DNA of 47,763 nucleotides, taken from NCBI GenBank assembly GCA_021785435.1, contig JAJYFE010000013.1, forward strand, positions 1 through 47,763. Direction: 5' to 3'. Each line of letters opens with the position of its first letter. The first letter of the stretch is position 1. Position numbers and translations under genes: made by a program. This DNA comes from Planctomycetota bacterium (GTDB lineage Bacteria; Planctomycetota; Phycisphaerae; WQYP01). Shown here one piece after another: positions 1 to 47,763 of the stretch. The notes below the pieces were generated by a model that saw only the letters and a program-made list of their open reading frames with translations, did not search any database and was not told where the DNA came from.

Positions 1-2
1 TG

Positions 3-128
3 GTGGGCCGGTTCAAACAGTTCCGCGCCATCGCGACACGTTACGACAAACTGGCCTGCACTTTCATGGCCTTCGTTCATCTGGTCGCCGCCTTTATTAT
101 GACCCGAAAATTCGTCAACACGACCTAA
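3..128 (+). CDS. IS5-like transposase, C-terminal end (partial)
   Basis: The frame from base 3 to the TAA at 126-128 reads GRFKQFRAIATRYDKLAC followed by a hydrophobic stretch ending FIMTRKFVNTT. The pattern RFKxFRxIATRYDKLA followed by an HLVAA helix is characteristic of the C-terminus of DDE transposases of the IS5 type, which cut and paste their own element. Only 41 codons lie in the window, so intactness, the catalytic residues and the left inverted repeat cannot be judged. A short inverted repeat (AACTCC/GGAGTT, 127-146) overlaps the stop and could belong to the right end of the element, but I cannot define the end. It converges on fumC with a gap of about 65 bp. Confidence 0.7.
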   Translation: MGRFKQFRAIATRYDKLACTFMAFVHLVAAFIMTRKFVNTT

Positions 129-192
129 CTCCTTTGGCCTGGAGTTGGCCGGCCGCACCGCCAACTCGAAACTCCGCGGTGGCGGTTCTTGG

Positions 193-1680
<1,488 letters not shown>

Positions 1681-1878
1681 AACGGATTCTCCTTAAGCTG
1701 CGTGGCTGGACCCCTGGCTATTAAGTTGGAGTTTACGGTCGGTTTGGCTACAATGCCAGTGCCCGGCGCGCTTGGCGTTGGCTGCCGCTTTTACTGCCTG
1801 CCCGCCTAAGATTATCCGGGCGCTGCGGACCGGCGCTGGGCCGCCGGCGAGCGGTATTTACTCACCAGGAGTCCACCC

Positions 1879-3060
1879 ATGCCTTCCAGAAGCAAACCTT
1901 ATTACGGGATTATTTTGGCGGTCGTCACGGCCGCGTGCGTGGGCACGAACCCGGTGGTCGCAGGGACCGGGCGGCTTCCGCCGCCGGGACCGGCGCCCCT
2001 GGCGCGGGCCGCGGCGGGACGGACCCCGGAACAGCAGGCGACCGCGGCTTTGGAAAAGGTCCTGGTCATCGACAGCCGGAAATTGGCTGACTTGGTGCGC
2101 GGAACTCCGCCGGAGGCTTTATTCACGGATGCCGCGCTGCGCGCCAAGATCGCCGTGCAGGCCAAACCGCTGCTATGGGACATCGTCACGCGGACCGATC
2201 GTTTCAGTCGGCAATATCCTACCGCGGCCGCACGCCTGCGCTATTTGAAATTCCACTACCTGGCGCTGTTGGAACTGTTTGGTGACGCCCAGGCGTCGCA
2301 GGCGCTTAACGCGGCGCTGCACAGCGGCTCAAAAACCACGGTCATCGCGGCGCAGCTAAGCCGCCTGGTAGTGCAATGGGCGGCCGATGCCAATAACGTC
2401 GCTGATCAACAGGCGATTCTCGGTCAGGTGGACAAGCTGGTGAAGCTGGATCCCCGCGATGACGATATTACGCTGGTGGTTTATACCATGGCCCGGGGCG
2501 CCGCCAATAAGGCTCTGGCCAGTTCTGCGCGGCACATGTTGTTGCATCAGCTGAAGGGGCCCTTGGCCCAGCATCTCCAGGCGTTTATGTCGCCGCCACC
2601 CGGCCATGGGCGTCTGATGAATAAGCCGCTGGTGCTCCGCGGCACCACGCTGGCCGGCCAGCCGTTCAGCACCGCGGCCTGGAAGGGCAAGGTGGTGTTC
2701 ATAGATTTCTGGGCCACCTGGTGCCCGCCATGCCGTGCCAGCGTGCCCCACGATGAAGCCTTGTACGGGAAATATCACCACGCGGGGTTGGAGATAGTCG
2801 GGGTGTCCAATGATAATAGCGCCACCCCGTTGCGCGCCTTTCTGAAACAACATCCGAAAATGGTCTGGCCGGAACTGTTTGAGCCGGGCCAGCACGGTTG
2901 GAGTCCCATCTCCGCGAAATACAACGTTCAGGCCATTCCCACGCAGTTTATCCTGGATCGGCAGGGTGTGTTGCGCTATGTCGTGGTCGGCTATGACCCG
3001 GGTCAGGTGGAACGCGACGTGGCGAGCCTGATCACCGGCGGCCCGGCCCCACAGCGCTAG
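1879..3060 (+). CDS. Secreted TlpA/ResA-like thioredoxin-fold protein
   Basis: The 393-residue protein begins with a signal-peptide-like stretch (MPSRSKPYYGIILAVVTAAC...PVVA), continues with an about 200-residue alpha-helical region without recognised motif, and ends (from about residue 255) in a thioredoxin fold with FWATWCPPC. The redox cysteines are C282 and C285 and the cis-proline segment AIPTQFILD is present. Members of the family work outside the cytoplasmic membrane as thiol-disulfide reductases, for example in cytochrome c maturation; the partner here is unknown. AGGAG lies nine bases before the ATG. The TAG stop is formed inside a CTAG that also flanks a MITE-like element (3061-3197), so the insertion sits exactly at the end of the gene. 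The long helical N-terminal region followed by a TlpA domain is a common planctomycete arrangement. Confidence 0.85.
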   Translation: MPSRSKPYYGIILAVVTAACVGTNPVVAGTGRLPPPGPAPLARAAAGRTPEQQATAALEKVLVIDSRKLADLVRGTPPEALFTDAALRAKIAVQAKPLLWDIVTRTDRFSRQYPTAAARLRYLKFHYLALLELFGDAQASQALNAALHSGSKTTVIAAQLSRLVVQWAADANNVADQQAILGQVDKLVKLDPRDDDITLVVYTMARGAANKALASSARHMLLHQLKGPLAQHLQAFMSPPPGHGRLMNKPLVLRGTTLAGQPFSTAAWKGKVVFIDFWATWCPPCRASVPHDEALYGKYHHAGLEIVGVSNDNSATPLRAFLKQHPKMVWPELFEPGQHGWSPISAKYNVQAIPTQFILDRQGVLRYVVVGYDPGQVERDVASLITGGPAPQR

Positions 3061-3197
3061 TGTGGTGTCCCTAACGGACCTTTACAATCGGCGCCCGCTC
3101 GTGACCCGGTGGTGCGGCGGGTAAATTGCTCGTTTGGGCCAGAATGTTCGAGAAGCGCAGGAAGCTCGTAACGTCAAGTTTTTTCTGGGACACTACA
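3061..3197. mobile_element. MITE-like element with CTAG target repeats
   Basis: TGTGGTGTCCC at 3061-3071 is matched in inverted orientation by GGGACACTACA at 3187-3197 (one mismatch). Both ends are flanked by CTAG (3057-3060 and 3198-3201). The 137-bp interior has no coding frame. CTAG fits the YTAR four-base target duplication known for IS5-type elements, and an IS5-like transposase tail lies at the window start, but the palindromic CTAG could equally be part of the inverted repeats, and the mobilising transposase is unknown. Confidence 0.55.
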
Positions 3198-3328
3198 CTA
3201 GCGCCGATCTTCGCGCCCTTTCCCCCAAGCCGCGGCGCTAAGCCGCTTGACAGCCAAACTGGTCAGCGGTAGCTTCGCGCCGGTCGTCAATTACCTTAGG
3301 GAGAGGATCGGTCGGGGGGGGGCACAGG

Positions 3329-6300
3329 ATGATTACGATTGGCCGCGCCTTCACATGGACAGGGATCGCATTTTTACTGGCAACCGTCCGCGCCACCGCA
3401 GCGGTCAACCCGGCCGCGGCGCCCACTGCGCCGATGGTCATGCTTAGCGACCAGGCGGCGCCGGCCTGCGGCGGCAACGCCTACGGAACGCAGCTGTTCC
3501 GCGAGGCGGTGCTGATCGCGGCCCACAGTGAGCTTGGGCTGGGGATACGCGATGCCGGTCTGGGGGAATCCGTCGATTCGGGCGGTGCTTCCGGGGTCTG
3601 TTTACTGCGTCTGGTGGAAGCGGATGTACCAGCACAGCGCTCCCTGTCGCTGCGCCTCCAATGGCTTGGCCACCGTCAGGTGAAAACCATCTGGCGGGCG
3701 CAGGCGCCCTACGGCGTGGTGCCCTGGTGGCGCTGGGAGCCGGTGTTGACAGCGTTGGCGGCGGCGCGGATTTCCGCCGTGCGCCAGGCGCTGCTTCGCG
3801 CCGGCTTGCCCAACCGGCTTGCGGCAGGTCCCGGCGCCGCCATCCCGCCGGCCGTTGCCGGGCGGCTCGGGAAGATGAACTTCGTGGCCCAGTGGGAGGC
3901 GTTGCGGCAGATCGACCAGGCGATTCAGCGGCAGGGCCTTTCCGCCTCAGCCCTTTCCCTGCTGGCCCGTGGTTACGCCAACCTTGGGCTTCTGACCGAT
4001 CAGTTATTTACCAGCTACCGCGACACCTACAAAGCACGGGCGATGCTGTATGCGGCTTTGCTGGCACAAAAGTACCCGCGCGATCCCGCGGTTCCATGGA
4101 CGCGGGCCTATGTTGACGCCCTGGTCGGCCTGCCGCGCTCGGCCCAAAGACAGATTCGCCTGGCCCGGGCTGGCGCCAGATCCGCCGGGATGAAGCCGGC
4201 GTGGGCGGACACCATCGCGGCGTATACCAGCCTGGACACGATGGCGCTGGCGAAAACCGCCGGACGCGGCGGGCCGGAGGCCGGCTTGGCGGCGGTGCTG
4301 GCGGCGATGAGCCTGGAAGGCGCGGACTCTTTTGGAGGAATCTCGCGCTACCAGGAAAAAATCGCCTTCCGGGCGTTGCGGGCCACCCATTCGCTATGCC
4401 TGCTGGAGATACTGGAAAACCACATGGGGGTTGTGCTGGGACATCAGCTTGCCGCGCTGGCGAACCGCATGCTTGCGTATTCCCTCGGCACCCGCTTGCA
4501 CCATATGCAAAACTTGCCGCAGGGAGTTCGGAAATTGCTGGCCCAGTCCCGATTAGCGCAGGGTTATTATTCCCCCCGCGCTCTGCACCGCCTGGTTCAA
4601 ACCCTGGCCGCGGCGGGACGGGCGGGAAAGGACCGCGGTTGCCCCTCCTGGCAGGCCTTGGCGGCGCTGGCGCAATCCAGCGCCGTGTTCAATTGCGAGC
4701 GAAAACTGGAGTTTCTGCGGTTCAGTTTGTGCGCTGGCTACGCCCCCATCCGCGCCGATCTGCAACACATTCGGCCTCTGGTGGGGCAGGATCCCTGGTG
4801 GCCGTTATTGCAATGTTTTGGCGTGCCGAAGGACACGCCGACGGGGCGAGCCAGATTGGCCGCGCTGTTGTCGTCGCTTAAGGTTTACGCCCCCACCGAC
4901 ACCGTGCTGCCCGCCCTGCGCGTGGCTTGGGGTGTCCAGGCGCCCCACGCCGCCGCCGCGGGGATAAAGAGCGAAATCGCCTTTCCCTTGTTCCACCAGG
5001 CGTCGGGCGACGAGAGCACGCTAAGCGACGAAGTGGAACAGGATTTCATGTACATGCCTGCCGATATGGAGCCGGTGGCGGCGGATGTTTTGCACCTGAA
5101 TCCACTCGACCCGAACGCCATAGCCAACGCGATCTGGTACAGCGGCCAGGACCCGGCCTTATACCAGCAATACCTTAAAGTATGGACCAAGGCCGCTCCG
5201 GACAGCCTGCCCGTAACGATGGCTCTGGCGTGGGGATATAGCCAAAGCTCCAATCCCCAGTTTCAAAAACGCGCGGAGCCTTTCCTGAAACGGCTCGGCG
5301 CGATCCATGCCGGTTCGTGGGTTCTAACCACTCTGGCCGGCCTTTATTTGCGTCAGGGCCGGGGCCAAGCGTACGTGGCCACGATGCTCCGCGCCATCCA
5401 CACGGCCTCCGACGCCGTGGCCGCTGCAAATTATTCCGCCACCCTGGCCAATTACCTGATGGACCGCGGACATTATCGCCGGGCCGAAAGCATCACCGCC
5501 CCCGCGGCGAAAACCTGGGCTTGCGCCCCGATGTTCTCCCTGGCCCGTTGCGATTCTGCGCTGGGCCGGTTCGCCACTGCGGAGCAGTGGATTCGGCGGG
5601 CCAGCCAGCGCTATCCCTGGCAACAGGCGTGCGAATGGTATTTCTGGTGCGTGATGGAGCACCGCGGAAACACTGCCGCCGCTGCGGCCTTTGCATCCCA
5701 AAATGTGGTCAAACTCGATAACGCCAGCCGCTATACGGCCGGCGCGTTTGCGTACCTGACCGGCCACCCGCGTAGCGCCATCCGGGCCTACCGCGCCGCT
5801 GCGCAGGTCGAGCCGAGCGCGCGCGCGTGGAACCTGGTGGAGGCGGCCCTGATCGCCGACGGGATCCGGCAAGAAGCGCTGCGCGATCGGCTGCTCGCCC
5901 AAGCCCACCAATCGCCTGGTCCCAGCAATGAACCATGCGCTCAACTGGCCGGCCTCTTCCAGCAGGCGCTGCTCGCAGGCCGGTCCCTTGACTTGGGACA
6001 GGCGGCCCAGTTACAAACGCGGGCTTCACTACGTTGGCGCATCAATCTGGGCTACCTGATCGGGCGGTTTTTGCAGCTGCGCGGCGAACGTGGGCGCGCG
6101 ATCCCGTACCTGCGACAGGGGGCCGAATTTTCCGCTTTCCTCGCCTCCGATCGCGTGGCGGCCATCGTCGCGCTCCGCCAGATGGGTATCTTCTTCGATC
6201 CGAACCGACCGGAGTATCTCACCACCACGGTGGAGCGCTGGATAGACCAGGGGCGCTATGACCGGGCCAGGCGCATGATCGACCCGGCACTGGGTGCCGC

Positions 6301-7015
6301 ATCCAGCGCCCCGCTGCTGGCGGCGGCCCGTTGCGCGGCCGCCGTCGGCCAGTGGGCCGCCGCGGAAGCATTGGTGCGCCAAGCCAGCGAACGCTTCCCG
6401 GAGAAATGGGCCTGTGCCTGGTATTTCTGGTGCGCCGTGGAGCGACACGGCGATCTTGCCGCGGCTCGGACTTTTGCGCTTCGTAACCTGGGCGGATTAA
6501 AAAAGGGCTGGCAGTTCATGGCCGGTGCTTTTGACGCGCTGATCGGTCGCCCGCGGCGGGCGATTGAAGCCTACCGTTCCGCCGCTCGGGTCGGGGCGGC
6601 AATGCGCGGCTTGGATCTTCTTGCGGCGGCGCTGGTGGCGGACTCCTTGCACAATTCGGCCCTGCGCGACGACCTCCTCTCCCGGGCCAGCGCTTGCCGC
6701 GGCCCTGCCAATGCGGCCGCAGTCCAGTTGGCGCGCCTGTTGCAGCAGGCCCTGCGGACCAAGGGAAAACTCAATCTGGCAGCGGTCGATAAACTCGAAA
6801 ATCGCTCCCGTCGGCTCTGGGCCCCAAACCTTTACTATCTGGTAGGACAGTTCTTGGAACGGCGCGGCGATCGAGTAGACGCCATCCGCTACTACCGGTA
6901 TGCGGCCGAGCATTATTGGTTCTACAGCGTCAGCCGCATACAGGCCATCATGGCCCTCCGCCGGTTGGGTGTGGCCTTCAATCCGAATCAGCCGATTCCA
7001 GCCAGCGGATCCTAG
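3329..7015 (+). CDS. Large secreted TPR-like repeat protein with a 261-residue tandem duplication
   Basis: A 1228-residue protein of unknown function. It opens with a hydrophobic signal-like segment (TWTGIAFLLATVRATAA) and is otherwise almost entirely alpha-helical, with TPR-like helical pairs such as ALSLLARGYANLGLL and GAFAYLTGHPRSAIRAYRAAA. The C-terminal part is a direct duplication: residues about 713-973 and 974-1228 align at a constant offset of 261 residues, anchored by ACEWYFWCVMEHRGN (W770) and ACAWYFWCAVERHGD (W1031) and ending in FFDPNRPEY versus AFNPNQPIP. The start is chosen for the signal sequence; the upstream cacagg is a weak ribosome site. A role as a periplasmic protein scaffold is an inference from the fold only. 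The neighbouring TlpA-like gene on the same strand is 268 bp upstream, separated by the MITE, so co-transcription is uncertain. Confidence 0.8.
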   Translation: MITIGRAFTWTGIAFLLATVRATAAVNPAAAPTAPMVMLSDQAAPACGGNAYGTQLFREAVLIAAHSELGLGIRDAGLGESVDSGGASGVCLLRLVEADVPAQRSLSLRLQWLGHRQVKTIWRAQAPYGVVPWWRWEPVLTALAAARISAVRQALLRAGLPNRLAAGPGAAIPPAVAGRLGKMNFVAQWEALRQIDQAIQRQGLSASALSLLARGYANLGLLTDQLFTSYRDTYKARAMLYAALLAQKYPRDPAVPWTRAYVDALVGLPRSAQRQIRLARAGARSAGMKPAWADTIAAYTSLDTMALAKTAGRGGPEAGLAAVLAAMSLEGADSFGGISRYQEKIAFRALRATHSLCLLEILENHMGVVLGHQLAALANRMLAYSLGTRLHHMQNLPQGVRKLLAQSRLAQGYYSPRALHRLVQTLAAAGRAGKDRGCPSWQALAALAQSSAVFNCERKLEFLRFSLCAGYAPIRADLQHIRPLVGQDPWWPLLQCFGVPKDTPTGRARLAALLSSLKVYAPTDTVLPALRVAWGVQAPHAAAAGIKSEIAFPLFHQASGDESTLSDEVEQDFMYMPADMEPVAADVLHLNPLDPNAIANAIWYSGQDPALYQQYLKVWTKAAPDSLPVTMALAWGYSQSSNPQFQKRAEPFLKRLGAIHAGSWVLTTLAGLYLRQGRGQAYVATMLRAIHTASDAVAAANYSATLANYLMDRGHYRRAESITAPAAKTWACAPMFSLARCDSALGRFATAEQWIRRASQRYPWQQACEWYFWCVMEHRGNTAAAAAFASQNVVKLDNASRYTAGAFAYLTGHPRSAIRAYRAAAQVEPSARAWNLVEAALIADGIRQEALRDRLLAQAHQSPGPSNEPCAQLAGLFQQALLAGRSLDLGQAAQLQTRASLRWRINLGYLIGRFLQLRGERGRAIPYLRQGAEFSAFLASDRVAAIVALRQMGIFFDPNRPEYLTTTVERWIDQGRYDRARRMIDPALGAASSAPLLAAARCAAAVGQWAAAEALVRQASERFPEKWACAWYFWCAVERHGDLAAARTFALRNLGGLKKGWQFMAGAFDALIGRPRRAIEAYRSAARVGAAMRGLDLLAAALVADSLHNSALRDDLLSRASACRGPANAAAVQLARLLQQALRTKGKLNLAAVDKLENRSRRLWAPNLYYLVGQFLERRGDRVDAIRYYRYAAEHYWFYSVSRIQAIMALRRLGVAFNPNQPIPASGS

Positions 7016-7167
7016 CCCAACCTTCGCACTTCGGGTCAATTTTCCGGGATGTTTGCGGTTCGGCCAGCGCAAAAGTCCCGCCAATCGAGAGTTGGCGGCG
7101 CGAAAACGGTTGTAGTGCAGACCTACCCCCTTGTGTTCTTTCTCGGGACTCTGCCATACTGGTACGC

Positions 7168-7393
7168 ATGTACCTGCGACCCCATCGGCGTTTCAAGAAC
7201 GGCAAATGGCACACCTACTACAGCGTGGTGGAGAGCCGCCGCACTGTATCGGGCCAGCCGGTGCAGTCCCGATAGCCATCGGGATGCTGTACCCGGGGGA
7301 AATCAACGCGCCGCCAGAGACCAGTTGGCGCCGGGCGCTGGCGGCGTTCGCCCCGGAGGCCCCCCACGCCAAACCAAAGGGAGACAGCCTTTC
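7168..7393 (+). pseudogene. IS1634-type transposase, N-terminal remnant
   Basis: From the ATG at 7168 the sequence reads MYLRPHRRFKNGKWHTYYSV then VESRRTVSGQPVQSR and stops at 7273-7275. In another frame it resumes as MLYPGEINAPPETSWRRALAAF. IS1634/IS4-type transposases begin with the same RRFKDGKxHxYWSVVExRR...LGEIN sequence, so this is a broken start of such a transposase. Removing about 11 bases that form part of a perfect palindrome (7267-7284) restores one frame through QSR-MLYPGEIN. Everything after about residue 80 is missing; the sulfatase gene follows on the other strand. Confidence 0.75.
7267..7284. repeat. 18-bp palindrome inside the transposase remnant
   Basis: TCCCGAT-AGCC-ATCGGGA is a perfect seven-base-pair stem with a four-base loop. 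It sits exactly where the IS1634-type reading frame breaks. Palindromes of this type are frequent as small scattered elements in several bacterial phyla; here it appears to have been inserted into, and thereby frameshifted, the transposase gene. Confidence 0.6.
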
Positions 7394-7407
7394 ATGGAAT
7401 CACGGAT

Positions 7408-8769
7408 TCATTCCCGGTTCCCACTCAGCCGGATAGGCCGGTTGCCACTGCTTGACAGGCTAGGGGGGATATGCCCGGTGGACAAGGGCGATTCCGTTGT
7501 GCGCATCATTTCCCGCAGACGGCCCCTCATTTCCACCAGCACGGCCTCATAATTCGACATCCCCACGAGGTTGCGTTGTTCCTGGGGATCCTGCTCCAGA
7601 TCGTATAGCTCTTCCGGCGGAACGTAGCCATCGACGCCGTGCATAGCTTCCCAGGCGGCACTGCGCTGTACATCCGTGTCGCCCCCGCGGATCCAGCGGC
7701 CAGTGTGCCGTGGCGCCGCCATCTGCGGCGGAAGGTTGGGAACTTGGGCGAAAGTGGGGGCGAACGAGCGGATGTACTTGAAGCGTTCGGTGCGCACGCA
7801 GTACATTGGATCATACGCTGCGTCATAATAAAATGTCCCGAACACACAGTCGCGCTGGGCGTAGGGGCGACCACACAACAGAGGCAGAAAGCTGCGCCCC
7901 GCGATATTGGGGGGGATCGGGGCGTCACAGGCTTCGAGTATCGTCGGATACAGGTCAATATTACTCAGCAAGTTCGCGGGGGCCTGCCTGGGCGCGATGT
8001 GACCCGGCCAGCGCACGGCGCATGCGACGCGCAGTCCGGCGTCATACAAGGTCGATTTCGCACCGGGAAATGGGCTGCCGTGATCGCTGACGAATACGAC
8101 CAGGGTGTTTTCCGCCTGGCCGGCGGTGTCCAGCTGGTCCACCATGCGCCCCACCGCCGCATCCATGTTCTTAATGGCCTGGTAGTAGCGGCAGAATTCG
8201 GCGCGGACCTCCTTCGTATCCGGCAAGTAGCCCGGCAGGACAATGGCGGCTGGATCAAAATCGGATCCGGGGGGCCAGCCCATGCTCCGATGCACGTCAA
8301 TAAAACCGGCATGGACAAGCCAGGGCTGGCCGAGGTTAGGCTGCTGTAAAAATCGGCAGACGCGTTCACTGACCGGGCCACTGAGCTGGCAAGGATCGCG
8401 ATCGATGTGTTGATAGCCCAGCCAAGTCGGATCGTCCTGGGTTTCATGCTGCATGCCGAACAGATACGTGCCATAACCGCGGTCCTGGAGGGCCTGGGCC
8501 AAGTGTCGCACGTTACGCTTGAAGCTCCAGCCGCGATGACACAGCCCCATCAGTCCGTTCTGATGGGTATATTGACCGGTAAACAGGCCGGCGCGGCTGG
8601 GCGTACACTCGGGCGCTGTGGCAAAGAAATTGACTAGCCTGGCCCCCTGTCCCGCCAACCGATCCAGATTTGGGCTGGTGACGACCTCCTGCCCATAGCA
8701 GTTCAGGCAGGTGCCTAGATCGTGCGGAAGGATCACGAGAACATTGGGAGGGCGAATATCAGCAGGCAT
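7408..8769 (-). CDS. Cysteine-type sulfatase
   Basis: Hydrolyses sulfate esters (or sulfamates) of an unidentified substrate. The 453-residue protein has the alkaline-phosphatase-like sulfatase fold: metal-binding D17 in ILPHDLG, the maturation motif C55-T-P-S-R-A whose cysteine is converted to formylglycine, and the second metal site D229-H230-G in VFVSDHG. It ends with the usual C-terminal domain (PPEELYDLEQDPQEQRNL). In the first metal motif a histidine replaces one of the usual paired aspartates, which occurs in part of the heparan-sulfamidase-like group. GGGAG six bases before the ATG decides the start. No signal peptide is visible, so it would act in the cytoplasm unless exported otherwise. 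It lies 141 bp downstream of the ceramidase-like gene and is probably co-transcribed with it. Confidence 0.93.
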   Translation of the reverse strand: MPADIRPPNVLVILPHDLGTCLNCYGQEVVTSPNLDRLAGQGARLVNFFATAPECTPSRAGLFTGQYTHQNGLMGLCHRGWSFKRNVRHLAQALQDRGYGTYLFGMQHETQDDPTWLGYQHIDRDPCQLSGPVSERVCRFLQQPNLGQPWLVHAGFIDVHRSMGWPPGSDFDPAAIVLPGYLPDTKEVRAEFCRYYQAIKNMDAAVGRMVDQLDTAGQAENTLVVFVSDHGSPFPGAKSTLYDAGLRVACAVRWPGHIAPRQAPANLLSNIDLYPTILEACDAPIPPNIAGRSFLPLLCGRPYAQRDCVFGTFYYDAAYDPMYCVRTERFKYIRSFAPTFAQVPNLPPQMAAPRHTGRWIRGGDTDVQRSAAWEAMHGVDGYVPPEELYDLEQDPQEQRNLVGMSNYEAVLVEMRGRLREMMRTTESPLSTGHIPPSLSSSGNRPIRLSGNRE

Positions 8770-8872
8770 GACTTACTCCCGGCAGCCGTGGACGTGGTCC
8801 ACGGCTGCGTCGCGATCATCAATAGAAGTTCTTACTTACCACTATTTACCACCCCAGGCATCGCCAAAGTCT

Positions 8873-8894
8873 CTCGCGCGGGGCGCCGCGCGAG
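8873..8894. other. Perfect GC-rich hairpin between sulfatase and ceramidase-like genes
   Basis: CTCGCGCGG (8873-8881) and CCGCGCGAG (8886-8894) form a nine-base-pair stem with a four-base loop. There is no T-run on either side, so it is not a convincing intrinsic terminator; an mRNA processing or stability element between the two co-oriented genes is possible. Confidence 0.45.
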
Positions 8895-8910
8895 CCTCGC
8901 TCCCGGGATT

Positions 8911-10206
8911 TCATCGTTCGCCCTGGTCCAGGGCGGCGTTGGCTCGAACCGCCGCTTCGACGAGGCGCTGCTGTTCGTGTTGGAACGGCGCCGGCCTACC
9001 GTAAGTGAAATAGGCGTTCTGCTCATATCCACATCCACCTTCCCGCTTCTGAGCCTCGGTAACCAGGTACCCGAGCATGTCGTTGCAATAACCACAGGCC
9101 CAGACCTCCCGTGCGCCGCCGCTTTCCCAGAGTCGCTTTTCGATCTCCAAGCCAATTTCCTGGACGGCCTCGCCCGGCAACCCCACGAGAATCATCGGAC
9201 CGACGCGCAACGCCTGGACCTGGGAATCCACGCCGGTCGGCAAATCGCCGCGCTCCTGGCACTGGCGCGCATTTTCCCAAGCCCGGCGGATGGGGGAGTA
9301 GGAATTCCCATAGTGATGGTACCGTTCGATCAAAGAGGCCTCGTCAATCAGCGGCGCATACTCCAGTCGCACCGGTACCGTGGCCGCCGCCAGTTCGTCA
9401 TAGCCGCGGGTGCGCAACGCTTCCGCCGCGCCACAGACGGCCCGGGCTAATTGGCCGGCGCTATGGCGCAAATCCGCTTCGCTGGCCGATTTGAATCGAC
9501 CTTCATCGTCAACGATGGCGGGACGAACATTTCCAAAGCAGCCGGGGATGAACAACGCCCGGCAGCACATTTCGTGTTCAATTTGGGCGCGCGCCAGGCC
9601 GGGATAATCTGGTGAAACCACATTGGCTCCACAACCCGTCGTCGGATGGCAGGAAAAGTGAAACAGCACCGCCAGAAGCGTTCCGTCCGGACGGTCTACC
9701 CGCAGCAGGCGAACGCGCCGATCCGCGATTTGGCTCGGATTCGGCTCCATATTTCGGTGGCCGGGCAAAGGACGGCGGTTGATAGGAAAACAGGCGCTGG
9801 CCGCCCCCAGCGCCAGACGGACCGATTCGGTCCGTTGGGCGGCCTCGACGACCGCCGCGACGGCCGCCCGCTCCGCCGCCGCGAGGCACGGCTGATCCGC
9901 CGGAGTGCCCAGAAAATTCAGCAGTGCGGGTCCCCAATGCGTGTGGCTCGCCGCAATGAGGACCCGATCTGGTTCAATGCCGCACCGTGCGAATATCGCG
10001 GTGCGAATACGTCGGACACTTGCCGCATCCAGGCCGATCGCGTCCAATGTGACGATGGCCAGCCGCATGCGACCATGGGTAAATACGATGGCTCTTGATT
10101 CCAGCGGCGCCAGCACGCCGACAGCGCGTACGCCGTCGCCGTGGCCTTGCAGCAGCGTCCCCACTCCGGGCGTGAAATCAGCCGAACCAACACCAGCTTC
10201 CATCAT
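8911..10206 (-). CDS. Neutral/alkaline ceramidase-like hydrolase
   Basis: The 431-residue protein matches the N-terminal catalytic domain of neutral/alkaline non-lysosomal ceramidases. Visible zinc-site features are the H88-T-H90-W-G-P segment and FHFSCHPTTG...VSPDYPG. True ceramidases carry a catalytic serine in a GDVSPN segment; here the equivalent region reads GCFGNVRPAI, with arginine in place of serine, and the C-terminal immunoglobulin-like domain is absent. It is therefore better described as a ceramidase-like amidohydrolase of unknown substrate. No signal peptide is seen. The first of two consecutive ATGs is five bases after AGGA; either could be used. Being upstream of a sulfatase in the same direction, it may act in breakdown of a sulfated, N-acylated compound (inference). 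Confidence 0.82.
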   Translation of the reverse strand: MMEAGVGSADFTPGVGTLLQGHGDGVRAVGVLAPLESRAIVFTHGRMRLAIVTLDAIGLDAASVRRIRTAIFARCGIEPDRVLIAASHTHWGPALLNFLGTPADQPCLAAAERAAVAAVVEAAQRTESVRLALGAASACFPINRRPLPGHRNMEPNPSQIADRRVRLLRVDRPDGTLLAVLFHFSCHPTTGCGANVVSPDYPGLARAQIEHEMCCRALFIPGCFGNVRPAIVDDEGRFKSASEADLRHSAGQLARAVCGAAEALRTRGYDELAAATVPVRLEYAPLIDEASLIERYHHYGNSYSPIRRAWENARQCQERGDLPTGVDSQVQALRVGPMILVGLPGEAVQEIGLEIEKRLWESGGAREVWACGYCNDMLGYLVTEAQKREGGCGYEQNAYFTYGRPAPFQHEQQRLVEAAVRANAALDQGER

Positions 10207-10467
10207 TTATTCCTGTGTAATGAACAAGTATAGACCATACACCCGATAATTGATGAAAACCCGATAATCAGCAGGCACTTCGTGCCATAGTATGAACGCC
10301 GTATGGTCCAGGGCTGTCGCCAGGCTCCGGCTCCCGAGGCACGGCCATGGCGCCGTCCCCCGCCGGCATGGGGGGGCGTGGCTTTGCGGCCTGCCCCGCG
10401 CCGCTTCTCTGGTAAAAAACTAATTAATGCGATCCCTTGGGTTCCAAACCGCGTGCGGCATTATCAT
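10207..10467. other. Upstream region of the ceramidase-like/sulfatase pair
   Basis: This non-coding stretch of 261 bp carries nested symmetry: GACCATAC (10233-10240) pairs with GTATGGTC (10301-10308), and between them lie a small hairpin GGCAC-TTC-GTGCC (10274-10286) and a direct repeat ACCCGATAAT (10241-10250 and 10259-10268). It could be an operator or leader for the minus-strand genes. No clear promoter hexamers were identified. Confidence 0.3.
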
Positions 10468-12543
10468 CTACCTGATGATGGCCAGTTGGGCCCAGTTTTT
10501 CATTTGCAGGGTGATACACCAAGTGTCGCCGGCGTGCTGGATTTTAAAATCCGGTTGGACGCGGTGGCCGTTCAGGCTAAACAGAAAAACACGCGGCCGG
10601 CGGACGCTGGCCAGGCGATAGCTTCCGGAAACGCAGGTGATAATCCGCTGTTGCCCCTGGATCCATCCCGTGTGCAGCGCCACCGGAGTAAGAGGATACA
10701 TCCGCCGTAGGACGTTCCGCTCAAAGGTGGCGACACTGGGGGCGTTGTTGACATCCCGCAGATAAAACAGGGGCGTACCGTTGCGCAACCCCGCGATCAC
10801 CGCCTTCATGCAATCGCGAGCCGTACACGTGCCCTGCACGCCGGCATTGGGCTGAACGGCATAATTGATCGGGGTGCTAAGATTGCCCCCCAAAAGCATG
10901 TTCAACAGCGGCGGTTCTGTGCCGTCCGGATAGGTATCGGGTTTGTAATACCAAAATGTCTCCTTGAAATGCATCGCGGGAAGGCGTTGCTCCGTCCGCG
11001 TGGTGGCCCAGCCGTTGGTCAATATAAACTTTCCCTGGTCCAACACCGCGTGGATTATTTTTAAACGTGACGGTGCGCCCACGTAGCTGCAATCCACCGT
11101 CAGGTGGCGGATTTTGCCAGTCGCCGGATCGACATCGGCTGTATGCCGGTCCCAGCCGCGAAAGCTGCAGGCCGGAAACGAGGTGTCGCCCGGCACATTG
11201 GCCGTCTGGTTAAAGTCATCGATGTAAACCCCATCCAAGCCCACTTTATTCAGCGCGAAGTGGATCTCTCCGAGCATCCGGTTTTCCACCCAGTTCCCGG
11301 GAGCCGGATAGGCCCAAAAATACAGGTGCGGGCTTCCGCAGCTGATTTCGGTAATCAGGGGGTGGCCCGACGGGCTGAACTTGATGCTGTTCAGGTAGGG
11401 CAGATGATCTTTTTCCACCAGGCGGGTCAAGGCTTCCGAGAGTTCTTTGCCGTTCTTAAATTGCGGGGCGTTGAGTTCTGTAAATACCTGGCCACCTGGG
11501 ATCTGTTTGGGTACGATTTTTATCAGGTCCGTTTCGATCATCCCGATCACTTTGATTTTCGGGTCCACCTCGTGAAAGACCCGGACGGCGCGGCGTGCCC
11601 GATGCAGATATTCTTTTTGCGTCCAGTCATAACTGCATTGGCAATACGGATCGTAACCTATCCAAGGTCCCAGTACGACGATGCCGGTCTGCAGGCCGTA
11701 CCGGTCAATCCACGCGCGTAGCTTTTTCGGATGGTTCAGCAATGGAATTTGGCGATTGGAAGATTGGGGGGCCACGTTAAAGCCTTTCCAGAAGCCTTCG
11801 ATGGGGAAATTGCAGCGCCAGGCGCGGCGCAGCCGGTTCATAAAATCGAAATAGCTGGTTCGGGCCGGCAGCACGTAAATGGTCCAATGCAGGTGGTAGC
11901 TCTCGCCCGGCGCCAAGGCCAAGGTTGGCAGGCCCTCGCCAAAACGCAGGTGGAGCCGGGCCCCGGTGACGCTGGCTTGCATCAAGAGCCGTCCCAGATC
12001 ATCGGTCACGACAAGGCCCAGCACCTGCTTGCGGCCCCGCAGGTACACGGTGGGGTTTTCCGCCCCGCCGGGGATGATCGACTCAACAAAGGGGTTGGCG
12101 GCAGTCAGGCGGTCGTGGATAAAGACGCCGGCGGGCGCCGAACTGATATTGGTAAAGCGGTCAATGATCCGGATTTTATCGCCCGCCACGGTAATCCGGC
12201 GCTGAATTCGATAAGTTGATCCCTGGGCGGTGATGGCCAACGCCTTGGGAGTTGGACGGCGGACCAATGGCACCCAGCCGGGCTGGTCGCTGCCTCGCGT
12301 CGCGGCAAAGGTGTTCCAGCCGATACGGGTACCGGGGTAGGAAAAACCGCTGGTCACAATGTACCGATTTGAGCCTGCCTGAATGTTTAGACGGCCATTG
12401 GACGCGGCGGTAACAGTTATCAGGCCTTGATGGATGGATTCACTCGCGGTTGCCCGCGGCGGGGCGGCCGCAGCGACTGAAATCGTCACCCCGATCGCCG
12501 CCCGTGTCAGGAATACCAACCCCCCGCGTGTGGCCAGTGGCAT
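10468..12543 (-). CDS. Secreted TIM-barrel glycoside hydrolase-like protein
   Basis: The 691-residue protein starts with a signal-type segment (GGLVFLTRAAIGVTISVAAA ending near APPRATA), followed by a beta-sandwich-like region of about 240 residues and then a barrel-like domain with WKGFNVAP, TGIVVLGPWIGYDPY, EISCGSPHLYFWAYP and VGLDGVYIDDFNQ (D442, D443). The last motif resembles the acid-bearing strand of glycosidase barrels, so a carbohydrate-active role is likely, but I cannot place it in a family and the catalytic residues are not certain. The ATG at 12543 is preceded by AGGAG at seven bases; a TTG two codons upstream would be only one base from that site and was rejected. It lies upstream of the ceramidase-like/sulfatase pair on the same strand, 261 bp away. 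Confidence 0.65.
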   Translation of the reverse strand: MPLATRGGLVFLTRAAIGVTISVAAAAPPRATASESIHQGLITVTAASNGRLNIQAGSNRYIVTSGFSYPGTRIGWNTFAATRGSDQPGWVPLVRRPTPKALAITAQGSTYRIQRRITVAGDKIRIIDRFTNISSAPAGVFIHDRLTAANPFVESIIPGGAENPTVYLRGRKQVLGLVVTDDLGRLLMQASVTGARLHLRFGEGLPTLALAPGESYHLHWTIYVLPARTSYFDFMNRLRRAWRCNFPIEGFWKGFNVAPQSSNRQIPLLNHPKKLRAWIDRYGLQTGIVVLGPWIGYDPYCQCSYDWTQKEYLHRARRAVRVFHEVDPKIKVIGMIETDLIKIVPKQIPGGQVFTELNAPQFKNGKELSEALTRLVEKDHLPYLNSIKFSPSGHPLITEISCGSPHLYFWAYPAPGNWVENRMLGEIHFALNKVGLDGVYIDDFNQTANVPGDTSFPACSFRGWDRHTADVDPATGKIRHLTVDCSYVGAPSRLKIIHAVLDQGKFILTNGWATTRTEQRLPAMHFKETFWYYKPDTYPDGTEPPLLNMLLGGNLSTPINYAVQPNAGVQGTCTARDCMKAVIAGLRNGTPLFYLRDVNNAPSVATFERNVLRRMYPLTPVALHTGWIQGQQRIITCVSGSYRLASVRRPRVFLFSLNGHRVQPDFKIQHAGDTWCITLQMKNWAQLAIIR

Positions 12544-12564
12544 ACGCAAGCTCCTGCAAAAGAT

Positions 12565-12597
12565 TTAAAAAAAGCGCGGGTTTTTAAAACCCGCGCT
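12565..12597 (-). terminator. Intrinsic terminator of pseudopilin 1
   Basis: On the minus strand AGCGCGGGTTTT and AAAACCCGCGCT form a 12-base-pair stem (12573-12597) followed directly by a run of seven T and TTAAA. It lies about 55 bp after the stop of the pseudopilin gene and just before the ribosome site of the glycosidase-like gene, so those two genes are separate transcription units. Confidence 0.85.
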
Positions 12598-12652
12598 AAC
12601 TCGTGTCAAATTGGTTTTTAAGTGCTTATTCTCAGTTTTCATCCTAAGAACA

Positions 12653-13882
12653 TCACCACGCATTGCCCGCGCTGGCTTCGTTGGGATTGACCACGCGCTC
12701 CGGCACCATGCAGGTGTCGAACGGGGGGGCTAAGGTTCCGATTATAGGGACTGGCAAGATATAGTTCGTACCGCTAATCCCAACCTGGTCGGTGTCCGTG
12801 GTGCCATTCACCACGCCCGTCGCGGTGGTAAAGGTGAAAACATTGTCGCCGTTCTGGCCCACGTACGGTGAGGTCTCCCAGGTGACGTGATCATCGCCGA
12901 AGCCCACATTCTGGCCGTCGCCGGCATGATTGCCGGAGTTGTAAATGTACGGCCCATAGGTGTTGGCTGTCGGCAAGGTCGTGGTGATGCGTTGAAATAC
13001 GCCATTGCCCGGGCCGTCGCCGTTCGTAGCGCTCCCGTCCATCGGGGTCATATCGCTGACCAGTGGAACTTGGGTGGTGGCGCCGTCGCTAGTCCACCAC
13101 TGGCCCACCCGCGAAGGGGCATCAGGCGTTACTGGCTCCGCGGCGGAATAGCTCAAACCCGTGCCGATATAATTCTCGGTGCCGTTGTTGGTCGCATCAG
13201 CCTGGCCGGCGAATCGGCCGAAGTCACTGATATAACTCGGCGGACTGGTTGCCGTGTCAAACTCCGATGATGGACCCGAGAGGCCACCGATCGGATCGGA
13301 CGGGCATATAAAACTGGATGGCGTGGTGTATCCTTGAAGCACCAGTATCCACATATCGGCAGTGGGGGTCAGAAAATGGTAGGCTCCGCTTGCCGCCGGT
13401 CCATACCAGCTCTGCACCACCTCCGGGGCGGTCATGCCGCCACTGCTGGAGAGAGGGTCGCTTGTCGGTTGGTTTCTGACATTGCGCAGCCCGTAGGTCT
13501 GCCCCTCGAACGCAGTCACCGGGAAGTCGCCGTTGTTGGACTGACTGTACGTGACCATCGACTGGATGATCCCGCGGATATTGGCCATGCAGACGGCCCG
13601 GTTGGCCAGTTCGCGGGCTTTGGCCAAGGCCGGTAGTAATATAGATATAAGAATGGCTATTATCGATATCACTACCAGCAGCTCAATCAGGGTAAAACCG
13701 GATTTCCCTTTTCGGTGTCCGGTTTTCAGCAAATCGGAACTGATCTCGGTGTAATTCACTGGCTCCGGCGGGCCAAATTCGGCTTGGATGGCCTGATCGA
13801 CAGCCCGGGCCACAGCGGCGGCGCCGGACTGGGAGGACACGGGGACCATGCCGGCCACGGGGGAAATTGGGGAAGTATTCAT
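12653..13882 (-). CDS. Type II secretion/type IV pilus-like pseudopilin (paralogue 1)
   Basis: The 409-residue protein has the prepilin motif [21 protein letters not shown] (cleavage expected after G62) with E5 of the mature protein, followed by [20 protein letters not shown] and a globular C-terminal domain ending in [19 protein letters not shown]. Such proteins are processed by a prepilin peptidase and sit in the inner membrane or a pseudopilus; in planctomycetes they are abundant and mostly of unknown role. The ATG at 13882 follows AGGAG at six bases, giving a 62-residue leader, far longer than the usual 6-30; a downstream TTG would give a 12-residue leader but has no ribosome site. A paralogue with nearly the same helix and C-terminus lies at 28838-30019. 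Confidence 0.9.
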
Positions 13883-14639
13883 GGGCAACTCCTGCTAAAG
13901 TGCATCGCCTTAGCGACTGTTCCATCCGCGAATGCCGCGGCCGGGATCACACGATCCCATTTCAAGCCTGGCTCCGCTCACAAGGACGTGACATGCAAAA
14001 GCCGTGCCAATCAGCGCAGAGTCCAAAAGCGTTGAAAAACAGCCAGATACACTCTCCGGCACAGGCCGCCGATGAGAAAGCGGTGACGAAAATGTGACAG
14101 GGCCGGTGCTGACGCGGCAATCCCGATGCCCCGGGACCAGGAAAAAGCCGAAAAAATAGCCCACGCGGGGCGGGGATTTTTGGGGGGCCACCCGAACGGC
14201 ACGCCGCCGCAGACGCCGCAATCGCCCCGGCCGTCTGCCGGCCTTGGGCCGAGCCTGTTGGGGGCCGGCTTGGGCGGCTCCACGAAACAGAGATAGTAAG
14301 ATTGCGTCGGCAGGACTGAACCAGCGCACGGTGCGAACGATCCTGAGAGGTCCGGCACACCTGGCGAACAGTGGCCAACATGACGAAAATTGACAGTGGC
14401 TCGGTGCGAGCGGGGGACCGGCGACGTGAACAGCCACCATCTTAACGCAGGCCTCTCGCCTTGTTGAGTCGCCCTGAAGTTTTCTTGGTGGCGACTTGCC
14501 TGGTTTCGGCTTGTCATCCTGCGGACAAAATCTTCGCGCCACGGGTGACCGTGGGATCTGCCAGTCCGAACCGGCCGGATTTCGCCCGATGTGCTTCAAG
14601 ATCCTGCCGACAGGAAGATATCATGCCATGGAGCGGGCC
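13883..14639. other. Long non-coding stretch before the MNT/HEPN pair
   Basis: About 750 bp in which I see no supportable gene on either strand; the open frames are GC-rich shadows without recognisable motifs or ribosome sites. A segment near 14520-14545 (ACAAAATCTTCGC) resembles the hairpin core of the dispersed repeat at 28364 and 42313, but too weakly to call a copy. Confidence 0.5.
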
Positions 14640-14983
14640 ATGCGTAGCGTTGAGCAGATAAACCTAAAGGTACAGAGCGCGAAGCCCTACGGCGGGCAGC
14701 AACTATTCTAAGATCGCGCTTCGGCGTGGAGCGCCTCATCCTGTTCGGTTCCAAAGCCAGGGGGGATAGCCGGTCCGATTCGGACCTCGATCTTCTGGGT
14801 CTCACCGCCCGGCCTGTCCATCCAGCGGAGAAAGCCCGAATCGTTAGCGCTGTTTTCGACCTGCAGCTCGAATTGAACGTACAGTTGAGCATCATGGTGG
14901 CCAGCGTCGAAGCATGGGAAAGCGGCTGCCTCCAACTGCTGCCGATACCCGCGCGGGTCGAACGAGAGGGCGCTCTTGTATGA
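14640..14983 (+). pseudogene. MNT-type nucleotidyltransferase antitoxin, frameshifted
   Basis: The downstream frame reads TEREALRRAATILRSRFGVE and then RLILFGSKARGDSRSDSDLD, which is the minimal nucleotidyltransferase fold: GSKARG followed by the metal-binding DxD (SDSDLD). Such proteins pair with HEPN toxins and neutralise them, in studied cases by AMPylating the toxin. The natural N-terminus MRSVEQINLK starts at the ATG at 14640 (GGAG six bases upstream) but is in another frame: a base is missing near 14666-14672, so the product is broken. A GTG at 14726 could only make a protein lacking the first helices. The stop overlaps the HEPN start as ATGA, the usual coupled arrangement. A sequencing error cannot be excluded. 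Confidence 0.75.
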
Positions 14984-15384
14984 AGCAGCCGGAGCGCCAA
15001 GAGGTGATCAATCGGCTCTTGGAAAAGGCTGACCAGGCCATTAGATCGGCGCAACAGGTTCACGCCGCCAGGGATATTGGGTTGGCCAGCAACCGTGTTT
15101 ACTATGCATGTTTTTACGCGCTCAGCGCGGTCCTGCTGGCCGAGCATATTGAATTCGCGCGACATGGCTCCGTGCGCGCCGGGTTGCACCAGCGATTGGT
15201 GTAACCGGGCCGAGTATTACGTGAATTCGGCCGCTTCTACGACACGGTCTTCTCGGAGCGCCGGGAAGCCGATTACAACGCGCTGGCTCATTTCGATACT
15301 GTCACCGTGGCGGAAAGGATTGACCAGGCCAGGATATCTGTCGTCCGGATGAGCGAGTTTCCGCCGCCGCCTTTTTCAGCTTGA
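14980..15384 (+). pseudogene. HEPN-domain toxin-like protein with premature stop
   Basis: The frame starts MKQPERQEVINRLLEKADQA and contains NRVYYACFYALSAVLLAEHI followed by GSVRAGLHQRLV, matching the helical HEPN domain (UPF0332-like) found next to MNT nucleotidyltransferases. At 15202-15204 there is TAA; beyond it the same frame continues with strong family resemblance (REFGRFYDTVFSERREADYN, ALAHFDTVTVAERIDQARI) to a TGA at 15382-15384. Relatives have lysine at the stop position, so a single AAA to TAA change explains it. The truncated product would be 74 residues and lack about 40% of the domain. Together with the frameshifted partner this is a dead or dying toxin-antitoxin module, unless both changes are assembly errors. 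Confidence 0.75.
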
Positions 15385-15394
15385 TCTGCTCGGA

Positions 15395-16831
15395 CTATCC
15401 CGCTTCAAGGTGCAGACGCTGCAGGCGGGAATGGAGCGTGGTGCGCTTAATGCTCAGCAGTTTCGCGGCCTGGGAAATGTTGCCTTGACAGCGCTGCAGC
15501 GTGTCGCGGATCAGTCGTGTTTCGCAGAGGCGCATGTATTGACGGTAGTCGAGCGTATCCGGCATGGTCCGATCGGCCGGCGGGCCGTCTTCGATCAGGT
15601 CGCAGGGACGAATACGGGCTTGCTCGCAAAGAATGATAGCCCGCTCTATCGCGTTGCGTAATTCACGGACATTTCCCGGCCACGGTTGCTGCTCCAAATG
15701 CCGCATTGCCTCCGGCGTGAAGCCAGTGATGGACGTGCCGTAAGCCTTGTTGAATTGCGCCAGAAAGAAGTGGCTCAACGCCGAAATATCTTCCCGCCTT
15801 TGCCGCAAGGGCGGCAATGCCAGCCGCACGACCTGCAGGCGGAAGAGCAGATCTTCCCGGAACTGCCCCTTGCGGGCCAGCTCGGCCAAGTCGCGATTAG
15901 CCGCGGCGATAAAACGGCAGCGCACCGGATATTCACGTTGTCCGCCCACCGGTCGGGCCACGCGTTGCTCCAGCACCCGTAACAACATCACTTGGAACGA
16001 TGACGAAACCGCGGATAACTCGTCCAGAAACAGCGTCCCTTCGCCGGCATGGCGGATCAGGCCTTCGGAATCCCGATCGGCCCCGGTGAAAGCACCCTTA
16101 ACATGGCCGAACAATTCGCTGGCGAGCAGCGAATCGGTCAAAGCCCCGCAGTTGATCGCCAGGAAAGGATGCTGGTGGCGTGGGGAAAGGCGGTGAATGG
16201 TCTGGGCGATGACTTCCTTGCCGGTGCCGGATTCGCCGGTGATTAATACCGGCGCCGAGGTGGGGGCGATTTTGCCGACCAGCGAAGCGATCCGGCGCAT
16301 GGTCGAGGAGCGGCTTTCCACTACCAGCGGATCCGTATCGACTTGCGCCAGCCTCCGGCGCAGCTCACGGTTTTCCAGAACCGTCGAGCGCCAGCGCACG
16401 GCCTGGCGCAGGGCGGCAACCAATTCCTGATTGTACCGCTGTATTTCCGCCCCAGCCTCCGGTACAGGGGGTTCGACGACATAGTCAAAAGCGCCGTCTT
16501 TAATCAGCCGCACGATGGCGGCTGGATATTTCTGGTGCGCGGAAATAATCACCGGTAGATCGGCATCCATATCCAGAATGTGACGCAGCGCCACGTGCGC
16601 GGACATTACGACGACGCCGTCAGAAAGCCTGATGGTCAATCCCTCCGCGCCCGGCGCCGGCACCATTCCCACGACGATCGCTGCGGGCAACGCCGATGCG
16701 GTACGCAGATATTCGATAGCCTCTTGGGGATCGAAAATGTGAACGACGTTCCAGTGGCGCCGCAGCTCGGCCAGCGTGTCGGGTAAGATTCCACTTCCGA
16801 CAAGAACCGTGGAAAGATCATCTGAAGTCAT
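15395..16831 (-). CDS. NtrC-family sigma-54 activator with a pseudo-receiver domain
   Basis: The 478-residue regulator opens promoters for sigma-54 RNA polymerase by ATP hydrolysis. Seen in order: a receiver-like domain (1-122), Walker A GESGTGKE (199-206), the sigma-54 contact loop GAFTGA (246-251), Walker B GTLFLDE (265-271), arginine-finger region FREDLLFRL (324-332), WPGNVREL (384-391) and a Fis-type helix-turn-helix (about 443-475, NISQAAKLLSIKRTTLHSRL). The receiver lacks the phosphorylatable aspartate: the expected position in AAIVVGMVPAPG is glycine (G55), and the conserved KP lysine is glutamate (E120-P-P). It is thus probably not switched by a histidine kinase; no kinase gene is nearby. 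No ribosome site precedes the ATG; a strong sigma-70-type promoter places the transcript start two bases before it. Confidence 0.92.
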   Translation of the reverse strand: MTSDDLSTVLVGSGILPDTLAELRRHWNVVHIFDPQEAIEYLRTASALPAAIVVGMVPAPGAEGLTIRLSDGVVVMSAHVALRHILDMDADLPVIISAHQKYPAAIVRLIKDGAFDYVVEPPVPEAGAEIQRYNQELVAALRQAVRWRSTVLENRELRRRLAQVDTDPLVVESRSSTMRRIASLVGKIAPTSAPVLITGESGTGKEVIAQTIHRLSPRHQHPFLAINCGALTDSLLASELFGHVKGAFTGADRDSEGLIRHAGEGTLFLDELSAVSSSFQVMLLRVLEQRVARPVGGQREYPVRCRFIAAANRDLAELARKGQFREDLLFRLQVVRLALPPLRQRREDISALSHFFLAQFNKAYGTSITGFTPEAMRHLEQQPWPGNVRELRNAIERAIILCEQARIRPCDLIEDGPPADRTMPDTLDYRQYMRLCETRLIRDTLQRCQGNISQAAKLLSIKRTTLHSRLQRLHLEAG

Positions 16832-16839
16832 ATCGACGA

Positions 16840-16868
16840 ATTATCGTCAAATGTCAAGTATTCGTCAA
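16840..16868 (-). promoter_or_regulatory. Sigma-70-type promoter giving a nearly leaderless transcript for the NtrC-like gene
   Basis: On the minus strand TTGACG (16868-16863) and GATAAT (16845-16840) are separated by exactly 17 bases, each one base from consensus. Six bases after the -10 box the expected start is A, followed by T and the ATG. The same stretch holds three TTGAC repeats and an imperfect palindrome GACGA-ATTA-TCGTC (16835-16848), which may be an operator, perhaps for self-control. A competing reading is a short open frame ending in ATGA over the same start codon. Confidence 0.5.
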
Positions 16869-17201
16869 GCTGGTGGTCACGATAATGAAAGCGGATACTG
16901 ATCGGATCTGTATGCCCATCAAGGTCCAGGTAGCGCTCGCCGTCAAACGGCGGGCGGGCTTTGTCGAATCGCCCTGGAGTCACTTGGCGGCGATCTGCCT
17001 GCCGCCGTAGCGTTAACGGGTGAATTCCGGGGCGCTGAGATTCGCGCTTTATGTTGGTCCGCTCCCGGAAACAATTCGAAGCCTCCATGGCTGGCAGGTG
17101 CGCGGCTCCACCTTTGGCACGCGGATTGCCGTGGCTAGTGATATGGCTATTGAGGATTGGCTCCTGGTGGAAGCTACCGATGTGGATTTTGGGACGGGCA
17201 G

Positions 17202-17872
17202 AGTGGGTTCGCGATTACGCCTTGGTTTGATTGGCTTGGATCCGTCTCATAGCGTCGCCTCCGCGGAGATATTGTATGGCCAGGCCGCCTTGCCCCATGG
17301 CGCACGCTTAACTTACGCCTTTTCCGGTCGGGCCCAAGTCCAAGACTGGGCTGTAAGTTGGTCGAGGCTCGACGGTTTCACAGCCAAAGTTAAGGAATTC
17401 GGGGTGGACGTTCTGGCGAACCCCCAGACGGTCGCGGAGAAGGGTGAGCTGGTTTTCAGCACCAAGGTGGACGGGCGCATGCCACGTGATTTATTTGAGA
17501 AAGTCGCCCTGCGAGGCAAGCCTGTTTTCATCGATAAACGTTTCGCGACTTCCAGCCAGAACGCCGCGCGGATGCTGGCGCTCGTCGGGCCGGCCGGGAT
17601 TCCCCTGATGAGCTGTTCGTCCCGGCCCTGCTCCGAAGCCTTTGCTATGGGGCTGGCCGATGATTCTAAAGATGCGGCCGTCGGCGTGGATGTCTTCGGC
17701 CCAATGGCGGTGGAGACCGCGGCGCCGGGATTATTTTGGTACGGAATACACGGGATGGACGTGGTGCTGCGGGCGGCGGCGCAATGCAGGCGGCCAACCG
17801 CGAGGACGGCGAGGTCTGCACGATGAATGGAAGGATGGGCGTCTGGCCATGCGATGCACCGAGTCCAGCTCC
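17202..17872 (+). pseudogene. Gfo/Idh/MocA-family oxidoreductase, frameshifted and truncated
   Basis: The frame contains LRLGLIGLDPSHS (nucleotide-binding strand), SRLDGFTAKVKEFGVDVL, FSTKVDGRMPRDLFEKVALR and GKPVFIDKRFATS (the family's EKP-like lysine motif), then VDVFGPMAVETAAPGLFWYG and IHGMDVVL. This is the Planctomycetes-type Gfo/Idh sugar oxidoreductase, which uses NAD(P) to oxidise or dehydrate sugars. After GMDVVL the frame is lost: AANREDGEV follows in a second frame and DEWKDGRLAMRC in a third, after which the gene stops being recognisable. At least two indels and loss of the last part make it a pseudogene. GTG at 17202 is the most plausible start; the open frame extends upstream to 17020 without recognisable sequence. 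Confidence 0.75.
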
Positions 17873-18049
17873 CCCCGTACTCAGTGGCGGCAGGATACCA
17901 CATCCCCGGACCGCGCTGAGGGGTGCTTCGCTTCTGTCAAATCCGCTGACGGTATTCACACCAGATACGACAAGAACCATGATTACGGCGCAATTTCGTA
18001 ATCCTGATCAGCATCGTAATCGAAGCGAGATCTGCGTCTTCTGTGGCGT

Positions 18050-18104
18050 AAGTGGTGAAAAATCGGGGTTAGCGATCGGTATCAATCCGTGAAATCTGTG
18101 GAAT
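18050..18104. repeat. Degenerate ATCCGTGAAATCTGTGG-type intergenic string
   Basis: The sequence before the DegT gene contains ATCAATCCGTGAAATCTGTGG, made of repeats of the form ATCnGTG. A similar string, GTGGAATCTGTGTAATTCGTGG, lies at about 46734-46763 near the other end of the window. These look like one low-complexity, scattered intergenic repeat type. Confidence 0.4.
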
Positions 18105-18117
18105 TTTTGGAGTGAAG

Positions 18118-19461
18118 ATGAAAGCGACGATGCCCAGCATACAGGATATAGCCGAGACCGATGAGATCATCAGTCAGCCGCTGGCGATTGAGGGCGGACC
18201 GCAGGCGAATCCGGACGGCGCGAACCAGAAGGAACTATTCCACTGGCCGATCGTGACCGCCGAGGATGAAGAGGCGATTTTGGCGGTGCTGCGTGACGGA
18301 TCGATGTCAGATAACAAGATCACCAAACAATTTGAGGCTGAATATGCCGCCCACCTGGGCGTGAAGTTTGCGCTGGGATATGCCAATGGCACCATGGCCT
18401 TAGCGGCCGCCATGTGGGCGGTCGGTTTGCGCCGCGGGGATGAGTTAATTTGTCCGAGCCTGACCTATTGGGCCAGCGCCTTGCAGGCATTTTCGTTAGG
18501 CGCCACCGTGGTTTTCGCGGACGTGGATCCCGACACGCTGTGCCTGGATCCCAACGATCTCGAGCGTCGCGTGAGCCCCCGGACTAAAGCGATCATGGTC
18601 GTACACAATTGCGGCTACCCGGCGGACATGGACGCCATTCTCCGCCTGGCGCGTCGGCGCCAGCTGAAGGTCATTGAGGATGTCTCCCATGCGCACGGGG
18701 GGCTTTACCGTGGTCGGCAGGTCGGTACCTTCGGCGATGTGGCGGCGATGTCGATGATGTCGGCCAAGAGCTTTCCCATTGGGGAAGGCGGCATGCTGGT
18801 AACCGATAACCGGTCCATCTATGAACACGCCTTGGCTTTTTCCCATTACGAACGCACCAGGGATGAACTGACTTTGGACGAGCTTAAGCGCATGTGTGCC
18901 CCCGCTGGTATTCCGCTGGGTTTGGCGGTGGGGGGCGTCAAAGGGCGTATGAATCAGACCTGTGCCGCCATGGGCCGGGTGCAACTGAAACATCATGCGC
19001 GGCGGATCGCCGAGATTCAACGCGCGCTGAATCGGTTCTGGGACCTGCTGGAGGATACGCCCGGTATCCGTCCCCATCGCACCCCGGTCCATTCCAACAG
19101 CACGATGGGGGGCTGGTACAATCCAGTCGGCCATTACGTGCCCGAGGAGCTCGGTGGCCTGTCTGTGGAGCGGTTTGTCCAGGCGGTCAAGGCGGAAGGT
19201 GCGCCAATTTCGCGCGCCAACACATTTCCCTTGCATCTGCACCCACTGTTCAATTCCGCGGATATCTACGGCGATGGTAAACCAACGCGCATTGCCTTTT
19301 CCGAAAGCGATATTCGGCAGCCTCCCGGCTCGCTGCCGCATGTCGAGGCAACGCTCAGTCGAACGATCAGTATTCCGTGGTTCCGACGTGACTACCCCGA
19401 ATTGATCGCGCTACATGCCGCCGCCTTTCGCAAAGTAGCGCTGCACTATGCAAGGAGTTGA
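18118..19461 (+). CDS. DegT/DnrJ/EryC1-family PLP-dependent sugar aminotransferase
   Basis: Transfers an amino group to a keto-sugar or related ketone using pyridoxal phosphate. The 447-residue protein has FHWPIVTAEDEEAILAVLRD at the start, the substrate-contact segment YANGTMALAAAMWAVG, IEDVSHAHGG with the PLP-binding aspartate, and the Schiff-base lysine K217 in MSAKSFPIGEGG. It lines up with family members over its whole length. The ATG at 18118 is five bases after GGAG; a GTG two codons upstream overlaps that ribosome site and was rejected. Its TGA stop overlaps the start of the next gene (TTGA), so the two are translationally linked. It follows a broken Gfo/Idh gene and heads a run of sugar-related genes. 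The true substrate is unknown. Confidence 0.93.
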   Translation: MKATMPSIQDIAETDEIISQPLAIEGGPQANPDGANQKELFHWPIVTAEDEEAILAVLRDGSMSDNKITKQFEAEYAAHLGVKFALGYANGTMALAAAMWAVGLRRGDELICPSLTYWASALQAFSLGATVVFADVDPDTLCLDPNDLERRVSPRTKAIMVVHNCGYPADMDAILRLARRRQLKVIEDVSHAHGGLYRGRQVGTFGDVAAMSMMSAKSFPIGEGGMLVTDNRSIYEHALAFSHYERTRDELTLDELKRMCAPAGIPLGLAVGGVKGRMNQTCAAMGRVQLKHHARRIAEIQRALNRFWDLLEDTPGIRPHRTPVHSNSTMGGWYNPVGHYVPEELGGLSVERFVQAVKAEGAPISRANTFPLHLHPLFNSADIYGDGKPTRIAFSESDIRQPPGSLPHVEATLSRTISIPWFRRDYPELIALHAAAFRKVALHYARS

Positions 19462-20294
19462 ACATAATCGTCTACATCGTCACCGATATGGAAGGCTTGG
19501 CGGGCATTGACCGCTGGGAGCAATGTTATGACCTTGACGACAGCTCCGCGAATTACAAGTACGGGCGCGAACAACTGACGGCGGATGTTAACGCCGCCGT
19601 AGCCGGTTGCTTTGACGCGGGCGCCAGGGAGGTTCGGGTCATGGACGGCCATGGCCGTAATCGCAACCGGGGCTTCATCCAGGAAAAGCTGGATCGCCGC
19701 GCTACCTCCGTGTGGTTGTCTTCACACGATCCGACCCGGTTGGAAGGAATGGATGAAACGGTGGATGCCGTGGCGATGATCGGTCAACATCCCATGGCCG
19801 GCACGCTCCACGGCTTCCTTGACCACACCCAGTTTCCCAAGGAGCTGTGCCGCTTTCTGATCAACGGACAGGAACACGGCGAGTTGAGCCAGCAGGCGGT
19901 CTACGCCGGCCATTTCGGCGTACCGGTGGTCTTTGCCTCCGGTGACGAAGCGCTCTGTGAAGAGGCGCGGCGCCTGCTGCCTGACATCACCACCACGGCC
20001 ACGAAGGAGGGCACGGGCTGGGAGACATGCCGGCTTTACACACCGGAGACGGTGCGGGCGAACATTCGCCGCGATATCGCCGCGGCGCTACGGAAAACCG
20101 ACCGGCCCCAGGTCTGGCGTATGGCGCTGCCTATCGAGATCACCATCGAATGGGCTTGGTCCGCTTGGGCGGATAGATTCAGCCGGATTCCAGGCGTACA
20201 GCGGTTAAATGCCCGCACCGTCCGCTGGAAAATCGGTGATGCACGGGATATTTATTCTTGGCCTTCGATCAAGTGGCAACCCCTCTTGGAATGA
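19458..20294 (+). CDS. M55-family metallopeptidase (DppA-like D-aminopeptidase)
   Basis: M55 enzymes are zinc aminopeptidases that typically release D-amino acids from small peptides. The protein of about 278 residues begins VYIVTDMEGLAG with the metal-binding D and E, and shows the other expected ligands in DGHGRNRN, MIGQHPMAG, GFLDHTQ and NGQEHGELSQ. The start is unclear: TTG at 19458 overlaps the previous stop as TTGA but AAGGAG ends directly before it (spacing zero), while six bases after AAGGAG stands ATA, not a normal start codon. Either TTG is used by translational coupling, or an original ATG has become ATA. Why a D-aminopeptidase lies in a sugar cluster is unclear; some relatives act on other amide substrates. 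Confidence 0.88.
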   Translation: MNIIVYIVTDMEGLAGIDRWEQCYDLDDSSANYKYGREQLTADVNAAVAGCFDAGAREVRVMDGHGRNRNRGFIQEKLDRRATSVWLSSHDPTRLEGMDETVDAVAMIGQHPMAGTLHGFLDHTQFPKELCRFLINGQEHGELSQQAVYAGHFGVPVVFASGDEALCEEARRLLPDITTTATKEGTGWETCRLYTPETVRANIRRDIAAALRKTDRPQVWRMALPIEITIEWAWSAWADRFSRIPGVQRLNARTVRWKIGDARDIYSWPSIKWQPLLE

Positions 20295-21316
20295 AGCCCC
20301 CGCGCTGTTCGGTGTGGAAGTACAATCCGCCCTCCTTCTGAGAAGACCAGAATATGCTGAAATCCGGGAAGCTGATGATAGACTCGCATCCGCATGCCTT
20401 CCGGCAGGGTCGTAATGACACCGGGCTTACGGTCGGTAGGGATGAACAGGGTATCCCGCCGGTATGGCTTCCAATCGGGGGAATCTCTCCCGCCGGTGAT
20501 GACGCCGCATATCATCGCGGACGCAAGCCCGAACCTGCGCGGTCTGATGGAACCCATACCGGCATCTCCTTGAATAGGTGGATCCAGACCCGCAACCGTC
20601 ATCCCAACCGCTTTGGGGCAGGGTATGGTCCCCATTCGTTGCAAGGCGATGCGCCGGCGTTCTCGGAAACGGTTTATCGAATGCTCGGCGTACGCGTGTG
20701 CGGGGAATAGAAGTGGCCAGAGCGCTTGGACCACCCGCGATGTTTGAATCTTTTGCCCGAAGTCGGAGACTTGGGTTGTCCGGTGGGGCCGCACTTGGAT
20801 GTACCTTATCCGCTGGGCACCCGATCGGGTGGCCCATCCTGCCAGCCGCTCTGGCACGACGGAGCGGCGGCGAATTCGGAACGCGCATTGCGAGCGCGCC
20901 CGAAAACCAATTTCATCGGCCCTGCACGAGGATCCTGACGTGGGAGCAGCGGCGATGCAAACCCAGATCCGGTTTCGTATCCCAAAAGGTCGGTCAGATC
21001 TGGCGGCCGCTTGGATCGCCGGCGGCACTCCACGGCCACCTCCAGCGGCTCGAAGATCCGCCTCGGTGGGCACCGCCCCCGTTCCGTGGCTGGTCCGCTG
21101 GTTCGACGGCACAGCGAGTGTGCCTACTACGGCGCCGTTACGGCACAGCGGGCGATATCCACCGTGGCGGATCCTCGCCCTACTGCGGATTCATTCCGCA
21201 TTTCTACTTCGGCCACGTTAACCAGCTTGCCAGCCCTAATAAAAAGGGCCACTGGATGAGCGAAGGTATGGCAAGCTTGAAATTCGCCACGACATCCGGA
21301 TCGAAAGGAGCTTCGT
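20295..21316. other. 1-kb stretch without an intact gene
   Basis: About 1020 bp between the M55 peptidase and the first SDR. Open frames on both strands exist but none has a ribosome site, signal or known motif. On the minus strand a segment around 20290-20450 reads LPEGMRMRVYHQLPGFQHIL and could be the remains of a gene, but I cannot name a family. One copy of a dispersed repeat occupies 21035-21212. The stretch interrupts an otherwise close gene run and looks like decayed DNA. Confidence 0.5.
21035..21212. repeat. Dispersed repeat family B, copy 1
   Basis: Shares with 23463-23606 the blocks GGTCGAAG/GCTCGAAG, CGGTGGGCAC, GCTGGTTCGACGGCAC, AGTGTG and TACTGCGGATT-ATTCCGC in the same order and orientation. 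This copy has about 35 extra bases in the middle. No coding frame is conserved between the copies, so it is a non-coding repeat. Confidence 0.6.
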
Positions 21317-22078
21317 ATGGCAACACCACAGACCGTCATCGTGACCGGCGGGGCCCAGGGAATCGGGTTGGGTATCGCCCGTTGTTTTGCCTGCCGGAAC
21401 GCCAACCTGATAATTGCCGACCGCGCCGTTGAAAAGGCCCGTGAAGCGGCGGATCAGCTTCGTGCGGCGGGAGCAACGGATGCCGCGGCCCTCGCGTGTG
21501 ACATTACCGATCGTGGACAGGTGGACGCGATGGTGGAGCAGACCATGAAGAAATTCGGCGGCATAGATGTGCTCGTCAACAATGCCGGCATTTGTCCGTT
21601 CATCGAAATCATGGAGTTGTCGCCGGAGGTATGGCAAAAGACCATTGACGTCAATTTAACCGGTGCGTTTCATTGCACGCAGGCCGTGGCGCGGCGCATG
21701 ATTCCGCGCGGGCGAGGCGGCCGCATTATCTTTATCACTTCCGGGGCCGATACCCTAACCTCACCCAAGCAGGTAGACTACGCCGCCGCGAAAAGCGGCC
21801 TGCGCATGGCCATGGTCGGTTTTTCCACAGCACTGGGCAAGTATGGCATTACCTGCAATGCCATCGCGCCGGGCATGATTCTCACCCCCATGACGGCCTT
21901 CCACTGGGAAATACCGGAAAACGCGGCGTTATTGAAACAGCGCGTACCCATGGGGCGCATCGGCACGCCGGAAGATATCGGCAATGCCGCAGTGTTTCTG
22001 GCGTCCGCGGAGGCATCATACATCAATGGCATCACCCTGCGCGTCGATGGTGGACTGTGGGGCATAACGCCGATCTGA
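21317..22078 (+). CDS. Short-chain dehydrogenase/reductase (SDR) 1
   Basis: A classical SDR of 253 residues that oxidises or reduces a hydroxyl/keto group with NAD(P). The cofactor motif TGGAQGIG (10-17), the NNAG motif (88-91) and the catalytic S142, Y155 and K159 are all present with correct spacing, and AIAPGMILTPM follows as usual. AAGGAG six bases before the ATG decides the start. In the context of the DegT, epimerase and second SDR genes a sugar or sugar-acid dehydrogenase is the best guess; the substrate is not readable from sequence. Confidence 0.93.
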   Translation: MATPQTVIVTGGAQGIGLGIARCFACRNANLIIADRAVEKAREAADQLRAAGATDAAALACDITDRGQVDAMVEQTMKKFGGIDVLVNNAGICPFIEIMELSPEVWQKTIDVNLTGAFHCTQAVARRMIPRGRGGRIIFITSGADTLTSPKQVDYAAAKSGLRMAMVGFSTALGKYGITCNAIAPGMILTPMTAFHWEIPENAALLKQRVPMGRIGTPEDIGNAAVFLASAEASYINGITLRVDGGLWGITPI

Positions 22079-22130
22079 CCGATGGGGCAGTGCTGTCGGG
22101 CGTGGATGGTGAACAGCAGGTTTACTGTGC

Positions 22131-22310
22131 CTTAGCTCAACTTTTGCCATTTTTCGGGAGCATAAAGGATCGAATCCTTCGGAACTTGCAGTGGCGGGGC
22201 AAGTTTTTGCAAACCCCAGGTGTGGTGCGGGTGCGCCACAACTCCACCCCATCCTGAAAGGCCCGTGAAATTATGCTTTTCCGTTCCTGCGAAACCGGAA
22301 AAAGTCGTTA
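22131..22310. mobile_element. MITE-like dispersed repeat family A, copy 1
   Basis: Shares with 26062-26242 an order of blocks: CTTAGCTC, ACTTTTGC, CGGGAGCATAA, GTCGAATCC/ATCGAATCC, GTGGC-GGGC, TTTTTGC, CCTGAAAGGCCCGTGAAAT, then ACGCTTT/ATGCTTT. The other copy has clear terminal inverted repeats; here the right end (CCGGAAAAAGTCG) is more worn. It contains a local hairpin AAGGAT-CGA-ATCCTT. It abuts the truncated amidohydrolase tail, so its insertion may have removed the front of that gene. Confidence 0.6.
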
Positions 22311-22312
22311 GC

Positions 22313-22480
22313 GACGCCCGTGAATTTTTGCTCCGGTTCGCCGAGCGGTTGTTGTTGGGCCGTGACGGCTATGGCAATGGCTTGACCGTTCTGCTGGCTT
22401 CACTTGACTTGCCCGCGGAAGCGCGGGAGAAGCTGTACCAGTATGATGTGCCGCAGCTGCTGAAAAAAGGTATCGTTTAA
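22313..22480 (+). pseudogene. Amidohydrolase C-terminal fragment
   Basis: The last 55 codons before the TAA read FAERLLLGRDGYGNGLTVLL then ASLDLPAEAREKLYQYDVPQ and LLKKGIV. The pattern (R-LLGRDxxG...L..LDLP...EKIY..N...LL) is that of the C-terminus of metal-dependent amidohydrolases (lactonase/decarboxylase type), including the catalytic aspartate after GR. No start codon or N-terminal part exists; the fragment begins at the edge of a MITE-like repeat. Such amidohydrolases often hydrolyse sugar lactones produced by SDRs, which would fit the neighbourhood, but the assignment rests on a short tail. Confidence 0.5.
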
Positions 22481-22572
22481 GGGACGTTAGGTTGGCACGG
22501 CATAGACCAGTCCGCTGGGCTAAGAAAGTATAAAACCGACGGACCCACCGCCAGAGTAAAGGAGGAATATCC

Positions 22573-23340
22573 ATGGCCGAAAGATCCGCCCTTGCCGCTC
22601 AGATGTACACGCTGCGCGACTTCTGCCAATCGCCCCCGGATATCGCGCGCACCTGCGCCAAAGTTCGGAAGCTCGGATTTGAAGCCATCCAGGTTTCCGC
22701 TTTTGGCCCGATCGCGCCCAAGGAACTCGCGAAAATTCTTTCCAATGAGGGGCTTACCTGCTGCGCCACCCATGTGGGATTCGAGCGTCTGCGCGATCAA
22801 CCGCAGCAAGTGGCGGAGGAACATCAGCTCTGGGGCTGCCGCCATACCGCGGTGCCGGTGGCGCCGGAACCGTACCGCAGTGCAGGGCGCTACGGTGATT
22901 TCGGCCAGGAACTGAACCGCCTGGCTAAGACGCTTCAGCCCCTCGGGTTGGCCGTGTCCTATCACAACCATTCGTTCGAGCTGCGCAAGTTCAACGGCCG
23001 CACGGGTCTGGAAATGCTTTATGCCAGCGCTGAGCCGCGCCTGGTCAACGCGGAAATCGACACGTATTGGATTCAGCATGGCGGCGGCGATCCGGCGGCG
23101 TGGATCACCCGGCTCGGCCGGCGTCAGCCGCTGCTGCACTTGAAGGATATGGTAATGGGGCCGGACAGCCAGCTCATGGCCGAAGTCGGCGAAGGCAATT
23201 TAAACTGGCCGGCGATTCTGCAGGCGGCCCAACAGGCCCAGGTGCAGTGGTACATCATTGAGCAGGATGTCTGCCAGCGCGATCCGTTTGAGTCGCTGAA
23301 AATCAGTTTTGAGAACCTTCGCCGTATGGGGATACACTGA
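22573..23340 (+). CDS. Sugar phosphate isomerase/epimerase-like TIM-barrel protein
   Basis: The 255-residue protein has the xylose-isomerase-like barrel: metal and catalytic positions in YHNHSFEL, NAEIDTYWIQHGG, LLHLKDM, EVGEGNLNW and YIIEQD are all visible. Family members isomerise or epimerise keto-sugars, inositols or sugar acids with a divalent metal. GGAGG lies just upstream of the ATG. In planctomycetes such genes regularly accompany Gfo/Idh and SDR enzymes in sugar catabolism, consistent with the neighbours here. There is no signal peptide, so it acts in the cytoplasm. Confidence 0.9.
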   Translation: MAERSALAAQMYTLRDFCQSPPDIARTCAKVRKLGFEAIQVSAFGPIAPKELAKILSNEGLTCCATHVGFERLRDQPQQVAEEHQLWGCRHTAVPVAPEPYRSAGRYGDFGQELNRLAKTLQPLGLAVSYHNHSFELRKFNGRTGLEMLYASAEPRLVNAEIDTYWIQHGGGDPAAWITRLGRRQPLLHLKDMVMGPDSQLMAEVGEGNLNWPAILQAAQQAQVQWYIIEQDVCQRDPFESLKISFENLRRMGIH

Positions 23341-23462
23341 TGCCTGCGGATTGGGTCAGGGGGTATTCGAACTTGGCCCATGGCTTACCCCAAAATCCAG
23401 GCGCGAAATGATTGACGTAGGAACGCAGAATGAATCGGTGGATCAGCGGCAGCGCTCCGTAG

Positions 23463-23606
23463 CCGCCTCCAGCCGTAGGTCGAAGCTCCGCCGCGGTGGG
23501 CACGGCCCGAGGGGCCGTGGTTGGTCGCTGGTTCGACGGCACGGCGGAGTGTGTCTACCGGGGCGGAGCCTCAACTTACTGCGGATTTATTCCGCGTTCC
23601 TGCTTA
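23463..23606. repeat. Dispersed repeat family B, copy 2
   Basis: Second copy of the repeat at 21035-21212, same orientation, about 70-75% identical in the shared blocks, and containing a small symmetrical segment GGCCCGAGGGGCC. It lies between the epimerase and the second SDR, so the two copies flank the SDR-epimerase segment (about 2.3 kb). Confidence 0.6.
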
Positions 23607-23694
23607 GTCTATCCGGGCCGGCATACCACAGCCGTTGGATGGCTGGGAACAGATCCGGACACCTTGGGCCTTGTTGGCGATTGCGGAAGGGCGT

Positions 23695-24450
23695 ATGAAG
23701 ATTGATTTGACCGGCAAAACCGCGCTGGTTACGGGCGGCAGCGGCGAGTTGGGACGAGTGATGGTCCGTACCCTGGCCCACTGTGGCGCCGCCGTAGCCT
23801 TCACCTATCTGAACGCCAGGGAGAAGGCCCAAAGCCTGCTGGCCGAGCTTCGCGGCGGCGGTCACAAAGCCTTAGCCGTTCGGGCTGACATAACGCAGGG
23901 CACGCAGATAGAGGCGCTGCGTCAACAGGTGGCCGGTGAACTGGGCGACCCGGCTATCGTTGTCACCAACGCCGTCATCCAGTATGCGTGGACCTCGGTG
24001 CTCGATCAAGCCCCGGAAGACTATGAGAGTCAGTTTCGTTCCTGCGTGTTGCAAAATGTTCTCATGGCCAAGGCGTTTCTCCCCGCCATGATCAGAAAGC
24101 GATGGGGGCGCGTCATCGGCATTAACACCGAATGCCTGATGCAATGTTGGCCCAATCAGTCGGCGTATATTTCCGGAAAGGGTGGCATGGACCGCTTATT
24201 GCGGGTGCTGGCTCGCGAGGTCGGCCCGCACGGCATCACCGTTAACCAGGTCGCACCTGGCTGGACGGTCAGCGAAACGCGGCGGGCCGAGGGACGACCG
24301 ACATCGTACCTCAATGCGGTGCCTCTGCGACGCTGGGGAACCGATCAGGATATCGCCAACGCGGTGGCCTTTTTGGCGTCTGATCTCGCCGCGTACATCA
24401 CCGGCCTGTACCTGCCGGTCTGCGGCGGCAACTCAATGCCCACCGTTTAG
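23695..24450 (+). CDS. Short-chain dehydrogenase/reductase (SDR) 2, atypical motifs
   Basis: A 251-residue SDR. The cofactor loop TGGSGELG (13-20) and the catalytic Y158-x3-K162 are present. Two usual features differ: the NNAG motif is TNAV (91-94), and the serine expected 13 residues before the tyrosine is T145. Threonine can replace serine in some SDRs, so activity is plausible. The C-terminal end VAFLASDLAAYITGLYLPVCGG is standard. The ATG at 23695 is close behind GGAAGG. It is the last gene of the plus-strand sugar cluster and converges on argD. Confidence 0.9.
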   Translation: MKIDLTGKTALVTGGSGELGRVMVRTLAHCGAAVAFTYLNAREKAQSLLAELRGGGHKALAVRADITQGTQIEALRQQVAGELGDPAIVVTNAVIQYAWTSVLDQAPEDYESQFRSCVLQNVLMAKAFLPAMIRKRWGRVIGINTECLMQCWPNQSAYISGKGGMDRLLRVLAREVGPHGITVNQVAPGWTVSETRRAEGRPTSYLNAVPLRRWGTDQDIANAVAFLASDLAAYITGLYLPVCGGNSMPTV

Positions 24451-24862
24451 CCTGGCTATTTCATCGATTTTCCAAGCGATGTCCGGCGGCGGCTTGAGGC
24501 CCGTCCCGTGGCGGGTTCGTGGCACCGCCGGCCCTTCAGCATGGCCATTTCACTCCAGTAGCGGTGCCCAAAATGGCAATTTTCAACCATTGCGCGCCGA
24601 GCGTCTCCGGCGCCCCCATATCTCTATACATATACCACGCGCAGGCGAGTGTAAAACAATTGGCCAGGGCGGGGTCGGGGCGGCGCGGCGCTCCGACCTC
24701 GCTTGGGGGGCGATGCTGGCGCCCTGAAGTGTGTGCGGCTTGGGGGCAGCCTTCCCGGCGCCCAGGAATCGGGCGCGAGGTTCGGTCCCCATGCGGCCGC
24801 CATCGGCGCTTGAGACGGGCGGGCAGCACCGGGCGGGGCCAGAGACCGGCACGGTCCGCAGC
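24451..24862. other. Intergenic stretch between convergent SDR 2 and argD
   Basis: About 410 GC-rich bp with no gene, no clear terminator with a T-run and no recognised repeat. Confidence 0.5.
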
Positions 24863-26038
24863 TTACACGCTTTCAAGCACCGCGCCGAGGATATCCAGGG
24901 CGCGCTGCATTTGGAGTTCGTTGACAATCAGGGCCGGAGCCAGACGCAAAATATTCTTTTGCGTCACGTTAATAACCAATCCCCTCTCCAAGGCCGCCCG
25001 CACCACGGTGGTGGCGTCGGGAATCGCCAATTCCACGCCGATAAACAAGCCCAGTCCGCGCACCTGAACGATGCGCCGCCCGGCGCAGGGAAGATTGCGG
25101 ATCGCGTCCATTAAAAACGTTCCGCACCGGGCGGCATGGGCGGGCAGATTTTCCTGTTCGAGAAGGTCGAGCACGGCCGAACCCACGGCTGCGCAGATGG
25201 GGTTGCCTCCCAGCGTGCAGCCATGCGTGCCCGGTTTGAAGAATGCCGCCAGGCGGGGGCTGGCCAGAATGCCGGCGACGGGCAGGCCTCCGCCGAGAGC
25301 CTTGCCCAACGTCATAATGTCGGGAACCATGCCATAATGCTGGTGGCCGAAATACTTTCCCGTGCGGCCCACACCGGTCCAAACCTCATCGAGAATAAGC
25401 GTCGCGCCGTGTTGGTCACAAAGGCGCCGCACGCGGGGCAGATAATCTTGGTCCGGCATGTTCACACCGCCTTCGCCTTGCACCGGCTCGACAATCACGG
25501 CGGAGGTGGTCGAATCCATTTGCGCCTCGAGAGCCGCGGGATCATTGAACGGTACGTGTACAAACCCCGGCAGCAACGGGGCGAAACCATCCTGGGCCGG
25601 GCCGCAGGTGGCGGAGAGCGCCCCAAACGTGCGGCCATGGAAACTCTGGCGCATCGAAATGGTTTTAGGGCGCCCCGCCCCGCCCGCCAAGCGGGCCAAC
25701 TTGAGCGCTGCTTCCATGGCCTCGGCGCCGCTGTGGCAGAAAAACATTCGCCCGTCAAACGCCTTTTCTCGCACCTGTTCCGCCAGGCGCACTTGCGGGG
25801 CCGTGTAAAACTGATTGCCCACCTGCCATAAAGTGTTGGCCTGGCGCACCGCTGCATCGATCAGGCGGGGGTGACAATGGCCCAGGATCGTACCGCCGAA
25901 GCCGGCGAAAAAATCGAGGTATTCCTTCCCGGTCGCGTCCCATAACGTTGTGCCCCGGCCGCGGACAAACACCGCCGGTAATTTGCTGTAGTTACCGATG
26001 AGGGCCTGTTCGTGGCGTGCGATTAAGTCATTTTGCAT
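24863..26038 (-). CDS. argD: Acetylornithine/class III aminotransferase
   Basis: PLP enzyme of 391 residues, most similar to N-acetylornithine aminotransferase, which makes N-acetylornithine in arginine synthesis. Visible are CHSGAEAMEAALKLAR, SFHGRTFGALSATCGP, VIVEPVQGEGGV, LDEVWTGVGRTGK (the PLP aspartate; W replaces the more usual Q) and the Schiff-base lysine K246 in TLGKALGGG. ATG at 26038 is seven bases after GGAAG; a TTG two codons upstream is too close to it. A succinylornithine aminotransferase (astC-like) cannot be excluded because astA is also in the window, 9 kb away. A MITE-like repeat ends about 25 bp upstream and so probably contains or displaced its promoter. Confidence 0.88.
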   Translation of the reverse strand: MQNDLIARHEQALIGNYSKLPAVFVRGRGTTLWDATGKEYLDFFAGFGGTILGHCHPRLIDAAVRQANTLWQVGNQFYTAPQVRLAEQVREKAFDGRMFFCHSGAEAMEAALKLARLAGGAGRPKTISMRQSFHGRTFGALSATCGPAQDGFAPLLPGFVHVPFNDPAALEAQMDSTTSAVIVEPVQGEGGVNMPDQDYLPRVRRLCDQHGATLILDEVWTGVGRTGKYFGHQHYGMVPDIMTLGKALGGGLPVAGILASPRLAAFFKPGTHGCTLGGNPICAAVGSAVLDLLEQENLPAHAARCGTFLMDAIRNLPCAGRRIVQVRGLGLFIGVELAIPDATTVVRAALERGLVINVTQKNILRLAPALIVNELQMQRALDILGAVLESV

Positions 26039-26061
26039 ATTCAATCTTCCGTCTGCAGCAC

Positions 26062-26242
26062 CTAAGCTCGACTTTTGCTATTTCCCGGAGCATAACTGGT
26101 CGAATCCATCGGAAATCGCGGTGGCCGGGCGAATTTTTGCCCCTCGTCTTTTATGCGAGTGTACAAACAGTCCACGCCGTCCTGAAAGGCCCGTGAAATC
26201 ACGCTTTCTGGCTCCCCTGAAATCGGCAAAAATTGAGCTTGG
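26062..26242. mobile_element. MITE-like dispersed repeat family A, copy 2
   Basis: The left end CTAAGCTCGACTTTTGC and the right end GCAAAAATTGAGCTTGG are inverted repeats (about 14 of 17 positions match), continuing with ATTTC on both sides. CAC flanks both ends and may be a 3-bp target duplication. The interior shares long blocks with copy 1 at 22131-22310, including CCTGAAAGGCCCGTGAAAT. It has no coding capacity and lies between argD and queD. Confidence 0.65.
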
Positions 26243-26264
26243 CACTTAACCTTCAGCCCCGAGC

Positions 26265-26298
26265 ACCTAAAACCTGAAATCTGGAACCTACAACCTGA
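26265..26298. repeat. Degenerate AACCTGAAATCTGGAACCT string
   Basis: A short series of AACCTG/CTGGAACC units overlapping the end of queD. A similar string (CCAGAAACTGGAAACT) occurs before the ABC ATPase gene at 33708-33758. These are low-complexity, scattered intergenic repeats. Confidence 0.4.
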
Positions 26299-26674
26299 CG
26301 CTCCGGCCTTGGTAGCTGCAGCGGGTGGTGCAGGTTTCGTGGATGGTGATCCGCCGCAGGCCGGGCAAGCGACCTTCCAGGCGTTGCCAGATCCACCGGG
26401 CAATATTTTCACTGCTGGGATTTTCCAGGCCCGGTATTTCGTTGAGATACTGGTGGTCGAGTTGTTCGCGCAGCGGAGCGAAGGCCCGTTGGATATCGGC
26501 GAAATCCATCAGCCAGCCGGTATCCGGCGGCACGGGACCGCGCACCGTCACCCGCACGCGAAAGGAATGGCCGTGCAATCGCGCGCATTGGTGCCCCGGC
26601 GGGGCCTGGGGCAGACGATGTGCCGCCTCAAAGGTGAATTCCTTGGTCAGGTCAACCTGGAAGGTGTCAGGCAT
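26288..26674 (-). CDS. queD: 6-carboxy-5,6,7,8-tetrahydropterin synthase (QueD)
   Basis: Second step of queuosine/7-deazaguanine synthesis, converting dihydroneopterin triphosphate to 6-carboxytetrahydropterin. The 128-residue protein has zinc ligands H19, H34 and H36 (AAHRLP, RLHGHSF), the catalytic C30 in GHQCARLHGHSF, and the QueD-typical stretches DTGWLMDFADI, LDHQYLNEIPGLENPSSENI and ETCTTRCSYQG, so QueD is favoured over PTPS. Its ATG overlaps the end of the upstream TPR gene by eight bases (ATGCCTGA), so it is translationally coupled to it. No other queuosine genes lie in the window. Confidence 0.93.
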   Translation of the reverse strand: MPDTFQVDLTKEFTFEAAHRLPQAPPGHQCARLHGHSFRVRVTVRGPVPPDTGWLMDFADIQRAFAPLREQLDHQYLNEIPGLENPSSENIARWIWQRLEGRLPGLRRITIHETCTTRCSYQGRSVRL

Positions 26675-28091
26675 GATTCGCTTTCAACCGGCGCAAATCC
26701 GCCAGGCGCTCCCGGGCGTCCCGGAACTTGATGTCCCATTGAGCGATCTGGCTGTAGGTCTTTTCCGCCGCGGCATTCTGCCGGGTCGCCTCGAGCGCCC
26801 GTCCGAGCCAATAATGCATTTCTTTGCTCTTGGCGTCGCCGGTGGACGCCAACTCATAGCCTTCAATGGCGCGCTGCAGCGTGTCGACGGCTTCCTGATG
26901 CATCGATTGTTCCAGAAAAGCGCGGCCGAGCATATAAAGGGCGTCGCTGCGGTAGCGCGGACTGTTCTGAGCCTGCTGGAGGACCGCGATCGCTTCATCG
27001 TAGCGTTTGGCGTCATACAGGCGTCGCCCATATTCATAGCAGATCGCCGCATCCGAAGGGAAGTTGCGCATCCGTTCCTTGTATTCCTGCAATTCAAACT
27101 GGTCGCATTCGGCTTCCAGCTTGTGCAACTCCTGGGATAGGGCCGTGTCACCGGCGTGCGCCTTGACCGCCTCGCGCAAGATGCGAATTTGCCGGTGATA
27201 TTGCTTCATCCGCACATCGCCGATGTATACTTTATACCGATAGGTTTGCGTACGCTGCCAGGCGTCCTGGAGCACCTCAATGGCCCGGTTTTCGGTTTCT
27301 TCGGTTTCCAGGTCCAGCAGGGTCTTGACATATTTGGCAATGGTCGGCTGATCCGTTGGATTGGCCTCGTACTGGATTTGCGCCTCCCGCACAGCCTGCT
27401 GCTTGTACTCTTCGGTCTGGGCCAGGCTTTCCTTTTCCAGCAGGGTGCGGGTCAGGGCCTTATCGCGCAGCGATTCTTTGAAGTCGGTGGTGGAGGATTC
27501 GTACTGTCCCTTCTGGAGCGTTTCGCGGGCGGCCAGCGACTGGATGCGCTCCGGGATGGTCCCGTCCTTGGGCAGTAACTCCTGCGCCAGCAGCATGACC
27601 TGGCCGGCCTGGGCGTAATCCTCCAGGGCCTCAAAAATATCGGCCAAGTCGAGAAAGGTTTTCGGATTCGGTGATTTAAGATTTCGATTCGCCAGCACCG
27701 CCATGGGCGCCAGCCACAAGGCCACGTCCCGAAAGCCACCCGCGACGGCGTGGCGAAGCACGGTCATCATCAGGGCGATGTTGCCGGGATCTTTCGCCAG
27801 CAACCGTTCCGCGTTAAGCATCTGTTCCTTGGACGATTTTCCGTGGAAATAAGGCTTGCTCCCCCCCAGTATCCGGCCGGCGGGTCGTCCCCCCTTGATC
27901 TTGCGTCGCAGCGCCACGTCGCGCAGCGCTTCGTGTTCCTTGAGGTTTGATGGTTCGCGGAGCAAACCCTCAATATACATGTCGATGGCGTAATCGTAGT
28001 TGCCGGTTTCGGCCACGGTGCGGGCGCGGTTAAAATAGGCCTGCCCCTTGTTCGGCCCTTCTGGAACCGTCGATGCTTTAGTTGCGGTCAT
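26667..28091 (-). CDS. Cytoplasmic TPR-repeat protein
   Basis: A 474-residue protein without signal peptide. It begins PNKGQAYFNRARTVAETGNY and continues as AIDMYIEGLLREPSN, a TPR pair; further TPR-like units are around FLDLADIFEALEDYAQAGQV and SDALYMLGRAFLEQSMHQEA. The central part is charged and probably coiled. TPR proteins mediate protein-protein contacts; no specific role can be given. ATG at 28091 is chosen by the beginning of recognisable sequence; a GTG at 28103, nine bases after AGGAG, would add four residues and has the better ribosome site. It overlaps queD, but a functional link is not obvious. Confidence 0.8.
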   Translation of the reverse strand: MTATKASTVPEGPNKGQAYFNRARTVAETGNYDYAIDMYIEGLLREPSNLKEHEALRDVALRRKIKGGRPAGRILGGSKPYFHGKSSKEQMLNAERLLAKDPGNIALMMTVLRHAVAGGFRDVALWLAPMAVLANRNLKSPNPKTFLDLADIFEALEDYAQAGQVMLLAQELLPKDGTIPERIQSLAARETLQKGQYESSTTDFKESLRDKALTRTLLEKESLAQTEEYKQQAVREAQIQYEANPTDQPTIAKYVKTLLDLETEETENRAIEVLQDAWQRTQTYRYKVYIGDVRMKQYHRQIRILREAVKAHAGDTALSQELHKLEAECDQFELQEYKERMRNFPSDAAICYEYGRRLYDAKRYDEAIAVLQQAQNSPRYRSDALYMLGRAFLEQSMHQEAVDTLQRAIEGYELASTGDAKSKEMHYWLGRALEATRQNAAAEKTYSQIAQWDIKFRDARERLADLRRLKANHA

Positions 28092-28363
28092 GGTGAAACG
28101 CACGCCTGTAGGCTCCTGATCCTGTTCGCCCCACGGGCGGCTCGCCGGAGCCGAGTCCGCGCCCTGGAGGGCCGCCCGCCAAGCGGGTCTTCCCGCGGCC
28201 ACACCTGTGGCTCGGCCGCGCCGGTGAAAGCCTCCTGCTAACTCGCAGGTATCACTCTAGCCCATTCTTATTTTACCGCCAAGTCCGGCCGGATGCGAGA
28301 CACAGGAGGGTCCAGGCGAGGATTTCCCAACGCGGCTGATCCACAGCCAAAGACGATCCACAG

Positions 28364-28572
28364 ATTTCCCACCGCGGCGAAGCCGCAACGAAAATATATA
28401 GCTCCCGGTCCGCACGGAGGCGGAATAGTTTAGTCGCCCATGGCGACCCTCGGCGGATCGAGGAGTCGCCTTGGGAGACCTTGCCGGGGGTAGCGGTCCG
28501 CCGGATAAAAGGAGGTCCTGGTGACGAATAAAATCTTCGCACGGCGCGAAAATTTTGAGGGATTGTGGCACG
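28364..28572. repeat. Dispersed repeat family C, copy 1
   Basis: Begins with GCGGCGAAGCCGCAAC-AAAATATATAG and shares with 42313-42472 the blocks GAGTCGCCTT, GGAGACCTTGCCGGGG, TCCGCCGGATAAA, GCGACGAATAAAATCTTCGC and a terminal hairpin. It carries two foldable parts: GCGGC-GAA-GCCGC and the AAAATCTTCGCAC hairpin (28530-28556), the latter with mismatches here. This copy has about 50 bp more in the middle than copy 2. It sits between the TPR gene and pseudopilin 2; the remaining non-coding bases around it (28104-28837) show nothing else I can support. Confidence 0.65.
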
Positions 28573-28837
28573 GATTTGTGACACGAAGGCGGCCGCTGCG
28601 GCGGCTAAACTGCGGCACGAGGGCACGAAACCGCTAATACCCGCTAAGGAGTGCTAATAGATGGAAATTTGCCATCATCGGCGCCCCTTAGCGGTCCTGA
28701 CGGCGACGGATCGCGGGCACGGTTACGAATATTTGAACCTTAGGCAGGGCTGCTACGTATAGCAAGTAGAGAAGGGGCAAGATTGAAGCGCGTGCTTTGA
28801 CCTTGAATTTATTGCGGCCTCCCGCGGAGAATGTAAG

Positions 28838-30019
28838 ATGTCGTCGCACGCCCGCCGGTTCGCTCCCCCCGGTTCGCTCGATTCGTCCCACGCCATGGCC
28901 CGCCCTGAAATCAGCACCCGCCCCGGCCACCGGCGTCCCCGGCGTGCTTTTACGCTGATTGAGTTGCTGGTGGTCATATCTATTATTGCGATATTAATAT
29001 CCATTTTATTGCCAGCCTTGGCCAAGGCCCGGGAACTGGCCAACCGGGCCGTCTGCATGGCCAATATCCGGGGGATCATCCAGTCAATGATTACCTACGC
29101 CCAAACGAATAACGGCTCGTTTCCCTCCACCCAGGGCGTCGCCAGCGGAACCACCTATGAGAACGCGCCGTTTGAGTCGCCCTATCTGCTGGCGGACTCC
29201 AACGATCTGACGGCCGACTCGACGGTGCAAACCTGGTACGGCAACGGAACCACCACCCCGCCGGGCGTTAACGCGCCTCTGGCCGGCTTGTGGATGCTGA
29301 TCCTGCAGGGCTACAGCACCCCGGCCAGCTTTATCTGCCCCTCCGACCCCCTGGCGGCTGGTTCGTCCCAGGAGTTTTACACGCCCCCCAGCGGCGGAAG
29401 CCCTGAATATTACAGCAATTTCGGGGTCTTGTCCGACACCACGCCTCCTCCCAACGCCGATATCGACACCAACTACAATGGCCAGGGCGAAAGCTATTCC
29501 CTCGACTTTCCGTGGGGAGCGACCAGTGAAACCGGGCCGCTGCTGGACTCGACCGGGTTCTGGTGGAACACCACTGACGCCGACACGTTGACCCCGCTGG
29601 TCAGCGATATGGCGCCGATGAACGGAACCAGTGCCAACGGCGATGGTCCGTTCGAGGGTGTCTATCAGCGCGTCACCACCACCCTGCCGACGAACAATAC
29701 CTACGGCCCCTATATTTACAATTCCGGCAATCATGCCGGCGACGGTCAGAACGTAGGCTTTGGCGACGACCATGTGACTTGGGAAACCTCGCCCTACGTG
29801 GGTGAAAACGGTGACAATATTTTCACTTACACCACCGCCACCGGTGTGGTGAATGGAACCACCGATACCAGCCAGGTGGGAGTGGCGCCAACGGGCGGCT
29901 CGGCTTATGACGTAGACCTTCCGCCTTACATCCAACGCTTAAGCTCTCCGTTCGACATCTGCATGACGCCGGTGCGGGTCGTCAATCCCACCAACGCGGC
30001 CGAGAATCAGGCCTGGTAG
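28838..30019 (+). CDS. Type II secretion/type IV pilus-like pseudopilin (paralogue 2)
   Basis: The 393-residue protein carries [21 protein letters not shown], then the same [20 protein letters not shown] as paralogue 1, and the C-terminal [19 protein letters not shown]. Over the last 100 residues the two proteins are nearly the same ([31 protein letters not shown]), while the middle diverges. Here the residue before the cleavage site is alanine (A37) instead of glycine; alanine is tolerated by prepilin peptidases in some systems. The ATG at 28838 (GGAGA upstream) gives a 37-residue leader; an internal ATG at 28895 would give 18. The product would be membrane-anchored with a large outer domain. 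Confidence 0.9.
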
Positions 30020-30045
30020 TAAAACTGGACCCCGTGTGAATAGTG

Positions 30046-30067
30046 GGAACGGTGCCGGCCGTTCCCG
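30046..30067. other. Hairpin after pseudopilin 2
   Basis: GGGAACGG and CCGTTCCC form an eight-base-pair stem with a six-base loop 27 bp after the stop. There is no T-run, so a terminator role is uncertain. Confidence 0.35.
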
Positions 30068-30200
30068 GCGGCCGGGAGCAAGCCGCAGACGCCAGCCATA
30101 TTCGAGATAGCGCCAAGCCCAGCCTGAAAAGCATGGGATGGATTGCTCCGGAAAACTGGAACATTGGCAATTCAAACTTCAGGTCACCGGGATTTAACCG

Positions 30201-32294
30201 ATGGTCTCACGCTTGGGCACGGGTAAATGGCCGTTACTGAGCGTCATCACCTCGTCCGTGGGCCGCGCGAAAAATGCGGCCGGCAATGCCGGAGGCGCTT
30301 TTCCTGGTGCGCGTTGGCGGTATTGGACCGATGTGCTGCTGATCCTGTTGCTGGGGGGCGTGTTATATCTGCCCGGCCTGGGTCGCATCCCGCTTTTTGA
30401 CCGGGATGAGCCGCGTTATGCCGTCGCCGCCCGGGAAATGCTCACGCGGCACAATTTTGCCGTACCCCATTTTAATGGCGCGATTTTTCCCGATAAACCG
30501 CCGCTGGCCTATTGGTTCATGGATATCAGTTATGCGCTTTTCGGCATCCATGGCCGGTCCGCCCGATTGCCCAGCGCGCTGTTCAGCGCTCTGACGCTGT
30601 TGGTGGTATATGCCATGACGCGCCGGCGTTTTGGCCGTGCCACCGGCGTGCTGGCCGCCTTCATGCTCTCCGTGTGCGGACTGTATTTCGTGGAAGCCCG
30701 CCTGGCCCTGACCGATCCCGCCATGATCTTCTCCAGCACTGTGGCGATGGCTTGTGTCTGGTCGGCTTGGGATGCCGCCAAGCCGCTGGGCTTGGCCGGC
30801 CCCGCCCCCCCCCACCCGGCCCCGCCGTGTTATCCCGGCGGGACCGAGCCGCCGGGTCTGCGCGCCGAACCACTCCGTTCCCCGGCGAGACGCGAGCACC
30901 TGGCGTTGTCACCGCCGGCCCGCGGCGCCGCTGGACTTTCCCGCTGGACCGTGCTGATTTTCTGGCTGGCTATGGCCGCCGGCACGATGGCCAAAGGCGT
31001 CACGCCACTGTTTGTTCTCAGCGCCATGGTCACACTGTCCATCGCCTCCGGCTCCTGGAATCAGACTCGCCGGCCATGGGTTGACACGCCTTGGATGAAA
31101 CGGATTATTGCCTGGCCGGGGTGGTTATGGAAAACCGCGCGCCGTGGCGATTGGCGGTGGTGGCGAATCCTCCGCCCACAATGGGGCATACCCCTGTTCT
31201 TGGCTTTGATCGCGCCCTGGCTCCTGGCCGCGTGGCGGTCCAGCCAGGGCCGGCTTATTGAGTTGATGTTCCTGCAGAATGTGGTACGGCGCACCACCAG
31301 TGGTTTACAACATCACGCGGAACCGCCGGGCTTCTACCTGCTTACGATATGGGGCACGTTTTGGCCGTGGAGCATCCTGTTGGTTCCCGCGGCGTACCAT
31401 GCCGTGCGCCGGCTGCGGCGCGGAACCGGCCCGCCGGCCGATCCGAAACCATACCTTTTTTTGCTGGCTTGGATTGTTCCCTCCTGGCTTCTTTTTGAGC
31501 TGTTCGTCACCAAGATGGTGCAGTACGTTCTGCCCCTCTTTGTGCCGATGATCATCCTGTGCGCGGACACGCTGGTGCAAAGCTGGCGCGGACGGAGCAG
31601 CGTTCTGGCCGCCCGTTGGTTTGCCGCGGCGCGCTGGGTATGGATGGCGGTCTGGCTGGTTCTGGCGGGGCTGTTGACCGCCGGCGCGTGGTGGCTGTTT
31701 CACACCTCCGCCACTTTTTTTCTAATCGTGCCGACGGCGGCGGCGGGAGCGGGGGTGGGTGTGGCCGGAGCGTTATGCTGGAACCGGCGCGCCTGGCCGT
31801 ACGTGACCATTGGGACCTTTGCCCTAACGCTGCTGCTGGCCAATACCGTTACTTTACCCAATATCCAGGCGTTGCAACTAAGCCGGCGTGCCGCGGCGCG
31901 TATGCGGCAATTCGCCGCCCGGGGTTTCCATATGGCCGCCGCGGGCTATATCGAGCCATCATTGGTGTTCTATTGTGGCCGGAAAATCCAGCTTTTCAGC
32001 CATCCGCAACAACTTCTGCAAGCCGTGTCCTTCGCGTCGGGCGGCACGGGGCCGGCGCGGGTTGTGGCCCGGAAGGATCCCCCCACGCAGCGCAAGGGAC
32101 CGTCGGTTGAGCCACGGCGACCGGCGGGCTCCCGCGGGGACGGTAAATTTTGTGTTCTGGTGAATCGGCGGGTCTTGCATTATTTGCGGAAACATCGCAT
32201 CCGATATTTCCCGCGGGCCTCCTTCACGGGTCTCCAGTTGGCCCACCTGCGTCCAGTACGGCTGACCCTGATTACCAATGTGCGGCGCCGCTGA
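30201..32294 (+). CDS. ArnT/PMT-family membrane glycosyltransferase
   Basis: The 697-residue integral membrane protein belongs to the dolichyl/undecaprenyl-phosphate-sugar mannosyltransferase superfamily, which moves sugars from lipid carriers to lipids or proteins on the outer face of the inner membrane. Seen: first helix DVLLILLLGGVLYLPGLG, then IPLFDRDEPRYAVAAREML with the acidic pair of the first outer loop, PDKPPLAYWF, about ten further hydrophobic helices, and a soluble C-terminal tail. An arginine/proline-rich stretch of about 50 residues (near 200-250, PAPPHPAPPCYPGG...) interrupts the membrane part and looks unlike the rest. No good ribosome site precedes the ATG at 30201, so the start is uncertain by some codons. 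Acceptor unknown. Confidence 0.88.
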   Translation: MVSRLGTGKWPLLSVITSSVGRAKNAAGNAGGAFPGARWRYWTDVLLILLLGGVLYLPGLGRIPLFDRDEPRYAVAAREMLTRHNFAVPHFNGAIFPDKPPLAYWFMDISYALFGIHGRSARLPSALFSALTLLVVYAMTRRRFGRATGVLAAFMLSVCGLYFVEARLALTDPAMIFSSTVAMACVWSAWDAAKPLGLAGPAPPHPAPPCYPGGTEPPGLRAEPLRSPARREHLALSPPARGAAGLSRWTVLIFWLAMAAGTMAKGVTPLFVLSAMVTLSIASGSWNQTRRPWVDTPWMKRIIAWPGWLWKTARRGDWRWWRILRPQWGIPLFLALIAPWLLAAWRSSQGRLIELMFLQNVVRRTTSGLQHHAEPPGFYLLTIWGTFWPWSILLVPAAYHAVRRLRRGTGPPADPKPYLFLLAWIVPSWLLFELFVTKMVQYVLPLFVPMIILCADTLVQSWRGRSSVLAARWFAAARWVWMAVWLVLAGLLTAGAWWLFHTSATFFLIVPTAAAGAGVGVAGALCWNRRAWPYVTIGTFALTLLLANTVTLPNIQALQLSRRAAARMRQFAARGFHMAAAGYIEPSLVFYCGRKIQLFSHPQQLLQAVSFASGGTGPARVVARKDPPTQRKGPSVEPRRPAGSRGDGKFCVLVNRRVLHYLRKHRIRYFPRASFTGLQLAHLRPVRLTLITNVRRR

Positions 32295-32459
32295 ATGCGC
32301 TAATTCCGCCGCAGGAGTCAGCCGGCAACGCCCGCCCAGGCTGGAATCAGCCCTCCCCTTGGCAGCATGCAACGCGGGTTAGATGTCAGCGCTGGATTTA
32401 CCCCACCAACCCCGGCAAAAAATGCCACCGCCCCGCCCCCGGGGCCGCCATCGTCAAGT

Positions 32460-32488
32460 GCTTCACACTTGGCAACGTGCGGTATAGT
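32460..32488 (+). promoter_or_regulatory. Possible folD promoter
   Basis: CTTCAC (32461-32466) and TATAGT (32483-32488) are 16 bases apart, about 110 bp before the folD start. The -10 box is good, the -35 box poor. The remaining bases from 32295 to 32596 hold nothing else I can support. Confidence 0.25.
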
Positions 32489-32596
32489 ATGGCTCTGCGC
32501 GACGGTAACCGTTCACGGACTGAAGCGGTTGGCGCACCAGCTGGAATGGCCGTGGCCGGGGCCAGGCGGGGGCTGGACTGTGGAGAAGGAATATCG

Positions 32597-33502
32597 ATGA
32601 GTGCAAAAATTATTGATGGCAAAGCCATTGCGGCTCGCATTAAGCAACAGGTAGCGGCGGAGGTGCAGCAACTTACCGCCGCCGGCAAACCGGTTCGGCT
32701 GGTGGCGGTGCTGGCGGGGCACGCACCGGTGTCGCGCGTGTACGCGGAAAATCAGGCCCGAATGTGCCGCGAGGTGGGGGTTGATTATACTTTGCGCGAT
32801 CTGCCGGCGGAGGTTACCCAGGATCAATTGGAAGACCTGTTGCGCAAGCTGGCGGCGGATTCCACCATCACCGGCATCATGCTGCATATGCCCTTGCCGC
32901 CGCAGATCAATTCGCAGCAAGCCCAATACGCCATTGATATGCTCAAAGATGTGGAAGGCGTCAACCCTGCCAATATCGGCCATGTGGTGTACGGTTATTC
33001 CATTATCGCCCCCTGCACCGCGCTGGCCGTGGTGGCCCTGGTGGAGGAAACCGGCGCGACGTTGCGCGGTGCGGAGATCACCGTGGTAGGCGCCAGCCGC
33101 ATTGTCGGTAAACCGGTGGCGCTTCTGCTGACCGAGCGCGGGGCGACTGTGACGCTGTGCCAGATTTACACGCGCGATCTGGTCGTGCATACGCGCCGGG
33201 CGGATATTTTGATTGTCGCCGCCGGTTCGCCCGGTCTGATCGAGGGGCGTCACGTCCGGCCCGGCGCGGTGGTTATTGATGTCGGCATCAACCGCGTTGC
33301 GGCGCCGGATGCGACGGGTAAAACCGTCCAAAAAACCGTTGGCGATGTCAATTTCAACTCCGTGGCGCCGCAGGCCGGCTGGCTAAGTCCGGTGCCCGGC
33401 GGAGTAGGCCCGATGACGGTGGCCATGTTGCTGCGCAACACCGTCCGCGCGGCGCGCCTGGTTTACGGTCTGGAGCGCCCGTTCGGCAAACCGCAAGGGT
33501 AA
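32597..33502 (+). CDS. folD: FolD-like methylenetetrahydrofolate dehydrogenase/cyclohydrolase with altered active site
   Basis: FolD interconverts 5,10-methylene-, methenyl- and 10-formyl-tetrahydrofolate. The 301-residue protein has the full fold: SRVYAENQARMCREVGV, DVEGVNPANIG, VVGASRIVGKPVALLL for NAD(P), VVIDVGINR, GDVNF and SPVPGGVGPMTVAMLL. Key residues differ from the textbook enzyme: the catalytic lysine four residues after Y49 is Q53, QLPLP is HMPLP, PCTP is PCTA, and the CHSxT motif is CQIYT. In human and bacterial FolD, replacement of this lysine abolishes cyclohydrolase activity while a dehydrogenase can remain. The protein may be dehydrogenase-only or use another folate. ATG at 32597 follows AAGGA at seven bases. 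No second folD is in the window. Confidence 0.85.
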   Translation: MSAKIIDGKAIAARIKQQVAAEVQQLTAAGKPVRLVAVLAGHAPVSRVYAENQARMCREVGVDYTLRDLPAEVTQDQLEDLLRKLAADSTITGIMLHMPLPPQINSQQAQYAIDMLKDVEGVNPANIGHVVYGYSIIAPCTALAVVALVEETGATLRGAEITVVGASRIVGKPVALLLTERGATVTLCQIYTRDLVVHTRRADILIVAAGSPGLIEGRHVRPGAVVIDVGINRVAAPDATGKTVQKTVGDVNFNSVAPQAGWLSPVPGGVGPMTVAMLLRNTVRAARLVYGLERPFGKPQG

Positions 33503-33707
33503 ACCCAAAAGTCGCAAGGGGACGGACACGCAGACACGGCGATGCGGGACACGAAGAAAACAGAACTGCCAGCACCGCGTTTTAACGCGATGAACGGGCG
33601 CGCGGTGGCCCCGCAGCCGGTCAGAGAGTCGCCCGCCTGGAGACCGATGTCCCCATCACCGTTGCGAATGCGGCGCGGAGACGCGGAGCCACGGGGTAGT
33701 CGGCCGT

Positions 33708-33758
33708 AAACCAGGAACCAGAAACTGGAAACTAAAAACCAGAAACTCGCAACCAGGA
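33708..33758. repeat. Degenerate CCAGAAACTGGAAACT string
   Basis: Several overlapping units of AACCAG/AAACTGG immediately upstream of the ABC ATPase gene, similar to the string at 26265-26298. The rest of the 33503-33766 gap also contains low-complexity GACACG/GACGCGGAG runs and nothing else recognisable. Confidence 0.4.
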
Positions 33759-33766
33759 CCGCCGCT

Positions 33767-34582
33767 ATTGAGCTTCATCAGCTTGGTTTTCGCCGTGGAC
33801 CGCGAACCATCCTGCACGACATCAATTGGACGCTGCCTGGCGGCGCCTGCGGGGCCGTGGTCGGGCCGAACGGCAGCGGCAAATCCACCCTGTTGCGCAT
33901 GATCACCGGTTACCTTTGGCCCACGCGCGGAACGGTGGAGGTGCTGGGCCATCATTTAGGCGAGTATCCCGTTGCCGAGCTACGACGCAGCGTGGGGGTA
34001 GTGGAGGCCTTGAGCGTTTACCCCTTTGATGAAACGCTCACGGCAGAGCAGGCGGTTTGCACCGGCTTTTTCGGAAAACTTACGCTGGCTTACGACCGTC
34101 CCACATCCCGGCAGATGGCCCGCGCCAACCGCTTGCTGGCCGCGTTGCGTCTGGCGCCTCTGCACCGCCAGCGGCTGGTGACGCTGTCCACGGGGGAAAA
34201 AATGCGCGTCTTGATCGGGCGGGCCTTGGTGCAACAACCCCGCCTTCTGCTGTTCGATGAACCGACCGCCGGTCTGGATTTGCCGGCCCGCGAAACCTTC
34301 CTGGCCACGCTGCAACAATTGCGGGCTACACCGGCGGCGCCGGCCTGGGTGATGATCACGCATCACCTGGAGGAAATTCCGCCGTCCACCACGCAGGTGT
34401 TGCTGCTGGGGCGGCGGGGAACGGTGGAGGCCAGCGGCTCGCCGGGGCAAGTGTTGACCGATCAACTGCTTTCCAAGGCGTTCCAATGGCCCATTGGCGT
34501 GCAAGAAAAAGGCGGCCGCTATTTCGCCCACGCCCGCCGGCCACCGTGCTTGGAATTACTGCCGTCGCGGAAACCCTATTGA
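33767..34582 (+). CDS. ABC transporter-type ATPase, probably starting at ATT
   Basis: Complete ABC ATPase domain: A-loop/strand region ELHQLGFRRGPRTILHDINW, Walker A GPNGSGKS, signature LSTGEKMRVLIGRAL, Walker B LLLFDEPTAGLD and switch histidine in MITHHLEEI. It resembles stand-alone ATPases of the YlmA/ModF type; no permease gene is adjacent. The in-frame stop at 33707-33709 leaves no ATG, GTG or TTG before the GTG at 33857, which would start at the Walker A loop and remove two strands. ATT at 33767 gives exactly the expected beginning (M-ELHQLGF), with AGGA eight bases upstream. Initiation at ATT is known for infC and pcnB in E. coli. Alternatively an ATG was lost and the gene is silent. 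Confidence 0.85.
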   Translation: MELHQLGFRRGPRTILHDINWTLPGGACGAVVGPNGSGKSTLLRMITGYLWPTRGTVEVLGHHLGEYPVAELRRSVGVVEALSVYPFDETLTAEQAVCTGFFGKLTLAYDRPTSRQMARANRLLAALRLAPLHRQRLVTLSTGEKMRVLIGRALVQQPRLLLFDEPTAGLDLPARETFLATLQQLRATPAAPAWVMITHHLEEIPPSTTQVLLLGRRGTVEASGSPGQVLTDQLLSKAFQWPIGVQEKGGRYFAHARRPPCLELLPSRKPY

Positions 34583-34704
34583 ATTGGAGCCGGCTGCGCA
34601 GCTGCGTTGTGGCGACCGCCGCGGGTGTGGTCAGATTTTATACGCGGGGGCACCCGGGGCCGCGCTGCACCCCGCCCCGATCCGCTTCGGCGGACTGGGG
34701 CTAA

Positions 34705-34745
34705 GCCGCAAGTCGCCGCCGAGAGACCGTTAGGCGGCTTGCGGC
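34705..34745. other. Long inverted repeat between convergent ABC ATPase and astA
   Basis: GCCGCAAG (34705-34712) pairs with CTTGCGGC (34738-34745), with inner CCGCC/GGCGG. It lies between the two convergent stop codons and could fold in both transcripts, but lacks T-runs. Confidence 0.4.
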
Positions 34746-34846
34746 TGTGCCTTCCTGCTCGCCCGCGCTGTTTTCTTGTCCGGAGCATAAACGTTATTTC
34801 TTGCCGGACCGTTAATCGCCGGCGCCATGGATTTCGGCTCGGCGAA

Positions 34847-35884
34847 TCAGAGCTTGACGGCGCTGGGACGGATAGCGACATAACGTACCATGGCGCCGGG
34901 TTCGACGCCCAGGGCTTTCGCGGTGGCCTGCGGAAGGCCAATCGAGCCATCGGCGGCTGGTATAACCGAGCCTTGGCAGGCGCGGAAATCCAGGGCCGTG
35001 TTGGAGATCACGTGGGTGGCCGGGCCGCTGGGGGTTGGCGCATCCAGGGCCGCCACCACCGCGCTGCGGCTTTCGCGCACCGCGCGGATGCGGTCGCGGC
35101 TGGCGCCATAGACCGCGCCGGCTTCAAAAATGTCCACGAGATTTTCAAAAATAAAACCTTCATCTTTGAGGATTTTCAGCGCCGGCTGGGTGTCCGGGTG
35201 GACCTGGCCAATCGCCGCTTGGGCCGCGGGCGGAAGCAGCGGCACATATAACGGATACCGCGGCATCAGGTCGGCGATGAAGCGCTTGTCGGCCAAGGTC
35301 AGGTAATCCGCCTGCGGAAAATCAAGGCCAAAGAAATGTCGACCGACAGCGTCCCAAAAGGGCGAGCGCCCTTCGCGATCAATCTGCCCGCGCATTTCCG
35401 CCAGCACGTGCGGTTGGAAACGCCCGGGAAACTGGGCCATGAATAAAAAGCGGCTTAAGGACAGAAGGCGGCCATTGCCGTTTCTGCGGAATTCTGGAAG
35501 CAGAAACAGGCTTCCGACCAGCGCTGGGCCGTCGTACATCACGACTAATTCGAGCAACGCTACGGTTTGGTTGACCTTGAGCATTTCGGAAACGCACGGT
35601 TCCGTCCGCAGACGGTAGCTGTAGAATGGATCGAAACCACCGACGCGGGATAAGATACCGCCGACGCCGACACAACGGCCGGTGGCGGAATCTTCCGCGA
35701 CCAGCAGATACGTTTCTCCGCGCGGTTTCTCCGGCGCTAGTTGGAAGCCCCATTGGCTTTCCTGGATCCGGCGGCGCAGCACGTCCTTGTCCGGCGGCAG
35801 GGTGGTCATGCCGTAGCCGGTCTGTTGCGCCATCGTAAACAGCGCGTCCAAATCCGCCATTTGCACGGGTCGAATAACCAGCAT
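34847..35884 (-). CDS. astA: Arginine N-succinyltransferase
   Basis: The 345-residue protein matches AstA, a GNAT-fold enzyme that transfers succinyl from succinyl-CoA to arginine in the AST arginine-degradation route. Typical segments are IRPVQMADLDALFTMAQQTG, GMTTLPPDKDVLRRRI, YLLVAEDSATGRCVGVGGI, LFLLPEFRRNGNGRLLSLSR, EMRGQIDREGRSPFWDAVGR with HFFGLDF, and FENLVDIFEAGAV. ATG at 35884 is six bases after GGGGA. No astB, astD or astE lies beside it; the only possible partner is the argD-like aminotransferase at 24863-26038. It may serve a shortened pathway or another acceptor. It stands as a single gene, convergent with the ABC ATPase. Confidence 0.92.
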   Translation of the reverse strand: MLVIRPVQMADLDALFTMAQQTGYGMTTLPPDKDVLRRRIQESQWGFQLAPEKPRGETYLLVAEDSATGRCVGVGGILSRVGGFDPFYSYRLRTEPCVSEMLKVNQTVALLELVVMYDGPALVGSLFLLPEFRRNGNGRLLSLSRFLFMAQFPGRFQPHVLAEMRGQIDREGRSPFWDAVGRHFFGLDFPQADYLTLADKRFIADLMPRYPLYVPLLPPAAQAAIGQVHPDTQPALKILKDEGFIFENLVDIFEAGAVYGASRDRIRAVRESRSAVVAALDAPTPSGPATHVISNTALDFRACQGSVIPAADGSIGLPQATAKALGVEPGAMVRYVAIRPSAVKL

Positions 35885-36049
35885 CAAATTCCCCTTATTC
35901 CACGGGCGGCTATCCTACCAAAGCTGCCGCTGTTTGGCTTGGACTCGGGGGTGTGGAAAAATTCGCGGGCGACCGGTTCGAGGTGGGCAGGCCTCGGCGC
36001 GTTCGCCGCGGCCATGGGGGCATGGCCGGCTACGGGGCGGCCGGCGCAC

Positions 36050-37246
36050 TTAAGCGCCGCAGCGCGGTTCGCCGGCTACCCATTCATACGGGGTTACGCC
36101 CGGCCGGCTTAAGCGTACGCGTACGGCCGGGAATTTTTCCGCCAGCCGGCGGGCCAGCACGCGCAGCACCGGTTGCTCGCTGGGACCGTGCCCCAAGCAG
36201 ATGGCGGTCAATTCCGCCGCTTGCAAGGCAATCATATCGTGATGTTTAAGCTCGCCGGTGATCAGGGCATCGAACGGGTGCCGGCGGGCGGCTTCAATTG
36301 GCCAGCGTCCAGCGCTGCCGGCCAAAATCGCCACCGTGGCGATCCGTCGTCGGGCCGGACCGACCATCTGAACCTGAGGCAGGCCCAGAGCGCCGGCGCA
36401 ACGCTTGGCGAGCGCAGCCAGTTCCATCGGTTTCGGCAATTTCGCCAGGCGTCCCAGACCCGGTTCTTCGGGAAGAGCTTCCATGGCCAACAGATCAAAT
36501 GCCGGCTCTTCATAGGGATGGGCTTTTTTGAGTGCCGTCATCACCGCCTCCAGGCAGCTGATGGGAACGACCGTTTCCAGGCGCACCTCCGCCACATATT
36601 CCAGCCGCCCTTTCCGGCCCACCGCAGGCCGGGTGGACGCATCGCCAAAAAACGTCCCTGTACCCTTGGTGCGGAAGCTGCACTGACGGTAACGGCTATT
36701 TTTGCCAATGCGGCCGGCGCCAGCGTCAAATACCGCTGTGGCCACTTTTTCCACGTGGGCTTCCGGCACAAAGACGGCCAGCTTGACGTGCCGTGCGCCA
36801 ACCAAGGGCTTAAGCGAGCCGCCGGGTCTTAATCCCAGCTGCCTCGCCAAGGCGTCGTTCGTACCTCCTTGCGCAACGTCCAGCGCCGTGTGCGGGCTGT
36901 AAATGGCCAGGCCGTGATAGGCCAGCTCCACCGCCAAAGCCGATGGGGTCTGGCGGTCGCAGCGCAAACGTTCGATCGGCTCAAACAGCGGCGGATGGTA
37001 GCAGACGAGCAGATCCGTGCCCAGTTTAATAGCCTGATCGCGCACGGGGGGCGTTAAATCCAGGGCGACCAGAATCTCCGCGACGCCCCGCCTGGCGAGA
37101 TCTGCCGGCGGCGCCGCGAGCAATCCAACTTTATCCCATGGCTCCGCGGCAGCCAGTGGCGCAAGGGTCTCAAGAAAGGCGCAAAGGTCTTCCAGTCTTG
37201 CCGGGCGTTGCTCCTCAGTCCAGGGTCGGGGGATAGACTTGACCAT
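36050..37246 (-). CDS. Nif3-like dinuclear metal-centre protein
   Basis: The 398-residue protein belongs to the Nif3/YbgI/YqfO family, toroidal hexamers with two metal ions per subunit; biochemical role still unsettled (GTP cyclohydrolase I type 2 annotations are weak). Metal ligands are visible in YHPPLF, HTALDVAQGGTNDALA and, near the end, TGELKHHD with CLGHGPSE. The middle (about 145-260) is the inserted PII-like domain of the long YqfO type (KLAVFVPEAHVEKVATAVFD). The ATG is six bases after AAGGA and overlaps the stop of the class IV aminotransferase gene by one base (TAATG), so it is the third gene of the ispE operon. Confidence 0.92.
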   Translation of the reverse strand: MVKSIPRPWTEEQRPARLEDLCAFLETLAPLAAAEPWDKVGLLAAPPADLARRGVAEILVALDLTPPVRDQAIKLGTDLLVCYHPPLFEPIERLRCDRQTPSALAVELAYHGLAIYSPHTALDVAQGGTNDALARQLGLRPGGSLKPLVGARHVKLAVFVPEAHVEKVATAVFDAGAGRIGKNSRYRQCSFRTKGTGTFFGDASTRPAVGRKGRLEYVAEVRLETVVPISCLEAVMTALKKAHPYEEPAFDLLAMEALPEEPGLGRLAKLPKPMELAALAKRCAGALGLPQVQMVGPARRRIATVAILAGSAGRWPIEAARRHPFDALITGELKHHDMIALQAAELTAICLGHGPSEQPVLRVLARRLAEKFPAVRVRLSRPGVTPYEWVAGEPRCGA

Positions 37247-38160
37247 TAGATATCCTTTTCCGCCGTACCGCCGCCGCAGGCAGCGGTGACGGCTTCCTCG
37301 AACTTGCTTCGCAAACGCAGCGTCACCGTGCCGGGCTTTTCGTCGCCGACCGGCCGCCGTTGTACGCGCACCACCGGCATCACGCCCATAATCACATTGG
37401 TTAAAAATATTTCCTTGGCCGCCAGCACGTCCGCCATGGTCAGCGTGGGCTGGCGGACCGTCAAGCCTTCCGCTTGAGCCAGCGCCAGCACCGTTTCCCG
37501 GGCGATGCCGGGCAGGACCAATCTTCGACCGTTGGCGCCCGGCATGGGCCAGGGTGGCGTCAACACGTTGTTCTGGTTATCCACCAGAAACACGTTGCTG
37601 ATGCACCCCTCGGCGAGCCATTTTTCCGTGGCGGTAAACCACAAAGCTTCACCGGCGCCAGCTCTTTGCGCCGCGCGCAGCACCAGCAGGCGATCGAGGT
37701 AGCTGGTGGTTTTATGTCCACAGGTGGGCCGTTGGGTATCTTGCGACGGCTGGGCGATGGCCACGGTCATTCCCTTGGCATAGAGCGCCGCGGGATAGCG
37801 GGTCAGTGGACCGGTGGAAATTAGGACCGTGCGCGGCGGATCGGCGGATTCGGCCTCGAGCGGGGCGGTATCGCCGCGGCTTACGGTCAGCCGCACGCGG
37901 GCCTCGGATAAACCATTGGCTTGCATCAATTCGGCGACGAGATCGGCGGTGGCACGCAGATCCAGATTTACGTCGAATCCCAGCTCCGTGGAGCTGGTTT
38001 GCAGGCGTTGCAGATGTTCGGCCCATCGGAACACACCGCCAGCGCCGGCCCGCATCGTCTCAAACAGAGCCGCTCCGTGCAGAAAGCCGGCGTCAAACGG
38101 GGCGATCCGCGCGTTTTCATAGGGCGTGATCTGACCATTGATCGCAACAAAATCGCTCAT
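37246..38160 (-). CDS. Class IV aminotransferase (PabC/IlvE/D-amino-acid transaminase family)
   Basis: A 304-residue fold-type IV PLP protein. It begins FVAINGQITPYENARIAPFD AGF and has the PLP lysine in CGHKTTSYLDRLLVL, the family segment WLAEGCISNVFLV, and LPGIARETVLALA followed by EIFLTNVIMGVMPVVRV. The KTTSYL motif is closer to branched-chain or D-amino-acid transaminases, while the length and operon context also permit aminodeoxychorismate lyase (folate synthesis); I cannot decide. It is 46 bp downstream of ispE and overlaps nif3-like by one base. Confidence 0.88.
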   Translation of the reverse strand: MSDFVAINGQITPYENARIAPFDAGFLHGAALFETMRAGAGGVFRWAEHLQRLQTSSTELGFDVNLDLRATADLVAELMQANGLSEARVRLTVSRGDTAPLEAESADPPRTVLISTGPLTRYPAALYAKGMTVAIAQPSQDTQRPTCGHKTTSYLDRLLVLRAAQRAGAGEALWFTATEKWLAEGCISNVFLVDNQNNVLTPPWPMPGANGRRLVLPGIARETVLALAQAEGLTVRQPTLTMADVLAAKEIFLTNVIMGVMPVVRVQRRPVGDEKPGTVTLRLRSKFEEAVTAACGGGTAEKDI

Positions 38161-38206
38161 GGCATCTACCCTGAGAATACCGAAGCGCCGCGACGCCGCA
38201 ACCCAA

Positions 38207-39121
38207 TTATCCGGGGTATTCCCCGCGGCGATAGAGGCGCACCGGGACGGCCATGCAGTCGCCGGCGGGTTGGGCGTTGAGGTCGTGCGCCAGACGCGCC
38301 GCCGCGCCGGGATCCTCCAGCAGCGTAAACAACGTAGCCCCGCTGCCCGTCAAATGAATTTTCCGATTCAGGCGGCGGGTTAGATCCTCACGGCGTTGGC
38401 GCAGCCAGGGGGCCACGGCCAGCGCCGGGGTCTCCAGGTCGTTGTAGATCGCGGCGTTGACTTCCGCGGCGCCGGCACGACTTAACGCCATCCAATCCAA
38501 CGGTGGTGCTTCCGCGGCACGGGGCAAAACATCAAAATGCGCGTAGACCGGACCCGTCGATATGCCGCGCGGTGCAATAAAGAGCACGGCATACCAGAAC
38601 TGCGAAAAAGCCAATGGTTCCAGCCGCTCGCCGCGCCCGCGGCATACCGCCGAGGCCGCCTCGACGAAAAATGGCACATCGCTGCCCAAATCCAGGGCCA
38701 AAGCGCGTAATTCATCGACCGGTCGTTTAAGCCGCCAGAGGGCATCCAGAGCCAGCAGGGTGGCGGCGGCGTCGGAACTGCCGCCGCCCAAGCCGCCGCC
38801 GGGAGGAATCACTTTATGCAGCGTGATCCGCGCGCCGGCTTGGACCCCCGCCCTTTGCGCCAATCGCAACGCCGCCCTTCCAACCAGGTTGTTTTCCAGG
38901 TCCGCCGGTACGCCGGCCTCCCAACCCGAGAGGAGCAATTGCAAATCTTCCGCCGGCTGGACCGTCAGTGTGTCATACAGGGAAATGGGCATCATCCACG
39001 ATTCAATGGGATGATAACCATCCGGCTGGCGGGGAAATACCCGCAAACCGAGATTGAGCTTGGCCGGGGCGTGAATCTGGATTCCGCCGTCGGGTAAAGA
39101 TACGAGGCGCGACTCGGTCAT
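38207..39121 (-). CDS. ispE: 4-diphosphocytidyl-2-C-methyl-D-erythritol kinase
   Basis: GHMP kinase of the non-mevalonate isoprenoid pathway, phosphorylating CDP-methylerythritol. The 304-residue protein has [20 protein letters not shown], the ATP loop [16 protein letters not shown] (105-120), LGSDVPFF with the catalytic aspartate, and the C-terminal GHMP loop [15 protein letters not shown] at 39121 is seven bases after AGGA; an open frame continues upstream to 39430 but without family sequence. It starts the operon ispE - class IV aminotransferase - nif3-like and is divergent from pgi with a 112-bp shared promoter region. Confidence 0.93.
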
Positions 39122-39233
39122 GCCGGCATCCTGTGCTGAATCCGTCCAAGAGCAGGGCGCGAGGATTGTAGCACGGATTTCCATTACAATGTTTCCGCCG
39201 CCGCGGTTGGCGACTATTTGGGGAGCAAGCACC

Positions 39234-40838
39234 ATGACGAACCCACAATTATGGCAACGGTACAAGCAATATCTCTGTGAGTGTCCGAAGATTGGTCTAA
39301 CGCTGGACATCAGCCGGATGAACTTCGGCGATGATTTTATCACGGGGATGATGCCGGCGATGAAGGCGGCGTTCGCCGCTATGGAAAAACTCGAGGCCGG
39401 CGCCGTCGCCAATCCGGATGAGAACCGCATGGTCGGCCATTATTGGTTGCGCCGTCCGGAGCTGGCGCCGAATCCCGAGCTGCGTCAGGCTATTGCTCAA
39501 ACGCGGGCTCAAGTCAAAGCTTTCGCCCGGGAAGTGCGGCATGGAATCATCCGCACCGTGAAAGACCGGAATTTCACGGACCTGCTGGTGATTGGCATCG
39601 GCGGTTCGGCGCTCGGCCCACAGCTGGTTGCGGATGCTTTGGGCGTCGCTCGGCGTCGCCTGACGCCGCACTTTTTCGACAACACCGATCCGGATGGCAT
39701 GGAGCGCATATTGGTGCAAATGGGCCAGCACCTTAGCCGTACGCTCACCGTGGTGATCAGCAAATCCGGCGGTACCCAGGAAACCCGTAATGGTTTGCGG
39801 GTGGCTCAGGCGGCGTACCGGGCGGCGGGCATCGAGTTTGCCCCTCAGGCGGTGGCCGTCACCGGGGTCGGTAGTGAACTGGACCGCCAGGCCGCCAGCG
39901 AGAAGTGGCTGCGACGTTTTCCCATGTGGGACTGGGTGGGCGGCCGGCAAAGTGAATTATCCGCGGTAGGACTTCTGCCGGCGGCGCTGCAGGGAATCAA
40001 CATTGAGCCGATGCTAAAAGGCGCCCGTGACACCGACGCCCTGACCCGCCGGCCGGATATCCGCAAAAATCCCGCGGCCTTGCTGGCGCTGATGTGGTAT
40101 TACGCCGGGGCGGGCCGGGGCGAGAGGGCCATGGTGGTGCTGCCGTATAAAGATCGGCTGCAACTGTTAAGCCGGTATCTACAGCAACTGGTGATGGAAT
40201 CGTTGGGCAAGCAGTTCAACCGCGCCGGCCAGGTGGTGCACCAGGGCCTGTGCGTCTACGGTAATAAAGGCTCCACCGATCAGCATGCCTATGTGCAACA
40301 GCTGCGCGAAGGGCCAAATAACTTCTTCGTCACCTTTATCGAAGTACTGGCGGATACGGCCTTGGGCCAGGCCCCGAGCCCGGCCGCCCGGCTGGAAGTG
40401 GAGCCGGGCGCCACCAGCGGGGATTATCTGAATGGCTTCCTTCACGGTACCCGGGAGGCTCTGTATGAAAACGGGCGGGAAAGCCTGACCATCACGCTGG
40501 AGGAGGTATCCCCGCGCAGCATGGGAGTTCTGCTGGCCCTGTTTGAACGGGCGGTTGGTCTCTACGCGGAACTGATCAACATCAACGCCTACCATCAACC
40601 GGGTGTGGAAGCCGGCAAAAAAGCAGCGCAAGCGTTTCTGGCGTGGCAGGGGAAAATCATGGAGCATCTGAAAGCGGGCGGCTCCGGTACGGCCGAACAA
40701 ATAGCCGCCGCTATGGGTGCCCCCGAGGCCACGGAAACAATCTTCTGTATCCTGCGGCGGCTGGCGGCGAATCCCGGCCGCGGGGTGAAGGCGGAGTTGG
40801 CGCCGAGCCTGACTGATACCCGGTTTGCTTCATCGTAG
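39234..40838 (+). CDS. pgi: Glucose-6-phosphate isomerase
   Basis: Interconverts glucose 6-phosphate and fructose 6-phosphate. The 534-residue protein carries [30 protein letters not shown] with the catalytic glutamate, [20 protein letters not shown] with the catalytic histidine, and the C-terminal [14 protein letters not shown] with the lysine. It resembles the bacterial/plant-plastid type with an extra C-terminal winged-helix-like tail ([21 protein letters not shown]). GGGAG eight bases before ATG 39234 decides the start. It has its own promoter region, divergent from ispE. Confidence 0.94.
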
Positions 40839-41190
40839 CGGCTGGTGTTGCGGCCAGTGCATTGTCAATGCGATAACTTTCTGGTTGGCGAAAGAGCCCC
40901 GGATACGCCACCGAACCCGCAGCACCGGGCTGCAGGTCGCCAGCGGCGACTCGCCTTAAAGTTTCCCGGCGGCGACCCGGTGATCCTTCGGGGCACCGGT
41001 AGCGAGCCGCCCTCGGCGACCCGGTGAATGGTTTCCAGCCGAAGTACCCGAAAGTTAAGCGGTGACCAAGCACTAGGCGTGCGGGCGCCAGCTTTCGATT
41101 TTCGGTGTGGGGTACGGCGTATGGGGTGTTCTTCATGGCTTCGCGCCCCGCGTGCAAGTCGCCAGCTGGGGCGCTGCGGAGGTTTTTCGG

Positions 41191-42300
41191 GTGATTCCAT
41201 TTGCTCACGGCATAAGCCCGTTGGCGGGATGGTTGATCGCCGGCGCGGGGGTGCTGGTAATTGGTTTGGCCAAATCGGGCTTTGGCGGGGGGCTGGGCAT
41301 TGTGGGCGTGGTGGGGTTTGCCCTGGCCTTCGGCGCGCAAAAGGGCAACGCCATTCTGCTGCCGATTCTGATCGTCAGTGATGTGTTTTCGGTTTATTAC
41401 CACTTTGGCACATGGAATAGGCAGATTTTAAAGGTAATGGCCCCGGGTACCCTCTTGGGCATTCTGATGGGGGCGCTGATTCTCTTGGCGCTGGTGCGGC
41501 CACGGGTGGATCCAGCAGCGCCGGTAAGCCGATTCGCCGGAGCCGCGCCTGAAAGCGTCGGGATGACGGTGCGGCCCGCGAGCCGCAGCCAGAGCGGAAA
41601 GACTCGAAGACGCGAAGATACGAAGGACGTTTGGGAACAGCACCAGGTAGCTTCTGGCCAAAGTAACAAGGACCTGGCGGTTAATGAGACAGGCCTGAAG
41701 ACACCGCGTTCGGTTGCTGACGGCTCCCGGGAGACAGGCCGACGCGTCGCCGGCGCAAACGCGGCGGCGCAGGTCCCCGCCCGATCGGCACGGGATAAAA
41801 CGACCTCGGCGTTGGACTTGATCACGGGCGTGATCAGCATCCTGTATGTGCTGTTGGATCAGGTGCGGGTGCGCTATGCGCCGCATTGGCATTGGCAGGC
41901 GACCTACAAGACCGGCCTCGTGGCCGGTCTGGCCGCGGGTACGGTTTCCACGCTGGCCAACGCGGCCGGTCCGATTTCCGCCATTTATTTCCTCGGCCAG
42001 GGCTTGCCGCGGGCAACTTTCATCGGCACCACGGTGCTCTATTTTCTGGCCACCAATACGGTCAAACTGATACCGTATACCCTGATTCCCGGTTTGATTG
42101 ACTGGCACTCCCTGCTGATTGGGCTGTATTTTCTGCCGTTGGTGCCCGTGGGGACGGGGCTGGGCAAATGGCTTTCCCATCGCATCAACGATCATGTGTT
42201 TCGCAATCTTATGCTGGGGATCGTGTTGCTCACGGGGATTCAGCTGTGCTGGGAATCCCTCACCGGCCAGAGCGTCGTACAGCTGCTGTTGGGAAGGTGA
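41191..42300 (+). CDS. TauE/SafE-family permease with a large hydrophilic insert
   Basis: The 369-residue membrane protein belongs to the sulfite exporter TauE/SafE family, which exports organosulfur or related anions. Helices include LAGWLIAGAGVLVIGLAKSG then FGGGLGIVGVVGFALAFGAQ, KGNAILLPILIVSDVFSVYY, and in the second half TGLVAGLAAGTVSTLANAAG followed by PISAIYFLGQGLPRATFIGT; the repeated AKSGFGGG/ANAAGPISA signatures are present. GTG at 41191 is eight bases after GGAGG and is preferred to the upstream in-frame start at 41107. Between the two halves (about residues 112-205) lies a charged insert (from VDPAAPVSRFAGA to SARDKTTSA) with no family counterpart, whose DNA resembles intergenic GACGCGAAGATACGAAG-type strings. 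Confidence 0.87.
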   Translation: MIPFAHGISPLAGWLIAGAGVLVIGLAKSGFGGGLGIVGVVGFALAFGAQKGNAILLPILIVSDVFSVYYHFGTWNRQILKVMAPGTLLGILMGALILLALVRPRVDPAAPVSRFAGAAPESVGMTVRPASRSQSGKTRRREDTKDVWEQHQVASGQSNKDLAVNETGLKTPRSVADGSRETGRRVAGANAAAQVPARSARDKTTSALDLITGVISILYVLLDQVRVRYAPHWHWQATYKTGLVAGLAAGTVSTLANAAGPISAIYFLGQGLPRATFIGTTVLYFLATNTVKLIPYTLIPGLIDWHSLLIGLYFLPLVPVGTGLGKWLSHRINDHVFRNLMLGIVLLTGIQLCWESLTGQSVVQLLLGR

Positions 42301-42312
42301 TTACAGGTTTGC

Positions 42313-42472
42313 GAATTCCCAGCGCGGCGAAGCCGCAACCAAAATATATAGCCCCCGCGTCGCAGAGTCGCCTTTGGAGACCTTGCCGGGGATAGCAGTC
42401 CGCCGGATAAAGGGACGTTCTGGCGACGAATAAAATCTTCGCACGGTGCGAAGATTTTAACGGATTGTGATC
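42313..42472. repeat. Dispersed repeat family C, copy 2, with a perfect 13-bp hairpin
   Basis: Copy of the repeat at 28364-28572, starting 12 bp after the TauE-like stop. The hairpin at 42432-42458 is a perfect 13-base-pair stem (AAAATCTTCGCAC/GTGCGAAGATTTT) with a one-base loop, followed by TTAACGG. It can serve as a terminator for the permease gene on the plus strand, but since the same element occurs elsewhere it is primarily a repeat. The remaining bases to 42681 hold no gene. Confidence 0.65.
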
Positions 42473-42681
42473 CAGGGGCGCCCGGGGACTCTGGAAGTTA
42501 GCGGGTGCGGAACGGATCGGGCGGGGCGTGCGCCAGGTCTTGATCGCAGCGGCGATGGGGGCATCGCCGGCTACGCGGCGCCCGGGCGCGGGGGTGGGCG
42601 CCATTGCTGGCCAGGCGGGCGGAGCGGCGTTATGATCGCGGACCCGGCGAGATTACGGCAAGGGAATGGGGAAATTCAAAG

Positions 42682-44169
42682 ATGGCGCAAGGGCGTTATA
42701 TTGCGGTGGACCTGGGGGCGGAGTCGGGGCGGGTCATGTGCGCCACCGTCGGTACGGATGGCATCGCTCTGACGGAGGCGCATCGTTTCGCCAATGGTCC
42801 GGTGGCGGTCGGGAAAAACCTGTATTGGGATATCCTGCGGCTGTGGAGCGAAATTCAGGTTGGCATCGCCAAGACCGTCGCGGCGCACGGCGCGGCGGAT
42901 ATCAATGGTATTGGCGTGGACTCGTGGGGGGTGGACTTCGCACTGCTGGATGGCCGCGGTGAACTTCTCGGCAATCCCGTGCATTACCGCGACGCGCGTA
43001 CCAAGGGCGCGCCCGAAAAACTATATGCCCGGTTGCCGCGGGAAAAAGTTTACGCCTTGACCGGCATTCAAACCCTGCCCTTCAATACGGTATTCCAGTT
43101 ATCCGCGGTGGCGGCCGAAAATCCGCAGATCCTGGCCGCCGCCCGCCACGTTCTGTTTATTCCGGACCTGATCAACTACTGGCTGTGCGGGCGCCTGGCC
43201 AACGAATACACGATCGCCAGCACGTCCCAACTGCTCAACGCCCGCACCCGCCAATGGGCCGATGAAGTCCTCGCGGCCATTCAGGTGCCGGCGTCGCTGT
43301 TTCACGCACCGGTTATGCCGGGGAGCGTATTGGGCGAAACCTTCGTCGAAGGACTCCACGGTTCCACTGCCGGCCGGGGAATTCCGGTCCTTGCGGTCGG
43401 CTCGCATGACACCGCCAGCGCGGTTGCGGCGGTGCCCGCCACGGGGCAGGATTGGCTGTTTTTGTCCAGCGGCACCTGGAGTCTGCTGGGGGTCGAGGTG
43501 CGCGAGCCCGTGCTGTCCACCGCGGCCATGCAATACAATCTGACCAATGAGGGGACGGTGGATGGTCAGATCCGACTGCTGAAAAACATCGCCGGCCTCT
43601 GGCCGCTGCAGGAATGTCGTCGCACCTGGGCCGCGGCAGGTCAGTCATGGTCCTACGGTGAATTGGTGGAACTGGCCCGGACCGAACCGGCGCATACGGC
43701 CCGGCTGGATTTGGACGATCCGACCCTGGCGACGCCCGGCGATATGCCGCGAAAAATCACCGACCAGTGCCGCCGCCGCGGATACCTGGCTCCAGAAAGC
43801 CCCGGCCGTTTTGTTCGGGTTATCCTGGAGAGCCTGGCGGCGGAATACGCCCGCGTTAAGCTTATGCTGGAGGAAGTTACAGGGCGGAAATTCACGCGCT
43901 TGCACATTGTCGGCGGCGGCAGTCAGAACGACCTGCTGAACCAATTCGCCGCCGACGCGACGGGCTTGCAAGTGCGTACCGGGCCGGTGGAAGCGACGGC
44001 GATCGGCAATGTGCTGGCCCAGGCGGTGGCCACCGGGCGAATGGGTTCACTGACCGCGGGACGCGAACTGGTGGCCAAAACCGCGTCAATCCGCGTGTAT
44101 GAACCACACGATACCGAATCCTGGCAGGCCTGGGCGGCGGAACCGTCAGCCCCACGAAGCAGCGGATGA
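42682..44169 (+). CDS. rhaB: Rhamnulokinase
   Basis: FGGY-family kinase of 495 residues that phosphorylates L-rhamnulose in rhamnose catabolism. Seen: the N-terminal ATPase motif AVDLGAESGRV (D10), IGVDSWGVDFALLDGRGELL, HYRDARTKGAPEKLY, the middle LFLSSGTWSLLGVEV and the second-domain motif GGGSQNDLLNQFAADATGLQ. Rhamnulokinase is favoured over fuculokinase by the ESGRV and SSGTWSLLG segments. No rhaA or rhaD is nearby; the next gene overlaps it by four bases (ATGA) but is aroK. Possible alternative start at 42666 (MGKFKDG frame) is out of frame. The ribosome site (GGGGA) is only moderate. Confidence 0.9.
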   Translation: MAQGRYIAVDLGAESGRVMCATVGTDGIALTEAHRFANGPVAVGKNLYWDILRLWSEIQVGIAKTVAAHGAADINGIGVDSWGVDFALLDGRGELLGNPVHYRDARTKGAPEKLYARLPREKVYALTGIQTLPFNTVFQLSAVAAENPQILAAARHVLFIPDLINYWLCGRLANEYTIASTSQLLNARTRQWADEVLAAIQVPASLFHAPVMPGSVLGETFVEGLHGSTAGRGIPVLAVGSHDTASAVAAVPATGQDWLFLSSGTWSLLGVEVREPVLSTAAMQYNLTNEGTVDGQIRLLKNIAGLWPLQECRRTWAAAGQSWSYGELVELARTEPAHTARLDLDDPTLATPGDMPRKITDQCRRRGYLAPESPGRFVRVILESLAAEYARVKLMLEEVTGRKFTRLHIVGGGSQNDLLNQFAADATGLQVRTGPVEATAIGNVLAQAVATGRMGSLTAGRELVAKTASIRVYEPHDTESWQAWAAEPSAPRSSG

Positions 44170-44717
44170 ATATCATCCTGATTGGCTATCGCGGTTCAGG
44201 AAAATCCAGCGTGGGCAAGCTTCTGGCCCTGCGGCTGGGATGGGCGTTTGTCGATACCGATCAACAGATCATCCGTCGGGCCGGGAAAAGTATAGCCGAG
44301 ATCTTCGCGCACGCCGGGGAAGCGGGATTCCGCCAGTTGGAGTCGGCTGTGGTCGCCGAGGTGGCCGGGACGGACCACACGATCATCGCCGCGGGCGGTG
44401 GCGTCGTGCTGCGGGCGGAAAACGTGGCCCACTTGAAACAGCACGGGCGATTGGTCTGGCTGCAAGCGGCTCCGGAAGTTCTTTGGAGGCGCATTCAAGC
44501 CGATCTCAAGACTGCCGCCAGCCGCCCTAATTTGACCGCGGCCGGCGGTCTGGAGGAAATCCGACGCCTGCTGAACCTCCGCGCTCCACTGTATGCGGCA
44601 GCGGCGGATTTCACCGTGGACGCCTCCAGCGGTACCGTGGAGCAACTGGCGGAGCGCGTGGCGGCATGGATAGGCGACTTACTATCCAGTCCAGCTACGG
44701 CGCGAGAAAAATCGTAA
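44166..44717 (+). CDS. aroK: Shikimate kinase
   Basis: Phosphorylates shikimate in aromatic amino acid synthesis. The 183-residue P-loop kinase has Walker A GYRGSGKS (7-14), FVDTDQQIIRRAGKSIAEIF with the shikimate-binding aspartate, FRQLESAVV, AAGGGVVLRAENV, and the adenine-side R-P-N-L segment (ASRPNL). Its ATG overlaps the rhaB stop as ATGA, so it is translated from the rhamnulokinase mRNA, an odd partner for a biosynthetic gene. Confidence 0.93.
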   Translation: MNIILIGYRGSGKSSVGKLLALRLGWAFVDTDQQIIRRAGKSIAEIFAHAGEAGFRQLESAVVAEVAGTDHTIIAAGGGVVLRAENVAHLKQHGRLVWLQAAPEVLWRRIQADLKTAASRPNLTAAGGLEEIRRLLNLRAPLYAAAADFTVDASSGTVEQLAERVAAWIGDLLSSPATAREKS

Positions 44718-45177
44718 GCATTGGCAAATATCACACTACGCATTTTCGCCGCAGAACCTGTAAGGGGCCGTACTGAAACGGCCTACTACTGCTTTGTCAC
44801 CACTTAGCCTTCGGGTATCGCGGCCGCCGCTGTTCACCGGGGCGCCGTGGGCGACTCACTGCGGCGCCCCGGAGGCCGATGCGCGGGTTCAGTGGCGAGT
44901 CCGGGGCTCTTTCTCCAACCCGAATTTATCGTTTGACAACACGCTGCATTTTCCAGCCGAATGACTTGGATAGGCTCCTAAGGTTGCAACCCGTGGCGTT
45001 AGGTGTGTAATCGCCGGTACCACCCCCGGCAAGCCAGGGGCTATCTATGTGTGGGGCCACCGAGCGGGTATACAGCCGCCGGTTTGCCGGCGGAGGAATG
45101 TCCGTTGAGCAGGTACGGACATGCACCCACACCCGCCCGCTGCGGTGCTCCTCTGCCCACTTCGGCCGCTTCCGTTT
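44718..45177. other. Intergenic stretch with small hairpins
   Basis: 460 bp between convergent aroK and the HtrA-like gene. I see no gene. Two small hairpins are present: CCGCCGG-TTTG-CCGGCGG (45076-45093) and GTCCGT...ACGGAC (about 45099-45120). Neither has a T-run. Confidence 0.45.
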
Positions 45178-46605
45178 TTACTTTTTACTTTTGCCTTTTA
45201 TAACCGGCCATCCATGCAGGCGCACCTGCAGCAACAGCGGCCGCTTCTGGCGAATCAGCGACACCGGGATATTTCGGGGGCCGCGTCGCAGGGCGTGGAG
45301 GATGCTGCCCCAGCGGCCGACCGGCACGCCGGCGATGGACACAATCAAATCTCCCGGTTTGATGCCGCCAGCCCATGCTGCAGAATGATTGAACACCGCC
45401 TGCACCAGCATCGCCGGTCGTCGGCCCAGGGCGGGAATCTGCCGGCGCAGAGGTGAATCCGGCGGCACCATGACGTAACGCAGCCCCAGCCTCCACTGGG
45501 GAACCTGACCGGAACGGATAAAGGCGGTTAGCCATTCCGTGCGGCGGCAGACTCCTATCGCCGACGGTCCATTCGCCAGCGCCGCCAACTGTCCCCGCAA
45601 ATTAAAAAAGAGAACATATTGCCCACCGGCGAGTCGGAACCACGGCAATGCGCCACGACCAGGACGCAGGGCCGCACGGCCCAGCGGCATCGTCCATTGC
45701 AGCGCGGGTGAAGCCACCTGCAGCGCCACGAGTAGTTCCGCCGGACGCGGCAGGTTCACTGCCAGGGTCGCGCTGGCCGGGTCCGCCGTCACGGGCAGTT
45801 TCAATACGGTCAGACCACGGGAATAATCCTCGCCGAGTACCGTGGCCCGCCTTTTAGCGCCGTCCGCAGTGATAATGGTGACGGCGCGGGGCGAGCCGGG
45901 CAGGCCCAATAATATTGGAGTAAACACGCGCCGGCCCGAATGCACCACCAATCCGAGCACCTGACGATCCACGCCCATCCGCAGCAGGTCCATCCGCTGC
46001 CGCACCAGCCGCAACACGGGCCGAAGTTGCGGATGCTGCCAGGGATGCTCGGACCAGAGATAACGCTGCAGCAGGAACGTTTCCGCATGGGGATTGTTTA
46101 AAAACCAATGCAACCGTTGCCGTTCATACGGAGTCAGGCTCGGGGGGCGCGTCGCCGCGCGTCGGCGCGGAATAATGGTGATGACGGCGGCGTGGCCGGC
46201 CGGCCCGGGTGGCCGGTGACGCCGCGCACGGAAATCGTGCTGGATTACCCAATGTTGCATCCATTGCCGAAAGCCCCCCTGCATATTCGCGGGCAGCCAA
46301 TGCATAGGATTGGGATCCAGTCGTACCCATACCAGACGCCGGCGCAGGCGACGGTAAAAGGCCTCGGACTCGCGGTTTAAACGCCGCAAAAGGCGCGGAG
46401 CGGAGCGCGAATAGCACCGCCGTGGTACAGCCCTCTTCGCGGCGCTGTCGGTCCGGCTGGGCGCAGCGGGCGAAGCCAGCCATCCCCCCGGGCCGGGTTC
46501 CGCGGCTAGCCGCGGCGACGCCGGGGCGCCGGGGGCGGTGCCCGCCATCAGCAAGGCCGCCAGGCCGCCCCACGCTAGAAAACGCCCGGCCTGAAAACGG
46601 TGCAC
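45178..46605 (-). CDS. Secreted HtrA-like pseudoprotease with PDZ domain
   Basis: The 475-residue protein starts (GTG 46605) with a signal sequence (RFLAWGGLAALLMAGTAPGA), followed by an arginine-rich alpha-helical region, a degenerate trypsin-like domain (about 255-390) and a C-terminal PDZ domain (from about 395; MLVQAVFNHSAAWAGGIKPG, DLIVSIAGVPVGRW). ITADGAKRRATVLGEDYSRG and LTVLKL align with the DegP/HtrA segment LADGREFxAKVVGxDPxTDLAVLKI. The catalytic aspartate is glycine, no TNxHV-type histidine motif is found (RRVFTPILLG stands there) and GNSGGP is replaced by FFNLRGQLAALANG. All three triad residues are thus missing and proteolysis is unlikely; a binding or regulatory role is inferred. 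No good ribosome site was found. It lies beside an anti-sigma/sigma pair on the same strand. Confidence 0.7.
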   Translation of the reverse strand: MHRFQAGRFLAWGGLAALLMAGTAPGAPASPRLAAEPGPGGWLASPAAPSRTDSAAKRAVPRRCYSRSAPRLLRRLNRESEAFYRRLRRRLVWVRLDPNPMHWLPANMQGGFRQWMQHWVIQHDFRARRHRPPGPAGHAAVITIIPRRRAATRPPSLTPYERQRLHWFLNNPHAETFLLQRYLWSEHPWQHPQLRPVLRLVRQRMDLLRMGVDRQVLGLVVHSGRRVFTPILLGLPGSPRAVTIITADGAKRRATVLGEDYSRGLTVLKLPVTADPASATLAVNLPRPAELLVALQVASPALQWTMPLGRAALRPGRGALPWFRLAGGQYVLFFNLRGQLAALANGPSAIGVCRRTEWLTAFIRSGQVPQWRLGLRYVMVPPDSPLRRQIPALGRRPAMLVQAVFNHSAAWAGGIKPGDLIVSIAGVPVGRWGSILHALRRGPRNIPVSLIRQKRPLLLQVRLHGWPVIKGKSKK

Positions 46606-46725
46606 GGGAAGGTCGCCGCGGATGCTAAATCCGGGGGCGTTGGCTCCATCTTTTGCGGCGGCACGGCTTCGAAAATAACGGGGAAGGAACCACCGTTTAC
46701 CCGCCGCGGCGGAGATCCCACCGAT

Positions 46726-46763
46726 GACACGGATAAAATCAGTGGAATCTGTGTAATTCGTGG
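46726..46763. repeat. Degenerate AATCAGTGGAATCTGTG-type intergenic string
   Basis: Second occurrence of the ATCnGTG-type string described at 18050-18104. The surrounding intergenic bases 46606-46921 contain nothing else I can name. Confidence 0.4.
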
Positions 46764-46921
46764 TTGCTGTTTTCACCCTCTCTGGGTGCGGCAAGGCCCC
46801 ATGTTTAGCTATTGCGCCTCCCTGTTCACCGGAGGCTAGATAGAACTTTTCGCGACTTTCTGGCCGCGCCCGGGTCGGAAAGACCGGGCCAGAGCCGCCG
46901 CACTGACACATCCCCATAAGC

Positions 46922-47470
46922 CTAGAAAACTCCCGAAGCCGCCTGCGCCGCCGGGGGATTCATGGAGACCGATCCGCCGGTCGCCTGATCCACCTGGTAC
47001 GTCTGCACAAAACGCTGCGCCTGCCGGTAGGTGGCGAAGGTTTGGCTGAGGGTTTGACCGTCCGGCGATTCAATCTTGACGGTGTAGCCGGTGCGCAGCG
47101 CCTCGGCCCCGGTGGCCGAGCCCATGCGATTGCCAGCCAGAAAACTTCCCACGCTGATCAGCAGGCATGCGGCAATTCCCGCCGCCCATTGGAGCCAGCG
47201 CCGCGACTGCCCCCCGAGCGTCGCCAGCGGAGCATACTCGGCGATATAGCTTCGCTCCAACGCCAAGCGCGCCAACGCGGCCGACTCGGCCGCGCTGGGG
47301 CGGTAGGTGTCCAACGCCGCGCGGCGGTGTTGGCGCATTCGCCGCAACGCCGTCAGCCGCGCCGCCACGGCGCTATCCGCGGCGGCGAGTGCTTCCACCT
47401 GCTGGAGTTCATCGCCGGTCAGCTCACCGTCCAGATACTCTTCCAAAAGCTGATCGCACATCGCACGCAT
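46922..47470 (-). CDS. Anti-sigma-factor-like single-pass membrane protein
   Basis: The 182-residue protein starts MCDQLLEEYLDGELTGDELQ, which resembles the N-terminal anti-sigma helix (a zinc-finger-like arrangement C-x-LLxxYLDGEL but without a full HxxxCxxC motif). One transmembrane helix follows at about 96-118 (WAAGIAACLLISVGSFLAG), then an outer domain of about 60 residues. Such proteins hold an ECF sigma factor at the membrane until a signal releases it. GAGG lies six bases before the ATG. It follows the sigma factor gene with a 40-bp gap on the same strand, the usual order, and the HtrA-like gene comes next. Confidence 0.75.
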   Translation of the reverse strand: MRAMCDQLLEEYLDGELTGDELQQVEALAAADSAVAARLTALRRMRQHRRAALDTYRPSAAESAALARLALERSYIAEYAPLATLGGQSRRWLQWAAGIAACLLISVGSFLAGNRMGSATGAEALRTGYTVKIESPDGQTLSQTFATYRQAQRFVQTYQVDQATGGSVSMNPPAAQAASGVF

Positions 47471-47510
47471 CGTACACCTCGTTCTCCGGGCCTCGGTCCG
47501 TGGGCCGGGC

Positions 47511-47763
47511 TTACGGGAATTGACCCTGATGCCCTTTCACCATGGGCGGGGCCTCCCTCTGTTCGCCTTCCGTATGCTCGCGCCAGGCCTGAGCCAGCCG
47601 GGCGCGGCTGCGAAATAGCCAGGTTTTGACCTGGGCTTCCGTGACCCGGAGCGTCTCGGCGATCTGGCGGTAACTGAAGTTCTGCTGCTCCCTCAACACC
47701 AGCACCTCGCGCCAGGGATCCGGCAGGGCCTCCATTTGGCGGCGCAGGTAGGCCGCTGTTTCC
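47511..47763 (-). CDS. ECF-type RNA polymerase sigma factor, C-terminal part (partial)
   Basis: The minus-strand frame is open to the window edge and reads ETAAYLRRQMEALPDPWREV, then LVLREQQNFSYRQIAETLRV and TEAQVKTWLFRSRARLAQAW. This is sigma region 4 with its helix-turn-helix, which binds the -35 element. Region 2 lies outside the window, so the gene continues beyond 47763. It is directly upstream of the anti-sigma-like gene, forming an ECF sigma/anti-sigma operon. Confidence 0.88.
   Translation of the reverse strand, partial: ETAAYLRRQMEALPDPWREVLVLREQQNFSYRQIAETLRVTEAQVKTWLFRSRARLAQAWREHTEGEQREAPPMVKGHQGQFP

Follow-up and report, generated by a model that had tools for sequence, protein, structure and literature searches.

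A catalytically dead HtrA paralogue encoded with an ECF sigma/anti-sigma pair in Phycisphaerae: a probable holder of the anti-sigma C-terminus

The window analyzed here, 47,763 nucleotides in length, is one entire contig (C7) of a Planctomycetota assembly of 4.4 Mb in 234 contigs. Three genes lie on the minus strand at its end, encoding in reading order an ECF sigma factor, an anti-sigma factor and an HtrA-like pseudoprotease. The sigma gene is partial in the window because the contig ends there; the retained C-terminal part (47511..47762, minus strand) comprises region 4 (Sigma70_r4_2, E 2.6e-13), and a full-length ECF sigma was found in a sister genome (L039). The anti-sigma gene (46922..47470, minus strand) encodes 182 aa with a zf-HC2-like N-terminal domain, one membrane helix (47123..47212, minus strand; within residues 87-116 by hydropathy and model) and a small outer domain, as judged from the predicted model and from Pfam and NCBIfam matches near threshold, that to zf-HC2 falling just below the Pfam cut-off. 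In the model (mean pLDDT 71.7, pTM 0.37), the N-terminal domain is helical, the outer domain has a beta-beta-alpha arrangement and the last 17 residues are disordered (residues 166-182, pLDDT under 50; 46925..46975, minus strand). This tail ends in GVF and is the proposed PDZ ligand. Sigma region 4, the zinc-finger-type N-terminal domain and the single membrane helix fit an ECF sigma with a membrane anti-sigma, the neighbors named in the original prediction, which had been made from the letters of the window.

The pseudoprotease gene (45178..46605, minus strand) extends from a probable GTG start at 46603-46605 to a stop at 45178-45180 and encodes 475 aa, beginning with a hydrophobic N-terminal export signal. 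A dispersed repeat with 24 matching places genome-wide occupies 46690-46790, between the anti-sigma and pseudoprotease genes, and lengthens the open reading frame upstream of the probable start; an alternative start at 46917 is disfavored because the added stretch contains this repeat. No Rfam family or promoter signal relevant to the locus was found. Following the export signal, a helical N-terminal domain specific to this pseudoprotease family (residues 67-208; 45982..46407, minus strand), mostly helices in the AlphaFold2 model and with an invariant W115, precedes a degenerate HtrA beta-barrel (residues 214-352; 45550..45966, minus strand) and a PDZ domain (residues 372-465; 45211..45492, minus strand), which shows the highest average conservation within the protein. 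The carboxylate-binding loop of the PDZ domain (residues 373-375, LGL; 45481..45489, minus strand) follows a family pattern, [FL]-G-[IVL], that is kept almost without exception, with G374 present in 39/39.

Single-sequence searches detected the PDZ domain alone, through a PDZ_6 match (E 1e-5) that at 25.6 bits lies slightly below the Pfam cut-off of 27 and a TIGR02037 match (E 2.9e-6) confined to the linker and PDZ domain; no Trypsin_2 match was detected. The homology of the barrel emerges from the family profile, which picks up HtrA-type proteins across the class and aligns with true HtrAs in hhalign over 246 columns (99.6% probability, E 2e-23). The AlphaFold2 model (mean pLDDT 73.7, pTM 0.66) has DegP and DegS, including DegS bound to a YQF peptide, as its best PDB matches in Foldseek (E about 1e-14, with modest TM-scores of 0.3-0.5), and neither domain nor structure searches matched an RseB model to the protein, the fold being HtrA-like. 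The HtrA-type core that had been proposed on the strength of the motif ADGAKRRATVLGEDYSRGLTVLKL, which is present, and the PDZ domain proposed with it are thereby borne out. The barrel is plainly HtrA-derived, and we read the protein as an exported, catalytically dead HtrA paralogue.

Alignment with intact HtrAs locates the loss of the catalytic machinery. The column of the catalytic His holds Leu in the window protein and His in no operon homologue; that of the catalytic Asp holds Gly, with Asp in just three homologues (L055, L057 and L061); and the NPGNSGGP segment carrying the catalytic Ser is gapped out in every aligned operon homologue. A His-Asp-Ser triad with GNSGG is consequently absent throughout the aligned set, as the original prediction had read from a single protein, and the displaced but intact triad that it had named as a contrary outcome is not visible in the alignment. 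In a tree, the pseudoproteases of each of the two families that carry the operon cluster together, and three groups each fall on one side of a branch; the triad may have been lost once or twice, either history fitting the tree. Beyond the two families, profile searches of the class and phylum samples returned matches no different in level from those of true HtrAs.

The linkage of the three genes, whose absence had been named as the other contrary outcome, recurs in other genomes. Contig searches were seeded with the sigma factor. In the window's own family, 27/28 genomes carry the pseudoprotease gene immediately after that of the anti-sigma. In these 27 loci the sigma gene comes next in 26 (the window's copy being cut by the contig end) and falls outside the contig in the remaining one. 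The 28th genome, in which the operon was not found, is a 76% complete assembly. This three-gene order is shared by 15/26 sampled genomes, from 13 genera, of a second family in the class. We reject a chance neighborhood of the three genes because this synteny is conserved. The pseudoproteases of the window and of a sister species differ mostly at third codon positions (18/6/35 differences at positions 1/2/3). In one genome (G116), a frame break splits the pseudoprotease frame (L112:3346-4430), reflecting either assembly error or decay.

The anti-sigma C-terminus bears on what the PDZ domain might bind. The last residue of linked anti-sigmas is F in 40/42 cases and L in the other two, and position -3 is G or D in 38/42, while the roughly 25 columns before the terminal residue have a median identity of about 21% (0.21); these operon and tail cases come from genomes related by kinship and are not independent. 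In three second-family genomes, the orthologous sigma/anti-sigma pair is kept and the pseudoprotease is missing, and there the anti-sigma ends in SPAR, GRNR or QRPE; all three belong to one family. Across the class, 17 anti-sigmas without a detected PDZ neighbor, including these three and several scored as unlinked on the basis of roughly 1 kb downstream, comprise one ending in F and four ending in any large hydrophobic residue. For terminal F in linked versus PDZ-less anti-sigmas, a Fisher test gives p of about 2e-11, a descriptive value that ignores kinship. No unlinked zf-HC2 protein of the window's family ends in F.

A parallel operon of ECF sigma, anti-sigma and a secreted PDZ-only protein without a protease domain was found in 16 genomes of families f8, f16 and f20 (L220-L235), and its anti-sigmas end in a large hydrophobic residue in 16/16 cases (L 12, I 2, F 1, M 1). 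Two second-family anti-sigmas without a PDZ neighbor (L207 and L208) nevertheless terminate in LPF and LPY, which counts against the proposed binding; the gene after each encodes an exported protein of no recognized kind, so that these may be a further instance of C-terminal recognition. Contact between the PDZ domain and the anti-sigma C-terminus (...AASGVF), as suggested in the original prediction, gains good indirect support from the terminal Phe of linked anti-sigmas and its absence in the three pairs lacking the pseudoprotease. Binding between the two proteins, for which these sequence patterns are the basis, is quite probable.

The genome also encodes candidate machinery for release. It has four HtrA-type proteins with intact motifs, none of them linked to the pseudoprotease operon, and M50 proteins with HExxH, one of them in a frame that contains PDZ domains as well, an arrangement seen in RseP. 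The anti-sigma could therefore still undergo ordinary site-1 and site-2 cleavage. Nearly every sampled genome of the class has HtrA-type matches, whose presence does not follow the Phe tail.

A dead protease matched by an end-tag on the anti-sigma suggests control by holding, not cutting. The pseudoprotease may sense, shield or do something else, and we assign a probability of about 60% to the reading that its PDZ groove holds the anti-sigma's own C-terminus, the pseudoprotease serving as a non-catalytic cap or sensor in the manner of RseB/MucB, an exported non-catalytic protein that binds the anti-sigma and suppresses site-1 cleavage (PMC8545111). Under this model, the dead HtrA paralogue would serve a single partner, the anti-sigma encoded immediately before it, with the PDZ domain gripping the disordered outer tail by its terminal Phe (G/D-x-F) and free carboxylate. 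The bound pseudoprotease would keep the anti-sigma in its sigma-sequestering state and would put the tail and stalk out of reach of genuine site-1 proteases, as an RseB-like cap made from an HtrA scaffold. Some signal would then free the tail; at a guess, this might be unfolded envelope proteins with C-termini that compete with it, or a ligand that binds the helical domain. An intact HtrA together with an RseP-like site-2 protease would then degrade the anti-sigma and release sigma. We prefer a cap because the gene sits where an RseB-type cap would and the protein is non-catalytic; that the overall effect on the anti-sigma is protective is nonetheless a call close to even, tipped slightly against.

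Among the alternatives, the one that survives best, though we consider it unlikely, is that the pseudoprotease acts as an adaptor, binding the anti-sigma tail and presenting it to an intact HtrA, or activating that HtrA, so that cleavage is promoted. HtrAs act as oligomers and four intact HtrA-type proteases are available in the same genome; there is also a precedent in MamO, which activates MamE-dependent proteolysis (PMC4794232). The operon, however, contains no linked intact HtrA, and cap, adaptor and sensor look alike at the level of sequence. Somewhat less likely again is that an intact site-1 protease recognizes the Phe tail, while the pseudoprotease either acts as a decoy or competes for activating peptides, or else leaves the anti-sigma alone and serves the sigma regulon as an envelope chaperone. 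Terminal Phe is indeed recognized by the PDZ domains of DegS and AlgW (PMC8545111), intact HtrAs are at hand, and the residue could be read instead by another PDZ protein, either an intact HtrA or the RseP-like protease. Against this, the three pairs lacking the pseudoprotease also lack the Phe tail, a different linked PDZ protein goes with a different tail residue, mostly Leu, and the near-ubiquitous HtrA-type matches do not track the tail. Finally, a decaying pseudogene hitchhiking in the operon, to which the eroded second lobe of the barrel and the vanished catalytic loop might point, is highly improbable and close to refuted because of conservation, given a frame that is open in nearly all genomes, positions in the PDZ domain and elsewhere that are invariant across two families, and differences from the sister species that fall mainly in the third position of codons.

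Holding of the anti-sigma tail, if correct, would join two known themes, PDZ reading of a C-terminal Phe and ECF sigma control, and it makes a sharp prediction, namely that binding should hinge on a single residue, the anti-sigma's terminal Phe, with genomes that have or lack the pseudoprotease providing a natural series. It would also show, in a group of uncultured planctomycetes, how a protease scaffold can take on a regulatory role. A broader conjecture, which we regard as rather unlikely, is that Phycisphaerae harbor a class of ECF anti-sigmas held by their own C-terminus in a dedicated non-proteolytic PDZ protein, be it an HtrA pseudoprotease with Phe tails or a PDZ-only protein with mostly Leu tails, and that misfolded envelope C-termini compete the tail off to trigger the response. 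The papers that were searchable yielded no description of an operon combining sigma, anti-sigma and a PDZ pseudoprotease.

Comparison with known systems places the window pseudoprotease among several precedents. It resembles DegS and AlgW, the HtrA proteases that carry out site-1 cleavage in the RseA and MucA pathways, in combining a barrel with one C-terminal PDZ domain outside the inner membrane and in being tied to an ECF sigma/anti-sigma pair; its proposed ligand also ends in Phe, as do theirs, the DegS PDZ domain binding YxF and that of AlgW the MucE tail ending in WVF (PMC8545111). Unlike them, it lacks the triad and serine loop and carries an extra helical N-terminal domain, and its proposed ligand is the anti-sigma's own tail instead of a misfolded porin or MucE. 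An HtrA gene accompanies an ECF sigma and its anti-sigma in the actinobacterial sigE-rseA-htrA and pseudomonad algU-mucA-mucB-mucC-mucD operons; the HtrAs encoded there are considered proteolytically active, whereas here the triad is gone throughout two families. The RseB/MucB gene lies near the anti-sigma gene in its operon, and RseB is built of lipoprotein-carrier-like domains; like RseB/MucB, the pseudoprotease is exported, non-catalytic and encoded after the anti-sigma, but it has an HtrA/PDZ scaffold. It shares a degenerate HtrA active site with magnetosome HtrA pseudoproteases such as MamO, an HtrA-family pseudoprotease in non-catalytic use (PMC4794232), which functions in biomineralization and metal binding and, in contrast to the window protein, has no sigma/anti-sigma linkage. 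Anti-sigma control by an HtrA/PDZ protein is thus of a known kind; what is new is that the HtrA is dead throughout and that the anti-sigma itself seems to supply the ligand, which, if true, would turn the DegS circuit inside out by making the PDZ ligand an integral piece of the anti-sigma.
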